A DNA stretch of 49,148 nt from Rhodospirillaceae bacterium (GTDB taxonomy: Bacteria > Pseudomonadota > Alphaproteobacteria > CACIAM-22H2). The notes under the pieces are model-generated. The model did no database searches. It was given only the letters and a program-made list of their open reading frames with translations, and had not been told where the DNA came from. Made by a program: the position numbers and the translations under genes. Below are positions 1 through 49,148 of the stretch, one piece after another; the first letter of the stretch is position 1, and each line of letters opens with the position of its first letter. The stretch lies in the NCBI GenBank assembly GCA_022843945.1, contig JALHMR010000038.1, positions 1 through 49,148 on the forward strand, given 5' to 3'.

Positions 1-127
1 GCGGCGCCTCAGCCTTGGGCTGGGGCGGCGGCGCTGAGGCTGGCGCCGGCTTGCCGGCGCCTTTGGCTGGCGTCGGCGCAGGCGCGGTCTTGGCCGAAGT
101 CTTGGTCGCCCGATCGGCCATGCTCAT
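1..127 (-). CDS. Ala/Pro-rich protein, third gene of type I secretion operon (partial)
   Basis: Only the first 42 codons are in the window; the gene runs off the left edge. It starts with an ATG at 127 that overlaps the TGA of the hlyD-like gene (ATGA), so it is translationally coupled to it. A second ATG lies two codons further in. The visible part is made almost only of Ala, Pro, Lys and Thr, with no membrane segment, so it looks like a disordered N-terminus or linker. Its place after an ABC exporter and adaptor suggests a role linked to secretion, but no family can be named from this stretch. Confidence 0.55.
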   Translation of the reverse strand, partial: MSMADRATKTSAKTAPAPTPAKGAGKPAPASAPPPQPKAEAP

Positions 128-1530
128 CGCTCCCGCAGGGATTCTTGCTGGTACTTGAGGATCGGCGAGAGCAGGTACTCGATGAGTTTCCGGCGCTCGG
201 TCTTGATCTCGACGGTCACGGCCATGCCGGAACCGAGCGAGGTCGTGCGTCCGCCGACCTCGACCGAGGTGCGGTCGAGGGCGATGCGCGCGGGGTAGAC
301 CAGGCCCTGCTTCTCGTCCTGCACGGCGTCGTGGGACACAGAGATCACATGGCCGTGGATCGTGCCGTACTTGGTGAACTGGAAGGTCTCGAGCTTGATC
401 TCGACGGGCTGACCCGCTTCGATGAAGCCGATGTCCCGGTTGAGGATCATGGCCTCGATCTCCAGCGGGTCGTTGCGCGGAGCGATGACCATCAGCGCCT
501 GGGCCGGGGTCACCACGCCGCCGACCGTGTAGACGGCGAGCTGCTGCACCACGCCATCGATGGGCGCCAGCAGGGTCTGCTGGTCGCGGCGCTGGTCCGC
601 CTTGAGCAGCTCCTGGCCCAGGCCGGCGATTTTCTTCTCCACCTCCGACAGCGCCAGGAATCCGGTCTTGCGATATTCGGCCACGACCTGCTGGCGCTGC
701 TGCTCGAGCGCCGTGATCGCCGCGCTGATCTCCTCCAGCCGGTGGCGGACAACCGTCAGCTCCTGCTGCTGCTCGACCAGCTGCTGCTGCACCTCGAGCG
801 CCTGCAGGCGCGAGGAGTAGCCCTTCTCCGCCAGGGTCATGCGCGCCTCGGCCCGCTCGCGCACCAGCGGCACCGTCTTCTCGAACCGGGCTACGGTCGC
901 CATAGCACCGGCGCGGTCGGCACGGCGCCTGGCGATCTCGCCATCAATCCCGGCCAGCTTGGCGCGAAGCTCAGCCACCTGCGAGGCGAGCAATGCCCGG
1001 TGTGTGGCGACCACCGTGGCATCGCTGCCGGCAGGCGGCTGGAACGTGCGGTCCGGCGCATCGGTCAGCGAGGCCTGCAGGCGCGCCGCTTCGACGCGCG
1101 ACGCCATCAGCTCCGCGGTCAACCGCTCGCGATCGGCGCTCGTTTGGGTCGGGTCGAACTCGATCAGCACGTCGCCGGCCTTGACCACCTTGCCGTCGGT
1201 CACGTGGATGGCGCGGACGATGCCGGTGTCCAGCGGCTGGATGACCTTGCTGCGCCCGGTCGACACGATCCTGCCCTGGGCCATGGCCACCACATCGATC
1301 TCGGCCACGATCGACCAGGCCAGGGCCAGGGTGAACATCGCCATCATCGTCCAGGCCGTGGCGCGACCCACCGGTGAGGCCGGGGTCTCGACGACCTCCA
1401 TGGCCGCCGGCAAGAACTCGAGCTCGTCGCGCCGGCGTCCCGGCTTCTGGGGACGCTCACGCTCGGCAGCCCAGGCCGAGCGGGCCACCGCGAAAGCCCG
1501 CATCACGCCCTCAGCCGCGGACATGGTCAT
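124..1530 (-). CDS. HlyD-family type I secretion membrane fusion protein
   Basis: This 468-residue periplasmic adaptor would join the inner-membrane ABC exporter to an outer-membrane TolC channel. A cytoplasmic N-terminus of about 57 residues precedes one membrane segment (about 58-75). A lipoyl-like half-motif follows (about 95-125), then a long Gln/Glu/Arg-rich coiled-coil hairpin (about 130-330), the second lipoyl half, and a beta-barrel end. The C-terminus carries the family signature VEIKTERRKLIEYLLSP. The start is the ATG at 1530, which overlaps the TGA of the upstream ABC gene; another ATG two codons later is possible. The open frame continues further upstream, but that part lies antisense-like inside the ABC gene and has no family resemblance. 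Confidence 0.93.
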   Translation of the reverse strand: MTMSAAEGVMRAFAVARSAWAAERERPQKPGRRRDELEFLPAAMEVVETPASPVGRATAWTMMAMFTLALAWSIVAEIDVVAMAQGRIVSTGRSKVIQPLDTGIVRAIHVTDGKVVKAGDVLIEFDPTQTSADRERLTAELMASRVEAARLQASLTDAPDRTFQPPAGSDATVVATHRALLASQVAELRAKLAGIDGEIARRRADRAGAMATVARFEKTVPLVRERAEARMTLAEKGYSSRLQALEVQQQLVEQQQELTVVRHRLEEISAAITALEQQRQQVVAEYRKTGFLALSEVEKKIAGLGQELLKADQRRDQQTLLAPIDGVVQQLAVYTVGGVVTPAQALMVIAPRNDPLEIEAMILNRDIGFIEAGQPVEIKLETFQFTKYGTIHGHVISVSHDAVQDEKQGLVYPARIALDRTSVEVGGRTTSLGSGMAVTVEIKTERRKLIEYLLSPILKYQQESLRER

Positions 1531-3701
1531 CCCCGGACATGGGCCTCTCCGATCTGGTGCCGCCAGAGGGCGGCGTAGCGCCCGCCTTTCTTCAGCAGTG
1601 TCTCGTGGTTGCCGTCCTCGGTGATCTGCCCGGCCTCGATGGTGATGATGCGGTCGGCGAGCCGGACCGCCGACAGGCGGTGGGCGATGATGATCACCGT
1701 GCGGCCCTGGCAGATCAGCCGCATGTTGTCCTGGATGGCGCGCTCGGACTCCGCATCCAGCGCGCTGGTCGCCTCGTCGAAGACCAGCACGCGTGGGTTG
1801 GTGGCGAGAGCCCGGGCAATGGCGATGCGCTGGCGCTGGCCACCGGAGAGGCTGGAGCCGCGCTCGCCGACCACGGTGTCGTAGGCGTCCGGCAACTCCA
1901 GAATGAATTCGTGCGCGCCGGCGAGCTTCGCGGCCTGCATCACCAGTTTCATGTCGAGGCTGGGATTGGCGAGGGCGATGTTGTCGCGGATGCTCCCGCT
2001 GAACAGCACGTTCTCCTGCATGACGACGCCGATCTGCCGCCGCAGGGCAGACGGGTTGAGCAACGCGAGATCCATGCCGTCGATCAGCACCCGGCCGGAT
2101 TCCGGCACGTACAGGCGCTGCACCAGCTTGGCCAAGGTGCTCTTGCCGGAGCCCGAGGGCCCGACGATGCCGACGACCTGCCCCGACGGAACATCGAGCG
2201 ACACCTGCTTGAGGATATCGGGGCCGTCGTTGCGATAGCGGAAGACGACGCGATCGAACTTGATCGTTCCCTTGAGCCGGGGCACGGCCGCCCGTCCGGT
2301 CGTCGCGGTGTTTTCGCCCTGGGTGTTGAGGATATCGCCCAACCGCTCGATCGAGATCCGCACCTGCTGGAAGTCCTGCCAGAGCTGCGACAGGCGCAGC
2401 ACCGGGGCGCTGACCCGTCCCGCCAGCATGTTGAAGGCCACGAACTCGCCGATGGTCAGGCTGCCGCTGATCACCAGCTTGGCGCCGAACCAAAGGAGCA
2501 GCGCGATGGTCAACTTGTTGATGAAACCGACGGCTTGACCGGCCTGCGCCGAGAGATTACCGGCGCGGAACGAGGCGCCGACGTAGCCGGCGAGCTGCTC
2601 TTCCCATTTGCGCTGCATCTGCGGCTCGACCGCCATCGACTTGACGGTCTCGATCCCGGTCACCGTCTCCACCAGGAAGGCCTGGTTCTCGGCGCCGCGC
2701 TTGAACTTCTCGTCCAGCCGGCGCTTGAGGATCGGCGTCACCACCAGCGAGACCGCCGCGTAGAAGGGCAGCGAGGCCAGCACAATCCACGTCAACGTGG
2801 CGCTGAACAGGAACATGACCGCTATGAACACGAAGGTGAAAAACAGGTCGATGACGACCGTCACAGCGGAGCCGGTCAGGAAACTGCGGACATTCTCGAG
2901 CTCCCGCGCCCGGGCGACGCTGTCGCCGGCGCGCCGCGCCTGGAAATAGGCCATGGGGAGCGACGTGAGATGACCGAACAGCCGCGCGCCGAGTTCGACG
3001 TCAACCCGGGTGGTGGTGTGGGAGAACACGTAGGTGCGCAGGCCGCCGAGAACGGCTTCGAATATCGAGATGGCCACCAGCCCGAAGATCAGGACGTCCA
3101 GGGTCGACATCGAGTTGTGAACGATCACCTTGTCGATGACGACCTGGAACAGCAGCGGGGAGACGAGGGCCAGAATCTGGACGAAGAACGAGTTGGCGAG
3201 AATCTCGCCAAAGAGGCGGCGATACTTGACGACCGCGGGGATGAACCAGGTGATGTCGAAGCGCCGCCCGTCGCCGGCCAGCTTGGCGCGGGTGGTGGCG
3301 AGAATCAGCCGCCCCGACCAGAACGCCTCGAAAGCCGCCCGATCCAGCGTCTTGTTCTTGCGGTCGGCCGGATCGAGGATGAGGACCTTGTCGGGGGTCG
3401 CCTTGGCCAGGATGACGAAACCGCCGTCGCGGCGCTCCGCAATTGCCGGCAGATTCGCACGATCGAGGCGGTCAAAGGAGGTCGCCGAGAGCCGGACCTT
3501 CATGCCCAACTGTTGGGCTGCGCGAACGATGCCAATGGCGTCCGTCTTACCGCCCGACGTGCCGTGCTGATGCTCAAGCTGAGACTCGTCGACCGGCTGG
3601 CCGAGCAGCCGCATGAGGACCGAAAGGCTCGCAATCCCAGTATCGACGTCCGCTGGCAACCCTGGCTCCGTTTGCGCCGTGTTGTCGATCGACGGATCCA
3701 C
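1527..3701 (-). CDS. Type I secretion ABC transporter, permease/ATPase with C39-like domain (HlyB type)
   Basis: A 724-residue inner-membrane exporter fused to its ATPase, which would drive one-step secretion of an unfolded substrate. An N-terminal peptidase C39-like domain (about 20-145) lacks the catalytic Cys: the expected position reads DTGIASL. This predicts substrate docking rather than leader cleavage, as in HlyB. Six membrane helices (about 170-440) precede the nucleotide-binding domain, with Walker A GPSGSGKST near residue 510-518, signature LSGGQRQR near 618 and Walker B VLVFDEATSALD. The start is GTG at 3701, with AGGGGG six bases upstream. It is the first gene of the operon. No RTX substrate or TolC is visible in the window. 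Confidence 0.94.
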   Translation of the reverse strand: MDPSIDNTAQTEPGLPADVDTGIASLSVLMRLLGQPVDESQLEHQHGTSGGKTDAIGIVRAAQQLGMKVRLSATSFDRLDRANLPAIAERRDGGFVILAKATPDKVLILDPADRKNKTLDRAAFEAFWSGRLILATTRAKLAGDGRRFDITWFIPAVVKYRRLFGEILANSFFVQILALVSPLLFQVVIDKVIVHNSMSTLDVLIFGLVAISIFEAVLGGLRTYVFSHTTTRVDVELGARLFGHLTSLPMAYFQARRAGDSVARARELENVRSFLTGSAVTVVIDLFFTFVFIAVMFLFSATLTWIVLASLPFYAAVSLVVTPILKRRLDEKFKRGAENQAFLVETVTGIETVKSMAVEPQMQRKWEEQLAGYVGASFRAGNLSAQAGQAVGFINKLTIALLLWFGAKLVISGSLTIGEFVAFNMLAGRVSAPVLRLSQLWQDFQQVRISIERLGDILNTQGENTATTGRAAVPRLKGTIKFDRVVFRYRNDGPDILKQVSLDVPSGQVVGIVGPSGSGKSTLAKLVQRLYVPESGRVLIDGMDLALLNPSALRRQIGVVMQENVLFSGSIRDNIALANPSLDMKLVMQAAKLAGAHEFILELPDAYDTVVGERGSSLSGGQRQRIAIARALATNPRVLVFDEATSALDAESERAIQDNMRLICQGRTVIIIAHRLSAVRLADRIITIEAGQITEDGNHETLLKKGGRYAALWRHQIGEAHVRG

Positions 3702-4452
3702 TGGTTCCCCCTGCCCCTCACAAGTCCAACTTGTCGGGCCCGCATCACCTGCGACCCGCGACAGATTCGGGGGTTACGCACCGTCAGCGATAACTCTTAG
3801 TAGGATACACCGATGAGTTGCGTCCTACCATCGCGCTCGAAACGTGCTGCAACCCGCTCAAACCTGTCTAAAATTAACCTAAAGTCCGATGTTTTAAGAG
3901 ATTCCTAATTTACTGATTGATAGTTCAGGGCATTCACCATATGCCCATAAAAACCCGAAATCTGTGTGATTTCGCACTAAGCAGTTACCGCGACGCGGCG
4001 CGGCCCCATCGATCGAGAGCCGCCCGGCGTTAAGCCGCCCTGCGGGCGCTATCCTAGCCTTCAGCGGGCAACAACCGGCGCAACGCCCAAAACTAGATCA
4101 ACCAATACGTGCAAGTGGACTCCGCGACTCCGCCGCGCCCGAGCGACTCCGGCGGCGGCTAAGGACCTGCACGACTTCGTCGAGGAGATGAAGGGCGGCC
4201 AGGACGCCGAGGGTCGCACCAGCGGCATAGACGGACTTCACCGCGCACCGTGTCCATCGCCGAGCGGGCGTCCGAACGAAAGTCTTAGGACCCCGCATGA
4301 GTGAGCCGTTTTCATGTGGACGCAATACTTCTCGTAGTCATAAACGGTGCCAAACCATCGCTATTTAACAGGTGCTTTACGAACACCGGCCACGCTGGAG
4401 CATGCCGAGGCACAGGTGACGAGATGCCTCGGCCTTGCGTCAGGGGGCACAG
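3702..4452. other. Intergenic region between type I secretion operon and sensor kinase
   Basis: About 750 bases separate the two divergent units. The first 260 bases are clearly more AT-rich than the surroundings and should hold the minus-strand secretion promoter. They contain small inverted repeats at 3800-3828 and near 3930-3946, plus GAAAT/ATTTC arms at about 3957-3973. The 4090-4330 part is GC-rich and open in more than one frame (for example a 75-codon minus-strand frame at 4098-4325), but nothing in it resembles a known protein. It may be decayed coding DNA. No confident gene was found. Confidence 0.6.
3800..3828. repeat. Inverted repeat upstream of the type I secretion operon
   Basis: Perfect 6-bp arms GTAGGA and TCCTAC are separated by 17 bases, about 100 bases upstream of the GTG of the ABC gene in an AT-rich promoter region. 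The spacing suits a dimeric repressor or activator site. No regulator can be named. Confidence 0.4.
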
Positions 4453-6234
4453 GTGCAATTCGAAGGTCAGCGTGGTTTTCTGCGGTCCCGGGCGGGGCGC
4501 GGCTTCCTCTTCTTCGTCTCGGCGAGCGCCCTGCTGGCGGCGGCGATCGGTTACGGCCTCTATCACTCCAACCTGCGCTGGTACGAGGCGAGCAAGACGG
4601 AGGAGAAGCTCACGGCGATGGAGCTGGCCAACGCCTTCTTCCTGAGCTACTCGGAGATTCGTAGCCGATACCTGGGCGAGGAAGCGCCGGTACCGGAAAG
4701 CTTCCGGGCCCATTCCATCGAGCGCTTCAACCAGGAGCGCGATCCGAAGGAGGGGATGCGCCTCATTCTCGTCGGCGTCCCGGAGCGCCAGATCCGCATC
4801 GCCCCCGTGGATAGCGATATGACCCGCGCCATCCGCGAGATGATGGCAAGCAGCGAGCGCAAGCCGACGGCGCGGCGCGTGATGATCGACGGCCAGCCGT
4901 TCCTGCGCACGCTGCACGCCTCGATCGCCGCCCGCCCGAGCTGCGTCGAATGCCATAACGCGATCCAGCAAGGTTTGCCCCAATGGCAGCTCGGCGACAT
5001 GATGGGCGCCTACGCCCTCGACGTGCCGCTGGCCTCGTTTCTGCGCAAGGCCCGGCGCGAAGCCATCCTGGCCGCCGCGGCGATCTTCCTGATCGCCTGC
5101 GGCATCGGCCTGCAGCTGTTCCGCCTGCAGTTTCGCCGGGTGGTCGATGAGATCGAGCAGCGGGCGCATCGTCGGCTGACCGACGCTATCGAGAACCTGC
5201 GCGACGGCTTTGCCATCTATGACGCCGAGAGCCGGCTCGTGCTCGGCAACGAAGCTCACCAGAGATATTCCGCCCTAAGCGAGGAAAGCTGGCCGCGCGC
5301 CTCGCGGCCTTCGGCCGGCGACGGTACCGCCGCGCGCGAGATCGCCCTGCCCGACCGGACCTGGATCATCGTGCGCGAGATCGGAACCCGATCGGGCGAC
5401 ATCGTGCGCATCGAGACGGACATTTCCGCGCTGAAGCGCCGCGAGGACGACTTGCGGGCAGCCAAGGAGCTGGCCGAGAAGGCCAGCCGGACCAAGTCGA
5501 ATTTCCTGGCTCTGGTGAGCCATGAATTGCGAACCCCGCTCAACGCCATCATCGGCTTCTCGGAAATCATCAGCCGCGGCATGTTCGCCCCGGTGGACCC
5601 GCGCCATCGCGACTACGCCGCCGATATCCATCAGAGCGGCCAGTACCTCCTGAAAATCATCAACGACATTCTCGACATGGCCAAGGTCGAGGCGGGAAAG
5701 GTGCAGCTCGAGGAGACAACAATCGATCTGTCCGCCACCCTTTGCGGATGTCTGCGCGTCATCCGCGTCGGCGCATCCGCCGCCAACATTCAGCTGAAGA
5801 CGGAGATATCGCCGGACCTGCACGTCAAGGTGGACGAGATGCGCCTCACCCAGGTCGTTCTCAATCTCTTGTCCAACAGCATCAAGTTCACGCCGGCCGG
5901 CGGGACGGTCAAGATCTCGGCATCGATCGAGATCGAGGGAACAATTGCCATCAGGGTTGCGGATAGCGGCATCGGCATGAGCGCGGAGGAGATCCCGCGG
6001 GCACTCGCCCCCTTCGAGCAGGCCGACTCCAGCGTCAGCCGGCGGTTTGGCGGGACGGGACTCGGCCTGCCGCTGGCGAAAGTGCTGACCGAGCTGCATG
6101 GCGGGGCGCTGGAGATCGTCAGCGCGCCAGGCCACGGAACCTGCGTCACCGTGCGTCTGCCCAAATGGCGGGTCCTCACCGAGCGGCTGGCACACAAGAT
6201 GGCGTCGCCCGAAAGACTGATATTCGGCACCTAG
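4453..6234 (+). CDS. Sensor histidine kinase with Tll0287-like (DUF3365) heme-binding sensor domain
   Basis: A membrane kinase of about 593 residues. A membrane segment lies near residues 18-37, then a periplasmic Tll0287-like domain carrying a c-type heme motif C164-V-E-C167-H168, then a second membrane segment (about 210-230). A degenerate PAS-like region follows, with HisKA (SHELRTPLNAIIGFSEI, phospho-acceptor H357) and HATPase_c (N box NLLSNSIKF, G boxes ADSGIGM and GGTGLGLPL) of the PdhS/PleC type. I chose GTG 4453 because CAGGGGG sits five bases upstream; TTG at 4435 is in frame but has no ribosome site. The heme suggests sensing of redox state or a gas such as NO or O2 (inference). Its likely partners are the PAS and receiver genes just downstream. 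Confidence 0.9.
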   Translation: MQFEGQRGFLRSRAGRGFLFFVSASALLAAAIGYGLYHSNLRWYEASKTEEKLTAMELANAFFLSYSEIRSRYLGEEAPVPESFRAHSIERFNQERDPKEGMRLILVGVPERQIRIAPVDSDMTRAIREMMASSERKPTARRVMIDGQPFLRTLHASIAARPSCVECHNAIQQGLPQWQLGDMMGAYALDVPLASFLRKARREAILAAAAIFLIACGIGLQLFRLQFRRVVDEIEQRAHRRLTDAIENLRDGFAIYDAESRLVLGNEAHQRYSALSEESWPRASRPSAGDGTAAREIALPDRTWIIVREIGTRSGDIVRIETDISALKRREDDLRAAKELAEKASRTKSNFLALVSHELRTPLNAIIGFSEIISRGMFAPVDPRHRDYAADIHQSGQYLLKIINDILDMAKVEAGKVQLEETTIDLSATLCGCLRVIRVGASAANIQLKTEISPDLHVKVDEMRLTQVVLNLLSNSIKFTPAGGTVKISASIEIEGTIAIRVADSGIGMSAEEIPRALAPFEQADSSVSRRFGGTGLGLPLAKVLTELHGGALEIVSAPGHGTCVTVRLPKWRVLTERLAHKMASPERLIFGT

Positions 6235-6358
6235 ACGCGTGGCGCATGAAGCACGCTCATGCCGATGCCGAATTTATCCTGTCGCCTACCAGTGAATATC
6301 TCATGCCGGTGATTTATCGTTTCCTCGAATAAAAATCACGCAACGCGACAGGGGTGGG
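6235..6358. promoter_or_regulatory. Short intergenic region with GTGATTT/AAATCAC inverted repeat
   Basis: The gap between the kinase and the PAS gene is locally AT-rich and contains arms GTGATTT and AAATCAC, about 17 bases apart (near 6309-6339), just before the AGGGG ribosome site of the PAS gene. It could be an operator or a weak processing hairpin; there is no long T tract. Confidence 0.35.
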
Positions 6359-6949
6359 ATGGGAGGTTCACTAACAACGACGGACATGGCCGCGCTGTCC
6401 GGGGACTACCGGGAAGCCGCCGATCATGCAGGGCTCGTGCTCTACGCCTCGAGCCCGGACGCCCCTCCGACGTGGCTCGGACTCCATCCGCATTTCACGA
6501 CCGTGCACGACTATCTCCAGCGTCGATCGCCTCCCGGTTTGTTGCCCGGCCGCCAGCATTTCGAGCCGCTCGATATCCGCCATGTCCTGTCGTCCGTCAT
6601 CCTCATCGACGTCCTGCGTTACGAGGGCGCCATGCGCTTCCATCTGCTCGTCGTCGGCACCCAGGTCGTGACCGCCTGGGGGAAGGAGGTGACCGGGCAA
6701 TACGTGGACGAGGCGTTCGGACCGATACGGGGAACCCAGGCGGCCAGCCTGTGCGAAACAGTCGTGACGCATCGCCGGCACCGGCACTGGCGCTTGCGCA
6801 ACCTGGTGACGGATCGTGAATTCATCCAGATGGATTGGGCTGTCTTTCCGCTCGCCAAGGACGGTCACATGGTCGACCAGCTGCTCATCGTGCAGGCGCG
6901 TACCCCCGAGATCACCGCGCTCGTGGGCCAGGAAAAACCGGGGGACTGA
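6359..6949 (+). CDS. PAS_5-family (PF07310) PAS domain protein
   Basis: A 196-residue soluble protein made almost entirely of one PAS fold of the type common in Rhodospirillales. The recognisable core is the RRSPPGLLPGRQHFEPLDIR stretch, then VLSSVILIDV, FHLLVVGTQV and TGQYVDEAF, which match the PAS_5 pattern (lPgR..idP.dip.lLp.vilidv, then G..v....G.e.TGr.ldE). It has no output domain and no membrane segment. ATG 6359 has AGGGG seven bases upstream. Its stop overlaps the start of the receiver gene (TGATG), so the two are made together, probably as parts of one signalling route with the kinase upstream. Confidence 0.8.
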   Translation: MGGSLTTTDMAALSGDYREAADHAGLVLYASSPDAPPTWLGLHPHFTTVHDYLQRRSPPGLLPGRQHFEPLDIRHVLSSVILIDVLRYEGAMRFHLLVVGTQVVTAWGKEVTGQYVDEAFGPIRGTQAASLCETVVTHRRHRHWRLRNLVTDREFIQMDWAVFPLAKDGHMVDQLLIVQARTPEITALVGQEKPGD

Positions 6950-7353
6950 TGCAAAACGACCAGAGCATAAAGATCCTGATCGTCGATCCGGTGGCTTCGG
7001 CGGAGGTACGAAGCCATTTGCGGCAGATCGGCTATAGCCAGATCGACGTGACGGACAACGGCATGGCGGCGCTCGATACGCTGCGCCTCAGGCGGCACCA
7101 GATCATCTTGTCAGAATGGCGCTGCCGGGACATGACAGCCCTCGACCTTCTCGGACTGATCCGCGAGGAGCACACCTTGCGCCACGCCCGCTTTGCCCTG
7201 CTCACGGGCCATCGGCAGCCCTCCGACGTCGGTGCCGCGAAGCAGGCGGGCGCCCATAGCTACATCCTCAAACCCTACACCCTGGCGACGCTGAGACAGC
7301 GGCTGCAGGCCCTGCTCGACACCCCAGCCCTCGCCCAGGCTGGCGCGCGTTAG
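6949..7353 (+). CDS. Single-domain response-regulator receiver with Glu in place of the phospho-Asp
   Basis: A 134-residue CheY-like protein. The fold is clear: ILIVDP strand with acidic D13, the LSEWRCRDMTALDLL loop, LLTG, and the conserved Lys in YILKPYT. However, the phospho-acceptor position is E56 (S-E-W instead of S-D-W) and the second acidic residue of the DD pair is Pro14. It probably cannot be phosphorylated in the usual way and may be locked in an active-like state or act as a binding partner (inference). ATG 6949 overlaps the PAS stop codon. An in-frame extension upstream is shadow coding inside the PAS gene. Confidence 0.85.
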   Translation: MQNDQSIKILIVDPVASAEVRSHLRQIGYSQIDVTDNGMAALDTLRLRRHQIILSEWRCRDMTALDLLGLIREEHTLRHARFALLTGHRQPSDVGAAKQAGAHSYILKPYTLATLRQRLQALLDTPALAQAGAR

Positions 7354-7377
7354 GGGCGAGGTCCGGGTGCAGAGGAG

Positions 7378-7465
7378 TGGTGCCCGCTCCCGGACTTGAA
7401 CCGGGACAGTCCTTTCGGACCTACGGATTTTAAGTCCGTTGCGTCTACCGTTCCGCCAAGCGGGC
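7378..7465 (-). tRNA. tRNA-Leu (UAA)
   Basis: On the minus strand a complete class II tRNA is visible: acceptor arms GCCCGCT and AGCGGGC, anticodon stem ACGGA/TCCGT with loop CTTAAAA giving anticodon UAA, a long variable arm (GGTCCGAAAGGACT), and a T arm with GGTTCAAGTCC. The discriminator A at 7381 is followed by an encoded CCA (7380-7378). It stands alone, 24 bases downstream of the receiver gene on the other strand. Confidence 0.96.
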
Positions 7466-7524
7466 ACATGAGGCGCGGTTTGTCGGGGCGACGCTACGCG
7501 GGCGCCTCAGCCTGCGCAACCAGC

Positions 7525-8283
7525 TTAGGCGTCCTCGACCGGGTTGCCGCCGAGGCCGCGCATCATCTCGGCCAGCTCCCCGATCGCGGTATCGAGGCGG
7601 GCCTTGTCGGTGCCGCGGATGACGATGGCCGAGCCCGGCTTGCCCAGGCGGAAGAAGGGATAGCTGCCGATCTCGAGATCGGCGTAGCGGTTCTGCAGGG
7701 CCCCCAGGCCCTCGGCCATCTTGCCCTCGGGCAGCTCGACGCTCAGCGTGCGCGAGAGCATCGGCTTGCCGCCCTTGAGCCGCCCGCGGATGCCGTCGAA
7801 CATCGCCTGCATGATGCGCGGCACGCCGGCCATGACATAGACGTTGCCGATCTGGAAACCCGGCGCGGCGCTCACCGGGTTGTCGATCATGATGCCGCCC
7901 ACCGGGATGCGCGCCATCCGCCGGCGCGCGGCGTTGAGGTCCTTGGGATCGGCGTAGTTCTTGAGCAGGCGACGGATCGCCTCGGGATCCTCGACCAGCT
8001 CGACGCCGAAGGCCCTGGCCACGCAATCGGCGGTGATGTCGTCATGCGTCGGGCCGATGCCGCCGGTGGTGAAGACGTAGTCGTACTTGGCCCGCAGCTC
8101 GTTGACCACGCGGACGATCTCGTCCTCGACATCGGCGATCACCCGTGCCTCGCGCAGGCGGATACCGGCGGCGGTCAGCTTCTCGGCCAGCCAGCCTATG
8201 TTGGCGTCCTTGGTGCGGCCCGACAGGATCTCATTGCCGATGACCAGCACGCAGGCGGTGTAGATACGGTCGTCTTCAGACAT
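7525..8283 (-). CDS. MoaB/Mog-domain protein, CinA N-terminal-like (competence/damage-inducible protein A family)
   Basis: A 252-residue protein with the molybdopterin-binding fold at its N-terminus (about 8-170), seen in VLVIGNEILSGRTKDAN and the TTGGIGPTHDDIT loop. It is the short form: the CinA C-terminal nicotinamide-nucleotide amidase domain is absent. Family members may act as pyrophosphatases on nucleotide-type substrates, but the role of this short form is not settled. It begins with ATG 8283, 21 bases after the glycosyltransferase stop on the same strand, so the two may be co-transcribed. Confidence 0.88.
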   Translation of the reverse strand: MSEDDRIYTACVLVIGNEILSGRTKDANIGWLAEKLTAAGIRLREARVIADVEDEIVRVVNELRAKYDYVFTTGGIGPTHDDITADCVARAFGVELVEDPEAIRRLLKNYADPKDLNAARRRMARIPVGGIMIDNPVSAAPGFQIGNVYVMAGVPRIMQAMFDGIRGRLKGGKPMLSRTLSVELPEGKMAEGLGALQNRYADLEIGSYPFFRLGKPGSAIVIRGTDKARLDTAIGELAEMMRGLGGNPVEDA

Positions 8284-8304
8284 GTCTCCGGCTTTCCCGT
8301 GTCC

Positions 8305-9597
8305 TCAGGCGCGAGGCGGCGGCAGGGCCGCCCGCAGCATGGCATGAAATCCCGCGCGCCAGGGGCCCAGGCCGTGGCGGGTCTCGACAGCGCGCCGCGC
8401 GTTGTCACGCAGGCGGTTGCGCCGCTCGCGGTTGGTGAACAGCGCCTCGAGCACCGCCGCGAGCTCCGCCGCCAGCTTCTGGTTGGTCTCGCGCAGCGGC
8501 TCGAGATCCTCCCGCAGCAGGCCGTTCTCCTCGTCGTGCCAGTAGCACACCCCCCGCCGCCCCGGCAGGACGATGCCGTTCTGGTCATCGGTGACGAACT
8601 CGTCGGCCGCGGTCACGTCGGTGGTCAGGATCACGGCGCCGGTCGCCATGGCCCGCAGATAGGAGATGGTATGCAGGTTGGCCGAGGGCAGCAGAAAGAA
8701 ATCGGCGCGATAGAGAAGATCGAACAACGCGTCGGTCGTCAGCACCTCGTCGTAGAGCTCGACCCGCGGATGGCTGCGGATCTGCGCCCGGATCTCGGCC
8801 GGGATACGGTCCGGCAGCACCGTGCGCAGGATCAGCCGGCAGTTGCGCTGGCGCTCCAAGAGGCCCACGAAGGCGACCAGGGTCTCCGCGCCACCGCGCT
8901 TGTAAAAACTTTCGGGGTCCTGGTGCCAGGAATTCGTGAACAGGAGCACGAATTCCTCGTCATCGCCCTTGGCATTCTTGCGCTCGATCGCTTCGGCCGC
9001 CCGGCGCCAGACCAAAGGCGACAGATCGATGCCCAGCGGGGCGTAGTGGACTTTCTGCGCCAGCGCCTCGTCGCGGAAAAGCCGGGGCAGGTCGTCGCGC
9101 GAGCGCTCAAGATGGGTGAAGATGCCGCGGCATTCCGGCGCGCGGATCAGATGGCGCACGCAATGCCAGCCCGGCGTGGCCGCGAGATCGATCGTGGCGG
9201 TGCGGAAATGCCCGAAGAAGGGCTCGAACATCGGCAGCGTCGATTCGATATGCATGACCCAGGGCCGCTGCCCGAGGGTCATCGGCCCGGTATGCAGGAA
9301 CAGCAGATCCATCGGCCCGCCCATCAGGACCTGCGAGGCAGGATCGCGCGAGGTGATGAAGGCGTCGACATCCGCCACCGTGACCGGCGGCCCGATCGCC
9401 AGAAGCCGCTCGCGCAGGCGCTTCATGCCCTGCTTCATCGCCATCTCGGAGACGGGGGTCTGGGGTTGCAGCGTCCGCGCAAAGGCGAACTCGTCGGTAT
9501 CGAAGACCAGGCTCTCGGGAAGCGGATGCCGCCCATTCTGGGAGAAGAGGATCGGAGCATCCCAGGGGACGCCGATGCGGTGCGGGGGGGCCGTCAT
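8305..9597 (-). CDS. Glycosyltransferase (group 1-like, GT-B)
   Basis: A 430-residue cytosolic protein resembling family 1/4 glycosyltransferases in its C-terminal half. That half has a Rossmann-like segment (FVLLFTNSWHQDPESFYKRGG), then VELYDEVLTTDALFDLLYRADFFLLPSANLHTISYLRAMATGAVILTTD, which fits the sugar-nucleotide binding site with an E-to-S or similar change at the usual EGFG/E position. The C-terminus ends in an arginine-rich helix. Donor and acceptor cannot be told. ATG 9597 is 69 bases from the divergent YkgJ-type gene. Confidence 0.75.
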   Translation of the reverse strand: MTAPPHRIGVPWDAPILFSQNGRHPLPESLVFDTDEFAFARTLQPQTPVSEMAMKQGMKRLRERLLAIGPPVTVADVDAFITSRDPASQVLMGGPMDLLFLHTGPMTLGQRPWVMHIESTLPMFEPFFGHFRTATIDLAATPGWHCVRHLIRAPECRGIFTHLERSRDDLPRLFRDEALAQKVHYAPLGIDLSPLVWRRAAEAIERKNAKGDDEEFVLLFTNSWHQDPESFYKRGGAETLVAFVGLLERQRNCRLILRTVLPDRIPAEIRAQIRSHPRVELYDEVLTTDALFDLLYRADFFLLPSANLHTISYLRAMATGAVILTTDVTAADEFVTDDQNGIVLPGRRGVCYWHDEENGLLREDLEPLRETNQKLAAELAAVLEALFTNRERRNRLRDNARRAVETRHGLGPWRAGFHAMLRAALPPPRA

Positions 9598-9666
9598 TTG
9601 CTAGTATTCTTGCCGGTCAGCATACGTCACGCTTCCTCAATCGCCCAGTCCCATGAACCAGGCCCC

Positions 9667-10566
9667 ATGAATCGAAAAGAACGGCGCCGCCAGGCCAAGA
9701 CCGGCACGGTTGCACCATCGGGCCCCGCTTTCGGCGCGGACGACGCGCTCGCCTTCCTGTCGGGGCGGCGACCGGCTCCGGCGGCACCGCCGCCGCCTGC
9801 TCCATCACCAAAAACCGATGTCAGCACCGCCGTACAGTTCCGTGCCCTCGATGCGCTGCGCGCCGGGCGCAGCCTGTCGGCCGTCGCCGAGGCGGTGCGG
9901 GCCGCCGGCGCGGTCGCCGACCAGGCGTGGAACGCCGCGCGGCCTGTCGTCGAAGCCCGCAGGCAGCCCGGCTTCGCCTGCGCCGCGGGCTGCAGCTGGT
10001 GCTGCTACCAGCAGGTCGCCGTCGCCCCGGCCGAAGCGGTAGCCATCGCCCGCCATGTCGAGACGACCTTCACGCCCGAGCAGCGCGCGGGGCTCGATGC
10101 CCGCATCGCCGCCCTCGACGACAAGGCTCGGGGCATCGGCCTGTGGTCCCGGGCGCGGCTCAAGAGCCCTTGTGTCATGCTGGCGGAGAATGGCGCCTGC
10201 TCGATCTACGAGGTCCGGCCCCTGCGCTGCCGCGGCGTCTACTCGCGCGATGCCGGCCAATGCCAGTGGGTGATGGAGAACCCGGATCAGGTCTACGGCA
10301 ATCCCGACCGCCACGCGACGCCCGGCCCCTACCCGATCGAGCCGGCCAAGATCATGGATACCGCCCTCACCGGCCTGGCCCGCGCCAGCCAGGAAGCCGG
10401 GCTCGACTGGCAGGCGCTGGAGCTGACGGCGGCGCTGCGCCTGATCCTCGGGAACCCCGAAGTGACCGAGCGCTACCTCGGCGGCGAGGCGGTCCTCGCC
10501 CCGGCCCGCCTGCCCGAACGGGACGATGGCGACCCGGCTCAAGGTCCAACGGGACGCCCGGGCTAG
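9667..10566 (+). CDS. YkgJ-family cysteine cluster protein
   Basis: A 299-residue protein with a basic, Pro/Ala-rich N-terminal tail (MNRKERRRQAK, then a PAAPPPPAPS linker) and a CxxxCxxCC cluster (CAAGCSWCC, about residues 103-111). Further Cys lie at SPCVMLAENGACSIYEVRPLRCRGVYS. This is the CxxCxxxxCC-type zinc or iron-binding family (PF03692, formerly UPF0153). The molecular role is unknown. ATG 9667 is preceded by a purine-poor leader; an ATG at 9653 is in another frame. Confidence 0.85.
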   Translation: MNRKERRRQAKTGTVAPSGPAFGADDALAFLSGRRPAPAAPPPPAPSPKTDVSTAVQFRALDALRAGRSLSAVAEAVRAAGAVADQAWNAARPVVEARRQPGFACAAGCSWCCYQQVAVAPAEAVAIARHVETTFTPEQRAGLDARIAALDDKARGIGLWSRARLKSPCVMLAENGACSIYEVRPLRCRGVYSRDAGQCQWVMENPDQVYGNPDRHATPGPYPIEPAKIMDTALTGLARASQEAGLDWQALELTAALRLILGNPEVTERYLGGEAVLAPARLPERDDGDPAQGPTGRPG

Positions 10567-10598
10567 CGAAATCGAGCGATTCGCACTACATCTTCGCC

Positions 10599-11426
10599 AT
10601 GAACGATCTTGAGACCGCCGTCGACTGGAACGCCCCGGAATCCCGGGTGGTCAAGCTGCACGCCGCCGAGGCCTTCGAAGGCATGCGCAAGGCCGGCGCC
10701 CTGGCCGCCGAAGTCCTCGATTTCATTACCGATTACGTGAAGCCGGGAGTCAGCACCGAGGAACTCAACCGGCTCTGCCACGAGCGTATCGTAGGCACCG
10801 GCGCCATCCCCGCCCCGCTGGGCTATCGCGGCTTCCCCAAGTCGATCTGCACCTCGGTCAACCACGTCGTCTGCCACGGCATCCCCACGCCGGACAAAGT
10901 CCTGCAGGACGGCGATATCATCAATATCGACGTCACCGTCATCCTCGACGGCTGGCACGGCGACACCAGCCGCATGTACCTGGTCGGCGAGGTCGGCGTG
11001 AAGGCCCGCAAGCTGGTCGAAGTCACCTACGAAGCCATGATGCGCGGCATCGAGGTGATCAAGCCGGGCACCACGCTGGGCGATATCGGCCATGCCATCC
11101 AGAGCTTCGCCGAGAAGCAGCGCTTCTCGGTGGTCCGCGATTTCTGCGGCCATGGCCTGGGTCGCATCTTCCACGACGCGCCCTCGGTCCTGCACTACGG
11201 CGAGCCGGGCACTGGCCTTGCTCTGCGCGAAGGCATGTTCTTCACCGTCGAGCCGATGATCAATGCCGGCCGCTGGGAAGTGAAGATCCTCAACGACGGT
11301 TGGACCGCCGTGACCAAGGACAAGTCGCTCTCGGCCCAGTTCGAGCACTCGGTCGGCGTGACCGCCACCGGCTACGAGATCTTCACCCTCTCACCCAAGG
11401 GCTATACCCGCCCGCCTTTCGGTTGA
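10599..11426 (+). CDS. map: Type I methionine aminopeptidase
   Basis: A 275-residue metalloprotease that removes N-terminal Met from new proteins. All landmarks are present: KPGVSTEELNRLCHERI, GYRGFPKSICTSVNHVVCHGIP, the metal-binding Asp pair in INIDVTVILDGWHGDTSRMY, CGHGLGRIFHDAP, the FTVEPMIN Glu, and the final Glu in AQFEHSVGVT. ATG 10599 lies 32 bases after the Cys-cluster gene. The open frame extends far upstream, but that part overlaps the neighbour in another frame and is not conserved-looking. Confidence 0.97.
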   Translation: MNDLETAVDWNAPESRVVKLHAAEAFEGMRKAGALAAEVLDFITDYVKPGVSTEELNRLCHERIVGTGAIPAPLGYRGFPKSICTSVNHVVCHGIPTPDKVLQDGDIINIDVTVILDGWHGDTSRMYLVGEVGVKARKLVEVTYEAMMRGIEVIKPGTTLGDIGHAIQSFAEKQRFSVVRDFCGHGLGRIFHDAPSVLHYGEPGTGLALREGMFFTVEPMINAGRWEVKILNDGWTAVTKDKSLSAQFEHSVGVTATGYEIFTLSPKGYTRPPFG

Positions 11427-11445
11427 GAGGGCGCCGCGCGAGCCG

Positions 11446-12747
11446 CTACGCGGCCGTCACGCGCCAGATCACATTGCCCACGTCGTCGGCGACCAGCAGC
11501 GAGTTGTCCGGGCCGAGCGTGACGCCGACCGGCCGCCCGTAAGAGACCTTTTCGTCCGGCGCCAGGAAGCCCGACAGGATGTCGCGCGGCGGACCGGACG
11601 GGCGTCCGTCGGTGAAGGGGACGAACACGACCGCGTAACCACTCAGCTTGCTGCGGTTCCAGGAGCCGTGCTGGCCGATCACCATGCCTTCCGGGAATCC
11701 CGGGAGCACGCCCGCCGGCAGCCAGCACAGGCCGAGCGACGCGGTATGCCCGCCGAGTGCGTAGTCGGGGGTGATGGCGGTCGCCACGGCGGCCTTGTCC
11801 TGTGGCACCCGGTCATCGACGATCTGTCCCCAATAACAATAGGGCCAGCCATAAAAGCCGCCGTCGCGGACGGAGGTCAGGTAGTCCGGCGGGGTTTCGT
11901 CGCCCAGCCCGTCCCGTTCGTTGACCACCGTCCAAAGGACGCCGGTGTGTGGCTCCCACGCCATTCCCACGGCATTGCGCAGGCCGCCCGCGAAAATGCG
12001 GCTGACGCCGGTTGTCAGATCGAGTTCGTGAATGGCGGCCCGGCCTTCTTCCGCTTCCATGCCGTTGTCGCCGATGTTGCTGGACGAGCCGACCCCGGCA
12101 TAGAGCTTGCGCCCATCCGGGCTGGCAAGCAGGCTGCGCGTCCAGTGGCCGCCGGGCTTGAACGTGGTCAGTCTACGCCCTTGCCCGGTGAGACGGGTGG
12201 CGCCCAGCACATAGGGAAAGGCCACGATGCCATCGGTCGCGCCGATATAGAACGTGTCGCCGACCAGCTCCATGCCGAAAGGCATGTTCAGCCCCTCGTG
12301 GTACGTCTCCCGGATTTCGGCGACGCCGTCGCCGTCAGCGTCTCGCAGCAGCGTGATGCAATTCGGGCTCTTCCCCATCGCGCCCGCGCGCTGCAGCGTG
12401 GCGATCATGGCGTAGTCGAAAAGGCTCTTCGGCGGTCTTGGCGCATTCATGGCCTCCGAGACGAGCACGTCGCGGTTCGGCAGCACGTAGATCCAGCGCG
12501 GGTGCTTGAGGCCGGCCGCCAGGGCGTTGACCTTCAGACCCGGCGCCGCGACCGGAAGCTGCCCCGGGCCCCATCCCCGCGCGGTCGGCATCTTGAGCGT
12601 GGGCAGGCTGCCCTGGGCCTTGCCGGCCGGGATGGCCGGATTGCCGCCCCAGGCAGGCTGGCTGGCCCCCTCCGCCGCCCGCCGAACGACAACGGTCGCA
12701 GCCCCGATGACCGCAACGACCCACGCAAATAGTCTTGAAATACTCAA
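11446..12747 (-). CDS. Exported PQQ-type sugar (sorbosone) dehydrogenase-like protein
   Basis: A 433-residue protein with an N-terminal membrane or signal segment ([15 protein letters not shown]) and a six-bladed beta-propeller body. The propeller signatures match the L-sorbosone/soluble glucose dehydrogenase family: [60 protein letters not shown], and a final [19 protein letters not shown]. It probably acts in the periplasm on a sugar or alcohol with PQQ, though cofactor use is inferred. I chose TTG at 12747 because GGGGGG lies five bases upstream; another TTG at 12810 would extend it by 21 residues without a ribosome site. It converges with map, 19 bases away. Confidence 0.82.
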
Positions 12748-12823
12748 GAGTCCCCCCGCCCTGCTCAACTGTCGCGGCGGGATGCTATGCTGGCCGACCG
12801 GATGGGACAACGGCGGTGAGCCG

Positions 12824-13543
12824 ATGGCGGGGAATCGACGAAGCCGGCGAGGACTGAAGGAAGACGGGCCCGAGGAACCGCACTACCACGGCCATCGCGA
12901 GCGGCTGCGCCAGCGCTTCCGCGAGGCCGGCGGCGGTGCGCTGGCCGATTACGAGCTCCTGGAGCTGATCCTTTTCCAGGCGATCCCGCGCCGAGACGTC
13001 AAGCCGCTGGCCAAGAGCCTGATCGAGCGCTTCGGCAGTTTTGCCGCCGTCCTGGGGGCCTCGAGGTCGGTCCTCGAAGATGCGGGCCTGAGCGAGACCA
13101 CGGTCGATGCCCTCAAGGCCACCCAGGAGGCCGGCATCCGCCTGACCCGCGAGAATGCCCAGTCGCGGAGGGTCTTCGGCTCGGGCCAGGCGGTCATCGA
13201 CTATTGCCGAGCGGCCCTCGCCCATTCGGACACGGAGGAGTTCCATGTCCTCTTCCTCGACCGCAAAAACGGCCTGATCGCCCCCGAAAAGCAGGCCCGC
13301 GGCACCGTCGACCACACGCCTGTCTACCCGCGGGAGGTGGTGAAGCGGGCCCTGGAGCTCAGCGCCTCGGCCATCATCCTGGTTCATAACCACCCGTCAG
13401 GAGACCCGACCCCATCGAAGGCCGATATCGAGATGACCCGCGAGGTCGCCCGCGCCGCCGCAGCCTTGGGCATCGCCGTCCACGACCACCTGATCATAGG
13501 CCGCGGCGGGCATGCGAGCCTCAAGGCGCTCGGTCTTATGTGA
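12824..13543 (+). CDS. radC: RadC-family JAB/MPN+ protein
   Basis: A 239-residue protein with a helix-hairpin-helix N-terminal part ([26 protein letters not shown], then [11 protein letters not shown]) and a C-terminal JAB metalloprotease-like domain with the zinc motif [14 protein letters not shown] and the upstream Glu in [11 protein letters not shown]. Despite the name, a direct repair role is not established for the family. ATG 12824 has GGTGAG about eight bases upstream. The gene is divergent from the sorbosone dehydrogenase-like gene, and their 5' regions share about 75 bases. Confidence 0.92.
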
Positions 13544-13689
13544 TGTGAGCAACGGTTCCCTAGCCAGTTGAGTGGTTGACCCGCCCGAATTTGCCTCGAA
13601 CGTGCCATGGCAATTGCGAAGATCCGACACAATCTCCCGGTAGCGTCCGACCAACCACCGAACACGGTTGGACAGGGAGACGACTTCGA

Positions 13690-13803
13690 ATGGACACCCT
13701 CACCCGCCTCTGGCACGCGTTCCGCAGCCGCCTGATGGTCTGGGAACAGGAACGGTTGTTCCAACTCTGGTACGACGAGCGCCGCGAGCGCCGCGGCTAC
13801 TGA
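13690..13803 (+). CDS. Small Trp/Arg-rich protein, 37 residues
   Basis: Unrecognised. The ORF begins at ATG 13690 with an AGGGAG ribosome site about ten bases upstream and ends with TGA at 13803. The product has three Trp, seven Arg in its C-terminal half (YDERRERRGY) and an amphipathic helix pattern. Codon use is strongly GC at third positions like the real genes nearby, which favours translation. A CCAACC/GGTTGG hairpin (13651-13671) lies just upstream in the presumed leader. Confidence 0.5.
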   Translation: MDTLTRLWHAFRSRLMVWEQERLFQLWYDERRERRGY

Positions 13804-13838
13804 GCGGCGGCACCCCTCAAGCCCTTGATTTCCGGTTC

Positions 13839-13868
13839 TTTACACGGCGGCTCGGCGTCGCTTATAGT
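13839..13868 (+). promoter_or_regulatory. Putative sigma-70 promoter of the asd attenuator/operon
   Basis: TTTACA (13839-13844) and TATAGT (13863-13868) are 18 bases apart, close to the housekeeping consensus. The expected start site (about 13875-13879) falls on or a few bases before the ATG of the Thr-rich leader ORF. The leader mRNA would therefore be nearly leaderless, as described for trpL of Sinorhizobium. Confidence 0.65.
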
Positions 13869-13878
13869 CCGCCCTGTC

Positions 13879-13953
13879 ATGATGCGCTTCGTCACGAAAA
13901 CAACGACTTCCAAAACGACCACCGATGGTGGGCGGCCGGAGGCGTGCGCGTAG
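13879..13953 (+). CDS. Threonine-rich leader peptide of asd (attenuation control peptide)
   Basis: A 24-codon ORF from ATG 13879 (second ATG at 13882) to TAG 13951. Codons 6-15 read T-K-T-T-T-S-K-T-T-T: seven Thr and two Lys in 24 residues, using ACG, ACA, ACT and ACC. It sits directly after a promoter and before an intrinsic terminator and asd, an enzyme of the aspartate pathway that feeds Thr, Lys and Met. This is the layout of thrL-type leaders. Ribosome stalling at Thr (and perhaps Lys) codons would signal shortage of charged tRNA. It is far too short for routine gene finders. Confidence 0.78.
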   Translation: MMRFVTKTTTSKTTTDGGRPEACA

Positions 13954-14008
13954 CAGCGTGACATAGATCGAACCTCGCAGGCCCCGCCGACCGGTTGGGG
14001 CCTTTGTC
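13919..14008 (+). promoter_or_regulatory. Threonine attenuator upstream of asd (1:2, 2:3 and 3:4 hairpins)
   Basis: Three mutually exclusive pairings are visible. 1:2 is CCACC (13919-13923, inside the last Thr codons) with GGTGG (13927-13931). 2:3, the antiterminator, is GGTGGGCGGCC (13927-13937) with GGCCCCGCCGACC (13980-13992): about ten pairs, one mismatch and a two-base bulge. 3:4, the terminator, is AGGCCCC (13979-13985) with GGGGCCT (13997-14003). A ribosome stalled on the Thr codons would cover segment 1, free segment 2 to pair with 3, and allow transcription into asd. With plentiful Thr the terminator forms. Confidence 0.75.
13979..14007 (+). terminator. Intrinsic terminator of the asd leader
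   Basis: A 7-bp GC-rich stem AGGCCCC/GGGGCCT with an 11-base loop is followed by TTTGTC. The T tract is short, as usual in alphaproteobacterial attenuators. It lies 32 bases before the asd start. Confidence 0.7.
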
Positions 14009-14038
14009 ATATCTGGGCTCCGTCTCCGTCGGCCAATC

Positions 14039-15100
14039 ATGGAGAAAGCCCCCGTGTCCCCCAGCCCTTCCCGTTCTCTCGCGGTCGCCGTCGTCGGCGC
14101 CACCGGTGCCGTCGGCGTCGAGCTCTTGCGCTGCCTGGACCAGCGCCGCTTCCCGCTCAAGCTCCTCAAGCTCTATGCCTCGGCCCGGTCGGCCGGCCGG
14201 CGCATGCCGTTCGCCGGTAGGGAACTCGCCGTCCAGGAACTGACGGAGAAGAGTTTCACGGGGATCGATCTGGCGCTGTTCTCCGCCGGCGGCGAGACCT
14301 CCAGGCGCTTCGCGCCCGCCGCGGTCGCGGCCGGCGCCGTGGTGGTCGACAACTCGTCGGCCTTCCGCATGGACGCGATCGTTCCGCTGGTTGTCCCCGA
14401 GATCAATCCGGAGGCGCTGAGGACGCATCGCGGCATCATCGCCAACCCGAACTGCTCGGCCATCATCGCCATCACGCCGCTCTGGGCGATCCACCGGGTC
14501 AACCGCATCCGGCGCATGATCATCTCCACCTACCAGGCGGCCTCGGGCGCCGGGGCCGCGGCGATGACGGAGCTGGAGGAAGCGACCCGCGCCCATCTCG
14601 AGGGTCGCGAATTCCAGCAGAAGGTCCTGCCGCACCCCTACGCCTTCAACCTGTTCAGCCACAATTCCAGCATCGACCCGGAAACCGGCTACAACGGCGA
14701 GGAGACCAAGGTGATGCAGGAGGCGCGCAAGATCTTCGGCGACCCGGAGCTGCGCATCTCCGCGACCTGCGTGCGCGTGCCGGTGTTCCGGGCCCATGCG
14801 GTGTCGGTGTCGTTCGAATGCGAACGCCCGATCACGCCGGCCGAGGTCCGCGAGCTGATCGCCCAGGCGCCGGGCGTGAAGCTGGTCGACGACCGGGCGC
14901 GCAACCTGTTCCCGATGCCGCGCGATGCCTCGGGCCAGGACGACATCCTAGTGGGCCGTATCCGTCCCGATTTGAGCGATCCCACCGGGCGCTCGATCTC
15001 GCTGTTCTCGGCGGGAGACCAGCTCCTGAAGGGGGCGGCGCTCAACGCCGTCCAGATCGCCGAGCAGCTGCTGGCGGCCGAGCTACGGGCGGCGAGTTAA
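14039..15100 (+). CDS. asd: Aspartate-semialdehyde dehydrogenase
   Basis: A 353-residue NADP-dependent enzyme converting aspartyl phosphate to aspartate semialdehyde, the branch point to Lys, Thr and Met (and diaminopimelate for cell wall). The sequence shows the nucleotide-binding loop VVGATGAVGVELL, FSAGGETS, VVDNSSAFR, the catalytic Cys in NPNCSAI, YQAASGAG, and the active-site region RVPVFRAHAVSVSFE. Start ATG 14039 is 32 bases after the attenuator terminator; GTG 14054 is an alternative. Expression is likely controlled by the Thr attenuator. A transposon is inserted ten bases after its stop codon. Confidence 0.97.
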   Translation: MEKAPVSPSPSRSLAVAVVGATGAVGVELLRCLDQRRFPLKLLKLYASARSAGRRMPFAGRELAVQELTEKSFTGIDLALFSAGGETSRRFAPAAVAAGAVVVDNSSAFRMDAIVPLVVPEINPEALRTHRGIIANPNCSAIIAITPLWAIHRVNRIRRMIISTYQAASGAGAAAMTELEEATRAHLEGREFQQKVLPHPYAFNLFSHNSSIDPETGYNGEETKVMQEARKIFGDPELRISATCVRVPVFRAHAVSVSFECERPITPAEVRELIAQAPGVKLVDDRARNLFPMPRDASGQDDILVGRIRPDLSDPTGRSISLFSAGDQLLKGAALNAVQIAEQLLAAELRAAS

Positions 15101-15110
15101 CGGTTACAGG

Positions 15111-15118
15111 GTTATATT
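15111..15118. repeat. Target-site duplication, left copy (IS1595-type element)
   Basis: GTTATATT at 15111-15118 (with one further shared C) is repeated at 17718-17725, immediately outside the two inverted repeats. An 8-bp duplication is usual for the IS1595 family. Confidence 0.75.
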
Positions 15119-15143
15119 CGCAATTATATCCTTGACACAACAC
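15119..15143. repeat. Left terminal inverted repeat of IS1595-type element
   Basis: This 25-base end matches the reverse complement of 17693-17717 at about 18 positions, including the block TTGACAC and ACAC. The TTGACA inside it may also serve as the -35 box of the transposase promoter, with TAGACT 16 bases downstream. Confidence 0.7.
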
Positions 15144-15190
15144 TACCGATAGGTAGACTAAAGCCAAGCTTATAGCAGGGATTGGTTGTC

Positions 15191-16156
15191 ATGGATACGT
15201 TTTCGGCCCCACATTTTACGAGCGACGAGGCTGCGAGAAAATTCCTATCCGGGCTACGGTGGCCGGGCGGCCCGGTTTGTCCGCACTGCGGTGTTGTGAA
15301 CCACGCGTACGCGATTGAGCGCGTCGGCAAGACAGGCAAGCCGGCTGCGTTCGGGGTCTACCGGTGCGCGGAGCGCGTGTGCCGCAAGGATTTCAGCGTC
15401 ACGACCGGAACGGTTATGGAGCGCTCGCATATCGCCCTGCACAAGTGGTTGCAGGGCTTCTACATGATGGCGTCGGCCAAGAAAGGCGTCTCGGCCCACC
15501 AGCTACACCGGACCCTGGGGATCACCTACAAGGCCGCGTGGTTCATGGCGCACAGGATCAGGGAAGCCATGCGGGCCGGTGGCCTTGTCGAGCCCATGGG
15601 CGGCAGCGGCAAAGTCGTGGAGGCCGACGAAACCTACTTCGGCAAGACCAGCAAGCGGCAGACCCACCGGACGAGCGGCGAGCGGTTCATTAACCGGGGC
15701 CACAAGGGACCGGCGAACAAGCGGGCCGTGGTGGCCCTAGTCGAGCGCGGTGGCACCGTGCGCTCCTTCCACGTCGCACGGGCGGACAAGAAAACGGTCA
15801 CGAAAATCGTTACCGATAACGTGTCGCGCGAAGCCCGCTTGCACACGGACGAAAGCCTGCTCTACGGCGCGGCCAAGGAACACGTTTCGTCGCACGAGAA
15901 AATCCGCCACAGCCGGAACGAATACGTGCGCGGCGACGTGACCACTAATTCCGTTGAAGGCTTCTTTTCGATTTTCAAAAGAGGCATGGTCGGCACGTAC
16001 CAGCATTGCAGCGAGAAGCACCTGCACCGCTATCTCAGCGAATTCGACTTTCGCTATAACAACCGTATCGCCCTAGGCGTGAACGATGAAATGCGCGCGA
16101 ACAACGCGCTTAAGGGCATCGAAGGCAAGCGCCTGACCTATCGACAGCCTGACTAG
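15191..16156 (+). CDS. IS1595-family (ISXO2-like) transposase
   Basis: A 321-residue transposase. The N-terminal zinc-ribbon (about 27-65) has CPHC and CAERVCRKDF, followed by an LHKWLQGFYMMASAKKGVSAHQLHRTLGITYKAAWFMAHRIREAM helix-turn-helix-like stretch. The ISXO2-like catalytic domain starts at VEADETYFG (first Asp), has LHTDESLLY (second Asp) and ends with VTTNSVEGFFSIFKRGMVGTY (Asn/Glu position), then HLHRYLSEFDFRYNNR. No frameshift or stop is present, so it appears intact. ATG 15191 follows a GCAGGGA ribosome site. Confidence 0.95.
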   Translation: MDTFSAPHFTSDEAARKFLSGLRWPGGPVCPHCGVVNHAYAIERVGKTGKPAAFGVYRCAERVCRKDFSVTTGTVMERSHIALHKWLQGFYMMASAKKGVSAHQLHRTLGITYKAAWFMAHRIREAMRAGGLVEPMGGSGKVVEADETYFGKTSKRQTHRTSGERFINRGHKGPANKRAVVALVERGGTVRSFHVARADKKTVTKIVTDNVSREARLHTDESLLYGAAKEHVSSHEKIRHSRNEYVRGDVTTNSVEGFFSIFKRGMVGTYQHCSEKHLHRYLSEFDFRYNNRIALGVNDEMRANNALKGIEGKRLTYRQPD

Positions 16157-16326
16157 TCCTGACTACGGGATTGAGGCGCGGCGCTTTCTCAGAGTTGCGC
16201 CCGTCGCCGGCATCCCTGAGCGCGCCAGCGCCATCCCAAATTTTGATCCGGCGACCTATGCCTATCCAGAACTACGTACCCTTAGGGTGCTTCTGGAATA
16301 CCTTTGGCGCGTCGATCTGCGCGCGC
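16157..16326. other. Non-coding stretch inside the transposon
   Basis: Between the transposase stop and the first passenger ORF. One plus-strand frame is open through about 16335 but has no ATG or ribosome site; it may be a remnant of an earlier passenger. Nothing is called here. Confidence 0.4.
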
Positions 16327-16485
16327 TCAAACGCCTTTAAGGCGGCGCGGCTTGCGTTGCTTCTTGGGGCGCTTTGGAGTCATGCTCTTGCGGGGGGACG
16401 GCGGCGTATTCATTGCGCCGCGCAATGCGGCGTTGAAGCGCTCTTGCGCTTCTTTGTCGCTGTATTGAGCCGGCTTATCGGGCAT
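16327..16485 (-). CDS. Small basic passenger protein, 52 residues
   Basis: Unrecognised function. It starts with MPDKPAQYSDKEAQERFNAA and ends in a strongly basic tail (PKRPKKQRKPRR), consistent with nucleic-acid binding. ATG 16485 has AGGA six bases upstream, and that site lies in the 10-base gap to the divergent gene at 16496. The short protein type with an N-terminal KP.x(Y/F)SD.EA motif and a basic tail seems familiar from alphaproteobacterial mobile DNA, but I cannot name a family. Confidence 0.6.
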   Translation of the reverse strand: MPDKPAQYSDKEAQERFNAALRGAMNTPPSPRKSMTPKRPKKQRKPRRLKGV

Positions 16486-16495
16486 GGGGTGTCCT

Positions 16496-17101
16496 ATGGC
16501 TGACGAACCAGCATACATCAAAAACCTTCGGGCGCTTACTCGCGGCGATCCTACGTACTTTCATCTAGACCAGATTGAACGAGAAATGTACGGGGCCAGT
16601 GACCGGGCCACCGCCGTAATGCTGGGGTCTATGGTCGAAACTACATTGCAGCGTCTATTGCAGACGGTTTTACGAGATGACTTGAATTCATCTGATCGGC
16701 GGCAGGTTTTTGAGTATGAGGGCGCTCTAGGCACGTTCTCTTCCAAAATCGTAATGGCCTACGCGCTGAAACTTATCGGGCCAATTTGCAGGAAAGACTT
16801 GGACCTTATTCGCCTGCTTAGAAACGAATTCGCACACTCCCGGAAATCGTTTGGTTTTGACGTGCCGGAAGTTAAGGCGGTGTGCGATGAATTGCGTGTC
16901 CCTGGTCTACCCGGCGCGTACATACCTCACGGCTATCTTGAGCGTGTCTCGGACGCTGAATTCGCAAAGGCCAAAGATATTACGGCGCCCAAAACCCGCT
17001 TCATTTCCGCTTGCCACAACGTAGCCTACAGGATGCTGGTCGCGCGATCAGACGACGCCACACGGGCGGAACTGGCATTTACTGATGACCCTCTGCCCTA
17101 A
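16496..17101 (+). CDS. MtlR/HEPN-like passenger protein
   Basis: A 201-residue helical protein. The segment GALGTFSSKIVMAYALKLIGPICRKDLDLIRLLRNEFAHS resembles the mannitol-repressor (MtlR, PF05068) family, whose fold is HEPN-like. Residues R109-N-E-F-A-H114 form the R-x4-H motif seen in HEPN ribonucleases. It may be an RNA-targeting or regulatory protein carried by the transposon; activity is inference. ATG 16496 has GGGG about nine bases upstream; an ATG at 16484 is in frame but less well placed. The start codons of this gene and of the divergent 52-residue ORF are only ten bases apart. Confidence 0.72.
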   Translation: MADEPAYIKNLRALTRGDPTYFHLDQIEREMYGASDRATAVMLGSMVETTLQRLLQTVLRDDLNSSDRRQVFEYEGALGTFSSKIVMAYALKLIGPICRKDLDLIRLLRNEFAHSRKSFGFDVPEVKAVCDELRVPGLPGAYIPHGYLERVSDAEFAKAKDITAPKTRFISACHNVAYRMLVARSDDATRAELAFTDDPLP

Positions 17102-17237
17102 GGCGCGCTTTCTCCATCGCCCGAAAGACGGCAGCGACCTCCCATTCCTTCGGGTCCTCCCGGTCATACAAAGCAGAGGCCTCGCAGCCCGCTTCGATCA
17201 TCTCCGGCGTGATCTCAATCTCAGGGGTGTCAGCCAT
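17079..17237 (-). CDS. Small acidic passenger protein, 52 residues
   Basis: The product contains EITPEMIEAGCEASALYD followed by VAAVFRAMEKARLRAEG, a two-helix pattern similar to short proteins common in alphaproteobacterial mobile DNA and phages; no function is known to me. Its ATG at 17237 shares the CATG palindrome with the start codon of the plus-strand ORF at 17236. No ribosome site is evident, and ATG 17201 is an alternative. Its 3' end overlaps the MtlR-like gene by 23 bases, tail to tail. Confidence 0.5.
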   Translation of the reverse strand: MADTPEIEITPEMIEAGCEASALYDREDPKEWEVAAVFRAMEKARLRAEGHQ

Positions 17238-17526
17238 GGCGAAACCAACGGATGAGGACTATTCGAAAATTGTGGATACCGTCTCGGAGCTTGCCGTTAC
17301 GCACGGCGTCGTTCGCCTGATCGCCACTCAGTTGCTAGCGCACGCGGCGCTCCGAGAGCCCAAACCTGGGGCATTCCTAGACGTGATATTTGAGGCGGTG
17401 AGCGGGCAGATAGACGAAATGCCCTTCCCCATCGGTAAGGACGGCGCGACCCTGCGCGGGCTAGTCGAAAAGCACCGCGACGTGCTCAAGATCATCATTG
17501 ATGATGCGCGGCGCGCGGCCGGCTGA
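17236..17526 (+). CDS. Passenger protein of unknown function, 96 residues
   Basis: Unrecognised. ATG 17236 has AGGGG about nine bases upstream. The product is predicted mostly helical and acidic at its start (MAKPTDEDYSKIVDTVSEL), with a hydrophobic middle (VVRLIATQLLAHAAL) but no convincing membrane segment. Its start codon overlaps that of the minus-strand ORF 17079-17237 in a CCATGG palindrome. It ends inside the next minus-strand frame. Confidence 0.5.
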   Translation: MAKPTDEDYSKIVDTVSELAVTHGVVRLIATQLLAHAALREPKPGAFLDVIFEAVSGQIDEMPFPIGKDGATLRGLVEKHRDVLKIIIDDARRAAG

Positions 17527-17683
17527 ATAGCGCGTCCTGTACGTACCGGATAGCTTCGAGCTTTTCGCGCGCGGCTTCGCACGCCTCCCGCCGTTCGGGG
17601 GGGAGGCTAATAAGCCAGATCAGGAAACGCCCTACGGGAGCCCCCAAAAACCGCACTGCGGCGGCCCTAACCGACCCCACCAC
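17495..17683 (-). CDS. Possible small membrane-associated passenger protein
   Basis: An open minus-strand frame next to the right inverted repeat. The product has a hydrophobic stretch (VRFLGAPVGRFLIWLISLP) followed by an amphipathic helix rich in Glu/Arg (PERREACEAAREKLEAIRYVQ). GTG at 17683 or 17680, or TTG at 17704 inside the terminal repeat, could start it; none has a clear ribosome site. It overlaps the previous ORF tail to tail by 32 bases. Confidence 0.35.
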   Translation of the reverse strand: MVGSVRAAAVRFLGAPVGRFLIWLISLPPERREACEAAREKLEAIRYVQDALFSRPRAAHHQ

Positions 17684-17692
17684 CCCTATGGC

Positions 17693-17717
17693 GTGTGGTG
17701 TCAACGGTATATTCGTC
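17693..17717. repeat. Right terminal inverted repeat of IS1595-type element
   Basis: The reverse complement shares TTGACAC, ACAC and an ATATA-C block with the left end. It is followed directly by the direct repeat GTTATATT(C). Confidence 0.7.
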
Positions 17718-17725
17718 GTTATATT
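17718..17725. repeat. Target-site duplication, right copy
   Basis: GTTATATT, same strand and sequence as 15111-15118, directly outside the right inverted repeat. Confidence 0.75.
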
Positions 17726-17738
17726 CTTAAGCTCCCCG

Positions 17739-17777
17739 GTCGGGGCGGGACTGCGCCCGGCGCACGCCCGCCCCGAC
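17739..17777. terminator. Long GC-rich hairpin, probable original asd terminator
   Basis: Perfect 11-bp arms GTCGGGGCGGG (17739-17749) and CCCGCCCCGAC (17767-17777) with a 17-base loop. Only GTT follows, so it is not a classic intrinsic terminator. Without the 2.6-kb insertion and one copy of the duplication it would lie about 20 bases after the asd stop codon. Confidence 0.5.
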
Positions 17778-17823
17778 GTTCCGACAATTGTACGGGCCGG
17801 CGGCCCAGCGTAACGTGCCGGCC

Positions 17824-18162
17824 ATGGCGACCCATAAACATCGGGCCATGCATGACCTTGGCGGCGTCGAGCCGACCGCCTCGCAGGCCATCGACCGCAC
17901 CGAGCACGAGCTGACGCAGTTCGACAAGTCGGTCGACGCGCTGGTCGGCCTCATGGCTCACCCATCCCGGCGCATCATCCGCGTCGACGAGTTGCGCCGG
18001 GCCATCGAATCCCTGCAGCCCGTGCAGTACCACGGCCTCTCCTACTACGAGAAATGGCTGCAGGCCGCCCATGACCTTCTGCTGGAGAAGGACATCCTCG
18101 GCGAAGAAGAAGTGATGTTGCGCTGCGCGGCGATCCGCGAAGCCGAGGAAAAATCCTCGTGA
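17824..18162 (+). CDS. Nitrile hydratase/thiocyanate hydrolase beta subunit, N-terminal-half protein
   Basis: A 112-residue protein matching the N-terminal helical half of nitrile hydratase beta: HDLGGV near residue 10, then a helical body ending PVQYHGLSYYEKWLQAAHDLLLEKDILGEEEV, which matches the YYEKWL..l..lL.ekGilt.eEl pattern. In thiocyanate hydrolase this half is a separate subunit (beta). It could also be an NHase activator-type paralogue, but with the next two genes the set reconstitutes one complete enzyme. ATG 17824; the stop overlaps the next start (GTGA). Confidence 0.82.
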   Translation: MATHKHRAMHDLGGVEPTASQAIDRTEHELTQFDKSVDALVGLMAHPSRRIIRVDELRRAIESLQPVQYHGLSYYEKWLQAAHDLLLEKDILGEEEVMLRCAAIREAEEKSS

Positions 18163-18458
18163 CGGCCCGCTTCGCTCCCGGGGACCCCGTCCGCGTTCGC
18201 GAGGACTGGCCGGAGGCGAAAGCCAAGGTCCATATCCGCACGCCGCACTTCCTGCGCGGCGCCAGGGGCACGATCGAGACGGTGCTGGGTGCCTATCCCA
18301 ACCCCGAGGACCTGGCGTTCAGCCGGCCGGCCGCGGCCAAGCCGCTCTATCAGGTGCGCTTCGCCCAGCGCGCCCTGTTTCCCGAGGGCAAGGGTGCGGC
18401 GAGCGATACCCTGATCGCCGATCTTTACGAACATTGGTTGGAGCCGGTCCATGGCTGA
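18159..18458 (+). CDS. Nitrile hydratase/thiocyanate hydrolase beta subunit, C-terminal-half protein
   Basis: A 99-residue SH3-like barrel domain corresponding to the C-terminal half of NHase beta or the alpha subunit of thiocyanate hydrolase. It shows FAPGDPVRVR, HIRTPHFLRGARGTIETVLGAYPNPEDLA, PLYQVRF and DLYEHWLEP, all family landmarks; HIRTPHFLRG includes the Arg that contacts the modified Cys ligands in the active site. The start is GTG 18159, overlapping the previous stop. Its stop overlaps the start of the next gene by eight bases. Confidence 0.9.
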   Translation: MTARFAPGDPVRVREDWPEAKAKVHIRTPHFLRGARGTIETVLGAYPNPEDLAFSRPAAAKPLYQVRFAQRALFPEGKGAASDTLIADLYEHWLEPVHG

Positions 18459-19104
18459 GTATCACCACCACGACCACGTGCACCTCGATCACGCGCCGAT
18501 CAGCGACCACGGCCACGAGCCGCGGGCGGAGTACCGTGTTCTCGAGCGCGCCGTGCGCGAGCTGCTGATCGAAAAGGGCGTGGTCACCGCCGAGGACTGG
18601 CGCCGGCAGATCGAGCTCATGGATTCGCGCAACCCGTCGATGGGGGCGCGGGTCATCGCCCGCGCCTGGGTCGACCCTGCGTTCAAGCAACGGCTGCTGG
18701 CCGATGCCAAGAAGGCGGCTGACGAGCTCGGCATCGACACCGCCAACGCACCCCGCGTCATGGCGCTGGAGAACACGCCGACCCGCCATCACCTGGTCAC
18801 CTGCACCCTGTGCTCCTGCTACCCCAAGGCGATCCTCGGCATCCCGCCGGCCTGGTACAAGAGCGAGGCCTACCGGGCGCGCGCCGTTAAGGATCCGCGC
18901 GGCGTGCTTAAGGAATTCGGCACCGAGCTGCCTGACAACGTCGAAGTCCGGGTGATGGACTCCACCGCGGACCTGCGCTATCTCGTCGTGCCCTTACGTC
19001 CCGCCGGGACCGACGGCATGACCGAGGAGCAGCTTGCCGACCTGGTGACCCGCGACAGCATGATCGGCGTCACCGCCGCACGTAACCCCACTTCAGTTTC
19101 CTGA
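18451..19104 (+). CDS. Nitrile hydratase alpha / thiocyanate hydrolase gamma subunit, cobalt type
   Basis: A 217-residue catalytic subunit. The metal-binding claw C-T-L-C-S-C (in VTCTLCSCYP) has Thr at the second place, typical of Co(III) enzymes; the two inner Cys are expected to be oxidised. Downstream, LGIPPAWYKSEAYRARAVKDPRGVLKEFG, DNVEVRVMDSTADLRYLVVPLRPAGT and the final MIGV are standard. The N-terminus is unusually His-rich (ten His or Asp in HHHDHVHLDH and beyond), perhaps for metal loading. Position YPKA replaces the common YPWP, closer to non-classical members. Substrate could be a nitrile or thiocyanate. Confidence 0.92.
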   Translation: MAEYHHHDHVHLDHAPISDHGHEPRAEYRVLERAVRELLIEKGVVTAEDWRRQIELMDSRNPSMGARVIARAWVDPAFKQRLLADAKKAADELGIDTANAPRVMALENTPTRHHLVTCTLCSCYPKAILGIPPAWYKSEAYRARAVKDPRGVLKEFGTELPDNVEVRVMDSTADLRYLVVPLRPAGTDGMTEEQLADLVTRDSMIGVTAARNPTSVS

Positions 19105-19150
19105 GACCCTTGCCGCTCCTTCTTCTCCCTCTGCCCACGAAAGCCTTCGC

Positions 19151-20467
19151 GTGATCCCGCGTTACAGCCGGCCCGAGATGACGGCCATCTGGGCCCCCGA
19201 GAACCGCTTTCGCATCTGGTTCGAGATCGAGGCCCATGCCTGCGACGCGCAGGCGAAGCTCGGCGTCATCCCGAAATCGGCGGCGGCGGAAGTCTGGAAG
19301 AAGGGCAAGTTCGAGGTCGAGCGCATCGACGAGATCGAGCGCGAGACCAAGCACGACGTCATCGCCTTCCTGACCAACCTCGCCGAGCATGTCGGGCCCG
19401 CCGCCCGTTTCGTGCACCAGGGCATGACCTCGTCCGACGTGCTCGATACCTGCTTCGCGGTGCAGCTCACCCAGGCCGCCGATCTCCTGCTGGCCGATAT
19501 CGACCGGGTGCTGGCGGCGCTCAAGAAGCGCGCGCATGAATACAAGAAGACGCCGTGCATCGGCCGCAGCCACGGCATCCATGCCGAGCCGACGACCTTC
19601 GGCCTCAAGCTCGCCACCTACTACGCCGAGTTCACCCGCAACCGCGCCCGGCTGGAGACGGCGCGGCGCGAGATCGCCACCTGCGCCATCTCGGGCGCGG
19701 TCGGCACCTTCGCCAACATCGATCCCTTCGTCGAGGAATACGTTGCCGGCAAGCTCGGCCTCGAAGTGGAGCCGGTGTCGACCCAGGTGATTCCGCGCGA
19801 CCGTCACGCGGCCTTTTTCTCCGCCCTGGGTGTGGTCGCCTCGTCGATCGAGCGGCTGTCGATCGAGATCCGCCATCTGCAGCGCAGCGAACTGCGCGAA
19901 GCCGAGGAGTATTTCAGCCCGGGCCAGAAGGGCTCGTCGGCCATGCCGCACAAGCGCAACCCGGTGCTGACCGAGAACCTGACCGGCCTCGCCCGCATCG
20001 TGCGCGCCGCCGTGGTGCCGGCGCTGGAGAACGTGGCGCTGTGGCACGAGCGCGACATCTCGCACTCGGCCGTGGAGCGCGTCTTCGCGCCCGATGCCAC
20101 CATCGCGCTCGACTTCGCCCTCAACCGCCTGGGCGGCGTGGTCGAGAAGCTGGTCGTCTATCCCGAGAATATGCAGGCGAACCTGGACCGGCTGGGCGGG
20201 CTGGTGCATTCGCAGCGCGTGCTGCTCGCCCTCACCCAGGCCGGGGTCTCACGCGAAGACGCCTATTCCATCGTCCAGCGCCATGCCATGGAGGCCTGGC
20301 GCAAGGGCGACAGCTTCATGGAGCGCCTCAAGGGCGATCCCATCGTGACAAAAAAGCTCAAGCCGAAAGAGATCGAGGCCCTGTTCGACCTCGGCTACCA
20401 CTTCAAGAGCGTCGACACCATTTTCGCCCGCGTCTTCGGCGGCGCGCGCAAAGGCCGGTCCCGTTGA
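19151..20467 (+). CDS. purB: Adenylosuccinate lyase
   Basis: A 438-residue enzyme of purine synthesis that splits SAICAR and adenylosuccinate, releasing fumarate. The fumarase-superfamily signature GSSAMPHKRNP is present with the catalytic Ser, as are TSSDVLDTC, GRSHGIHAEP and ENVALWHERDISHSAVER. The start is GTG at 19151, 46 bases after the nitrile-hydratase-like gene. It begins the purine cluster of this region. Confidence 0.97.
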   Translation: MIPRYSRPEMTAIWAPENRFRIWFEIEAHACDAQAKLGVIPKSAAAEVWKKGKFEVERIDEIERETKHDVIAFLTNLAEHVGPAARFVHQGMTSSDVLDTCFAVQLTQAADLLLADIDRVLAALKKRAHEYKKTPCIGRSHGIHAEPTTFGLKLATYYAEFTRNRARLETARREIATCAISGAVGTFANIDPFVEEYVAGKLGLEVEPVSTQVIPRDRHAAFFSALGVVASSIERLSIEIRHLQRSELREAEEYFSPGQKGSSAMPHKRNPVLTENLTGLARIVRAAVVPALENVALWHERDISHSAVERVFAPDATIALDFALNRLGGVVEKLVVYPENMQANLDRLGGLVHSQRVLLALTQAGVSREDAYSIVQRHAMEAWRKGDSFMERLKGDPIVTKKLKPKEIEALFDLGYHFKSVDTIFARVFGGARKGRSR

Positions 20468-20486
20468 ACACCGGTAAACGTCAGGT

Positions 20487-20810
20487 TCAGGCGGATTCCA
20501 TGAGCTGGCGCTTGGCTTCGACTTCGAGGCGGCCCATTTCGCTCCTCACCTCGGCCTCGGTGACCTTGGCGCCCTTGGCGCCGAGGTCCTTGATGACCTT
20601 CTGCACCACGTCGTCGTCGCCCGGCTTCTCGAAATCGGCCGAAACCACCTCTTTGGCGTATTTGTCGGCCGCTTCGCCCGTGATGCCGACTTTCGACGCC
20701 GCCCACTGGCCGAGCAGCCTGTTGCGCCGCGCCTTGACCTTGAACTGCAGTTCCTGGTCACGCTTGAACTTGTTTTCGAAGGCTTTCTCGCGTTCGTCAA
20801 AGGTGCTCAT
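20487..20810 (-). CDS. F1-ATPase inhibitor zeta subunit (DUF1476)
   Basis: A 107-residue protein of the alphaproteobacterial family PF07345, identified as the zeta inhibitor of the F1Fo-ATPase in Paracoccus. It opens MSTFDEREKAFENKFKRD with the inhibitory N-terminal helix, and continues LQFKVKARRNRLLGQWAA and a four-helix body. It prevents ATP hydrolysis by the reverse enzyme. I used ATG 20810 rather than the frame start at 20822, because the family begins at MSxFDxRE. It faces purB tail to tail. Confidence 0.92.
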   Translation of the reverse strand: MSTFDEREKAFENKFKRDQELQFKVKARRNRLLGQWAASKVGITGEAADKYAKEVVSADFEKPGDDDVVQKVIKDLGAKGAKVTEAEVRSEMGRLEVEAKRQLMESA

Positions 20811-20894
20811 GAAGTGCCCCATCTATCCGCGCCACAATCTCGGCCGCGGCATGCAGGTAATGCTTAGCACGCGTTCCGTCAACCCGGTGGCAGC

Positions 20895-21674
20895 ATGTGC
20901 ACGGTAGTTGTCTTGCGCCGCCCCGAGGCGCCATGGCCGGTCCTGATGGCCGCCAACCGCGACGAGATGCTCGATCGCCCGTGGACGGCACCGGGCCACC
21001 ACTGGGGCGACCGGCCGGAAGTGACGGCGACGCGCGACGACCTGGCGGGCGGATCGTGGCTCGGTGTCAACCAGACGGGTGTGGTATCGGCGGTTCTCAA
21101 CCGCCAGGGAACGCTCGGGCCAGCCCCGGGCCTGCGCTCACGCGGTGAACTGGTCCTCGAGGCGCTCGAGCACGCCGATGCCGCACAAGCCGCCAAGGCG
21201 ATGGGCGATATCGACTGCAAAGCCTACCGGCCGTTCAACATGATCATTGCCGATAACCGCGACGCTTTCTGGATCCGCTCGCTCGGCGGTACCGGGACCT
21301 GCGGCCTCAAGGTAGAGACAATTCCGGCCGGCCTGTCCATGTTCACCGCCCACGACATGAACGACCCGAGTTCGGCGCGCATCCGCTTCCACCGGCCGCG
21401 CTTTGCCACGGCCGCTCTACCCGATCCGGCGCGCAGCGACTGGTCGTCGTGGGAAAAACTCATGGCCAGCCGGGAGCACGAATCCGAGGCCGGTCCGCAC
21501 GGCGCGCTGACCATCGTCACCCAGGAGAAGGACGGCAAGCGTGTGGGTTACGGCACGTCGTCGAGCTCGCTGCTGGCCATCGCCGCACCCGGCCGCCGCC
21601 CGGGTATCGGGGTCGCCTGGCGCTTCGCCCCGGGCGCCCCGGACGTGACGCCTTTTCAAGACATAAAACTCTGA
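20895..21674 (+). CDS. NRDE-family (TANGO2-like, DUF833) protein
   Basis: A 259-residue protein starting MCTVVVLRRPEAPWPVLMAANRDEM, with the N-terminal Cys and the NRDE signature (residues 21-24). GGSWLGVNQTGVVSAVLNR and YRPFNMIIAD follow. The fold is predicted to be Ntn-hydrolase-like with Cys2 as possible nucleophile; bacterial function is unknown, while human TANGO2 has been linked to lipid and heme handling. It is divergent from the zeta gene. Confidence 0.9.
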   Translation: MCTVVVLRRPEAPWPVLMAANRDEMLDRPWTAPGHHWGDRPEVTATRDDLAGGSWLGVNQTGVVSAVLNRQGTLGPAPGLRSRGELVLEALEHADAAQAAKAMGDIDCKAYRPFNMIIADNRDAFWIRSLGGTGTCGLKVETIPAGLSMFTAHDMNDPSSARIRFHRPRFATAALPDPARSDWSSWEKLMASREHESEAGPHGALTIVTQEKDGKRVGYGTSSSSLLAIAAPGRRPGIGVAWRFAPGAPDVTPFQDIKL

Positions 21675-21696
21675 TTTTTCGGCATAATCCGCATCG

Positions 21697-21725
21697 TTGC
21701 GGGGCCGGGATCGAGGGAGTATAAG
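21697..21725 (+). promoter_or_regulatory. Possible promoter for purC-purS-purQ-purL
   Basis: TTGCGG (21697-21702) and TATAAG (21720-21725) lie 17 bases apart, 69 bases before purC. The -35 box is only moderate. A second AT-rich block (CATAAT near 21683) is an alternative -10. Confidence 0.35.
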
Positions 21726-21793
21726 GGCGCCTTCCCGCACCGCACCCTGCTGCGGATTCGTACCGCCAAGCTTCCTCTATTTTTCCGAGCGCC

Positions 21794-22558
21794 ATGTCTC
21801 GCCGCCGACAAGTTTACGAGGGCAAGGCCAAGATCCTTTTTGAGGGGCCGGAGCCCGGCACGCTCGTTCAGTATTTCAAGGACGACGCGACGGCGTTCAA
21901 TGCCAAGAAGAAGGGCATCATCACCGGCAAGGGTGTGCTCAACAACCGCATCTCGGAATACCTGATGACGCGGCTGGAGGAGATCGGCATTCCGACTCAC
22001 TTCATCCGCCGCCTCAACATGCGCGAGCAGCTGGTGCGCGAGGTCGAGATCATTCCGATCGAGGTGGTGATCCGCAACGTCGCCGCCGGCTCGTTCTCGG
22101 AGCGCTTCGGCGTGCCCGAGGGCCAGGCGCTGCCGCGCTCGGTCGTCGAGTACTATTACAAGAACGACCAGCTCGGCGACCCGATGGTCTCCGAGGAGCA
22201 CATCACGGCCTTCGGCTGGGCGACGACCCAGGACCTCGACGACATCATGGCGCTGGCGCTGCGCATCAACGATTTCCTCTACGGCCTGTTCCTCGGCGTC
22301 GGCGTCAAGCTCGTCGACTTCAAGATCGAGTTCGGCCGGCTGTGGAACGAGGAAGAGATGCGCATCGTGCTGGCCGACGAGATCAGCCCGGACTGCGCCC
22401 GGCTGTGGGACATCAAGACCAACGAAAAGATGGACAAGGACCGCTTCCGGCGCGACCTCGGCAAGGTCGAGGAAGCGTACCAGGAGGTCGCGCGCCGGCT
22501 CGGGATCTTCCCCGAGGGCGGCCCGCGCGACCTCAAGGGTCCGGCGACCATGCAGTGA
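21794..22558 (+). CDS. purC: Phosphoribosylaminoimidazole-succinocarboxamide synthase
   Basis: A 254-residue SAICAR synthase that couples CAIR and Asp using ATP. The start [42 protein letters not shown] and [11 protein letters not shown] are diagnostic. ATG 21794. It opens a tight group: purS follows after 13 bases, then purQ and purL overlap their upstream neighbours. Confidence 0.97.
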
Positions 22559-22571
22559 GGGTGAGAGCGCG

Positions 22572-22814
22572 ATGAAGGCAAAAGTCCACGTCACCCTCAA
22601 GAACGGCGTTCTCGACCCCCAGGGCAAGGCCATCGGCCACGCGCTCGACACCCTCGGCTTCAAGGGCGTGGGCGACGTCCGCCAGGGCAAGTACATCGAG
22701 ATTGAGCTGGCCGAGAAGGATCGCGCCAAGGCCGAAGCGGCGGTCAAGCAGATGTGCGAGAAGCTGCTCGCCAACACCGTCATTGAAAACTATACGGTCG
22801 AGCTGGTGGGATGA
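22572..22814 (+). CDS. purS: FGAM synthase subunit PurS
   Basis: An 80-residue small subunit that helps transfer ammonia from PurQ to PurL in FGAM synthase. It reads [20 protein letters not shown], then the [12 protein letters not shown] core and [17 protein letters not shown] end, all typical. A good AGGGTGAGAG ribosome site precedes ATG 22572. Its TGA overlaps the purQ start (ATGA). Confidence 0.96.
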
Positions 22815-23499
22815 AGGCGGCGGTCGTCGTTTTTCCCGGCTCCAATCGCGAGCACGATATCGTCGACGCGATCGAGCGTTCTTCGGGCCAGAAGGCGCAG
22901 CTCGTCTGGCACAGCGAGCGCGACCTGCCGAAGGTCGATCTCATCGTCCTGCCCGGCGGCTTCTCCTACGGCGACTACCTGCGCACCGGCGCCATCGCCG
23001 CCCATTCGCCGATCATGAGCGAGGTCAAGAAGCGCGCAGGCCAGGGCGTGCCGGTGCTCGGCGTGTGCAACGGCTTCCAGATCCTCTGCGAATCCGGTCT
23101 CCTGCCCGGCGTGCTGCTGACCAACGCCTCGCTGAAGTTCATCTGTCGCAATGTCGGCCTCAAGGTCGAGCACAGCGACAGCCTGTTCACCCGCCGCTAC
23201 AACGCCGGCGACGTGCTCAGCGTCCCTGTCGCGCACGGCATGGGCAACTACTTCGCCGATCCCAAGACCCTCGACACGCTGGAAGGCGAAGGCCGGGTCG
23301 CCTTCCGCTACTGCACCGCCGAGGGTGAGGTGAATGCCGAAGGCAATGCCAATGGCTCGGCGCGCAACATCGCCGGCATCTTCAATGCGAAAAAGAACGT
23401 GCTGGGCATGATGCCGCATCCCGAAAACGCCACCGATCCCAAGCTCGGATCGATCAGCGGCAAGCCGCTCTTCGACGCACTCGCGGAAGCGCTCGCCTG

Positions 23500-23500
<1 letters not shown>
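22811..23500 (+). CDS. purQ: FGAM synthase glutaminase subunit PurQ
   Basis: A 229-residue class I glutamine amidotransferase that supplies ammonia for FGAM synthesis. Visible motifs are [27 protein letters not shown], the nucleophile elbow [11 protein letters not shown] (catalytic Cys), and the His/Glu of MMPHPENA. It overlaps purS by four bases and its stop shares a base with the purL start. Confidence 0.97.
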
Positions 23501-25704
<2,204 letters not shown>

Positions 25705-25743
25705 GAACTGCGCTGAAACGGCGCTGCAATTGAGGTTAATGCG

Positions 25744-25977
25744 ATGCCGATGCCGGCTTCCGAGATCGAGCGCCTGATCCGCGAGGCCCTGCCCGACGCC
25801 ACGGTCACCATCGACGACCTGCGCGGCGACGGCGACCACTACGCGGCCCACGTCATCTCGGCGTCGTTCAAGGGCAAGACACGGGTGCAGCAGCACCAGA
25901 TGGTTTATCAGGCCCTCAAGGGCCGCATGGGCAACGAGCTGCACGCCATGGCGCTGCAGACCTCGGCCCCCGAATAA
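25744..25977 (+). CDS. BolA-family protein
   Basis: A 77-residue BolA-like protein with the class motif VISASFKGKTRVQQHQMVYQALKGRMGNELHAMALQT, including the conserved invariant His. It partners with CGFS glutaredoxins to hold a [2Fe-2S] cluster; the glutaredoxin gene lies 11 bases downstream. ATG 25744, 39 bases after purL. Confidence 0.95.
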   Translation: MPMPASEIERLIREALPDATVTIDDLRGDGDHYAAHVISASFKGKTRVQQHQMVYQALKGRMGNELHAMALQTSAPE

Positions 25978-25988
25978 GGAGAAGGTTC

Positions 25989-26324
25989 ATGGACGCTACC
26001 GTCAGCGAGCGCATCAAGGGCGATATCACGTCGAACGACGTGGTGCTCTACATGAAGGGCTCCCCCGTCTTCCCGCAATGCGGCTTCTCGGCCGCCGTGG
26101 TCCAGGTGCTCACGCATCTCGGCGTCAAGTTCAAGGGCATCGATATCCTGCAGGATCCCAGCCTGCGCCAGGGGATCAAGGAATTCTCGCAGTGGCCGAC
26201 CATCCCCCAGCTCTACGTCAAGGGCGAGTTCGTCGGCGGTTGCGACATCGTGCGCGAGATGTTCGACAGCGGCGAGCTGCAGCAGCTCCTCACCGACAAG
26301 GGCGTGACCGTCAAGGCTGCCTGA
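25989..26324 (+). CDS. grxD: Monothiol CGFS glutaredoxin
   Basis: A 111-residue Grx4-type monothiol glutaredoxin. The active site is CGFS (in MKGSPVFPQCGFSAAVVQVL), followed by FSQWPTIPQLYVKGEFVGGCDIVREM for glutathione and cluster binding. It acts in iron-sulfur cluster transfer together with the BolA protein just upstream. AAGGAGAAGG gives a strong ribosome site. Confidence 0.97.
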   Translation: MDATVSERIKGDITSNDVVLYMKGSPVFPQCGFSAAVVQVLTHLGVKFKGIDILQDPSLRQGIKEFSQWPTIPQLYVKGEFVGGCDIVREMFDSGELQQLLTDKGVTVKAA

Positions 26325-26363
26325 ACGGGCCGCTGATCCCACCTTCCGGATGGGCAGAGGAAG

Positions 26364-26389
26364 AGGCGGGCCGTCGGCCCGCCTTTTTC
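26364..26389 (+). terminator. Intrinsic terminator after grxD
   Basis: A 9-bp stem AGGCGGGCC/GGCCCGCCT with a 3-base loop, then TTTTC. It closes the purC-grxD transcription unit. Confidence 0.9.
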
Positions 26390-26498
26390 ATTTTGGGGCT
26401 CTGGAATTTGACGAGCGCAAGGCGGCGGACGCACACTCCGGGCCGGCAATAAACAAGGTCGCCCCGGCTCCCGGAAGCGACGCTCCAGGAGGAACGCC

Positions 26499-27557
26499 AT
26501 GCCCACCCGCTCCGCCTATGCCCTGCCCTTTCTTGCGGCTTTAGCCATGCCAAACCTCGCCACCGCCCAATCCTCCACGCAAGGGGCGCCCGCCGTGACC
26601 ATGGAAGAGTTCATGGTGCCGTCGCAGGATGCCGGCATCCAGATCTACGTGCGCAACAAGCGCCCGGCCGACATGACCCAGTTCCGCGCCGAGCGGACGG
26701 TGTTGTTCGTGCACGGCGCCACTTATCCAGCGCACGCGGCTTTCGACCTGAAGCTCGACGGCCAGTCGTGGATGGACTACATTGCGGCGCGCGGCTTCGA
26801 CGTCTACCTGCTCGACCTGCGCGGTTACGGCAAGTCGACGCGTCCGGCGGCGATGGACCAGCCGGGCGCCGCCAACCCACCGCTGGTGCGCGGCGAGACG
26901 GCGGTCAAGGACATCGGCTCGGCCGTCGACTTCATCCGCCAGCGCCGCAACCTGCAGAAGATCAACCTGCTCGGCTGGTCGTGGGGCACGTCGCTGATGG
27001 CGACCTACACCACGCAGAACCCGGACAAGGTGAACCGGCTGGTGCTCTATGCGCCGCAATGGATCCGCTCGACACCCTCGCTCGTGCAGGCCGGCGCCGG
27101 TCCGCTGGCCGCCTACCGCGTGGTGACCCGCGACCAGGCGCTCGGCCGCTGGCTCACCGGCGTGCCGGAGGACAAGAAGGCGACGCTGATCCCGCCGGGC
27201 TGGTTCGACGCCTGGGCCGACGCGACCTTCGCCAGCGATCCCTGGGGCAAGACGCAGACCCCGCCGGCGCTGCGCGCGCCCAACGGCATCCTCCAGGATT
27301 CGGCCGAGTTCTGGGCAGCCGGCAAGGCGTATTACGACCCCAACAAGATCACCGTGCCGACGCTGATCGTGCACGGCGAATGGGACCGCGACACGCCGCC
27401 CTACATGGCGCAGACGCTGTTCCCGCTGCTGGTCAATGCACCGGCCAAGCGCTACGTGGCCCTGGGCGAAGCCACCCATACGGTGATCATGGAGAAGAAC
27501 CGGATGGAGCTGTTCCGCGCCGTGCAATCGTTCCTCGAGGAGGAATCGCGCTCCTAG
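26499..27557 (+). CDS. Exported alpha/beta hydrolase
   Basis: A 352-residue protein with a signal peptide (about 1-23, cut near ATAQ) and an alpha/beta hydrolase domain. The oxyanion strand is VLFVHGATYPAH, the nucleophile elbow is G-W-S-W-G (LLGWSWGTSLMA), the acid Asp is in IVHGEWDRDTPP and the His in GEATHTVIME. Esterase, lipase or peptidase activity cannot be separated from sequence alone. A very strong AGGAGG site precedes ATG 26499. Confidence 0.88.
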   Translation: MPTRSAYALPFLAALAMPNLATAQSSTQGAPAVTMEEFMVPSQDAGIQIYVRNKRPADMTQFRAERTVLFVHGATYPAHAAFDLKLDGQSWMDYIAARGFDVYLLDLRGYGKSTRPAAMDQPGAANPPLVRGETAVKDIGSAVDFIRQRRNLQKINLLGWSWGTSLMATYTTQNPDKVNRLVLYAPQWIRSTPSLVQAGAGPLAAYRVVTRDQALGRWLTGVPEDKKATLIPPGWFDAWADATFASDPWGKTQTPPALRAPNGILQDSAEFWAAGKAYYDPNKITVPTLIVHGEWDRDTPPYMAQTLFPLLVNAPAKRYVALGEATHTVIMEKNRMELFRAVQSFLEEESRS

Positions 27558-27576
27558 GGCTTGAAGCGGACGCTAG

Positions 27577-27600
27577 AGCGGAAGGCGAGTGCCTTCCGCT
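27577..27600. terminator. Bidirectional hairpin between hydrolase and small membrane gene
   Basis: Perfect 10-bp arms AGCGGAAGGC/GCCTTCCGCT with loop GAGT, flanked by CTAGAG-type sequence on both sides. There is no T tract. It sits between two converging genes. Confidence 0.55.
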
Positions 27601-27838
27601 AGAGCGGAGGCGTACCGTCCGCCAGTGCCGGCTGGACGAACTCGATCAATGGCAGGTCGCTGTCGAGCGGGCGATCCGGCAGATCGCGGCCCGCGAGGAT
27701 CGGCCTCTGTTGGACGTTGGTGACGCCCGGACCGACCCGCGGCGGTGTCTTGGGCAGCAGGGCGTGCATACTCATCGCGCCGACGAGCGCGAGCGCCACG
27801 ATCCAGGCTGCCAGAAGTTCAGTGCGGTTCGAGTTCAT
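27599..27838 (-). CDS. Small protein with N-terminal membrane segment
   Basis: Unrecognised, 79 residues. After MNSNRTE a hydrophobic segment (LLAAWIVALALVGAMSMHALL) may anchor it or act as signal. The rest is Pro-rich with no motif (PKTPPRVGPGV, then a short acidic tail). The stop codon overlaps the hairpin with the converging hydrolase gene. Confidence 0.55.
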   Translation of the reverse strand: MNSNRTELLAAWIVALALVGAMSMHALLPKTPPRVGPGVTNVQQRPILAGRDLPDRPLDSDLPLIEFVQPALADGTPPL

Positions 27839-27950
27839 GGGCTAAGTACACCTCAGGGGCGGGATTCAATCCCGACCCTGCACGATTCATTACACGGGTA
27901 TCCCGCGGTCGGCTGTGAGCCCGGTCACAACCCAGAAGCGATGGCGTCAC

Positions 27951-28724
27951 TCACTCGACGGCATACGCCGCCATGCTGATGCTGCCGTGGGCAAAGCTGC
28001 GATGCAGGAGCCGACCTTTTGCTGTGGGCCCGCCCGCGCCGAAAGCCACGAAAGCCGGCATCAGATGCTCATCCCGCGGATGCGCCACCCGGGCGAACGG
28101 CGCCAGACCCCGATACTCCGCCAGCGATGCCGCATCGCCCTCGGCGAACGCCTTGGCCAGCCAGTCGTCGAACGCCGTCGCCCAATCAGGCGCGCCGCCA
28201 TGATCGCCGCGCACCAGCGCGCCCAGGTTATGGACCGCACCGCCGCTGCCCATGACCAGGACATTGTCATTGCGGAGCGGCGCCAGAGCCCGACCGACGG
28301 CGATATGGTCGGCCGGCGTGCGTCGCGGCTGAACCGAGAGCGAGACCACGGGGATGTCGGCCTCGGGATACATCAGGAGCAGCGGCGACCAGACGCCGTG
28401 ATCGAAGCCGCGCTCGGGGTCGACGGAGGCACCGATGCCGGCCTGCGCCAGCGCCGCAACGGCCCGCTCGGCCAGGGCCGGGGCACCGGGTGCGGGATAA
28501 CGCAGGCGATAGAGCTGTTCCGGGAAGCCGTAGAAGTCGTGGATGGTCTCGGGTTTCGCCGCGGTGCTGAAGCTCGGCCTGTCCGTCTCCCAATGCGCGG
28601 TGGCCACCACGATGGCCGCGGGCCGCCCCAGCTCGCGGCCGAGCCCGGCGAGGAAATCCCGCCCGGGGATGTCCTCGCCGATCAGCGCGGGCGAGCCATG
28701 GGAAACGAACAGGGCGGGCAGCAT
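27951..28724 (-). CDS. DODA-type extradiol aromatic ring-opening dioxygenase
   Basis: A 257-residue cytosolic enzyme of the class III (LigB/DODA/YgiD) family. Metal ligands and signatures are LFVSHGSPAL, VVATAHWET, the IHDFYGFPEQLYRLRYPAPG stretch and FDHGVWSPLLLMYP, then MGSGGAVHNLG. It opens catechol rings. ATG 28724 shares a base with the stop of the DoxX gene (TGATG), so it is the last gene of a four-gene operon. With the HxlR regulator this suggests removal of catechols or quinones (inference). Confidence 0.93.
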   Translation of the reverse strand: MLPALFVSHGSPALIGEDIPGRDFLAGLGRELGRPAAIVVATAHWETDRPSFSTAAKPETIHDFYGFPEQLYRLRYPAPGAPALAERAVAALAQAGIGASVDPERGFDHGVWSPLLLMYPEADIPVVSLSVQPRRTPADHIAVGRALAPLRNDNVLVMGSGGAVHNLGALVRGDHGGAPDWATAFDDWLAKAFAEGDAASLAEYRGLAPFARVAHPRDEHLMPAFVAFGAGGPTAKGRLLHRSFAHGSISMAAYAVE

Positions 28725-29152
28725 CAGGCGGTCCTCGCCTGCAGCGCGCGCACGACGGGGGTCGGCGCCAGGGCATAGGCACCGTCGCCGATCAGGGCCT
28801 GGACCGCGCTGACGACGATCAGGAACAGTGGGTATTCCCAACCGCCATTGGCGGCGCTGAACACCCAGCCGTTGCCGGCATGCGTCCACAAGGCGCCCAG
28901 CAGGACCGGCACCAGCGCCAGCGCGACGGCGCGCGGCCAGACGCCAAGGATCAGCGCCACGCCGCCGATCAGCTCCGCCCAGAACACGGCATAGGCCAGG
29001 AACGGCGGCAGGCCGAGCGAGGCGAAGAACTGCGCCGTGCCCGGCAGCGTGAACACGAAATATTTCAGGATCAGCGAATGCGCGACGTACATGACGCCGA
29101 GCGAGACGCGCAGCACGAAAGCACCGTAATCGGTCGAGGTTTGAGCGGACAT
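28724..29152 (-). CDS. DoxX-family membrane protein
   Basis: A 142-residue protein with four membrane helices (about 10-30, 50-72, 76-96, 108-128). The first segment includes LRVSLGVMYVAHSLILKYF and the second AYAVFWAELIGGVALILGVWPR, both matching DoxX family. In Bacillus subtilis the DoxX-like CatD is encoded beside a catechol dioxygenase (CatE), which mirrors this pair. It ends inside the dioxygenase start. Confidence 0.92.
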   Translation of the reverse strand: MSAQTSTDYGAFVLRVSLGVMYVAHSLILKYFVFTLPGTAQFFASLGLPPFLAYAVFWAELIGGVALILGVWPRAVALALVPVLLGALWTHAGNGWVFSAANGGWEYPLFLIVVSAVQALIGDGAYALAPTPVVRALQARTA

Positions 29153-29185
29153 TGTCGTCTCCGGTATTCTATCGAGGTTGAGAAG

Positions 29186-29800
29186 CTAATTGGGAATCTG
29201 CATGCCGCGCTGGACCGCCGGCCGCGCGGCGATCGCGTCGTGCCAGCGGGACAGGTTGGGGAACTCGGCACGGCTGACGCCATGCCAGTCGCCGGTCACC
29301 CAGGGAAAGGCGGCGATGTCGGCGACCGAGTAGTCGCCCGCGAGATACGGGGCCTCGACCAGCCGCCGGTCCATGACGCCAAACAGGCGCCGCGTCTCAT
29401 CGACATAGCGGGTAATGGCGTAGGGCAACTTCTCCGGTGCCGCCTTCTGGAAATGGTAGTTCTGGCCGAACATCGGCCCGATACCGCCCATCTGGAACAT
29501 CAGCCATTGCACCGCCTGCGAACGGGCGCGCGGATCCTGGGGCAGCAGCTTGCCGGTCTTCTCCCCGAGATAGATCAGGATGGCGCCCGATTCGAAGACC
29601 GGCAGTGCCGCGCCGCCCGGCCCATCCTGGTCGACGATGGCCGGAATCTTGTTGTTCGGGCTGATCGCCAGGAACTCGGGCTTGAACTGGTCCTGCTTGC
29701 CGAGATCGACGCGATGCACCTTGTAGGGCAGTGCCGCCTCCTCGAGATAGATCGAGATCTTCTTCCCGTTGGGCGTGCCGGCTGTGTAGAGCTGGATCAT
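29186..29800 (-). CDS. Nu-class (YfcG/YghU-like) glutathione S-transferase
   Basis: A 204-residue protein whose thioredoxin-like N-terminal domain has [13 protein letters not shown], typical of Nu-class disulfide-bond oxidoreductases that bind two GSH. Next comes [12 protein letters not shown] and [15 protein letters not shown]. The helical domain includes [19 protein letters not shown], a further YfcG signature. It lies 10 bases after the quinone-reductase-like gene and 33 bases before doxX. Confidence 0.94.
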
Positions 29801-29810
29801 GGCCGTGGCC

Positions 29811-30404
29811 TCACGCCGCCAGCGGCAGCGCCGCGAGCCGCGACGTCACCAGCGCCACGCGGCGGCCGAGATGCTCGGCCGTCTTGCGGTCGCTCTCGAT
29901 CGGCGCCTCTTCCGGCGGCGCGTCGGAGTTCGACTGCGCCATGGCGCCGATGAAGCTGCCGAGGCGGTTGAGATCGCTGGTGCTCCCCTTGCTCGAGTTG
30001 TTGCCGGGCAGCAGGTCGAGCCCGACCCAGACCATGCCGTGCTGCATGGCGAAGATCGCCAGCTGCATCAGCGAGTTCAGCTTGTCGCCGCTCTGCGAGG
30101 CGGAGTTGGTGAAGCCGGCGGCGACCTTGTCCTTCCAGGCCTGGCCCATCCAGGCCTTCGACGAGGAGTCCATGAAGGCTTTGAAGGGCGCGGAAACGCT
30201 GCCCATGTAGGTCGGTGCGCCGAAGATGATGGCGTCGGCGGCGTCGATCTCCGCGGCCCGGGCTTCCGCCTCGGCGACCGGGATGAGAGCGACATCGGCG
30301 CCGGGCACGCTGCCGGCGCCGCGAGCGACGGCTTCGGCCAGGACCTTCGTGTGGCCGTAGCCCGAGTGATAGACGACGGCAATGCGGGTTGAATTGGCGG
30401 GCAT
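29811..30404 (-). CDS. WrbA-like flavodoxin-fold NAD(P)H:quinone reductase
   Basis: A 197-residue flavoprotein. The FMN phosphate loop is [41 protein letters not shown] and [19 protein letters not shown] are the flavin-contact parts seen in WrbA/NQO-like proteins. It would reduce quinones by two electrons and avoid semiquinone. First gene of the four-gene operon, opposite the HxlR regulator; GGAATTCCCAT precedes its ATG 30404 with a weak AGGGGAATT site. Confidence 0.9.
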
Positions 30405-30454
30405 GGGAATTCCCCTGAAATCGGTGGCTGGAGGGTTGTAACGGGACGCTATAT

Positions 30455-30527
30455 TAGTTACATTAAGTGACCACCGTGATTTAGGGTGTTGAATAACTCC
30501 TGTAAAGTAGGTACCTTTAAGTAACTA
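30455..30527. promoter_or_regulatory. Divergent promoter/operator for HxlR regulator and detoxification operon
   Basis: TAGTTAC (30455-30461) and GTAACTA (30521-30527) form a perfect 7-bp inverted pair, each extended by a TTAA element (TAGTTACATTAA and TTTAAGTAACTAG). This suggests two copies of one half-site. The left copy abuts TATATTAG, a likely -10 on the minus strand; the right copy lies just upstream of the regulator start. A further AAAGTAGGTACCTTT near-palindrome (30503-30518) is between. The likely ligand is the HxlR protein. Confidence 0.7.
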
Positions 30528-30554
30528 GATGATCCCGTGGAGACGACAGTGAAC

Positions 30555-30965
30555 ATGCCCTGCAGCCCCATCGGCTGCCCGATGGACTCCCTCCTCCGCC
30601 TGCTGATGGGGCCGTGGACGACGTACATCCTGTACGTCCTGCGTTCCAACGGGCCGACGCGCTTCGGCGAGTTGAAGCGCCGCGTGGCCGGGGTCTCGGC
30701 CAAGGTGCTCACCGCGCGGCTGCGCATGCTCGAACAGTCGGACGTGCTCGAACGCCACTACGAGCCAACGATCCCGCCGCAGGTGACCTATGCCCTGTCG
30801 CCGCGCGGGCGTGAGCTGGCCGATGTCATCGACCGGCTGGGCGGTATCGCGAAGAAGTGGAAGGACGAGGACGCCGCCAAGGCAGCGACATCCACGACAT
30901 CCGCACCGCCGGCACCGGCTGCCGTGCCGGCGAAGCCACGAGCGCCCTCGCCCGCCGCGGCCTGA
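30555..30965 (+). CDS. HxlR-family winged-helix regulator with two N-terminal cysteines
   Basis: A 136-residue regulator. The N-terminus MPCSPIGCPMD carries C3 and C8; the HxlR body is LLMGPWTTYILYVLRSNGPTRFGELKRRVAGVSAKVLTARLRMLEQSDVLER with the TYALSPRGREL wing. A long Ala/Pro tail follows the domain. In the YodB/CatR/QorR group an N-terminal Cys senses quinones or diamide, so the Cys pair here fits redox control. I chose ATG 30555, with GGAG 12 bases upstream; GTG 30537 would add six residues. It faces the detoxification operon. Confidence 0.9.
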   Translation: MPCSPIGCPMDSLLRLLMGPWTTYILYVLRSNGPTRFGELKRRVAGVSAKVLTARLRMLEQSDVLERHYEPTIPPQVTYALSPRGRELADVIDRLGGIAKKWKDEDAAKAATSTTSAPPAPAAVPAKPRAPSPAAA

Positions 30966-30981
30966 CGGATCGCCGAAAACA

Positions 30982-31009
30982 AAAAAGCCGCCCGAAAGGG
31001 CGGCTTTTT
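30982..31009. terminator. Bidirectional intrinsic terminator between hxlR-like gene and rpsD
   Basis: Stem GCCGCCC/GGGCGGC with a GAAA loop, flanked by AAAAAA and TTTTT, so it works in both directions for the converging genes. Confidence 0.93.
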
Positions 31010-31031
31010 CTTTGGGCTGAGGCCCGAACCG

Positions 31032-31646
31032 TTAGCGCGAGTAGAACTCGACGACCAGGTTCGGCTCCATCTGCACCGGGTACGGCACGTCCGAGAGCTT
31101 CGGACCGCGTACGAAGGTGCCTTTCATCGCCTTGTGATCGACGCTGAGGTAGTCCGGCACCTGGCGCTCGGCCGAACCGGCGGCCTCCAGCACGATGCCC
31201 ATCTCGCGGCTCTTCGGCTTGAGCTCGATGGTGTCGTTGTCCTTCACCAGGTACGAGCTGATGTTGACCCTCTTCCCGTTGACCTTGACATGCCCGTGAC
31301 TGACGAGCTGGCGCGCGGCGAAGACGGTCGGCGCGAACTTCAGGCGATAAACCACGGCGTCGAGGCGGCGCTCCAGTAGCTCGACCAGGTTCTGGCCGGT
31401 GTCGCCACGGCGGCGATTCGCCTCTTCGTAGGCGCGGCGGAACTGACGCTCCGTGATGTTGCCGTAATAGCCCTTCAGCTTCTGCTTGGCGTGAAGCTGG
31501 ATGCCGTACTCGGTTGGCTTGCGGCGGCGCTGACCGTGCTGGCCCGGGCCGTATTCACGCTTGTTGAGCGGGCTCTTGGCACGGCCCCAGAGGTTCACGC
31601 CGAGGCGGCGGTTGATCTTGTATTTCGACGGGGCGCGTTTGGTCAT
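31032..31646 (-). CDS. rpsD: 30S ribosomal protein S4
   Basis: A 204-residue primary-binding protein of the 16S rRNA 5' domain. It shows [64 protein letters not shown] (S4 RNA-binding fold) and EFYSR at the end. ATG 31646 was preferred because S4 proteins start at M(T/S)KR; the frame is open further upstream. Stand-alone rpsD, outside the alpha operon, is usual in alphaproteobacteria. Confidence 0.98.
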
Positions 31647-31761
31647 CGTCGGTTCCGGAAACTCCGCTTGGCGGGGGTTCAATAAAGCAACCGGCGGCCA
31701 CGGGCCCGGGCGCTGGGTCCATGCCCGCGCCAACCGGCCCCGTACCGCCGAAAGTCGCGGT

Positions 31762-31789
31762 AATATACTTGCGGGTTCAGCCCTGTCAA
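31762..31789 (-). promoter_or_regulatory. Sigma-70-type promoter of rpsD
   Basis: Read on the minus strand, TTGACA (31789-31784) and TATATT (31767-31762) are 16 bases apart, a near-consensus pair. It leaves an untranslated leader of about 110 bases before rpsD. Confidence 0.75.
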
Positions 31790-31847
31790 ACCCTATCCGC
31801 CGGGTAATTTACCAAGCTATTTCAGTTCGGTAGCCTGCTCCGCCAGG

Positions 31848-32636
31848 CTATTCCGGGCGGCCGCGACGGCGGCGCGAGCCCGGCTGGCGCTTGGCGGACG
31901 CCATATGGGGCCGTTCCGTAAGGCCCGTGACGATGCCCTGGAGGGTCCGCACCTCATGCGCCATGAGGCCGGCCCGGTGAAAGATGTTGCGGATGTTGCG
32001 CACCATGGTCGGGCGCATGTCGGTGTTCCGCAGGAAGCCGCAGGCGTCGAGCTCAGCCTCCAGGCGCTCGAAGAAACCCACGACATCTTCCTTGGTCGCC
32101 GTCTCGGCCTTGCCCTTGGCCAGCTCGCGCGCCGGCGTGGTGTCGGCCGCCATGCGCCATTCGTAAGCGGCCAGCAGCACCGCCTGCCCGAGATTCAGGG
32201 ATGAGAAGTCGCGGTTGAGCGGCACGCAGGCGATTGCATCGGCCAGCGAGACGTCGTCGTTCTCCAGGCCGGTGCGCTCGGGCCCGAAGAGGAAGCCGCA
32301 GCGCTCGCGCCCGGCCGTTCGGGTGTGAACCTCGCCGGCGGCCTCGCGCATGGTGACCACGGTCTTCACGCCTTCGCGCGGCCGGGCCGTGGTGGCGTAG
32401 ACGTAGTGCAGGTCGGCGATGGCGTCTTTGGTCTCGGTGAAGATCTTTGCCTTCTCCAGGACGACGTCCGCTCCGGCAGCAGCGGCGATAGCGCGGGGAT
32501 GCGGCAAGGTCGGCCGCGGACGGACCAGACGCAAATCGGTGAGGCCGCAATTCAGCATGGCGCGGGCGACCGCGCCGATATTCTCAGCGAGCTGGGGCGC
32601 CACGAGGATGATGGCCGGCGCTGCTGCGGCGCTCAT
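31848..32636 (-). CDS. trmJ: TrmJ-like SPOUT tRNA/rRNA methyltransferase
   Basis: A 262-residue SpoU/TrmJ family protein that would methylate the 2'-O of residue 32 in tRNA. Motifs are ILVAPQLAENIGAVARAMLNCGLTDLRLV, the GFLFGPERTGLENDDVSLADAIACVPLN knot and SLNLGQAVLLAAYEW, typical of SAM-binding SPOUT enzymes. The C-terminus is arginine-rich. ATG 32636 lies 13 bases after cimA, suggesting co-transcription. Exact RNA target is inferred. Confidence 0.92.
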   Translation of the reverse strand: MSAAAAPAIILVAPQLAENIGAVARAMLNCGLTDLRLVRPRPTLPHPRAIAAAAGADVVLEKAKIFTETKDAIADLHYVYATTARPREGVKTVVTMREAAGEVHTRTAGRERCGFLFGPERTGLENDDVSLADAIACVPLNRDFSSLNLGQAVLLAAYEWRMAADTTPARELAKGKAETATKEDVVGFFERLEAELDACGFLRNTDMRPTMVRNIRNIFHRAGLMAHEVRTLQGIVTGLTERPHMASAKRQPGSRRRRGRPE

Positions 32637-32649
32637 GTCCTGATTGGCC

Positions 32650-34260
32650 CTATTCGGCGGCCTTCTCGGCCGCCGGGCGCTCCTCGTGGAACAGGAACCA
32701 GGTCAGGCTGTCGTGGAGCGCGTTATAGGACGCGTCGATGACGTTGGCCGAAACGCCGATGGTCGCCCAGTGGCGGCCGGCGCTGTCGGCGCTCTCGATC
32801 ATCACACGGGTCACGGCCTTGGTGCCGGCCTCCGGGGTCAGGATGCGCACCTTGTAATCGATCAGGCGGATATCGGCGAGCCGCGGATAGACCGGCTGCA
32901 GCGCCTCGCGCAGGGCGCCGTCGAGCGCGTCGACGGGGCCGTTGCCCTCGCCCACCGTCATCACGCGCTGGCCCTTGACGTCGACCTTCACGGTCGCCTC
33001 GGACTGGGTCACCAGCTCGCCCCTGGCATTGAAACGGCGCTCGGTGATGACGCGGAACGACACCAGGTTGAAATGCTCGGGCACCGAGAACAGCGCCCGG
33101 CGGGCCAGCAGCTCGAAGCTCGCATCGGCGCCGTCATAGGCGAAGCCATCATGCTCGCGGGCCTTCACGTCCTCGATCAGGCGGGCGAGCTTGGGATGAT
33201 CCGGCGCGATATCGAGGCCGATCTCGCGGAAGCGGGCCAGGATGTTCGACTTGCCCGCCTGATCAGAAACCACAATATGCCGGCGGTTACCGACCTTCTC
33301 CGGCTCGACATGCTCGTAGGTGCGCGGGTCCTTCTCGACCGCCGAGACGTGCAGGCCGCCCTTGTGGGCGAAGGCGCTCTCGCCGACATAGGCGGCGCCG
33401 CGCATCGACGGCCGGTTGAGCCGCTCGTCGAGCAGCCGCGAGACATGGGTGAGCTGCTGCAGCTGGCTCTCGGTGATGCCGGTCTTCAGCCCCATCTTGA
33501 GCATCAGGCTGGGGATGATCGAGACGAGATTGGCATTGCCGCAGCGCTCACCCAGGCCGTTGAGCGTGCCCTGGATCTGGCGTGCACCCGCCCGGACCGC
33601 GGCGAGCGAGTTGGCCACGGCGTTCTCGGTATCGTTGTGGCAGTGGATGCCCAGCCGCGATCCCGGCACGAGCTTGGTCACCGTGCCGACGATACGCTCG
33701 ACCTCGTCGGGCAGCGTGCCGCCATTGGTGTCGCAGAGCACGATCCAGCGAGCCCCCGCTTCGTGCGCCGCCTTGACGCATTGCAGGGCATAGTCGGCAT
33801 TGGCCTTATAGCCGTCGAAGAAATGCTCGGCGTCGAACAGCACCTCGTCCTTGCGGCGCTTCGCCTCGATGATGCTCTCGGCGATCATCTCGATGTTCTC
33901 GGTCCTGGTCGCGCCGAGGGCCGTCTCGACATGGAAATCCCAGGTCTTGCCGACCAGGCAGACGGTCTTGACTGGCGAGGCCAGTACGGCGGTCAGACCG
34001 GGATCGTTGGCCGCACTGCGGCCGGGCCGCCTCGTCATGCCGAACGCAGCGATCCGGGCGTGGCTCAGGCGCGGCAGCTGGGCGAAAAAGGCGTCGTCGG
34101 TCGGGTTGGCGCCGGGCCAGCCGCCCTCGACATAGTCGATCCCCAGGCGGTCGAGCGCCACGGCAATGGCCGCCTTGTCGGCGGCGCCGAAATCGACACC
34201 CTGCGTCTGCGCGCCATCGCGCAGCGTCGAATCATAAAGATAGATGCGGTCGTCGATCAT
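32650..34260 (-). CDS. cimA: (R)-citramalate synthase
   Basis: A 536-residue enzyme of the alpha-IPM synthase family that makes citramalate from pyruvate and acetyl-CoA for threonine-independent isoleucine synthesis. The HMGL-like barrel starts YDSTLRDGAQTQGVDF and includes HCHNDTENAVANSLAAVRAGARQIQGTLNGLGERCGNANL; the C-terminal LeuA allosteric domain covers about 395-520. Length and the CimA type of motif separate it from LeuA (2-isopropylmalate synthase). It is followed by the trmJ-like gene. Confidence 0.93.
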   Translation of the reverse strand: MIDDRIYLYDSTLRDGAQTQGVDFGAADKAAIAVALDRLGIDYVEGGWPGANPTDDAFFAQLPRLSHARIAAFGMTRRPGRSAANDPGLTAVLASPVKTVCLVGKTWDFHVETALGATRTENIEMIAESIIEAKRRKDEVLFDAEHFFDGYKANADYALQCVKAAHEAGARWIVLCDTNGGTLPDEVERIVGTVTKLVPGSRLGIHCHNDTENAVANSLAAVRAGARQIQGTLNGLGERCGNANLVSIIPSLMLKMGLKTGITESQLQQLTHVSRLLDERLNRPSMRGAAYVGESAFAHKGGLHVSAVEKDPRTYEHVEPEKVGNRRHIVVSDQAGKSNILARFREIGLDIAPDHPKLARLIEDVKAREHDGFAYDGADASFELLARRALFSVPEHFNLVSFRVITERRFNARGELVTQSEATVKVDVKGQRVMTVGEGNGPVDALDGALREALQPVYPRLADIRLIDYKVRILTPEAGTKAVTRVMIESADSAGRHWATIGVSANVIDASYNALHDSLTWFLFHEERPAAEKAAE

Positions 34261-34354
34261 CGTCTTGGGGTCTGGGGGTCGCCCGGTGAGTGGCGCCGTT
34301 TTATACCACCGGAGCGGTCAACCCAAGGGCGGTTTTGGGCTGTTTTGGCCCGGG

Positions 34355-34759
34355 TCAGACCTTGATCCGCAGGACCGAGGCGATCTTGGCGGTCAACTGG
34401 GCGGGGGCGAAGGGCTTGGCCACGTAGCCGTTGACGCCGTGATCCTTGGCGGCCAGCACGAAATCGCCCGAGGTCTTGCCGGTGAGCATGATGAACGGCA
34501 TCTCGGGCCAGGTCTCGCGCACCTTCTTGAGCAGGTTGAGGCCGGTCATCTCCGGCATCTGCCAGTCCGAGATGATGAGATCGAACTTCGAGGTCGGCTG
34601 GCCAAGGATGTTCAGCGCCTCGGTGCCGCTCTTGGCGGTGACCACCGTTTTGACGCCGATCTGGTTGAGCACGCTGACCGCCAGGCGCAGCGCGAACGCC
34701 TCGTCCTCCACCAGAAGGATGGAGAGCCGCGAGAAGGGAGTGTTGTCGGTCTGACTCAT
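34355..34759 (-). CDS. Single-domain response regulator (CheY-like)
   Basis: A 134-residue receiver with acidic pair in LLVEDEAF, phospho-acceptor D65 (LIISDWQMPEMTGLNLL), Thr in MLTGKT and Lys in YVAKPF; all catalytic residues are present. It has no output domain, so it could relay phosphate to the HPt of the hybrid kinase or from it. Start ATG 34759 is 61 bases after the kinase stop, on the same strand. The frame is open upstream but that part is unlike a receiver. Confidence 0.93.
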   Translation of the reverse strand: MSQTDNTPFSRLSILLVEDEAFALRLAVSVLNQIGVKTVVTAKSGTEALNILGQPTSKFDLIISDWQMPEMTGLNLLKKVRETWPEMPFIMLTGKTSGDFVLAAKDHGVNGYVAKPFAPAQLTAKIASVLRIKV

Positions 34760-34820
34760 GCCAATGTAGTGACCTTGCGAAGATGCTCGAATCCTAACAC
34801 ACAACGCACCGCGCGGCGCT

Positions 34821-37172
<2,352 letters not shown>

Positions 37173-37245
37173 TCCCGCGGGACTCCGACGCTGGCCCGGC
37201 GCGCTCGACTGGCGGCCGGAGTCGGTCAGACCTCGGTGATTCTAT

Positions 37246-37596
37246 TCAGGACGAGACGACGACTTCCAGTCTCATCTTGGGGTGGATCCGGCAGCGCACC
37301 TCGAAAGTCCCGGCCCGGCGGAAGACCACGGGCGTGCGCTGGCCGGCCGGCTGCCGGCCGATATCGAAGTCGGCTCCGCTGGTCTCGGAGTAGACGTTAT
37401 GACCGAAGCGGTCGTCGTTGACGAAGACCACCGGGCTGCCGGCCTTGAGCTCGATGCGCTCGGGCACGAAGGTGATGTCGCGCTGATAGACCAAGGTCTC
37501 CGCGGCCTGGGCCAGGACGAAGTCGGCAGCGAACCCCGACAGGGCCATGACGGCGATCAGCAATGTCGGAAAGCGCCAGCGGCCAGCCTGTTTCAT
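37246..37596 (-). CDS. Exported plastocyanin/azurin-like cupredoxin
   Basis: A 116-residue protein with a signal peptide (about 1-31, ending VLAQA) and a cupredoxin fold. Copper ligands are visible as His in DRFGHNVYSE and Cys, His and Met in EVRCRIHPKMRLEV, the type 1 set. It may carry electrons or sense copper or redox in the periplasm. ATG 37596 has GGAGGGGG upstream. It precedes the hybrid kinase on the same strand, so a sensory accessory role is plausible. Confidence 0.85.
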   Translation of the reverse strand: MKQAGRWRFPTLLIAVMALSGFAADFVLAQAAETLVYQRDITFVPERIELKAGSPVVFVNDDRFGHNVYSETSGADFDIGRQPAGQRTPVVFRRAGTFEVRCRIHPKMRLEVVVSS

Positions 37597-37687
37597 GTCC
37601 CCCTCCGTTTGCGAGCGTCGCAAGCTAGTCCGATCCCGTGGCACAGCGCAATTCAGCCATTTGGCCGAGCCACCCCGTCTTGGTTAA

Positions 37688-38116
37688 CTACTGGCCGACG
37701 ATCTCCGGCGACATCGAGCCCAGGAGCGCCATCAGCTCATCCTTCTCGCGCTGCGGCACTTTGAACTTCTCCAGGGTCTTGAACATGTCGCCGCCCATGG
37801 CGTTGAACTCGGCCACCGTGATCTTCTGGCCGCGATGGGATTCGCGCATCGTCCGGCCCGTGTATTTGCAGCCGCCGCCCGTGGCTTCGCAGATCTGCTC
37901 CACCAGCAGCTTCTTGAGCTTCGGCATATCGGTGCGGGCAAAGCGCTGGTTGATCACCGGATCGGCCGCCACAGTGGCGATGAAATCGTCGACCACCACG
38001 ACGACGGCGGGTTCGCCGCCCAGCCGGTCCCACAGCGTCTTGGGCTCGGGCGAAGAAGCGCAGGCCACGAGGGTGCCCCCCAGCATCAGCACCATCATCC
38101 AGCGCACAACCGTCAT
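37688..38116 (-). CDS. Lipoprotein-anchored group 1 truncated hemoglobin
   Basis: A 142-residue protein. It begins with a lipoprotein signal whose lipobox is LVAC (about residues 16-19), then a trHbN-type globin: TLWDRLGGEPAVVVVVDDF, the ICEATGGGCKYTGRTMRESHRGQKIT segment with the proximal His, and FKVPQREKDELMALLGSM. Most truncated globins are cytosolic; this one should be tethered at a membrane facing the periplasm. NO or O2 chemistry there is possible. ATG 38116. Confidence 0.88.
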   Translation of the reverse strand: MTVVRWMMVLMLGGTLVACASSPEPKTLWDRLGGEPAVVVVVDDFIATVAADPVINQRFARTDMPKLKKLLVEQICEATGGGCKYTGRTMRESHRGQKITVAEFNAMGGDMFKTLEKFKVPQREKDELMALLGSMSPEIVGQ

Positions 38117-38199
38117 CGTTCTGCCTTCCGCGAGAATGACCTGGGCCTGGATTCTACGCGGTCCATCAAGGTTCGGATCACGCCCCGGCGCGCCCGGGT

Positions 38200-39599
<1,400 letters not shown>

Positions 39600-39603
<4 letters not shown>

Positions 39604-40943
39604 GCCGCCTGCCCCGAGAGCCGGGCCGCGGCCCGCGTGCGGCCGATCATCGGCAGCAGGGCCTTGAGCTCGGGCCCATGCTCACGCGCCGTCAGCGCCC
39701 GTCGTAGCGGCATATAAAGGTCCTTGCCTTTGCGGCCCGTGGCGGCGCGCACCGCCGAGGTCCACATGGTCCAGGTGCTGTCGTTCCACGGCTCCTCCGG
39801 CAGCAGCGAGGCGGCGGTAGCCGCGAAACCGGCATCGTCGATCAGCGGCGCAATGGAACCGGACGTCACCGTCCACCAGTCGCGCGCGTCCGCCAGCTTG
39901 GTAAGGTTGCCGCGCACCGCCAGCCAGAATTCCTCCGTCGCTCCCTCCAGGCCGAGCGGCGGCAGGCGATGCGCCACATCGGACAAGGCATAGCGATGGA
40001 TGACCGCGGCGCTCAGCGCCGTCAATTCGGCCGGATCGAAACGCGCCGGCGCGCGGCCGAAATCGTGCAGGTTGAACCCCTGGTCGAGCGCCGTGAGCGT
40101 CGGGAACGGCTCCACCGGCTTGGACGAGCCCAGGCGCGCCAGCAGGCTGTTCACCGCCATCGCCTCGATACCGTCGTTACGTAGCGATTCCAGCGACAGC
40201 GAGCCGATGCGCTTCGACAGGCCCTCGCCTTCCTTGCCGACCAGCAGCGCCAGGTGGGCGAACTCGGGCGGTCTCGCCCCCAGGGCTTCGAAGATCTGCA
40301 GCTGTGTGACCGTGTTGGTCACGTGGTCCTCGCCGCGGATGACATGGGTTACGTGCATGTCGATGTCGTCGACCACCGACGACAGCGTATAGAGCGGCAC
40401 GCCGTCGGCGCGGATCAGCACGGGATCGCTGATCGAAGCGGCTTCGATGGCCACCGGACCGCGGATGCGGTCGTTCCATTCGACCTTGCGGTGATCCAGC
40501 TTGAAGCGCCAATGCGGCTTGCGGCCTTCCGCTTCGAACTTCTTGCGGTCGCTATCGCTCAGCCGCAAGCCGCCGCGGTTGTAGACCGGCGGCTGATGGC
40601 GGGCGAGCTGCACCTTTCGCTGCAGATCGAGCTCTTCGTGGGTTTCGTAGCAGGGATAGAGCCGGCCGCCCTTCTCCAGCGTCTCGGCGGCCTGCGCGTA
40701 GAGGGCCAGCCGTGCCGACTGGTGATACTCGTTCTCGTCCCAGCTCAGGCCGAGCCATAGCAGATCCTCGCGGATGGCATCGGCGTAGCGCGCCTCCGAG
40801 CGCACCAGGTCCGTGTCGTCGAAACGCAGGATGAAGGTGCCCTTGACGGCGCGCGCGAACAGCCAGTTGACCAGCGCCGTGCGGGCGTTGCCGACATGGA
40901 GCTTGCCGGTCGGGCTCGGCGCGAAGCGCACGCGGACGCTCAT
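39600..40943 (-). CDS. gltX: Glutamyl-tRNA synthetase
   Basis: A 447-residue class I synthetase with [24 protein letters not shown] (HIGH region), [37 protein letters not shown] and the KMSKS-like [12 protein letters not shown]. Alphaproteobacteria often have two GltX proteins; this short form is one of them, so it may prefer tRNA-Gln. ATG 40943 was chosen by the conserved N-terminus and overlaps the nadE stop; its own stop overlaps the cysS start. Confidence 0.97.
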
Positions 40944-42604
40944 CGCGGCGCCCGGAAGCCGTTGGTGATGGGATAGCGCCGGTCGCGGCCGAAGGCTCGG
41001 CGCGTGATCTTGACTCCCGGCGGCGCCTGCCGGCGCTTGTACTCGGCCAGATCGAGCATGCGCCAGATGCGGTTGACCGTCGCCTCGCTGTGGCCGCGGG
41101 CGACGATCTCGGCGACCGGCATCTCGCGCTCGATCAGGCACTGCAGCACGTCGTCGAGGATCTTGTAGGGCCCGAGGCTGGCCTCGTCGGTCTGCCCCGG
41201 CTTGAGTTCGGCGGTCGGCGGCTTGGTGATCACGCGCTCCGGCATGACCGCGCCCGCCGGTCCGCGCAGGCCGGCCGGTTTATGTGCATTGCGCCAGCGG
41301 CAGAGCTCGAACACCGTGGTCTTGTAGACATCCTTGAGCACGGCGTAGCCGCCGCACATGTCGCCATAGAGGGTCGCGTAGCCGACAGACATCTCGGACT
41401 TGTTACCTGTGGACACCACCATGTGGCCGAACTTGTTCGACAGCGCCATCAGGGTCAAACCGCGGGAGCGCGACTGCAGGTTCTCCTCGGTAATGTCCTC
41501 GTTGGAGCCGGCGAACTGCTCCTTGAGCATGGCGGCGAAGGCCTCCATCGCCGGCCCGATGCCGATCGTGTCGTAGCGGATGCCGAGAGCCTTGGCGCAG
41601 GCCGCCGCGTCGTCGAGGCTTTCCTGCGACGTATAGGGTGACGGCATCATCACGGCGCGAACCTTGTCGGCGCCCAGCGCATCCACGGCCAGCGCGGCGG
41701 TGAGAGCGGAATCGATGCCGCCGGAGAGGCCGAGAATGACACCGGGAAAGCGGTTCTTCGTCACGTAGTCGCCGAGGCCGACCACCAGCGCCCGGTAGAT
41801 CGCTTCGAGCTGCTGCGGCGGTGGGACGATATCGCCCTTGGCGCAGGTCCAGCCGGCATTGCCGCTGCGCGTGAACCGGGCCAGCGTCAGGGCCTCCGCC
41901 CAGGATGGCGCCTGCACGGCTAGGCTCTTGTCGCCATTGAGCACGAAGGACGCGCCGTCGAAGACCAGCTCGTCCTGACCGCCGACCTGGTTGACATAGA
42001 TCAGCGGCAGGCCAGTTTCGTTGACCCGGGCAACCGCGAGGTTCAGCCGCTCGTCCGCCTTGTCCGTCTCGAAGGGGCTGCCGTTCGGTACCACCAGGAT
42101 CTCGGCGCCGGATTCGACCAGGCATTCGGTGACATCAGGTGTCCAGATGTCCTCGCAGATCGGCACGCCGAGACGCACGCCGCGGAAATCGATCGGGCCG
42201 GGCATCTCGCCGGCGCTGAACACCCGCTTCTCGTCGAACACGCCGTAGTTCGGCAGATCATATTTGAAACGGCTGGCGGCGATCTTGCCCTGATCGAGAA
42301 GCAGCGCCGCGTTGTAGACCCGCCCGTCCCTGACCCAGGGTGTGCCGACAAGCATGGCCGGCCCGCCGTCCCGCGTCTCGGCGGTCAGCGCCTCCACGGT
42401 CCTGGCAACGGCGTCCTGGAACGCCGGCTTCAGAACCAGATCCTCGGGCGGATAGCCGCAGACCGCCAGTTCCGGGTAGACGACGAGATCGGCGCCTAGT
42501 CCACGCGCCGCCTGGCGGGCGTCGCGGATCTTCGCCGCATTGCCGGCGAGGTCGCCGACGGTCGGGTTGATCTGGGCCAGGGCGAAGGTGAGCGTGTCGG
42601 TCAT
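40940..42604 (-). CDS. nadE: Glutamine-dependent NAD+ synthetase
   Basis: A 554-residue two-domain enzyme. The N-terminal nitrilase-like glutaminase domain has the Glu of VVYPELAVCGYPPEDL, Lys in RFKYDLPNYGVFDEKR and Cys in LGVPICEDIW. The C-terminal NAD synthase domain has the P-loop LGLSGGIDSALTAALA and STGNKSEMSVGYATLYGDMCGGYAVLKDVYKT. It makes NAD from deamido-NAD. The stop overlaps the gltX start. Confidence 0.97.
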   Translation of the reverse strand: MTDTLTFALAQINPTVGDLAGNAAKIRDARQAARGLGADLVVYPELAVCGYPPEDLVLKPAFQDAVARTVEALTAETRDGGPAMLVGTPWVRDGRVYNAALLLDQGKIAASRFKYDLPNYGVFDEKRVFSAGEMPGPIDFRGVRLGVPICEDIWTPDVTECLVESGAEILVVPNGSPFETDKADERLNLAVARVNETGLPLIYVNQVGGQDELVFDGASFVLNGDKSLAVQAPSWAEALTLARFTRSGNAGWTCAKGDIVPPPQQLEAIYRALVVGLGDYVTKNRFPGVILGLSGGIDSALTAALAVDALGADKVRAVMMPSPYTSQESLDDAAACAKALGIRYDTIGIGPAMEAFAAMLKEQFAGSNEDITEENLQSRSRGLTLMALSNKFGHMVVSTGNKSEMSVGYATLYGDMCGGYAVLKDVYKTTVFELCRWRNAHKPAGLRGPAGAVMPERVITKPPTAELKPGQTDEASLGPYKILDDVLQCLIEREMPVAEIVARGHSEATVNRIWRMLDLAEYKRRQAPPGVKITRRAFGRDRRYPITNGFRAPR

Positions 42605-42632
42605 GCGAGACGCAAAAAGCCGGCAGCTCGGC

Positions 42633-43181
42633 TTATGCCTTCGCCTTCTTGTTGTTTTCGGGCTTCAATTCCTTGCCCTCCTTTTCCATGGCCACGCGGT
42701 CGATCAGGGCCAGAAGCAGCGCCGAGACCACGAAGGTCAGGTGCATGGCGATCAGGAGAATAAGCTTGTCGTTGCCGATCACCTCGGCGTTGAGGAACGC
42801 CTTGAGCAGGTGGATGGCCGAGATGGCGACGATCGAGCTGGCGAGCTTGATCTTCAGCGAGCCGTGATCGAGCTTGCCGAACCAGGCGAGCCGCTCGTTC
42901 GCCTCGACCGAATCGATCCGGCTGACAAAATTCTCGTAGCCGCTGATCATCACCATGACGATCAGGTTGGCGACCATCACCACGTCCACCAGCGTCAGGA
43001 CATAGAGGACGACGTCGCTCTCGTCGGCGCCCCATACCGCCGTGGTGAGATGCAGTAACTCGCCGAAGAACTTGATGACCAGCACCACCAGGGTGACGAT
43101 CAGGCCGAGATAGAGCGGCGCCTGAAGCCAGCGGGCGGAGTAGATCGCCTGCTCGATGAACCACTCGACTTGCTTGAGCAT
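42633..43181 (-). CDS. UPF0114 (YqhA-like) membrane protein
   Basis: A 182-residue inner-membrane protein with four predicted helices: LYLGLIVTLVVLVIKFFGELLHL, VVLYVLTLVDVVMVANLIVMVMISGYENFVS, IKLASSIVAISAIHLLKAFL and LILLIAMHLTFVVSALLLALIDRV. The conserved SGYENFVSR signature identifies the family. Its function is unknown. Its start shares a base with the stop of the phosphoribosyltransferase gene (TGATG) and it lies 28 bases before nadE. Confidence 0.93.
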   Translation of the reverse strand: MLKQVEWFIEQAIYSARWLQAPLYLGLIVTLVVLVIKFFGELLHLTTAVWGADESDVVLYVLTLVDVVMVANLIVMVMISGYENFVSRIDSVEANERLAWFGKLDHGSLKIKLASSIVAISAIHLLKAFLNAEVIGNDKLILLIAMHLTFVVSALLLALIDRVAMEKEGKELKPENNKKAKA

Positions 43182-44329
43182 CAGGTTTTCCGCAGCAGGA
43201 ATTCACGCCCGACCTTGACCAGCGGCTTGCCGTCATAGGCCACGATATCGGAGGTGGCGTAGGTCTCGGTCCACCGTCCCGGCAGATAGGAACCGGTGCC
43301 GATGATATCAACCGGCGCGTTGGCCACGGCGATGGTCTTGCACTTCGCCGGCGTGAAGCCGGACGAGGCCACGATCTTCACCTTGGGGAAGCCTGCGGTG
43401 TCGAGCGACTCCCGCATGTGCCAGATCGCCGCCGCGGAGACACCGGTGCCCGTCAGATGGCGCAGCTCATCCTCGGTCCGGTAGCCACGGATGGCACCGG
43501 CCGCGTGTTTCTCCAGCACGGCATAGGACGCGGCGAGATCGAGGCCTTCGATATACCGGCCACCGTGGGTATCGAGGCGGACACCCATCCGTCCCGCGGC
43601 CGCGCGCTCGGGAAAGCGCCGGCAGACCTCGAGCGCGTCGCTGACCTCGCGACCGAAATAGTCGACCAGCACCACCAGCAGCTCGTCGTCGGGAAAGGTC
43701 TCCTGCAGCATCTCGGCCGCGCGCACGGTCGAGCCGGCATAGCCGATCAGGGCGTGCGGCATGGTGCCGAGACCTTCACGGCGGCCGAAGTAATGCGCGG
43801 TGGCGTCAGTGGCGTTGCCGATGAAGCCGATGGCGCCGGCGTCGCGCTTGGCCGCGGCCGAGCCGACCGAGGCGGCATAGGCCATCATCTCCGCCATCTC
43901 CTGCCCGGCGCAGTGACGCGCATCCATGGCGAGGAAGGCGGCCTTCGGCAGGTCGACGCACATCGTGTAGGCGTTATAGGCGGCCACGCAGGCCGGGCCG
44001 ATCTTCTGCAGATAGATCGTCTCGAGATCGACGAGATGGCGGAACGACCCGCTGATGTACATCAGCGGCTCGCCGGCGCCCACCCAGGCGCCTTCGGGAT
44101 GCTTCAGGTCGATGGTGAACTTGGTGTTGCGGGCCGAGGCGATGCCCTGCAGCCAATCGACCGCCAGGCGCGGCGTGAAGATGACCGGCCGCCGCATGAA
44201 CACGGCGTAGGTGACGGTGACGTCGCCAAAGCGTTCGACCGCCGCGCGACTCTTGACGAAGTAGCGGTCGGTGTATCGGCTGATGTCGTCGGGGCCGGGC
44301 GATGGCGGCCGCGGGCCGGGGCCATCCAT
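43181..44329 (-). CDS. Nicotinate phosphoribosyltransferase-like protein
   Basis: A 382-residue type II phosphoribosyltransferase-like protein. KHPEGAWVGAGEPLMYISGSF, MDARHCAGQEM, GFIGNATDATAHYFG and GTMPHALIGYAG are typical of NAPRTase-type proteins; VDYFGREVSDALEVCRRFP gives the PRPP region. With nadE in the same operon it fits NAD salvage from nicotinate. ATG 44329 lies one base after the DAHP synthase stop. It is shorter than classic NAPRTase, so other nucleotide substrates cannot be excluded. Confidence 0.85.
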   Translation of the reverse strand: MDGPGPRPPSPGPDDISRYTDRYFVKSRAAVERFGDVTVTYAVFMRRPVIFTPRLAVDWLQGIASARNTKFTIDLKHPEGAWVGAGEPLMYISGSFRHLVDLETIYLQKIGPACVAAYNAYTMCVDLPKAAFLAMDARHCAGQEMAEMMAYAASVGSAAAKRDAGAIGFIGNATDATAHYFGRREGLGTMPHALIGYAGSTVRAAEMLQETFPDDELLVVLVDYFGREVSDALEVCRRFPERAAAGRMGVRLDTHGGRYIEGLDLAASYAVLEKHAAGAIRGYRTEDELRHLTGTGVSAAAIWHMRESLDTAGFPKVKIVASSGFTPAKCKTIAVANAPVDIIGTGSYLPGRWTETYATSDIVAYDGKPLVKVGREFLLRKT

Positions 44330-44330
44330 G

Positions 44331-45719
44331 CTATTGCGCCGCGGCGGCAGCCCGCCGGCTGTCCTGGCCGTTCAACCGCGAAGCCTTGAGGCCCTCGGCG
44401 ATGAGGAAGGCGAGCTCGAGCGCCTGGCTGGCGTTGAGCCGCGGGTCGCAATGCGTGTGATAGCGATCGGCCAGGGCATGATCATCGATCGCCTCGGCGC
44501 CGCCCGTGCACTCGGTGACGTTCTGGCCGGTCATCTCGAAATGCACACCGCCGGCGTAGGCGCCCTCGCTCGGCAGGATCTCGAGGAAGGAACGGACCTC
44601 GCCCAGGATGCGGTCGAACGGCCGGGTCTTGTAGCCGGTCGTCGACTTGATGGTGTTGCCGTGCATCGGGTCGGACGACCACACGACCTTGCGGCCCTCG
44701 CGCTGCACGCGGCGCACCAGCGGCGCCAGCTTGGCTCCGATCTTGTCGTGGCCCATGCGGGCGATCAGGGTCAGGCGGCCGGATTCGTTTTCCGGATTGA
44801 GGATATCGATGAGCCGGATCAGCTCGTCCGGGTCCGAGCTCGGGCCGCACTTCAGCCCGAGCGGATTCTTGATGCCGCGGCAGAACTCGACATGGGCACC
44901 ATCGAGCTGGCGCGTCCGGTCGCCAATCCACACCATGTGCGCCGAGCAGTCGTACCAGTCTCCGGTCGTGGAATCGACGCGGGTCAGCGCCTGCTCGTAG
45001 GGCAGCAGCAGCGCCTCGTGCGAGGTGAAGAAATCAGCCTCTTTCACCTGCGGGTTGTCGGCCTTGATGCCGCAGGCCTCCATGAACTTGAGCGCCTCGT
45101 CGATGCGGTCAGCCAGCGCCCGGAACTTCTCGCCCGCCGGGCTGCGCTCGACGAAGCCGAGCGTCCAGCCGTGCACGCGGTGCAGATCGGCGTAGCCGCC
45201 GTGGCTGAAGGCGCGCAGCAGGTTCAGCGTCGCCGCCGCCTGGCTGTAGGACTGCATCATGCGCTGCGGATCGGGGATGCGCGATTCCGGGGTGAACTCG
45301 ATGCCGTTGATGATGTCGCCGCGGTAGGACGGCAGCGTCACCGAGCCTTGCGTCTCCGTGGCGTCGGAGCGCGGCTTGGCGAACTGGCCGGCCATGCGGC
45401 CGATCTTCACCACGGGCAGACCGGCGCCGTACATCAGCACCACGGTCATCTGCAGCAGGACCTTGAACGAGTCCCGGATGTTGTTGGCGCCGAACTCGGC
45501 GAAGCTCTCGGCGCAATCCCCGCCCTGGAGGAGCACAGCGTTGCCTTCAGCCACCCGGGCGAGCGACGCCTTGAGCGCCCGGGCTTCGCCTGCAAAAACC
45601 AGGGGCGGAAAACCGCGCAACTTCCCTTCCACGGCCGCCAGGGCGGCCGCGTCGGGGTATTCGGGCATCTGCCTGGCAGGCTTGCCGCGCCAGGATTCGG
45701 GCGTCCACCGGGCCGCCAT
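44331..45719 (-). CDS. Class II DAHP synthase (3-deoxy-7-phosphoheptulonate synthase)
   Basis: A 462-residue plant-type enzyme that opens the shikimate pathway from PEP and erythrose 4-phosphate. Motifs are [70 protein letters not shown] and [13 protein letters not shown], plus [19 protein letters not shown] near the end. Metal ligands Cys (QGGDC), His and Glu are present. It is the first gene of the six-gene operon. Confidence 0.97.
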
Positions 45720-45843
45720 CGCCGTCTCCTAAAGGATTGTTCGGACAGGGTACCGAGCGCGGTTATACGGCGCAATGCAGCAAAAAGCCACCCGGCAGCC
45801 GGCCCGGTTTGCAGCCGGCGAAGCGGTGCGGTAAGCAGCCCGG

Positions 45844-46611
45844 ATGTTCGAACTCTCCAAGCTCGCCACCCCCCTTCTCGACCCCCGGACCGCCCTGTTC
45901 GTCATTCTGCTTGCCGGAACGATTCTGCTCTGGACTCCGGCCCGCCGGCTGGGGCGCCGGCTGGTCACACTCTGCGTGATCGTGGGGCTGATCTTCGTGC
46001 TCCTGCCCATCGGGGCCACCGTCCTGCACCGGCTGGAACATCGCTTTCCCAGACCAACGCTGCCGGCGAAGGTGGACGGGGTCATCGCCCTGGGCGGCGA
46101 TTTCAGCGTTGCCCTGGCCGAGGAGTACGGGCCCACGAGCGCCTTGTCGCCCCGGCTCGGGGCGCTCGCCGATCTTGGACGGCGGTACCCGGAGGCTCGG
46201 CTGGTGTTCAGCGGCGGCTCCGGCCGGCTCATACCGGGGCGCGTGGAGGCGGATTTCGCGCCGCAGATCCTCGCCGTCCTCGGACTCGATCCGGCGCGCG
46301 TCACCTATGAAGGCCAGTCACGCAACACACGCGAGAACGCCACGCTCAGTCAGGCGCTGGTCAACCCGAAGCCGGGTGAAACCTGGCTGCTGGTCACCTC
46401 GGCCTCCCACGTGCCGCGCGCGGTGGGTGCCTTCCGCGCGGTGGGCTGGCCGGTCGTACCCTACCCGGTCGAGTTCCAGGCGGTCAGCGGCGGGCAGCGC
46501 TTCAGCCTCGAAGGCGGCATGGCGGATTTCGCCGAAGCCATCCGCGAAAGTGCCGGGCTCACCTACTACTATCTACGCGGCTGGACAGACGCCTTGTTCC
46601 CGGCGCCGTAG
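45844..46611 (+). CDS. YdcF/ElyC-like (DUF218) membrane protein
   Basis: A 255-residue protein with two N-terminal membrane helices (about 17-30 and 40-60) and a DUF218 domain. The motifs DGVIALGGDF, VFSGGSGRLIPG, YEGQSRNTRENA and LLVTSASHVPRAVGAFRAVGW are standard for YdcF/SanA/ElyC family, some of which affect envelope and vancomycin barrier. It converges with the broken hydrolase, two bases apart. Confidence 0.92.
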   Translation: MFELSKLATPLLDPRTALFVILLAGTILLWTPARRLGRRLVTLCVIVGLIFVLLPIGATVLHRLEHRFPRPTLPAKVDGVIALGGDFSVALAEEYGPTSALSPRLGALADLGRRYPEARLVFSGGSGRLIPGRVEADFAPQILAVLGLDPARVTYEGQSRNTRENATLSQALVNPKPGETWLLVTSASHVPRAVGAFRAVGWPVVPYPVEFQAVSGGQRFSLEGGMADFAEAIRESAGLTYYYLRGWTDALFPAP

Positions 46612-46613
46612 CT

Positions 46614-47831
46614 CTATTTAGGACAGCCGCGAGTCAGGGTCGCGGCGAAGCGGTTCTGCCGGTTCACCGAGACCACGCTGAACTCGATCGCCTCTCCGGA
46701 CTTCGCCGGCGCGATGCGGACCTCGGTGTTCTTCTCGCCGCCCGCGAAGAAGCCGCCGTCGTCGCTGGCCGTCGCGGTCCGCCGGGTTGCGAACATGCTC
46801 TTGTCGCGGCGCGGACCGGCGCCGCTGGCGAAAATGAACGTCGCCTCCTTGGCGCTCATCTGTTCGATGACCAGGCAGACCTCCCGCCCGGCCTCGCCGG
46901 CCGGTGCGTTGTCGGGCCAGCGGCCGGACCACTCGCCGCTGATGCGGGCGAGGGCCAGCGGCATGTCGGGCGTGGGCGGCTTGACCGCGAGATTGCCGGG
47001 TAGGATGAAGGTCGGCGCCGGTTGGGGCGCCTTGCAGGCGGTCTCGCCGACCGGCGGTGTCTTCGCCGGATCGATGAAGTCACCCAGGCAGCGCGCGTAC
47101 CAGGTGATGAACTGGGAGGTGCTGACCGCGCCGTGGCCCTTGATCGGCATGGTCTCGTCGAACTGCACGAAGGGCAGATTGAGCCGGCTCAGCGTCTCGC
47201 GCAGCCTGCCGCCCCGGATATCGAACGGGTGCAGGTCGTCGCCCTCGGCGATCATCACCACGACGCGGCCGCCCTTCTGCTTGCCGACCACGTCCATCAG
47301 CATGCCGGCGAGCATGTCGAAGCGGCGTGAGGAGCTCACTTCGCGCGCGTCGCTGCCGTGGCCCGGCGCGAAGGCGAGCACGGCATGCAGGTCGGTGGTC
47401 AGCGCGCCCGCCTCGAGCGAGACGATGCCGCCGTAGGACTGTCCGGCGGCGACCACCGCCCTGTAGCCCTGCTTTTTGGCCTCGGCGACGCGCTGCACCA
47501 GATCGGCCACGTGCCTCGTGCCGCTGGTCGACCAGCCGGCCTCGTGGAGATTGTTGCGCTGAATCTTGATGATGTCCCAGCCGGTGCGGGCGGCGAAGCG
47601 CATGAGCTCCGGCGGATGAACGTGGTACTACGGGTTCTTGCCGCTGACACCGTGGCTCCAGAAGATGACGCCCTTGGCCGCTTGCGGCCCCTTGGGCGGG
47701 AAATCGGCAAAGGCCGGCACCGCCCAGTAGGCGGTGAAGTCCGACGGCGGTCCGGTATAGTGATCCCCGCCTGCGACCGTCGAAAGAAAAACGAGACCGC
47801 CGGCAAAGCCGGCGATTGCGCCCCCACGCAT
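46614..47831 (-). pseudogene. Exported alpha/beta hydrolase interrupted by one in-frame amber codon
   Basis: A secreted hydrolase of 405 codons, split by TAG at 47628-47630 (codon 68). Before it: signal peptide, then DFTAYWAVPAFADFPPKGPQAAKGVIFWSHGVSGKNP. After it, in the same frame: YHVHPPELMRFAARTG, the nucleophile elbow GQSYGG, AEGDDLHPF (acid) and GHGAVSTSQF (His). A single change CAG to TAG explains it. The downstream half alone could start at ATG 47603 but would lack the signal peptide and first strands. It may be a recent inactivation or a sequencing error. Confidence 0.85.
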
Positions 47832-47892
47832 CGTTCCGCCCCCGTCCGAAACAACGCCCTAGCTTACACCAGTTTGGGTTGTTCCGCCGCCC

Positions 47893-49148
47893 CTACTCGG
47901 CGGCCTTGGCCGCCGCCCGCTTAAGCGGCTCGCGCATCAGCACGAATTCCTCGGCCGCCGTGGGATGGATGGCAATGGTGCGGTCCCATTGCGCCTTGGT
48001 CATGCGGGCCTTGACCGCGATGGCCAGGCCTTGCGCGATTTCGGCCGCATCGGCGCCGACCATATGGGCGCCGACCACGACATTGCTGGCCCGGTCGACC
48101 ACCAGCTTCATCAGGGTGCGCTCGTCGCGGCCCGAGAGCGTGTGTTTCATCGGCCGGAAGACCGCGCGGTAGACATCGACGGGCGCGATGGCCTCGGCCG
48201 CCTCCTCCGACAGGCCGACGGTGCCGACCGGCGGCTGGCTGAACACCGCGCTCGGCACGTTGGCATGGTCCATGCGCGTGGGGTTGCCGTTGAACAGTGT
48301 CTCGGCGACGCCGCGGCCCTCGGCGATGGCCACCGGCGTCAGGTTGATGCGGTCGGTGCAATCGCCCACGGCATAGATCGAGGGCACGGTGGTCTGCTGC
48401 CACTCGTCGACGGCGATCGCGTGGCGCTTGTTGAGCGCTACGCCGACCGCTTCGAGGCCCAGGTTGGCGGTATTAGGCACCCGGCCGGTGGCGTACATCA
48501 CCAGATCGGTGTCGATCGTCTCGCCGGTGTCGGTGGTCAGGCAGTAGCCCGCGCCGGCGCGGTCGATCCGTGTCACCTGCACGCGCGGCCTGATGATGAC
48601 GCCGCGCTTGGTCATCTCACTGGTCAGATGGGCGCGCACGTCGCCGTCGAAGCCCCGCAGGATCTGATCGGCGCGGATGACCTCGGTCACCGCGACGCCG
48701 GCGGCGCTGAAGATGCCGGCGAACTCGACCGCGATGTAGCCGCCGCCGACGATGACCATCCGCTTGGGCAGCGCCTTGAGGTCGAGCGCGCCGTCGGACG
48801 TGATGGCGTATTCGATGCCCGGGATCGGCGGCTTCTCCGGCCGGCCGCCGGTGGCCACCAGGATGTTGCGCGCCCGGTAGACGCGCTCGTTGACCTTGAC
48901 CTCGTTGGGGCCGACGATCTGGGCCCAGCCGTCGTGGATCGCGACCCCGGAATCCTGCAGCATCTTGACGTAGATGCCGTGCAGCCGGTCGATCTCGCGG
49001 TCCTTGGCGGCGATCAGCTTGGCCCAGTCGAGCCGGCTCTCGCCGATGGTCCAGCCATAACCCGCGGCGTCCTCGATCTCGTCATGAAAATGCACGCCGT
49101 AGACGAGAAGCTTCTTGGGCACGCAGCCGCGCAGCACGCAGGTGCCGG
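47893..49148 (-). CDS. gor: Glutathione-disulfide reductase (5'-partial)
   Basis: About 418 codons are visible; the first roughly 40 residues with the FAD GxGxxG loop lie beyond the window edge. The redox-active dithiol site GTCVLRGCVPKKL is at the edge. NAD(P)-binding VIVGGGYIAVEFAGIF, the FAD motif TVPSIYAVGDCTDRINLTPVAIAEGR, and the dimer-interface HPTAAEEFV (catalytic His-Glu) are present. It keeps glutathione reduced and so supports the glutaredoxin and glutathione transferase of this window. Confidence 0.95.
   Translation of the reverse strand, partial: GTCVLRGCVPKKLLVYGVHFHDEIEDAAGYGWTIGESRLDWAKLIAAKDREIDRLHGIYVKMLQDSGVAIHDGWAQIVGPNEVKVNERVYRARNILVATGGRPEKPPIPGIEYAITSDGALDLKALPKRMVIVGGGYIAVEFAGIFSAAGVAVTEVIRADQILRGFDGDVRAHLTSEMTKRGVIIRPRVQVTRIDRAGAGYCLTTDTGETIDTDLVMYATGRVPNTANLGLEAVGVALNKRHAIAVDEWQQTTVPSIYAVGDCTDRINLTPVAIAEGRGVAETLFNGNPTRMDHANVPSAVFSQPPVGTVGLSEEAAEAIAPVDVYRAVFRPMKHTLSGRDERTLMKLVVDRASNVVVGAHMVGADAAEIAQGLAIAVKARMTKAQWDRTIAIHPTAAEEFVLMREPLKRAAAKAAE

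Follow-up and report, generated by a model that had tools for sequence, protein, structure and literature searches.

The window analysed here is a 49,148-nucleotide stretch from a Rhodospirillaceae bacterium, in which a transposase gene is followed by a series of short reading frames. This arrangement raises the question of whether the transposase and the reading frames form a single mobile unit and, if so, what the accompanying genes contribute to it. The reading that we favour, and consider fairly probable, is that of a complete, probably mobile IS1595 transposon in which a small gene (A) passes down together with the transposase, and in which a replaceable slot holds the gene of a putative HEPN RNase-type effector.

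Boundaries, transposase and gene layout

An exact 8-bp duplication (GTTATATT) is present on both sides of the element together with terminal inverted repeats, as is required of IS1595-family members. The 8-9-bp duplication proposed in the first-pass annotation is best given as 8 bp: a ninth base (C) next to the duplication also matches, and 8 bp is the rule among relatives. The terminal repeats (left CGCAATTATATCCTTGACACAACA; right, read inward, GACGAATATACCGTTGACACCACA) are imperfect, with 17 of 24 positions matching. Because a second repeat pair of equal length arises in the region by chance, a pair of such length is unconvincing alone. When scored with the repeat consensus of the group (GGC(A/G)ATTATATACTTGAC), the true pair reached 49.0 against 36.4 for the next best pair and a maximum of 37.0 in 60 shuffled controls. 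The left end is also very similar to the one found in L090, a related element (CGCAATTATATCGTTGACACCACA). The 2.6-kb unit with imperfect inverted repeats that had been described previously is thereby substantiated.

The transposase is encoded by a single in-frame reading frame with no internal stop and a stop codon at its end. It combines the two domains that define IS1595 transposases, an N-terminal zinc ribbon (8e-14) and DDE_Tnp_IS1595 (3e-33), and scores 197 bits against the NCBIfam model transpos_IS1595 (cut-off 75). The catalytic residues D146, D220 and E256 and the zinc cysteines C30, C33, C59 and C64 are all retained. The named plasmid elements ISAcr1 and ISPepr2 have transposases only about 31-32% identical to it. 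Among the 89 complete elements described below, TTGAC lies within the left repeat in 76, and a -10-like hexamer follows at promoter spacing in 45 of these 76 left ends compared with 15 of 76 at a control spacing. The transposase would thus be expressed from a promoter whose -35 element sits in the left terminal repeat.

Judged by transposase domains, repeats and duplication, the stretch from 15119 to 17717 is a complete IS1595-family transposon, in agreement with the first-pass assignment, and the element is probably mobile. The sequence of an empty site was reconstructed by joining the flanks (...GGGTTATATTCTTAAG..., with a single GTTATATT). Searches with it returned matches to asd and to the nitrile-hydratase region in members of the family, in which each flank was matched separately, and no genome in which both flanks are adjacent. 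The source genome contains four elements of this type, each with different cargo; a fifth IS1595 transposase, located at C5, is more distant. No second copy of the window element was found in its own genome, the other four IS1595 transposases belonging to different elements.

Table 1. Positions of the transposon, its ends and its genes in the window, and of the related elements in the source genome.
Feature	Position	Strand	Description
Whole transposon, IS1595 family	15119..17717	+	2599 bp; basis: transposase, terminal repeats, duplication
Left target-site duplication	15111..15118	.	GTTATATT; exact match to 17718-17725
Right target-site duplication	17718..17725	.	GTTATATT; exact match to left copy
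Left terminal inverted repeat	15119..15143	+	holds TTGACA (-35-like) of likely transposase promoter
Right terminal inverted repeat	17693..17717	-	
IS1595 transposase	15191..16156	+	321 aa; zinc ribbon and DDE domain; intact
Small basic protein A	16327..16485	-	52 aa, ...NTPPSPRK...KKQRK; signature gene of A-type elements
CATG	16483..16486	.	palindrome; divergent starts of A and HEPN reading frame overlap here
HEPN-superfamily cargo	16484..17101	+	MtlR-like fold (predicted), motif RNEFAH; start 16484 or 16496
Small protein B	17079..17237	-	52 aa, EIEITPEMIEAG...VFRAM; overlaps 3' end of HEPN gene
ORF C	17236..17526	+	96 aa; no relatives found
ORF D	17495..17704	-	69 aa from TTG (true start may be internal); no relatives found
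Source-genome elements	window; C19 about 15956-18661; C11 about 1648-3695; C1 about 267685-270413		

Beyond the transposase, the genes A, HEPN, B, C and D alternate in strand, as had been claimed before, and neighbours also overlap: HEPN and B by 23 bp, and C and D by 32 bp, while the starts of B and C have the CATG at 17235-17238 in common. The same -1 offset between the starts of A and of the cargo gene was computed in 11 other elements. Other elements also contain relatives of A, HEPN and B. ORFs C and D had no relative in any fetched locus and are therefore plausible but unproven as genes. Of the up to five reading frames described earlier as unlike transposition functions, the HEPN gene is cargo, whereas A behaves as a core gene of the element and is not a passenger.

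Relatives and the small genes A and E

Relatives were collected by genome searches followed by scans for repeats and duplications. The search for the repeats and cargo at other genomic sites, proposed at the outset, yielded 88 relatives with matching repeats, nearly all with an 8-bp duplication; together with the window element these make 89 complete elements. Most show an exact 8-bp duplication, and a minority (L064, L079, L111, L138, L154 and a few more) were admitted on an imperfect duplication or on repeats alone. They range from 1875 to 4306 bp (median 2439), of which 900 to 3321 bp lie beyond the transposase, and none of the 89 is a bare insertion sequence; all carry passengers. The 80 loci taken from genome contigs are the best transposase matches and hence a non-random sample, and simple p-values, such as those given here, are inflated by relatedness among the elements.

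One of two small genes is present in 85 of the 89 elements: A in 54 and E in 31, both in none and neither in four (hypergeometric 6e-20 for mutual exclusion, shared ancestry ignored). The A family comprises proteins of about 50 residues with the pattern RRDxxLxRMLxTPPKPHK and a basic tail, encoded antisense to the transposase in 52 of 54 cases. Proteins of the E family are of similar length (about 50 residues), carry QxxRFxxAARExGxDESxxAFExxLKKI and a basic tail, and are encoded in the transposase sense in 31 of 31 cases. Neither family has a Pfam match. Mismatches in A/E were distributed over the codon positions as 167/132/230 (p 8e-7), as for coding sequence. Placed on the transposase tree, the A/E label requires four changes compared with 24 for shuffled labels.

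An independent search of 115 genomes recovered 24 A/E genes, 20 of which lie within 1.5 kb of an IS1595 transposase; of the remaining four, three look like remnants with cargo and one is doubtful. We considered whether complete transposase-less elements exist and rejected this, as A/E genes with no related transposase nearby have no pair of terminal repeats; it is for this reason that such loci look like remnants.

Element pairs with related transposases were then compared as DNA. Where the transposase genes are 70-85% identical, often only the A/E core, and sometimes the right end, is also common to both, and the cargo differs. L143 and L148 match only in the transposase (85%) and over 108 bp within E (85%); one carries a BstA gene with a DUF3800-like gene (assigned by eye) and the other a PD-Lambda-2_C/Beta-type protein. 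L144 and L150 match in the transposase (80%), over 102 bp of A (89%) and at the right end, and L161 and L163 in the transposase (78%) and over 75 bp of A (80%); in neither pair is the cargo common. Similarly, the match between L116 and L128 covers the 1.6 kb at the left (70%) and 77 bp within A (79%). On this comparative sequence evidence, A/E behaves as part of the element core and is passed on together with the transposase, and the large gene behaves as cargo that can be exchanged. If the pattern holds, A and E are two undescribed protein families tied to transposition or to control of the cargo.

The exchangeable slot and its HEPN cargo

The gene between A and the right end occupies a replaceable slot. 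A codon-usage score for picking cargo reading frames failed, and the longest reading frame, chosen blind to any motif, was taken as the main one; a few of these may be spurious (both strands of L087, L111 and L116 contain long reading frames). The HEPN motif R[NHD]xxxH occurs in 37 of 52 A-type main reading frames as against 14 of 136 comparable flanking ones (simple p 6e-16), and in six of 31 E-type main reading frames. Cargo bearing the motif occupies a fixed position, with 36 of 37 genes on the plus strand. The A-type proteins with the motif are mostly 10-20% identical to that of the window, and Pfam detects almost none of them.

Across the relatives, the cargo is usually nuclease-like and comprises HEPN, PIN, NYN, HNH, DUF3800, BstA, methylase and GmrSD-like genes. 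In E-type elements the slot is occupied by DUF3800, GmrSD-type, methylase, BstA and Beta-protein genes, with PIN and NYN proteins assigned by eye. On named plasmids from Roseomonas and Methylobacterium, a PIN/VapC-annotated gene and a small hypothetical gene come after a related transposase. PADLOC tallies were rejected as general evidence of defence, since weak matches are equally frequent in flanking genes; only the strong matches in the cargo of a few relatives (BstA, PD-Lambda-2_C, NsnA and methylases) are informative. A RusA-like reading of the cargo of L097, L102, L114 and L119 is unproven (E 0.068 only for L102 and nothing for L097). The original guess at a stabilising or defence-type module is supported as a pattern only, through the HEPN enrichment and the slots with PIN/VapC, NYN, HNH, BstA and methylase genes. 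A wider proposal, that this widespread, mostly alphaproteobacterial IS1595 clade is dedicated to carrying nuclease toxins or defence genes that act as single genes, with a core of transposase and A/E and exchanged nuclease-like cargo, is more tentative, and we put it at somewhat below even chances.

The window's own slot holds the protein that had been called MtlR/HEPN-like, a description supported by its motif and by structural matches. Catalytic HEPN (RNase) domains are marked by Rx4-6H, usually with N, D or H after the arginine (PMC3710099), and RNEFAH conforms to this. An AlphaFold model built from 38 aligned sequences (pLDDT 81, pTM 0.78) is all helical, and its best matches were MtlR (Foldseek 1e-4) and YggD/MtlR (VIA Z 13.3-13.9), followed by a HEPN-domain protein (10.3), Gifsy-1 HepS (9.8), HEPN toxins (8.1-8.8) and Csm6 (8.2). 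Helical bundles can reach such Z scores by chance; the top matches are consistently of the HEPN family and the motif is intact. Thus the predicted model displays both the HEPN helical fold and that of MtlR/YggD. At the sequence level the protein scores 14.6 bits against NCBIfam MltR (cut-off 149) and remains below Pfam cut-offs; a search of the PDB with the HEPN profile gave no meaningful match, and PADLOC-DB returned no match for the window proteins. Its closest sequence relatives within elements, those of L113 (36%) and L140 (33%), accompany transposases on other branches, and relatives at 25-41% identity also occur outside such elements with no transposase nearby. For the divergent A-type cargo, the one model made (L110) was helical with HEPN matches not above those of unrelated bundles, and so the HEPN reading of this group is based on the motif together with the helical prediction.

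We propose that the HEPN protein may act as a metal-independent RNase-type effector, serving as an abortive-infection or addiction toxin, and that it would favour cells that keep the element. A would serve the element in an accessory or regulatory role and would not be a dedicated antitoxin; this is among the least certain parts of the proposal.

Such an effector might have a partner encoded beside it, and the small protein B merits some consideration, with A left as a core gene; that B is an antitoxin or modulator of the HEPN protein is possible but doubtful. B was recognised in 22 of the 89 elements, never in an E-type one, always on the minus strand and always overlapping the 3' end of the cargo gene. 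Motif-bearing cargo accompanies it in 20 of 22 elements, compared with 19 of 36 other non-E elements (simple p 0.003), and L207, a remnant with no related transposase nearby, keeps A, HEPN and B. Conversely, B was not recognised in about half of the A-type elements with HEPN cargo, although it is short and may be missed, and B, located at the right end, may be another element gene. Because B goes with HEPN cargo, it is a better candidate than A for the HEPN partner, though this, like the role proposed for A, is among the least certain of our assignments.

We consider it unlikely that A and the cargo form a toxin-antitoxin pair, with the HEPN protein as toxin and A as its antitoxin. Their starts abut, and the CATG starts overlap exactly in the window and in 11 other elements; PIN/VapC and HEPN cargo are typical toxins, and Tn3-family transposons carry toxin-antitoxin pairs, one of them HEPN/MNT (PMC7157771). 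However, A is kept while the cargo switches among HEPN, NYN, HNH, GmrSD-like and other genes, and it has no Pfam family match. Furthermore, a dedicated antitoxin should follow its toxin and A follows the transposase lineage; the inheritance of A/E with the transposase while the large gene is replaced argues against such a role.

Equally improbable, in our estimation, is that the HEPN protein is a non-catalytic regulator, acting in the manner of MtlR on the element itself or on host mRNAs. MtlR and YggD are its best structural matches, the motif is retained by only about 60% of the MtlR family, and some members function non-catalytically, a part of the family being thought to bind RNA without cutting it (PMC3710099). 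Against this, the Rx4H motif is complete in the window protein and in most A-type cargo, which is otherwise very divergent.

Finally, that the cargo represents host genes picked up at random, without selection for any function in the element, would accord with its diversity and with the homologues outside elements, but it is very improbable given the enrichment of the HEPN motif over flanking genes, the fixed slot and strand, and the presence of passengers in every element.

Known passenger-bearing and toxin-bearing elements

Elements of the ISNwi1 group of IS1595 are 1.75-4.75 kb long. The existence of passenger-bearing IS1595 elements is already known: PMC11891212 describes transporter insertion sequences of this family that carry passengers (citing Siguier et al. 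2009), and PMC8101967 lists the IS1595 groups, including ISNha5 and ISNwi1. The present elements resemble those of the ISNha5 and ISNwi1 groups in the zinc-ribbon and DDE_Tnp_IS1595 transposase, the 8-bp duplication and the passengers beyond the transposase. They differ, as far as searchable papers allow them to be set apart, in the small A/E genes, the fixed junction of A and cargo and the HEPN bias. No link of IS1595 with HEPN cargo was found in searchable papers, and the A/E signature, the A-cargo junction and the HEPN bias appear unreported there; what appears to be new is not the passengers but their common features. If the pattern holds, HEPN, PIN and other nuclease genes are shuttled by small elements that resemble insertion sequences, and new single-gene defence or toxin genes could be sought in the fixed slot.

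A parallel is provided by the Tn3-family transposons with embedded toxin-antitoxin genes, which acquired several toxin families independently and likewise carry toxin-type genes, PIN and HEPN included, at a fixed place (PMC7157771). Theirs are accompanied by recognisable antitoxins beside res sites, whereas the window element has no resolvase and no known antitoxin, and its small protein is conserved across different cargo.

The HEPN protein itself has the fold and the Rx4H motif in common with MtlR/YggD and DUF4145 HEPN proteins. Unlike MtlR, which belongs to the mannitol operon, it is encoded inside a transposon. Gifsy-1 prophage HepS (PDB 9oij and 9oik; Z 9.7-9.8) is likewise a HEPN protein of a mobile element, and differs in sequence, with about 15% identity.

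Paired elements and a probable decayed element

Two A-type elements (IS1595 transposons carrying the small basic gene A) were found near each other in opposite orientation at L054 (G101:C85). The pair share 80% identity across the first 1.1 kb and differ in both cargo and target duplication. The A/NYN locus of L212 contains no transposase and is probably a decayed element.

Contigs bearing the L106, L114, L149 and L120 elements are labelled Acidobacteriaceae, Micavibrio and cyanobacterium, reflecting either spread of the element beyond typical Alphaproteobacteria or binning errors.

A distant transposase and its neighbour

The same pairing of a distant IS1595 transposase with a small membrane-protein gene was observed at L206 and the remnant locus L207, in two unrelated genomes. 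The membrane-protein genes possess a similar motif, GGD(N/S)Y, and may represent a passenger that recurs in a different IS1595 subgroup.

Genes flanking the window transposon

The first right-flank gene matches PF21006 (1e-14), and the two ORFs that follow resemble the remaining part of a cluster encoding either nitrile hydratase or thiocyanate hydrolase.

Coordinates of neighbouring genes and related loci
Feature	Locus	Position
asd-like gene, left neighbour	Window	14039-15100
Right flank: nitrile-hydratase beta N-terminal-like gene, then two ORFs	Window	17788-19104
Distant IS1595 transposase and adjoining small membrane-protein gene	L206 (own genome, contig C5)	4078-4692 and 4773-5693
Distant IS1595 transposase and adjoining small membrane-protein gene	L207	8819-9499 and 7788-8693
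Gene A and NYN-type cargo gene, one recognisable right-end repeat	L212	1492-2472
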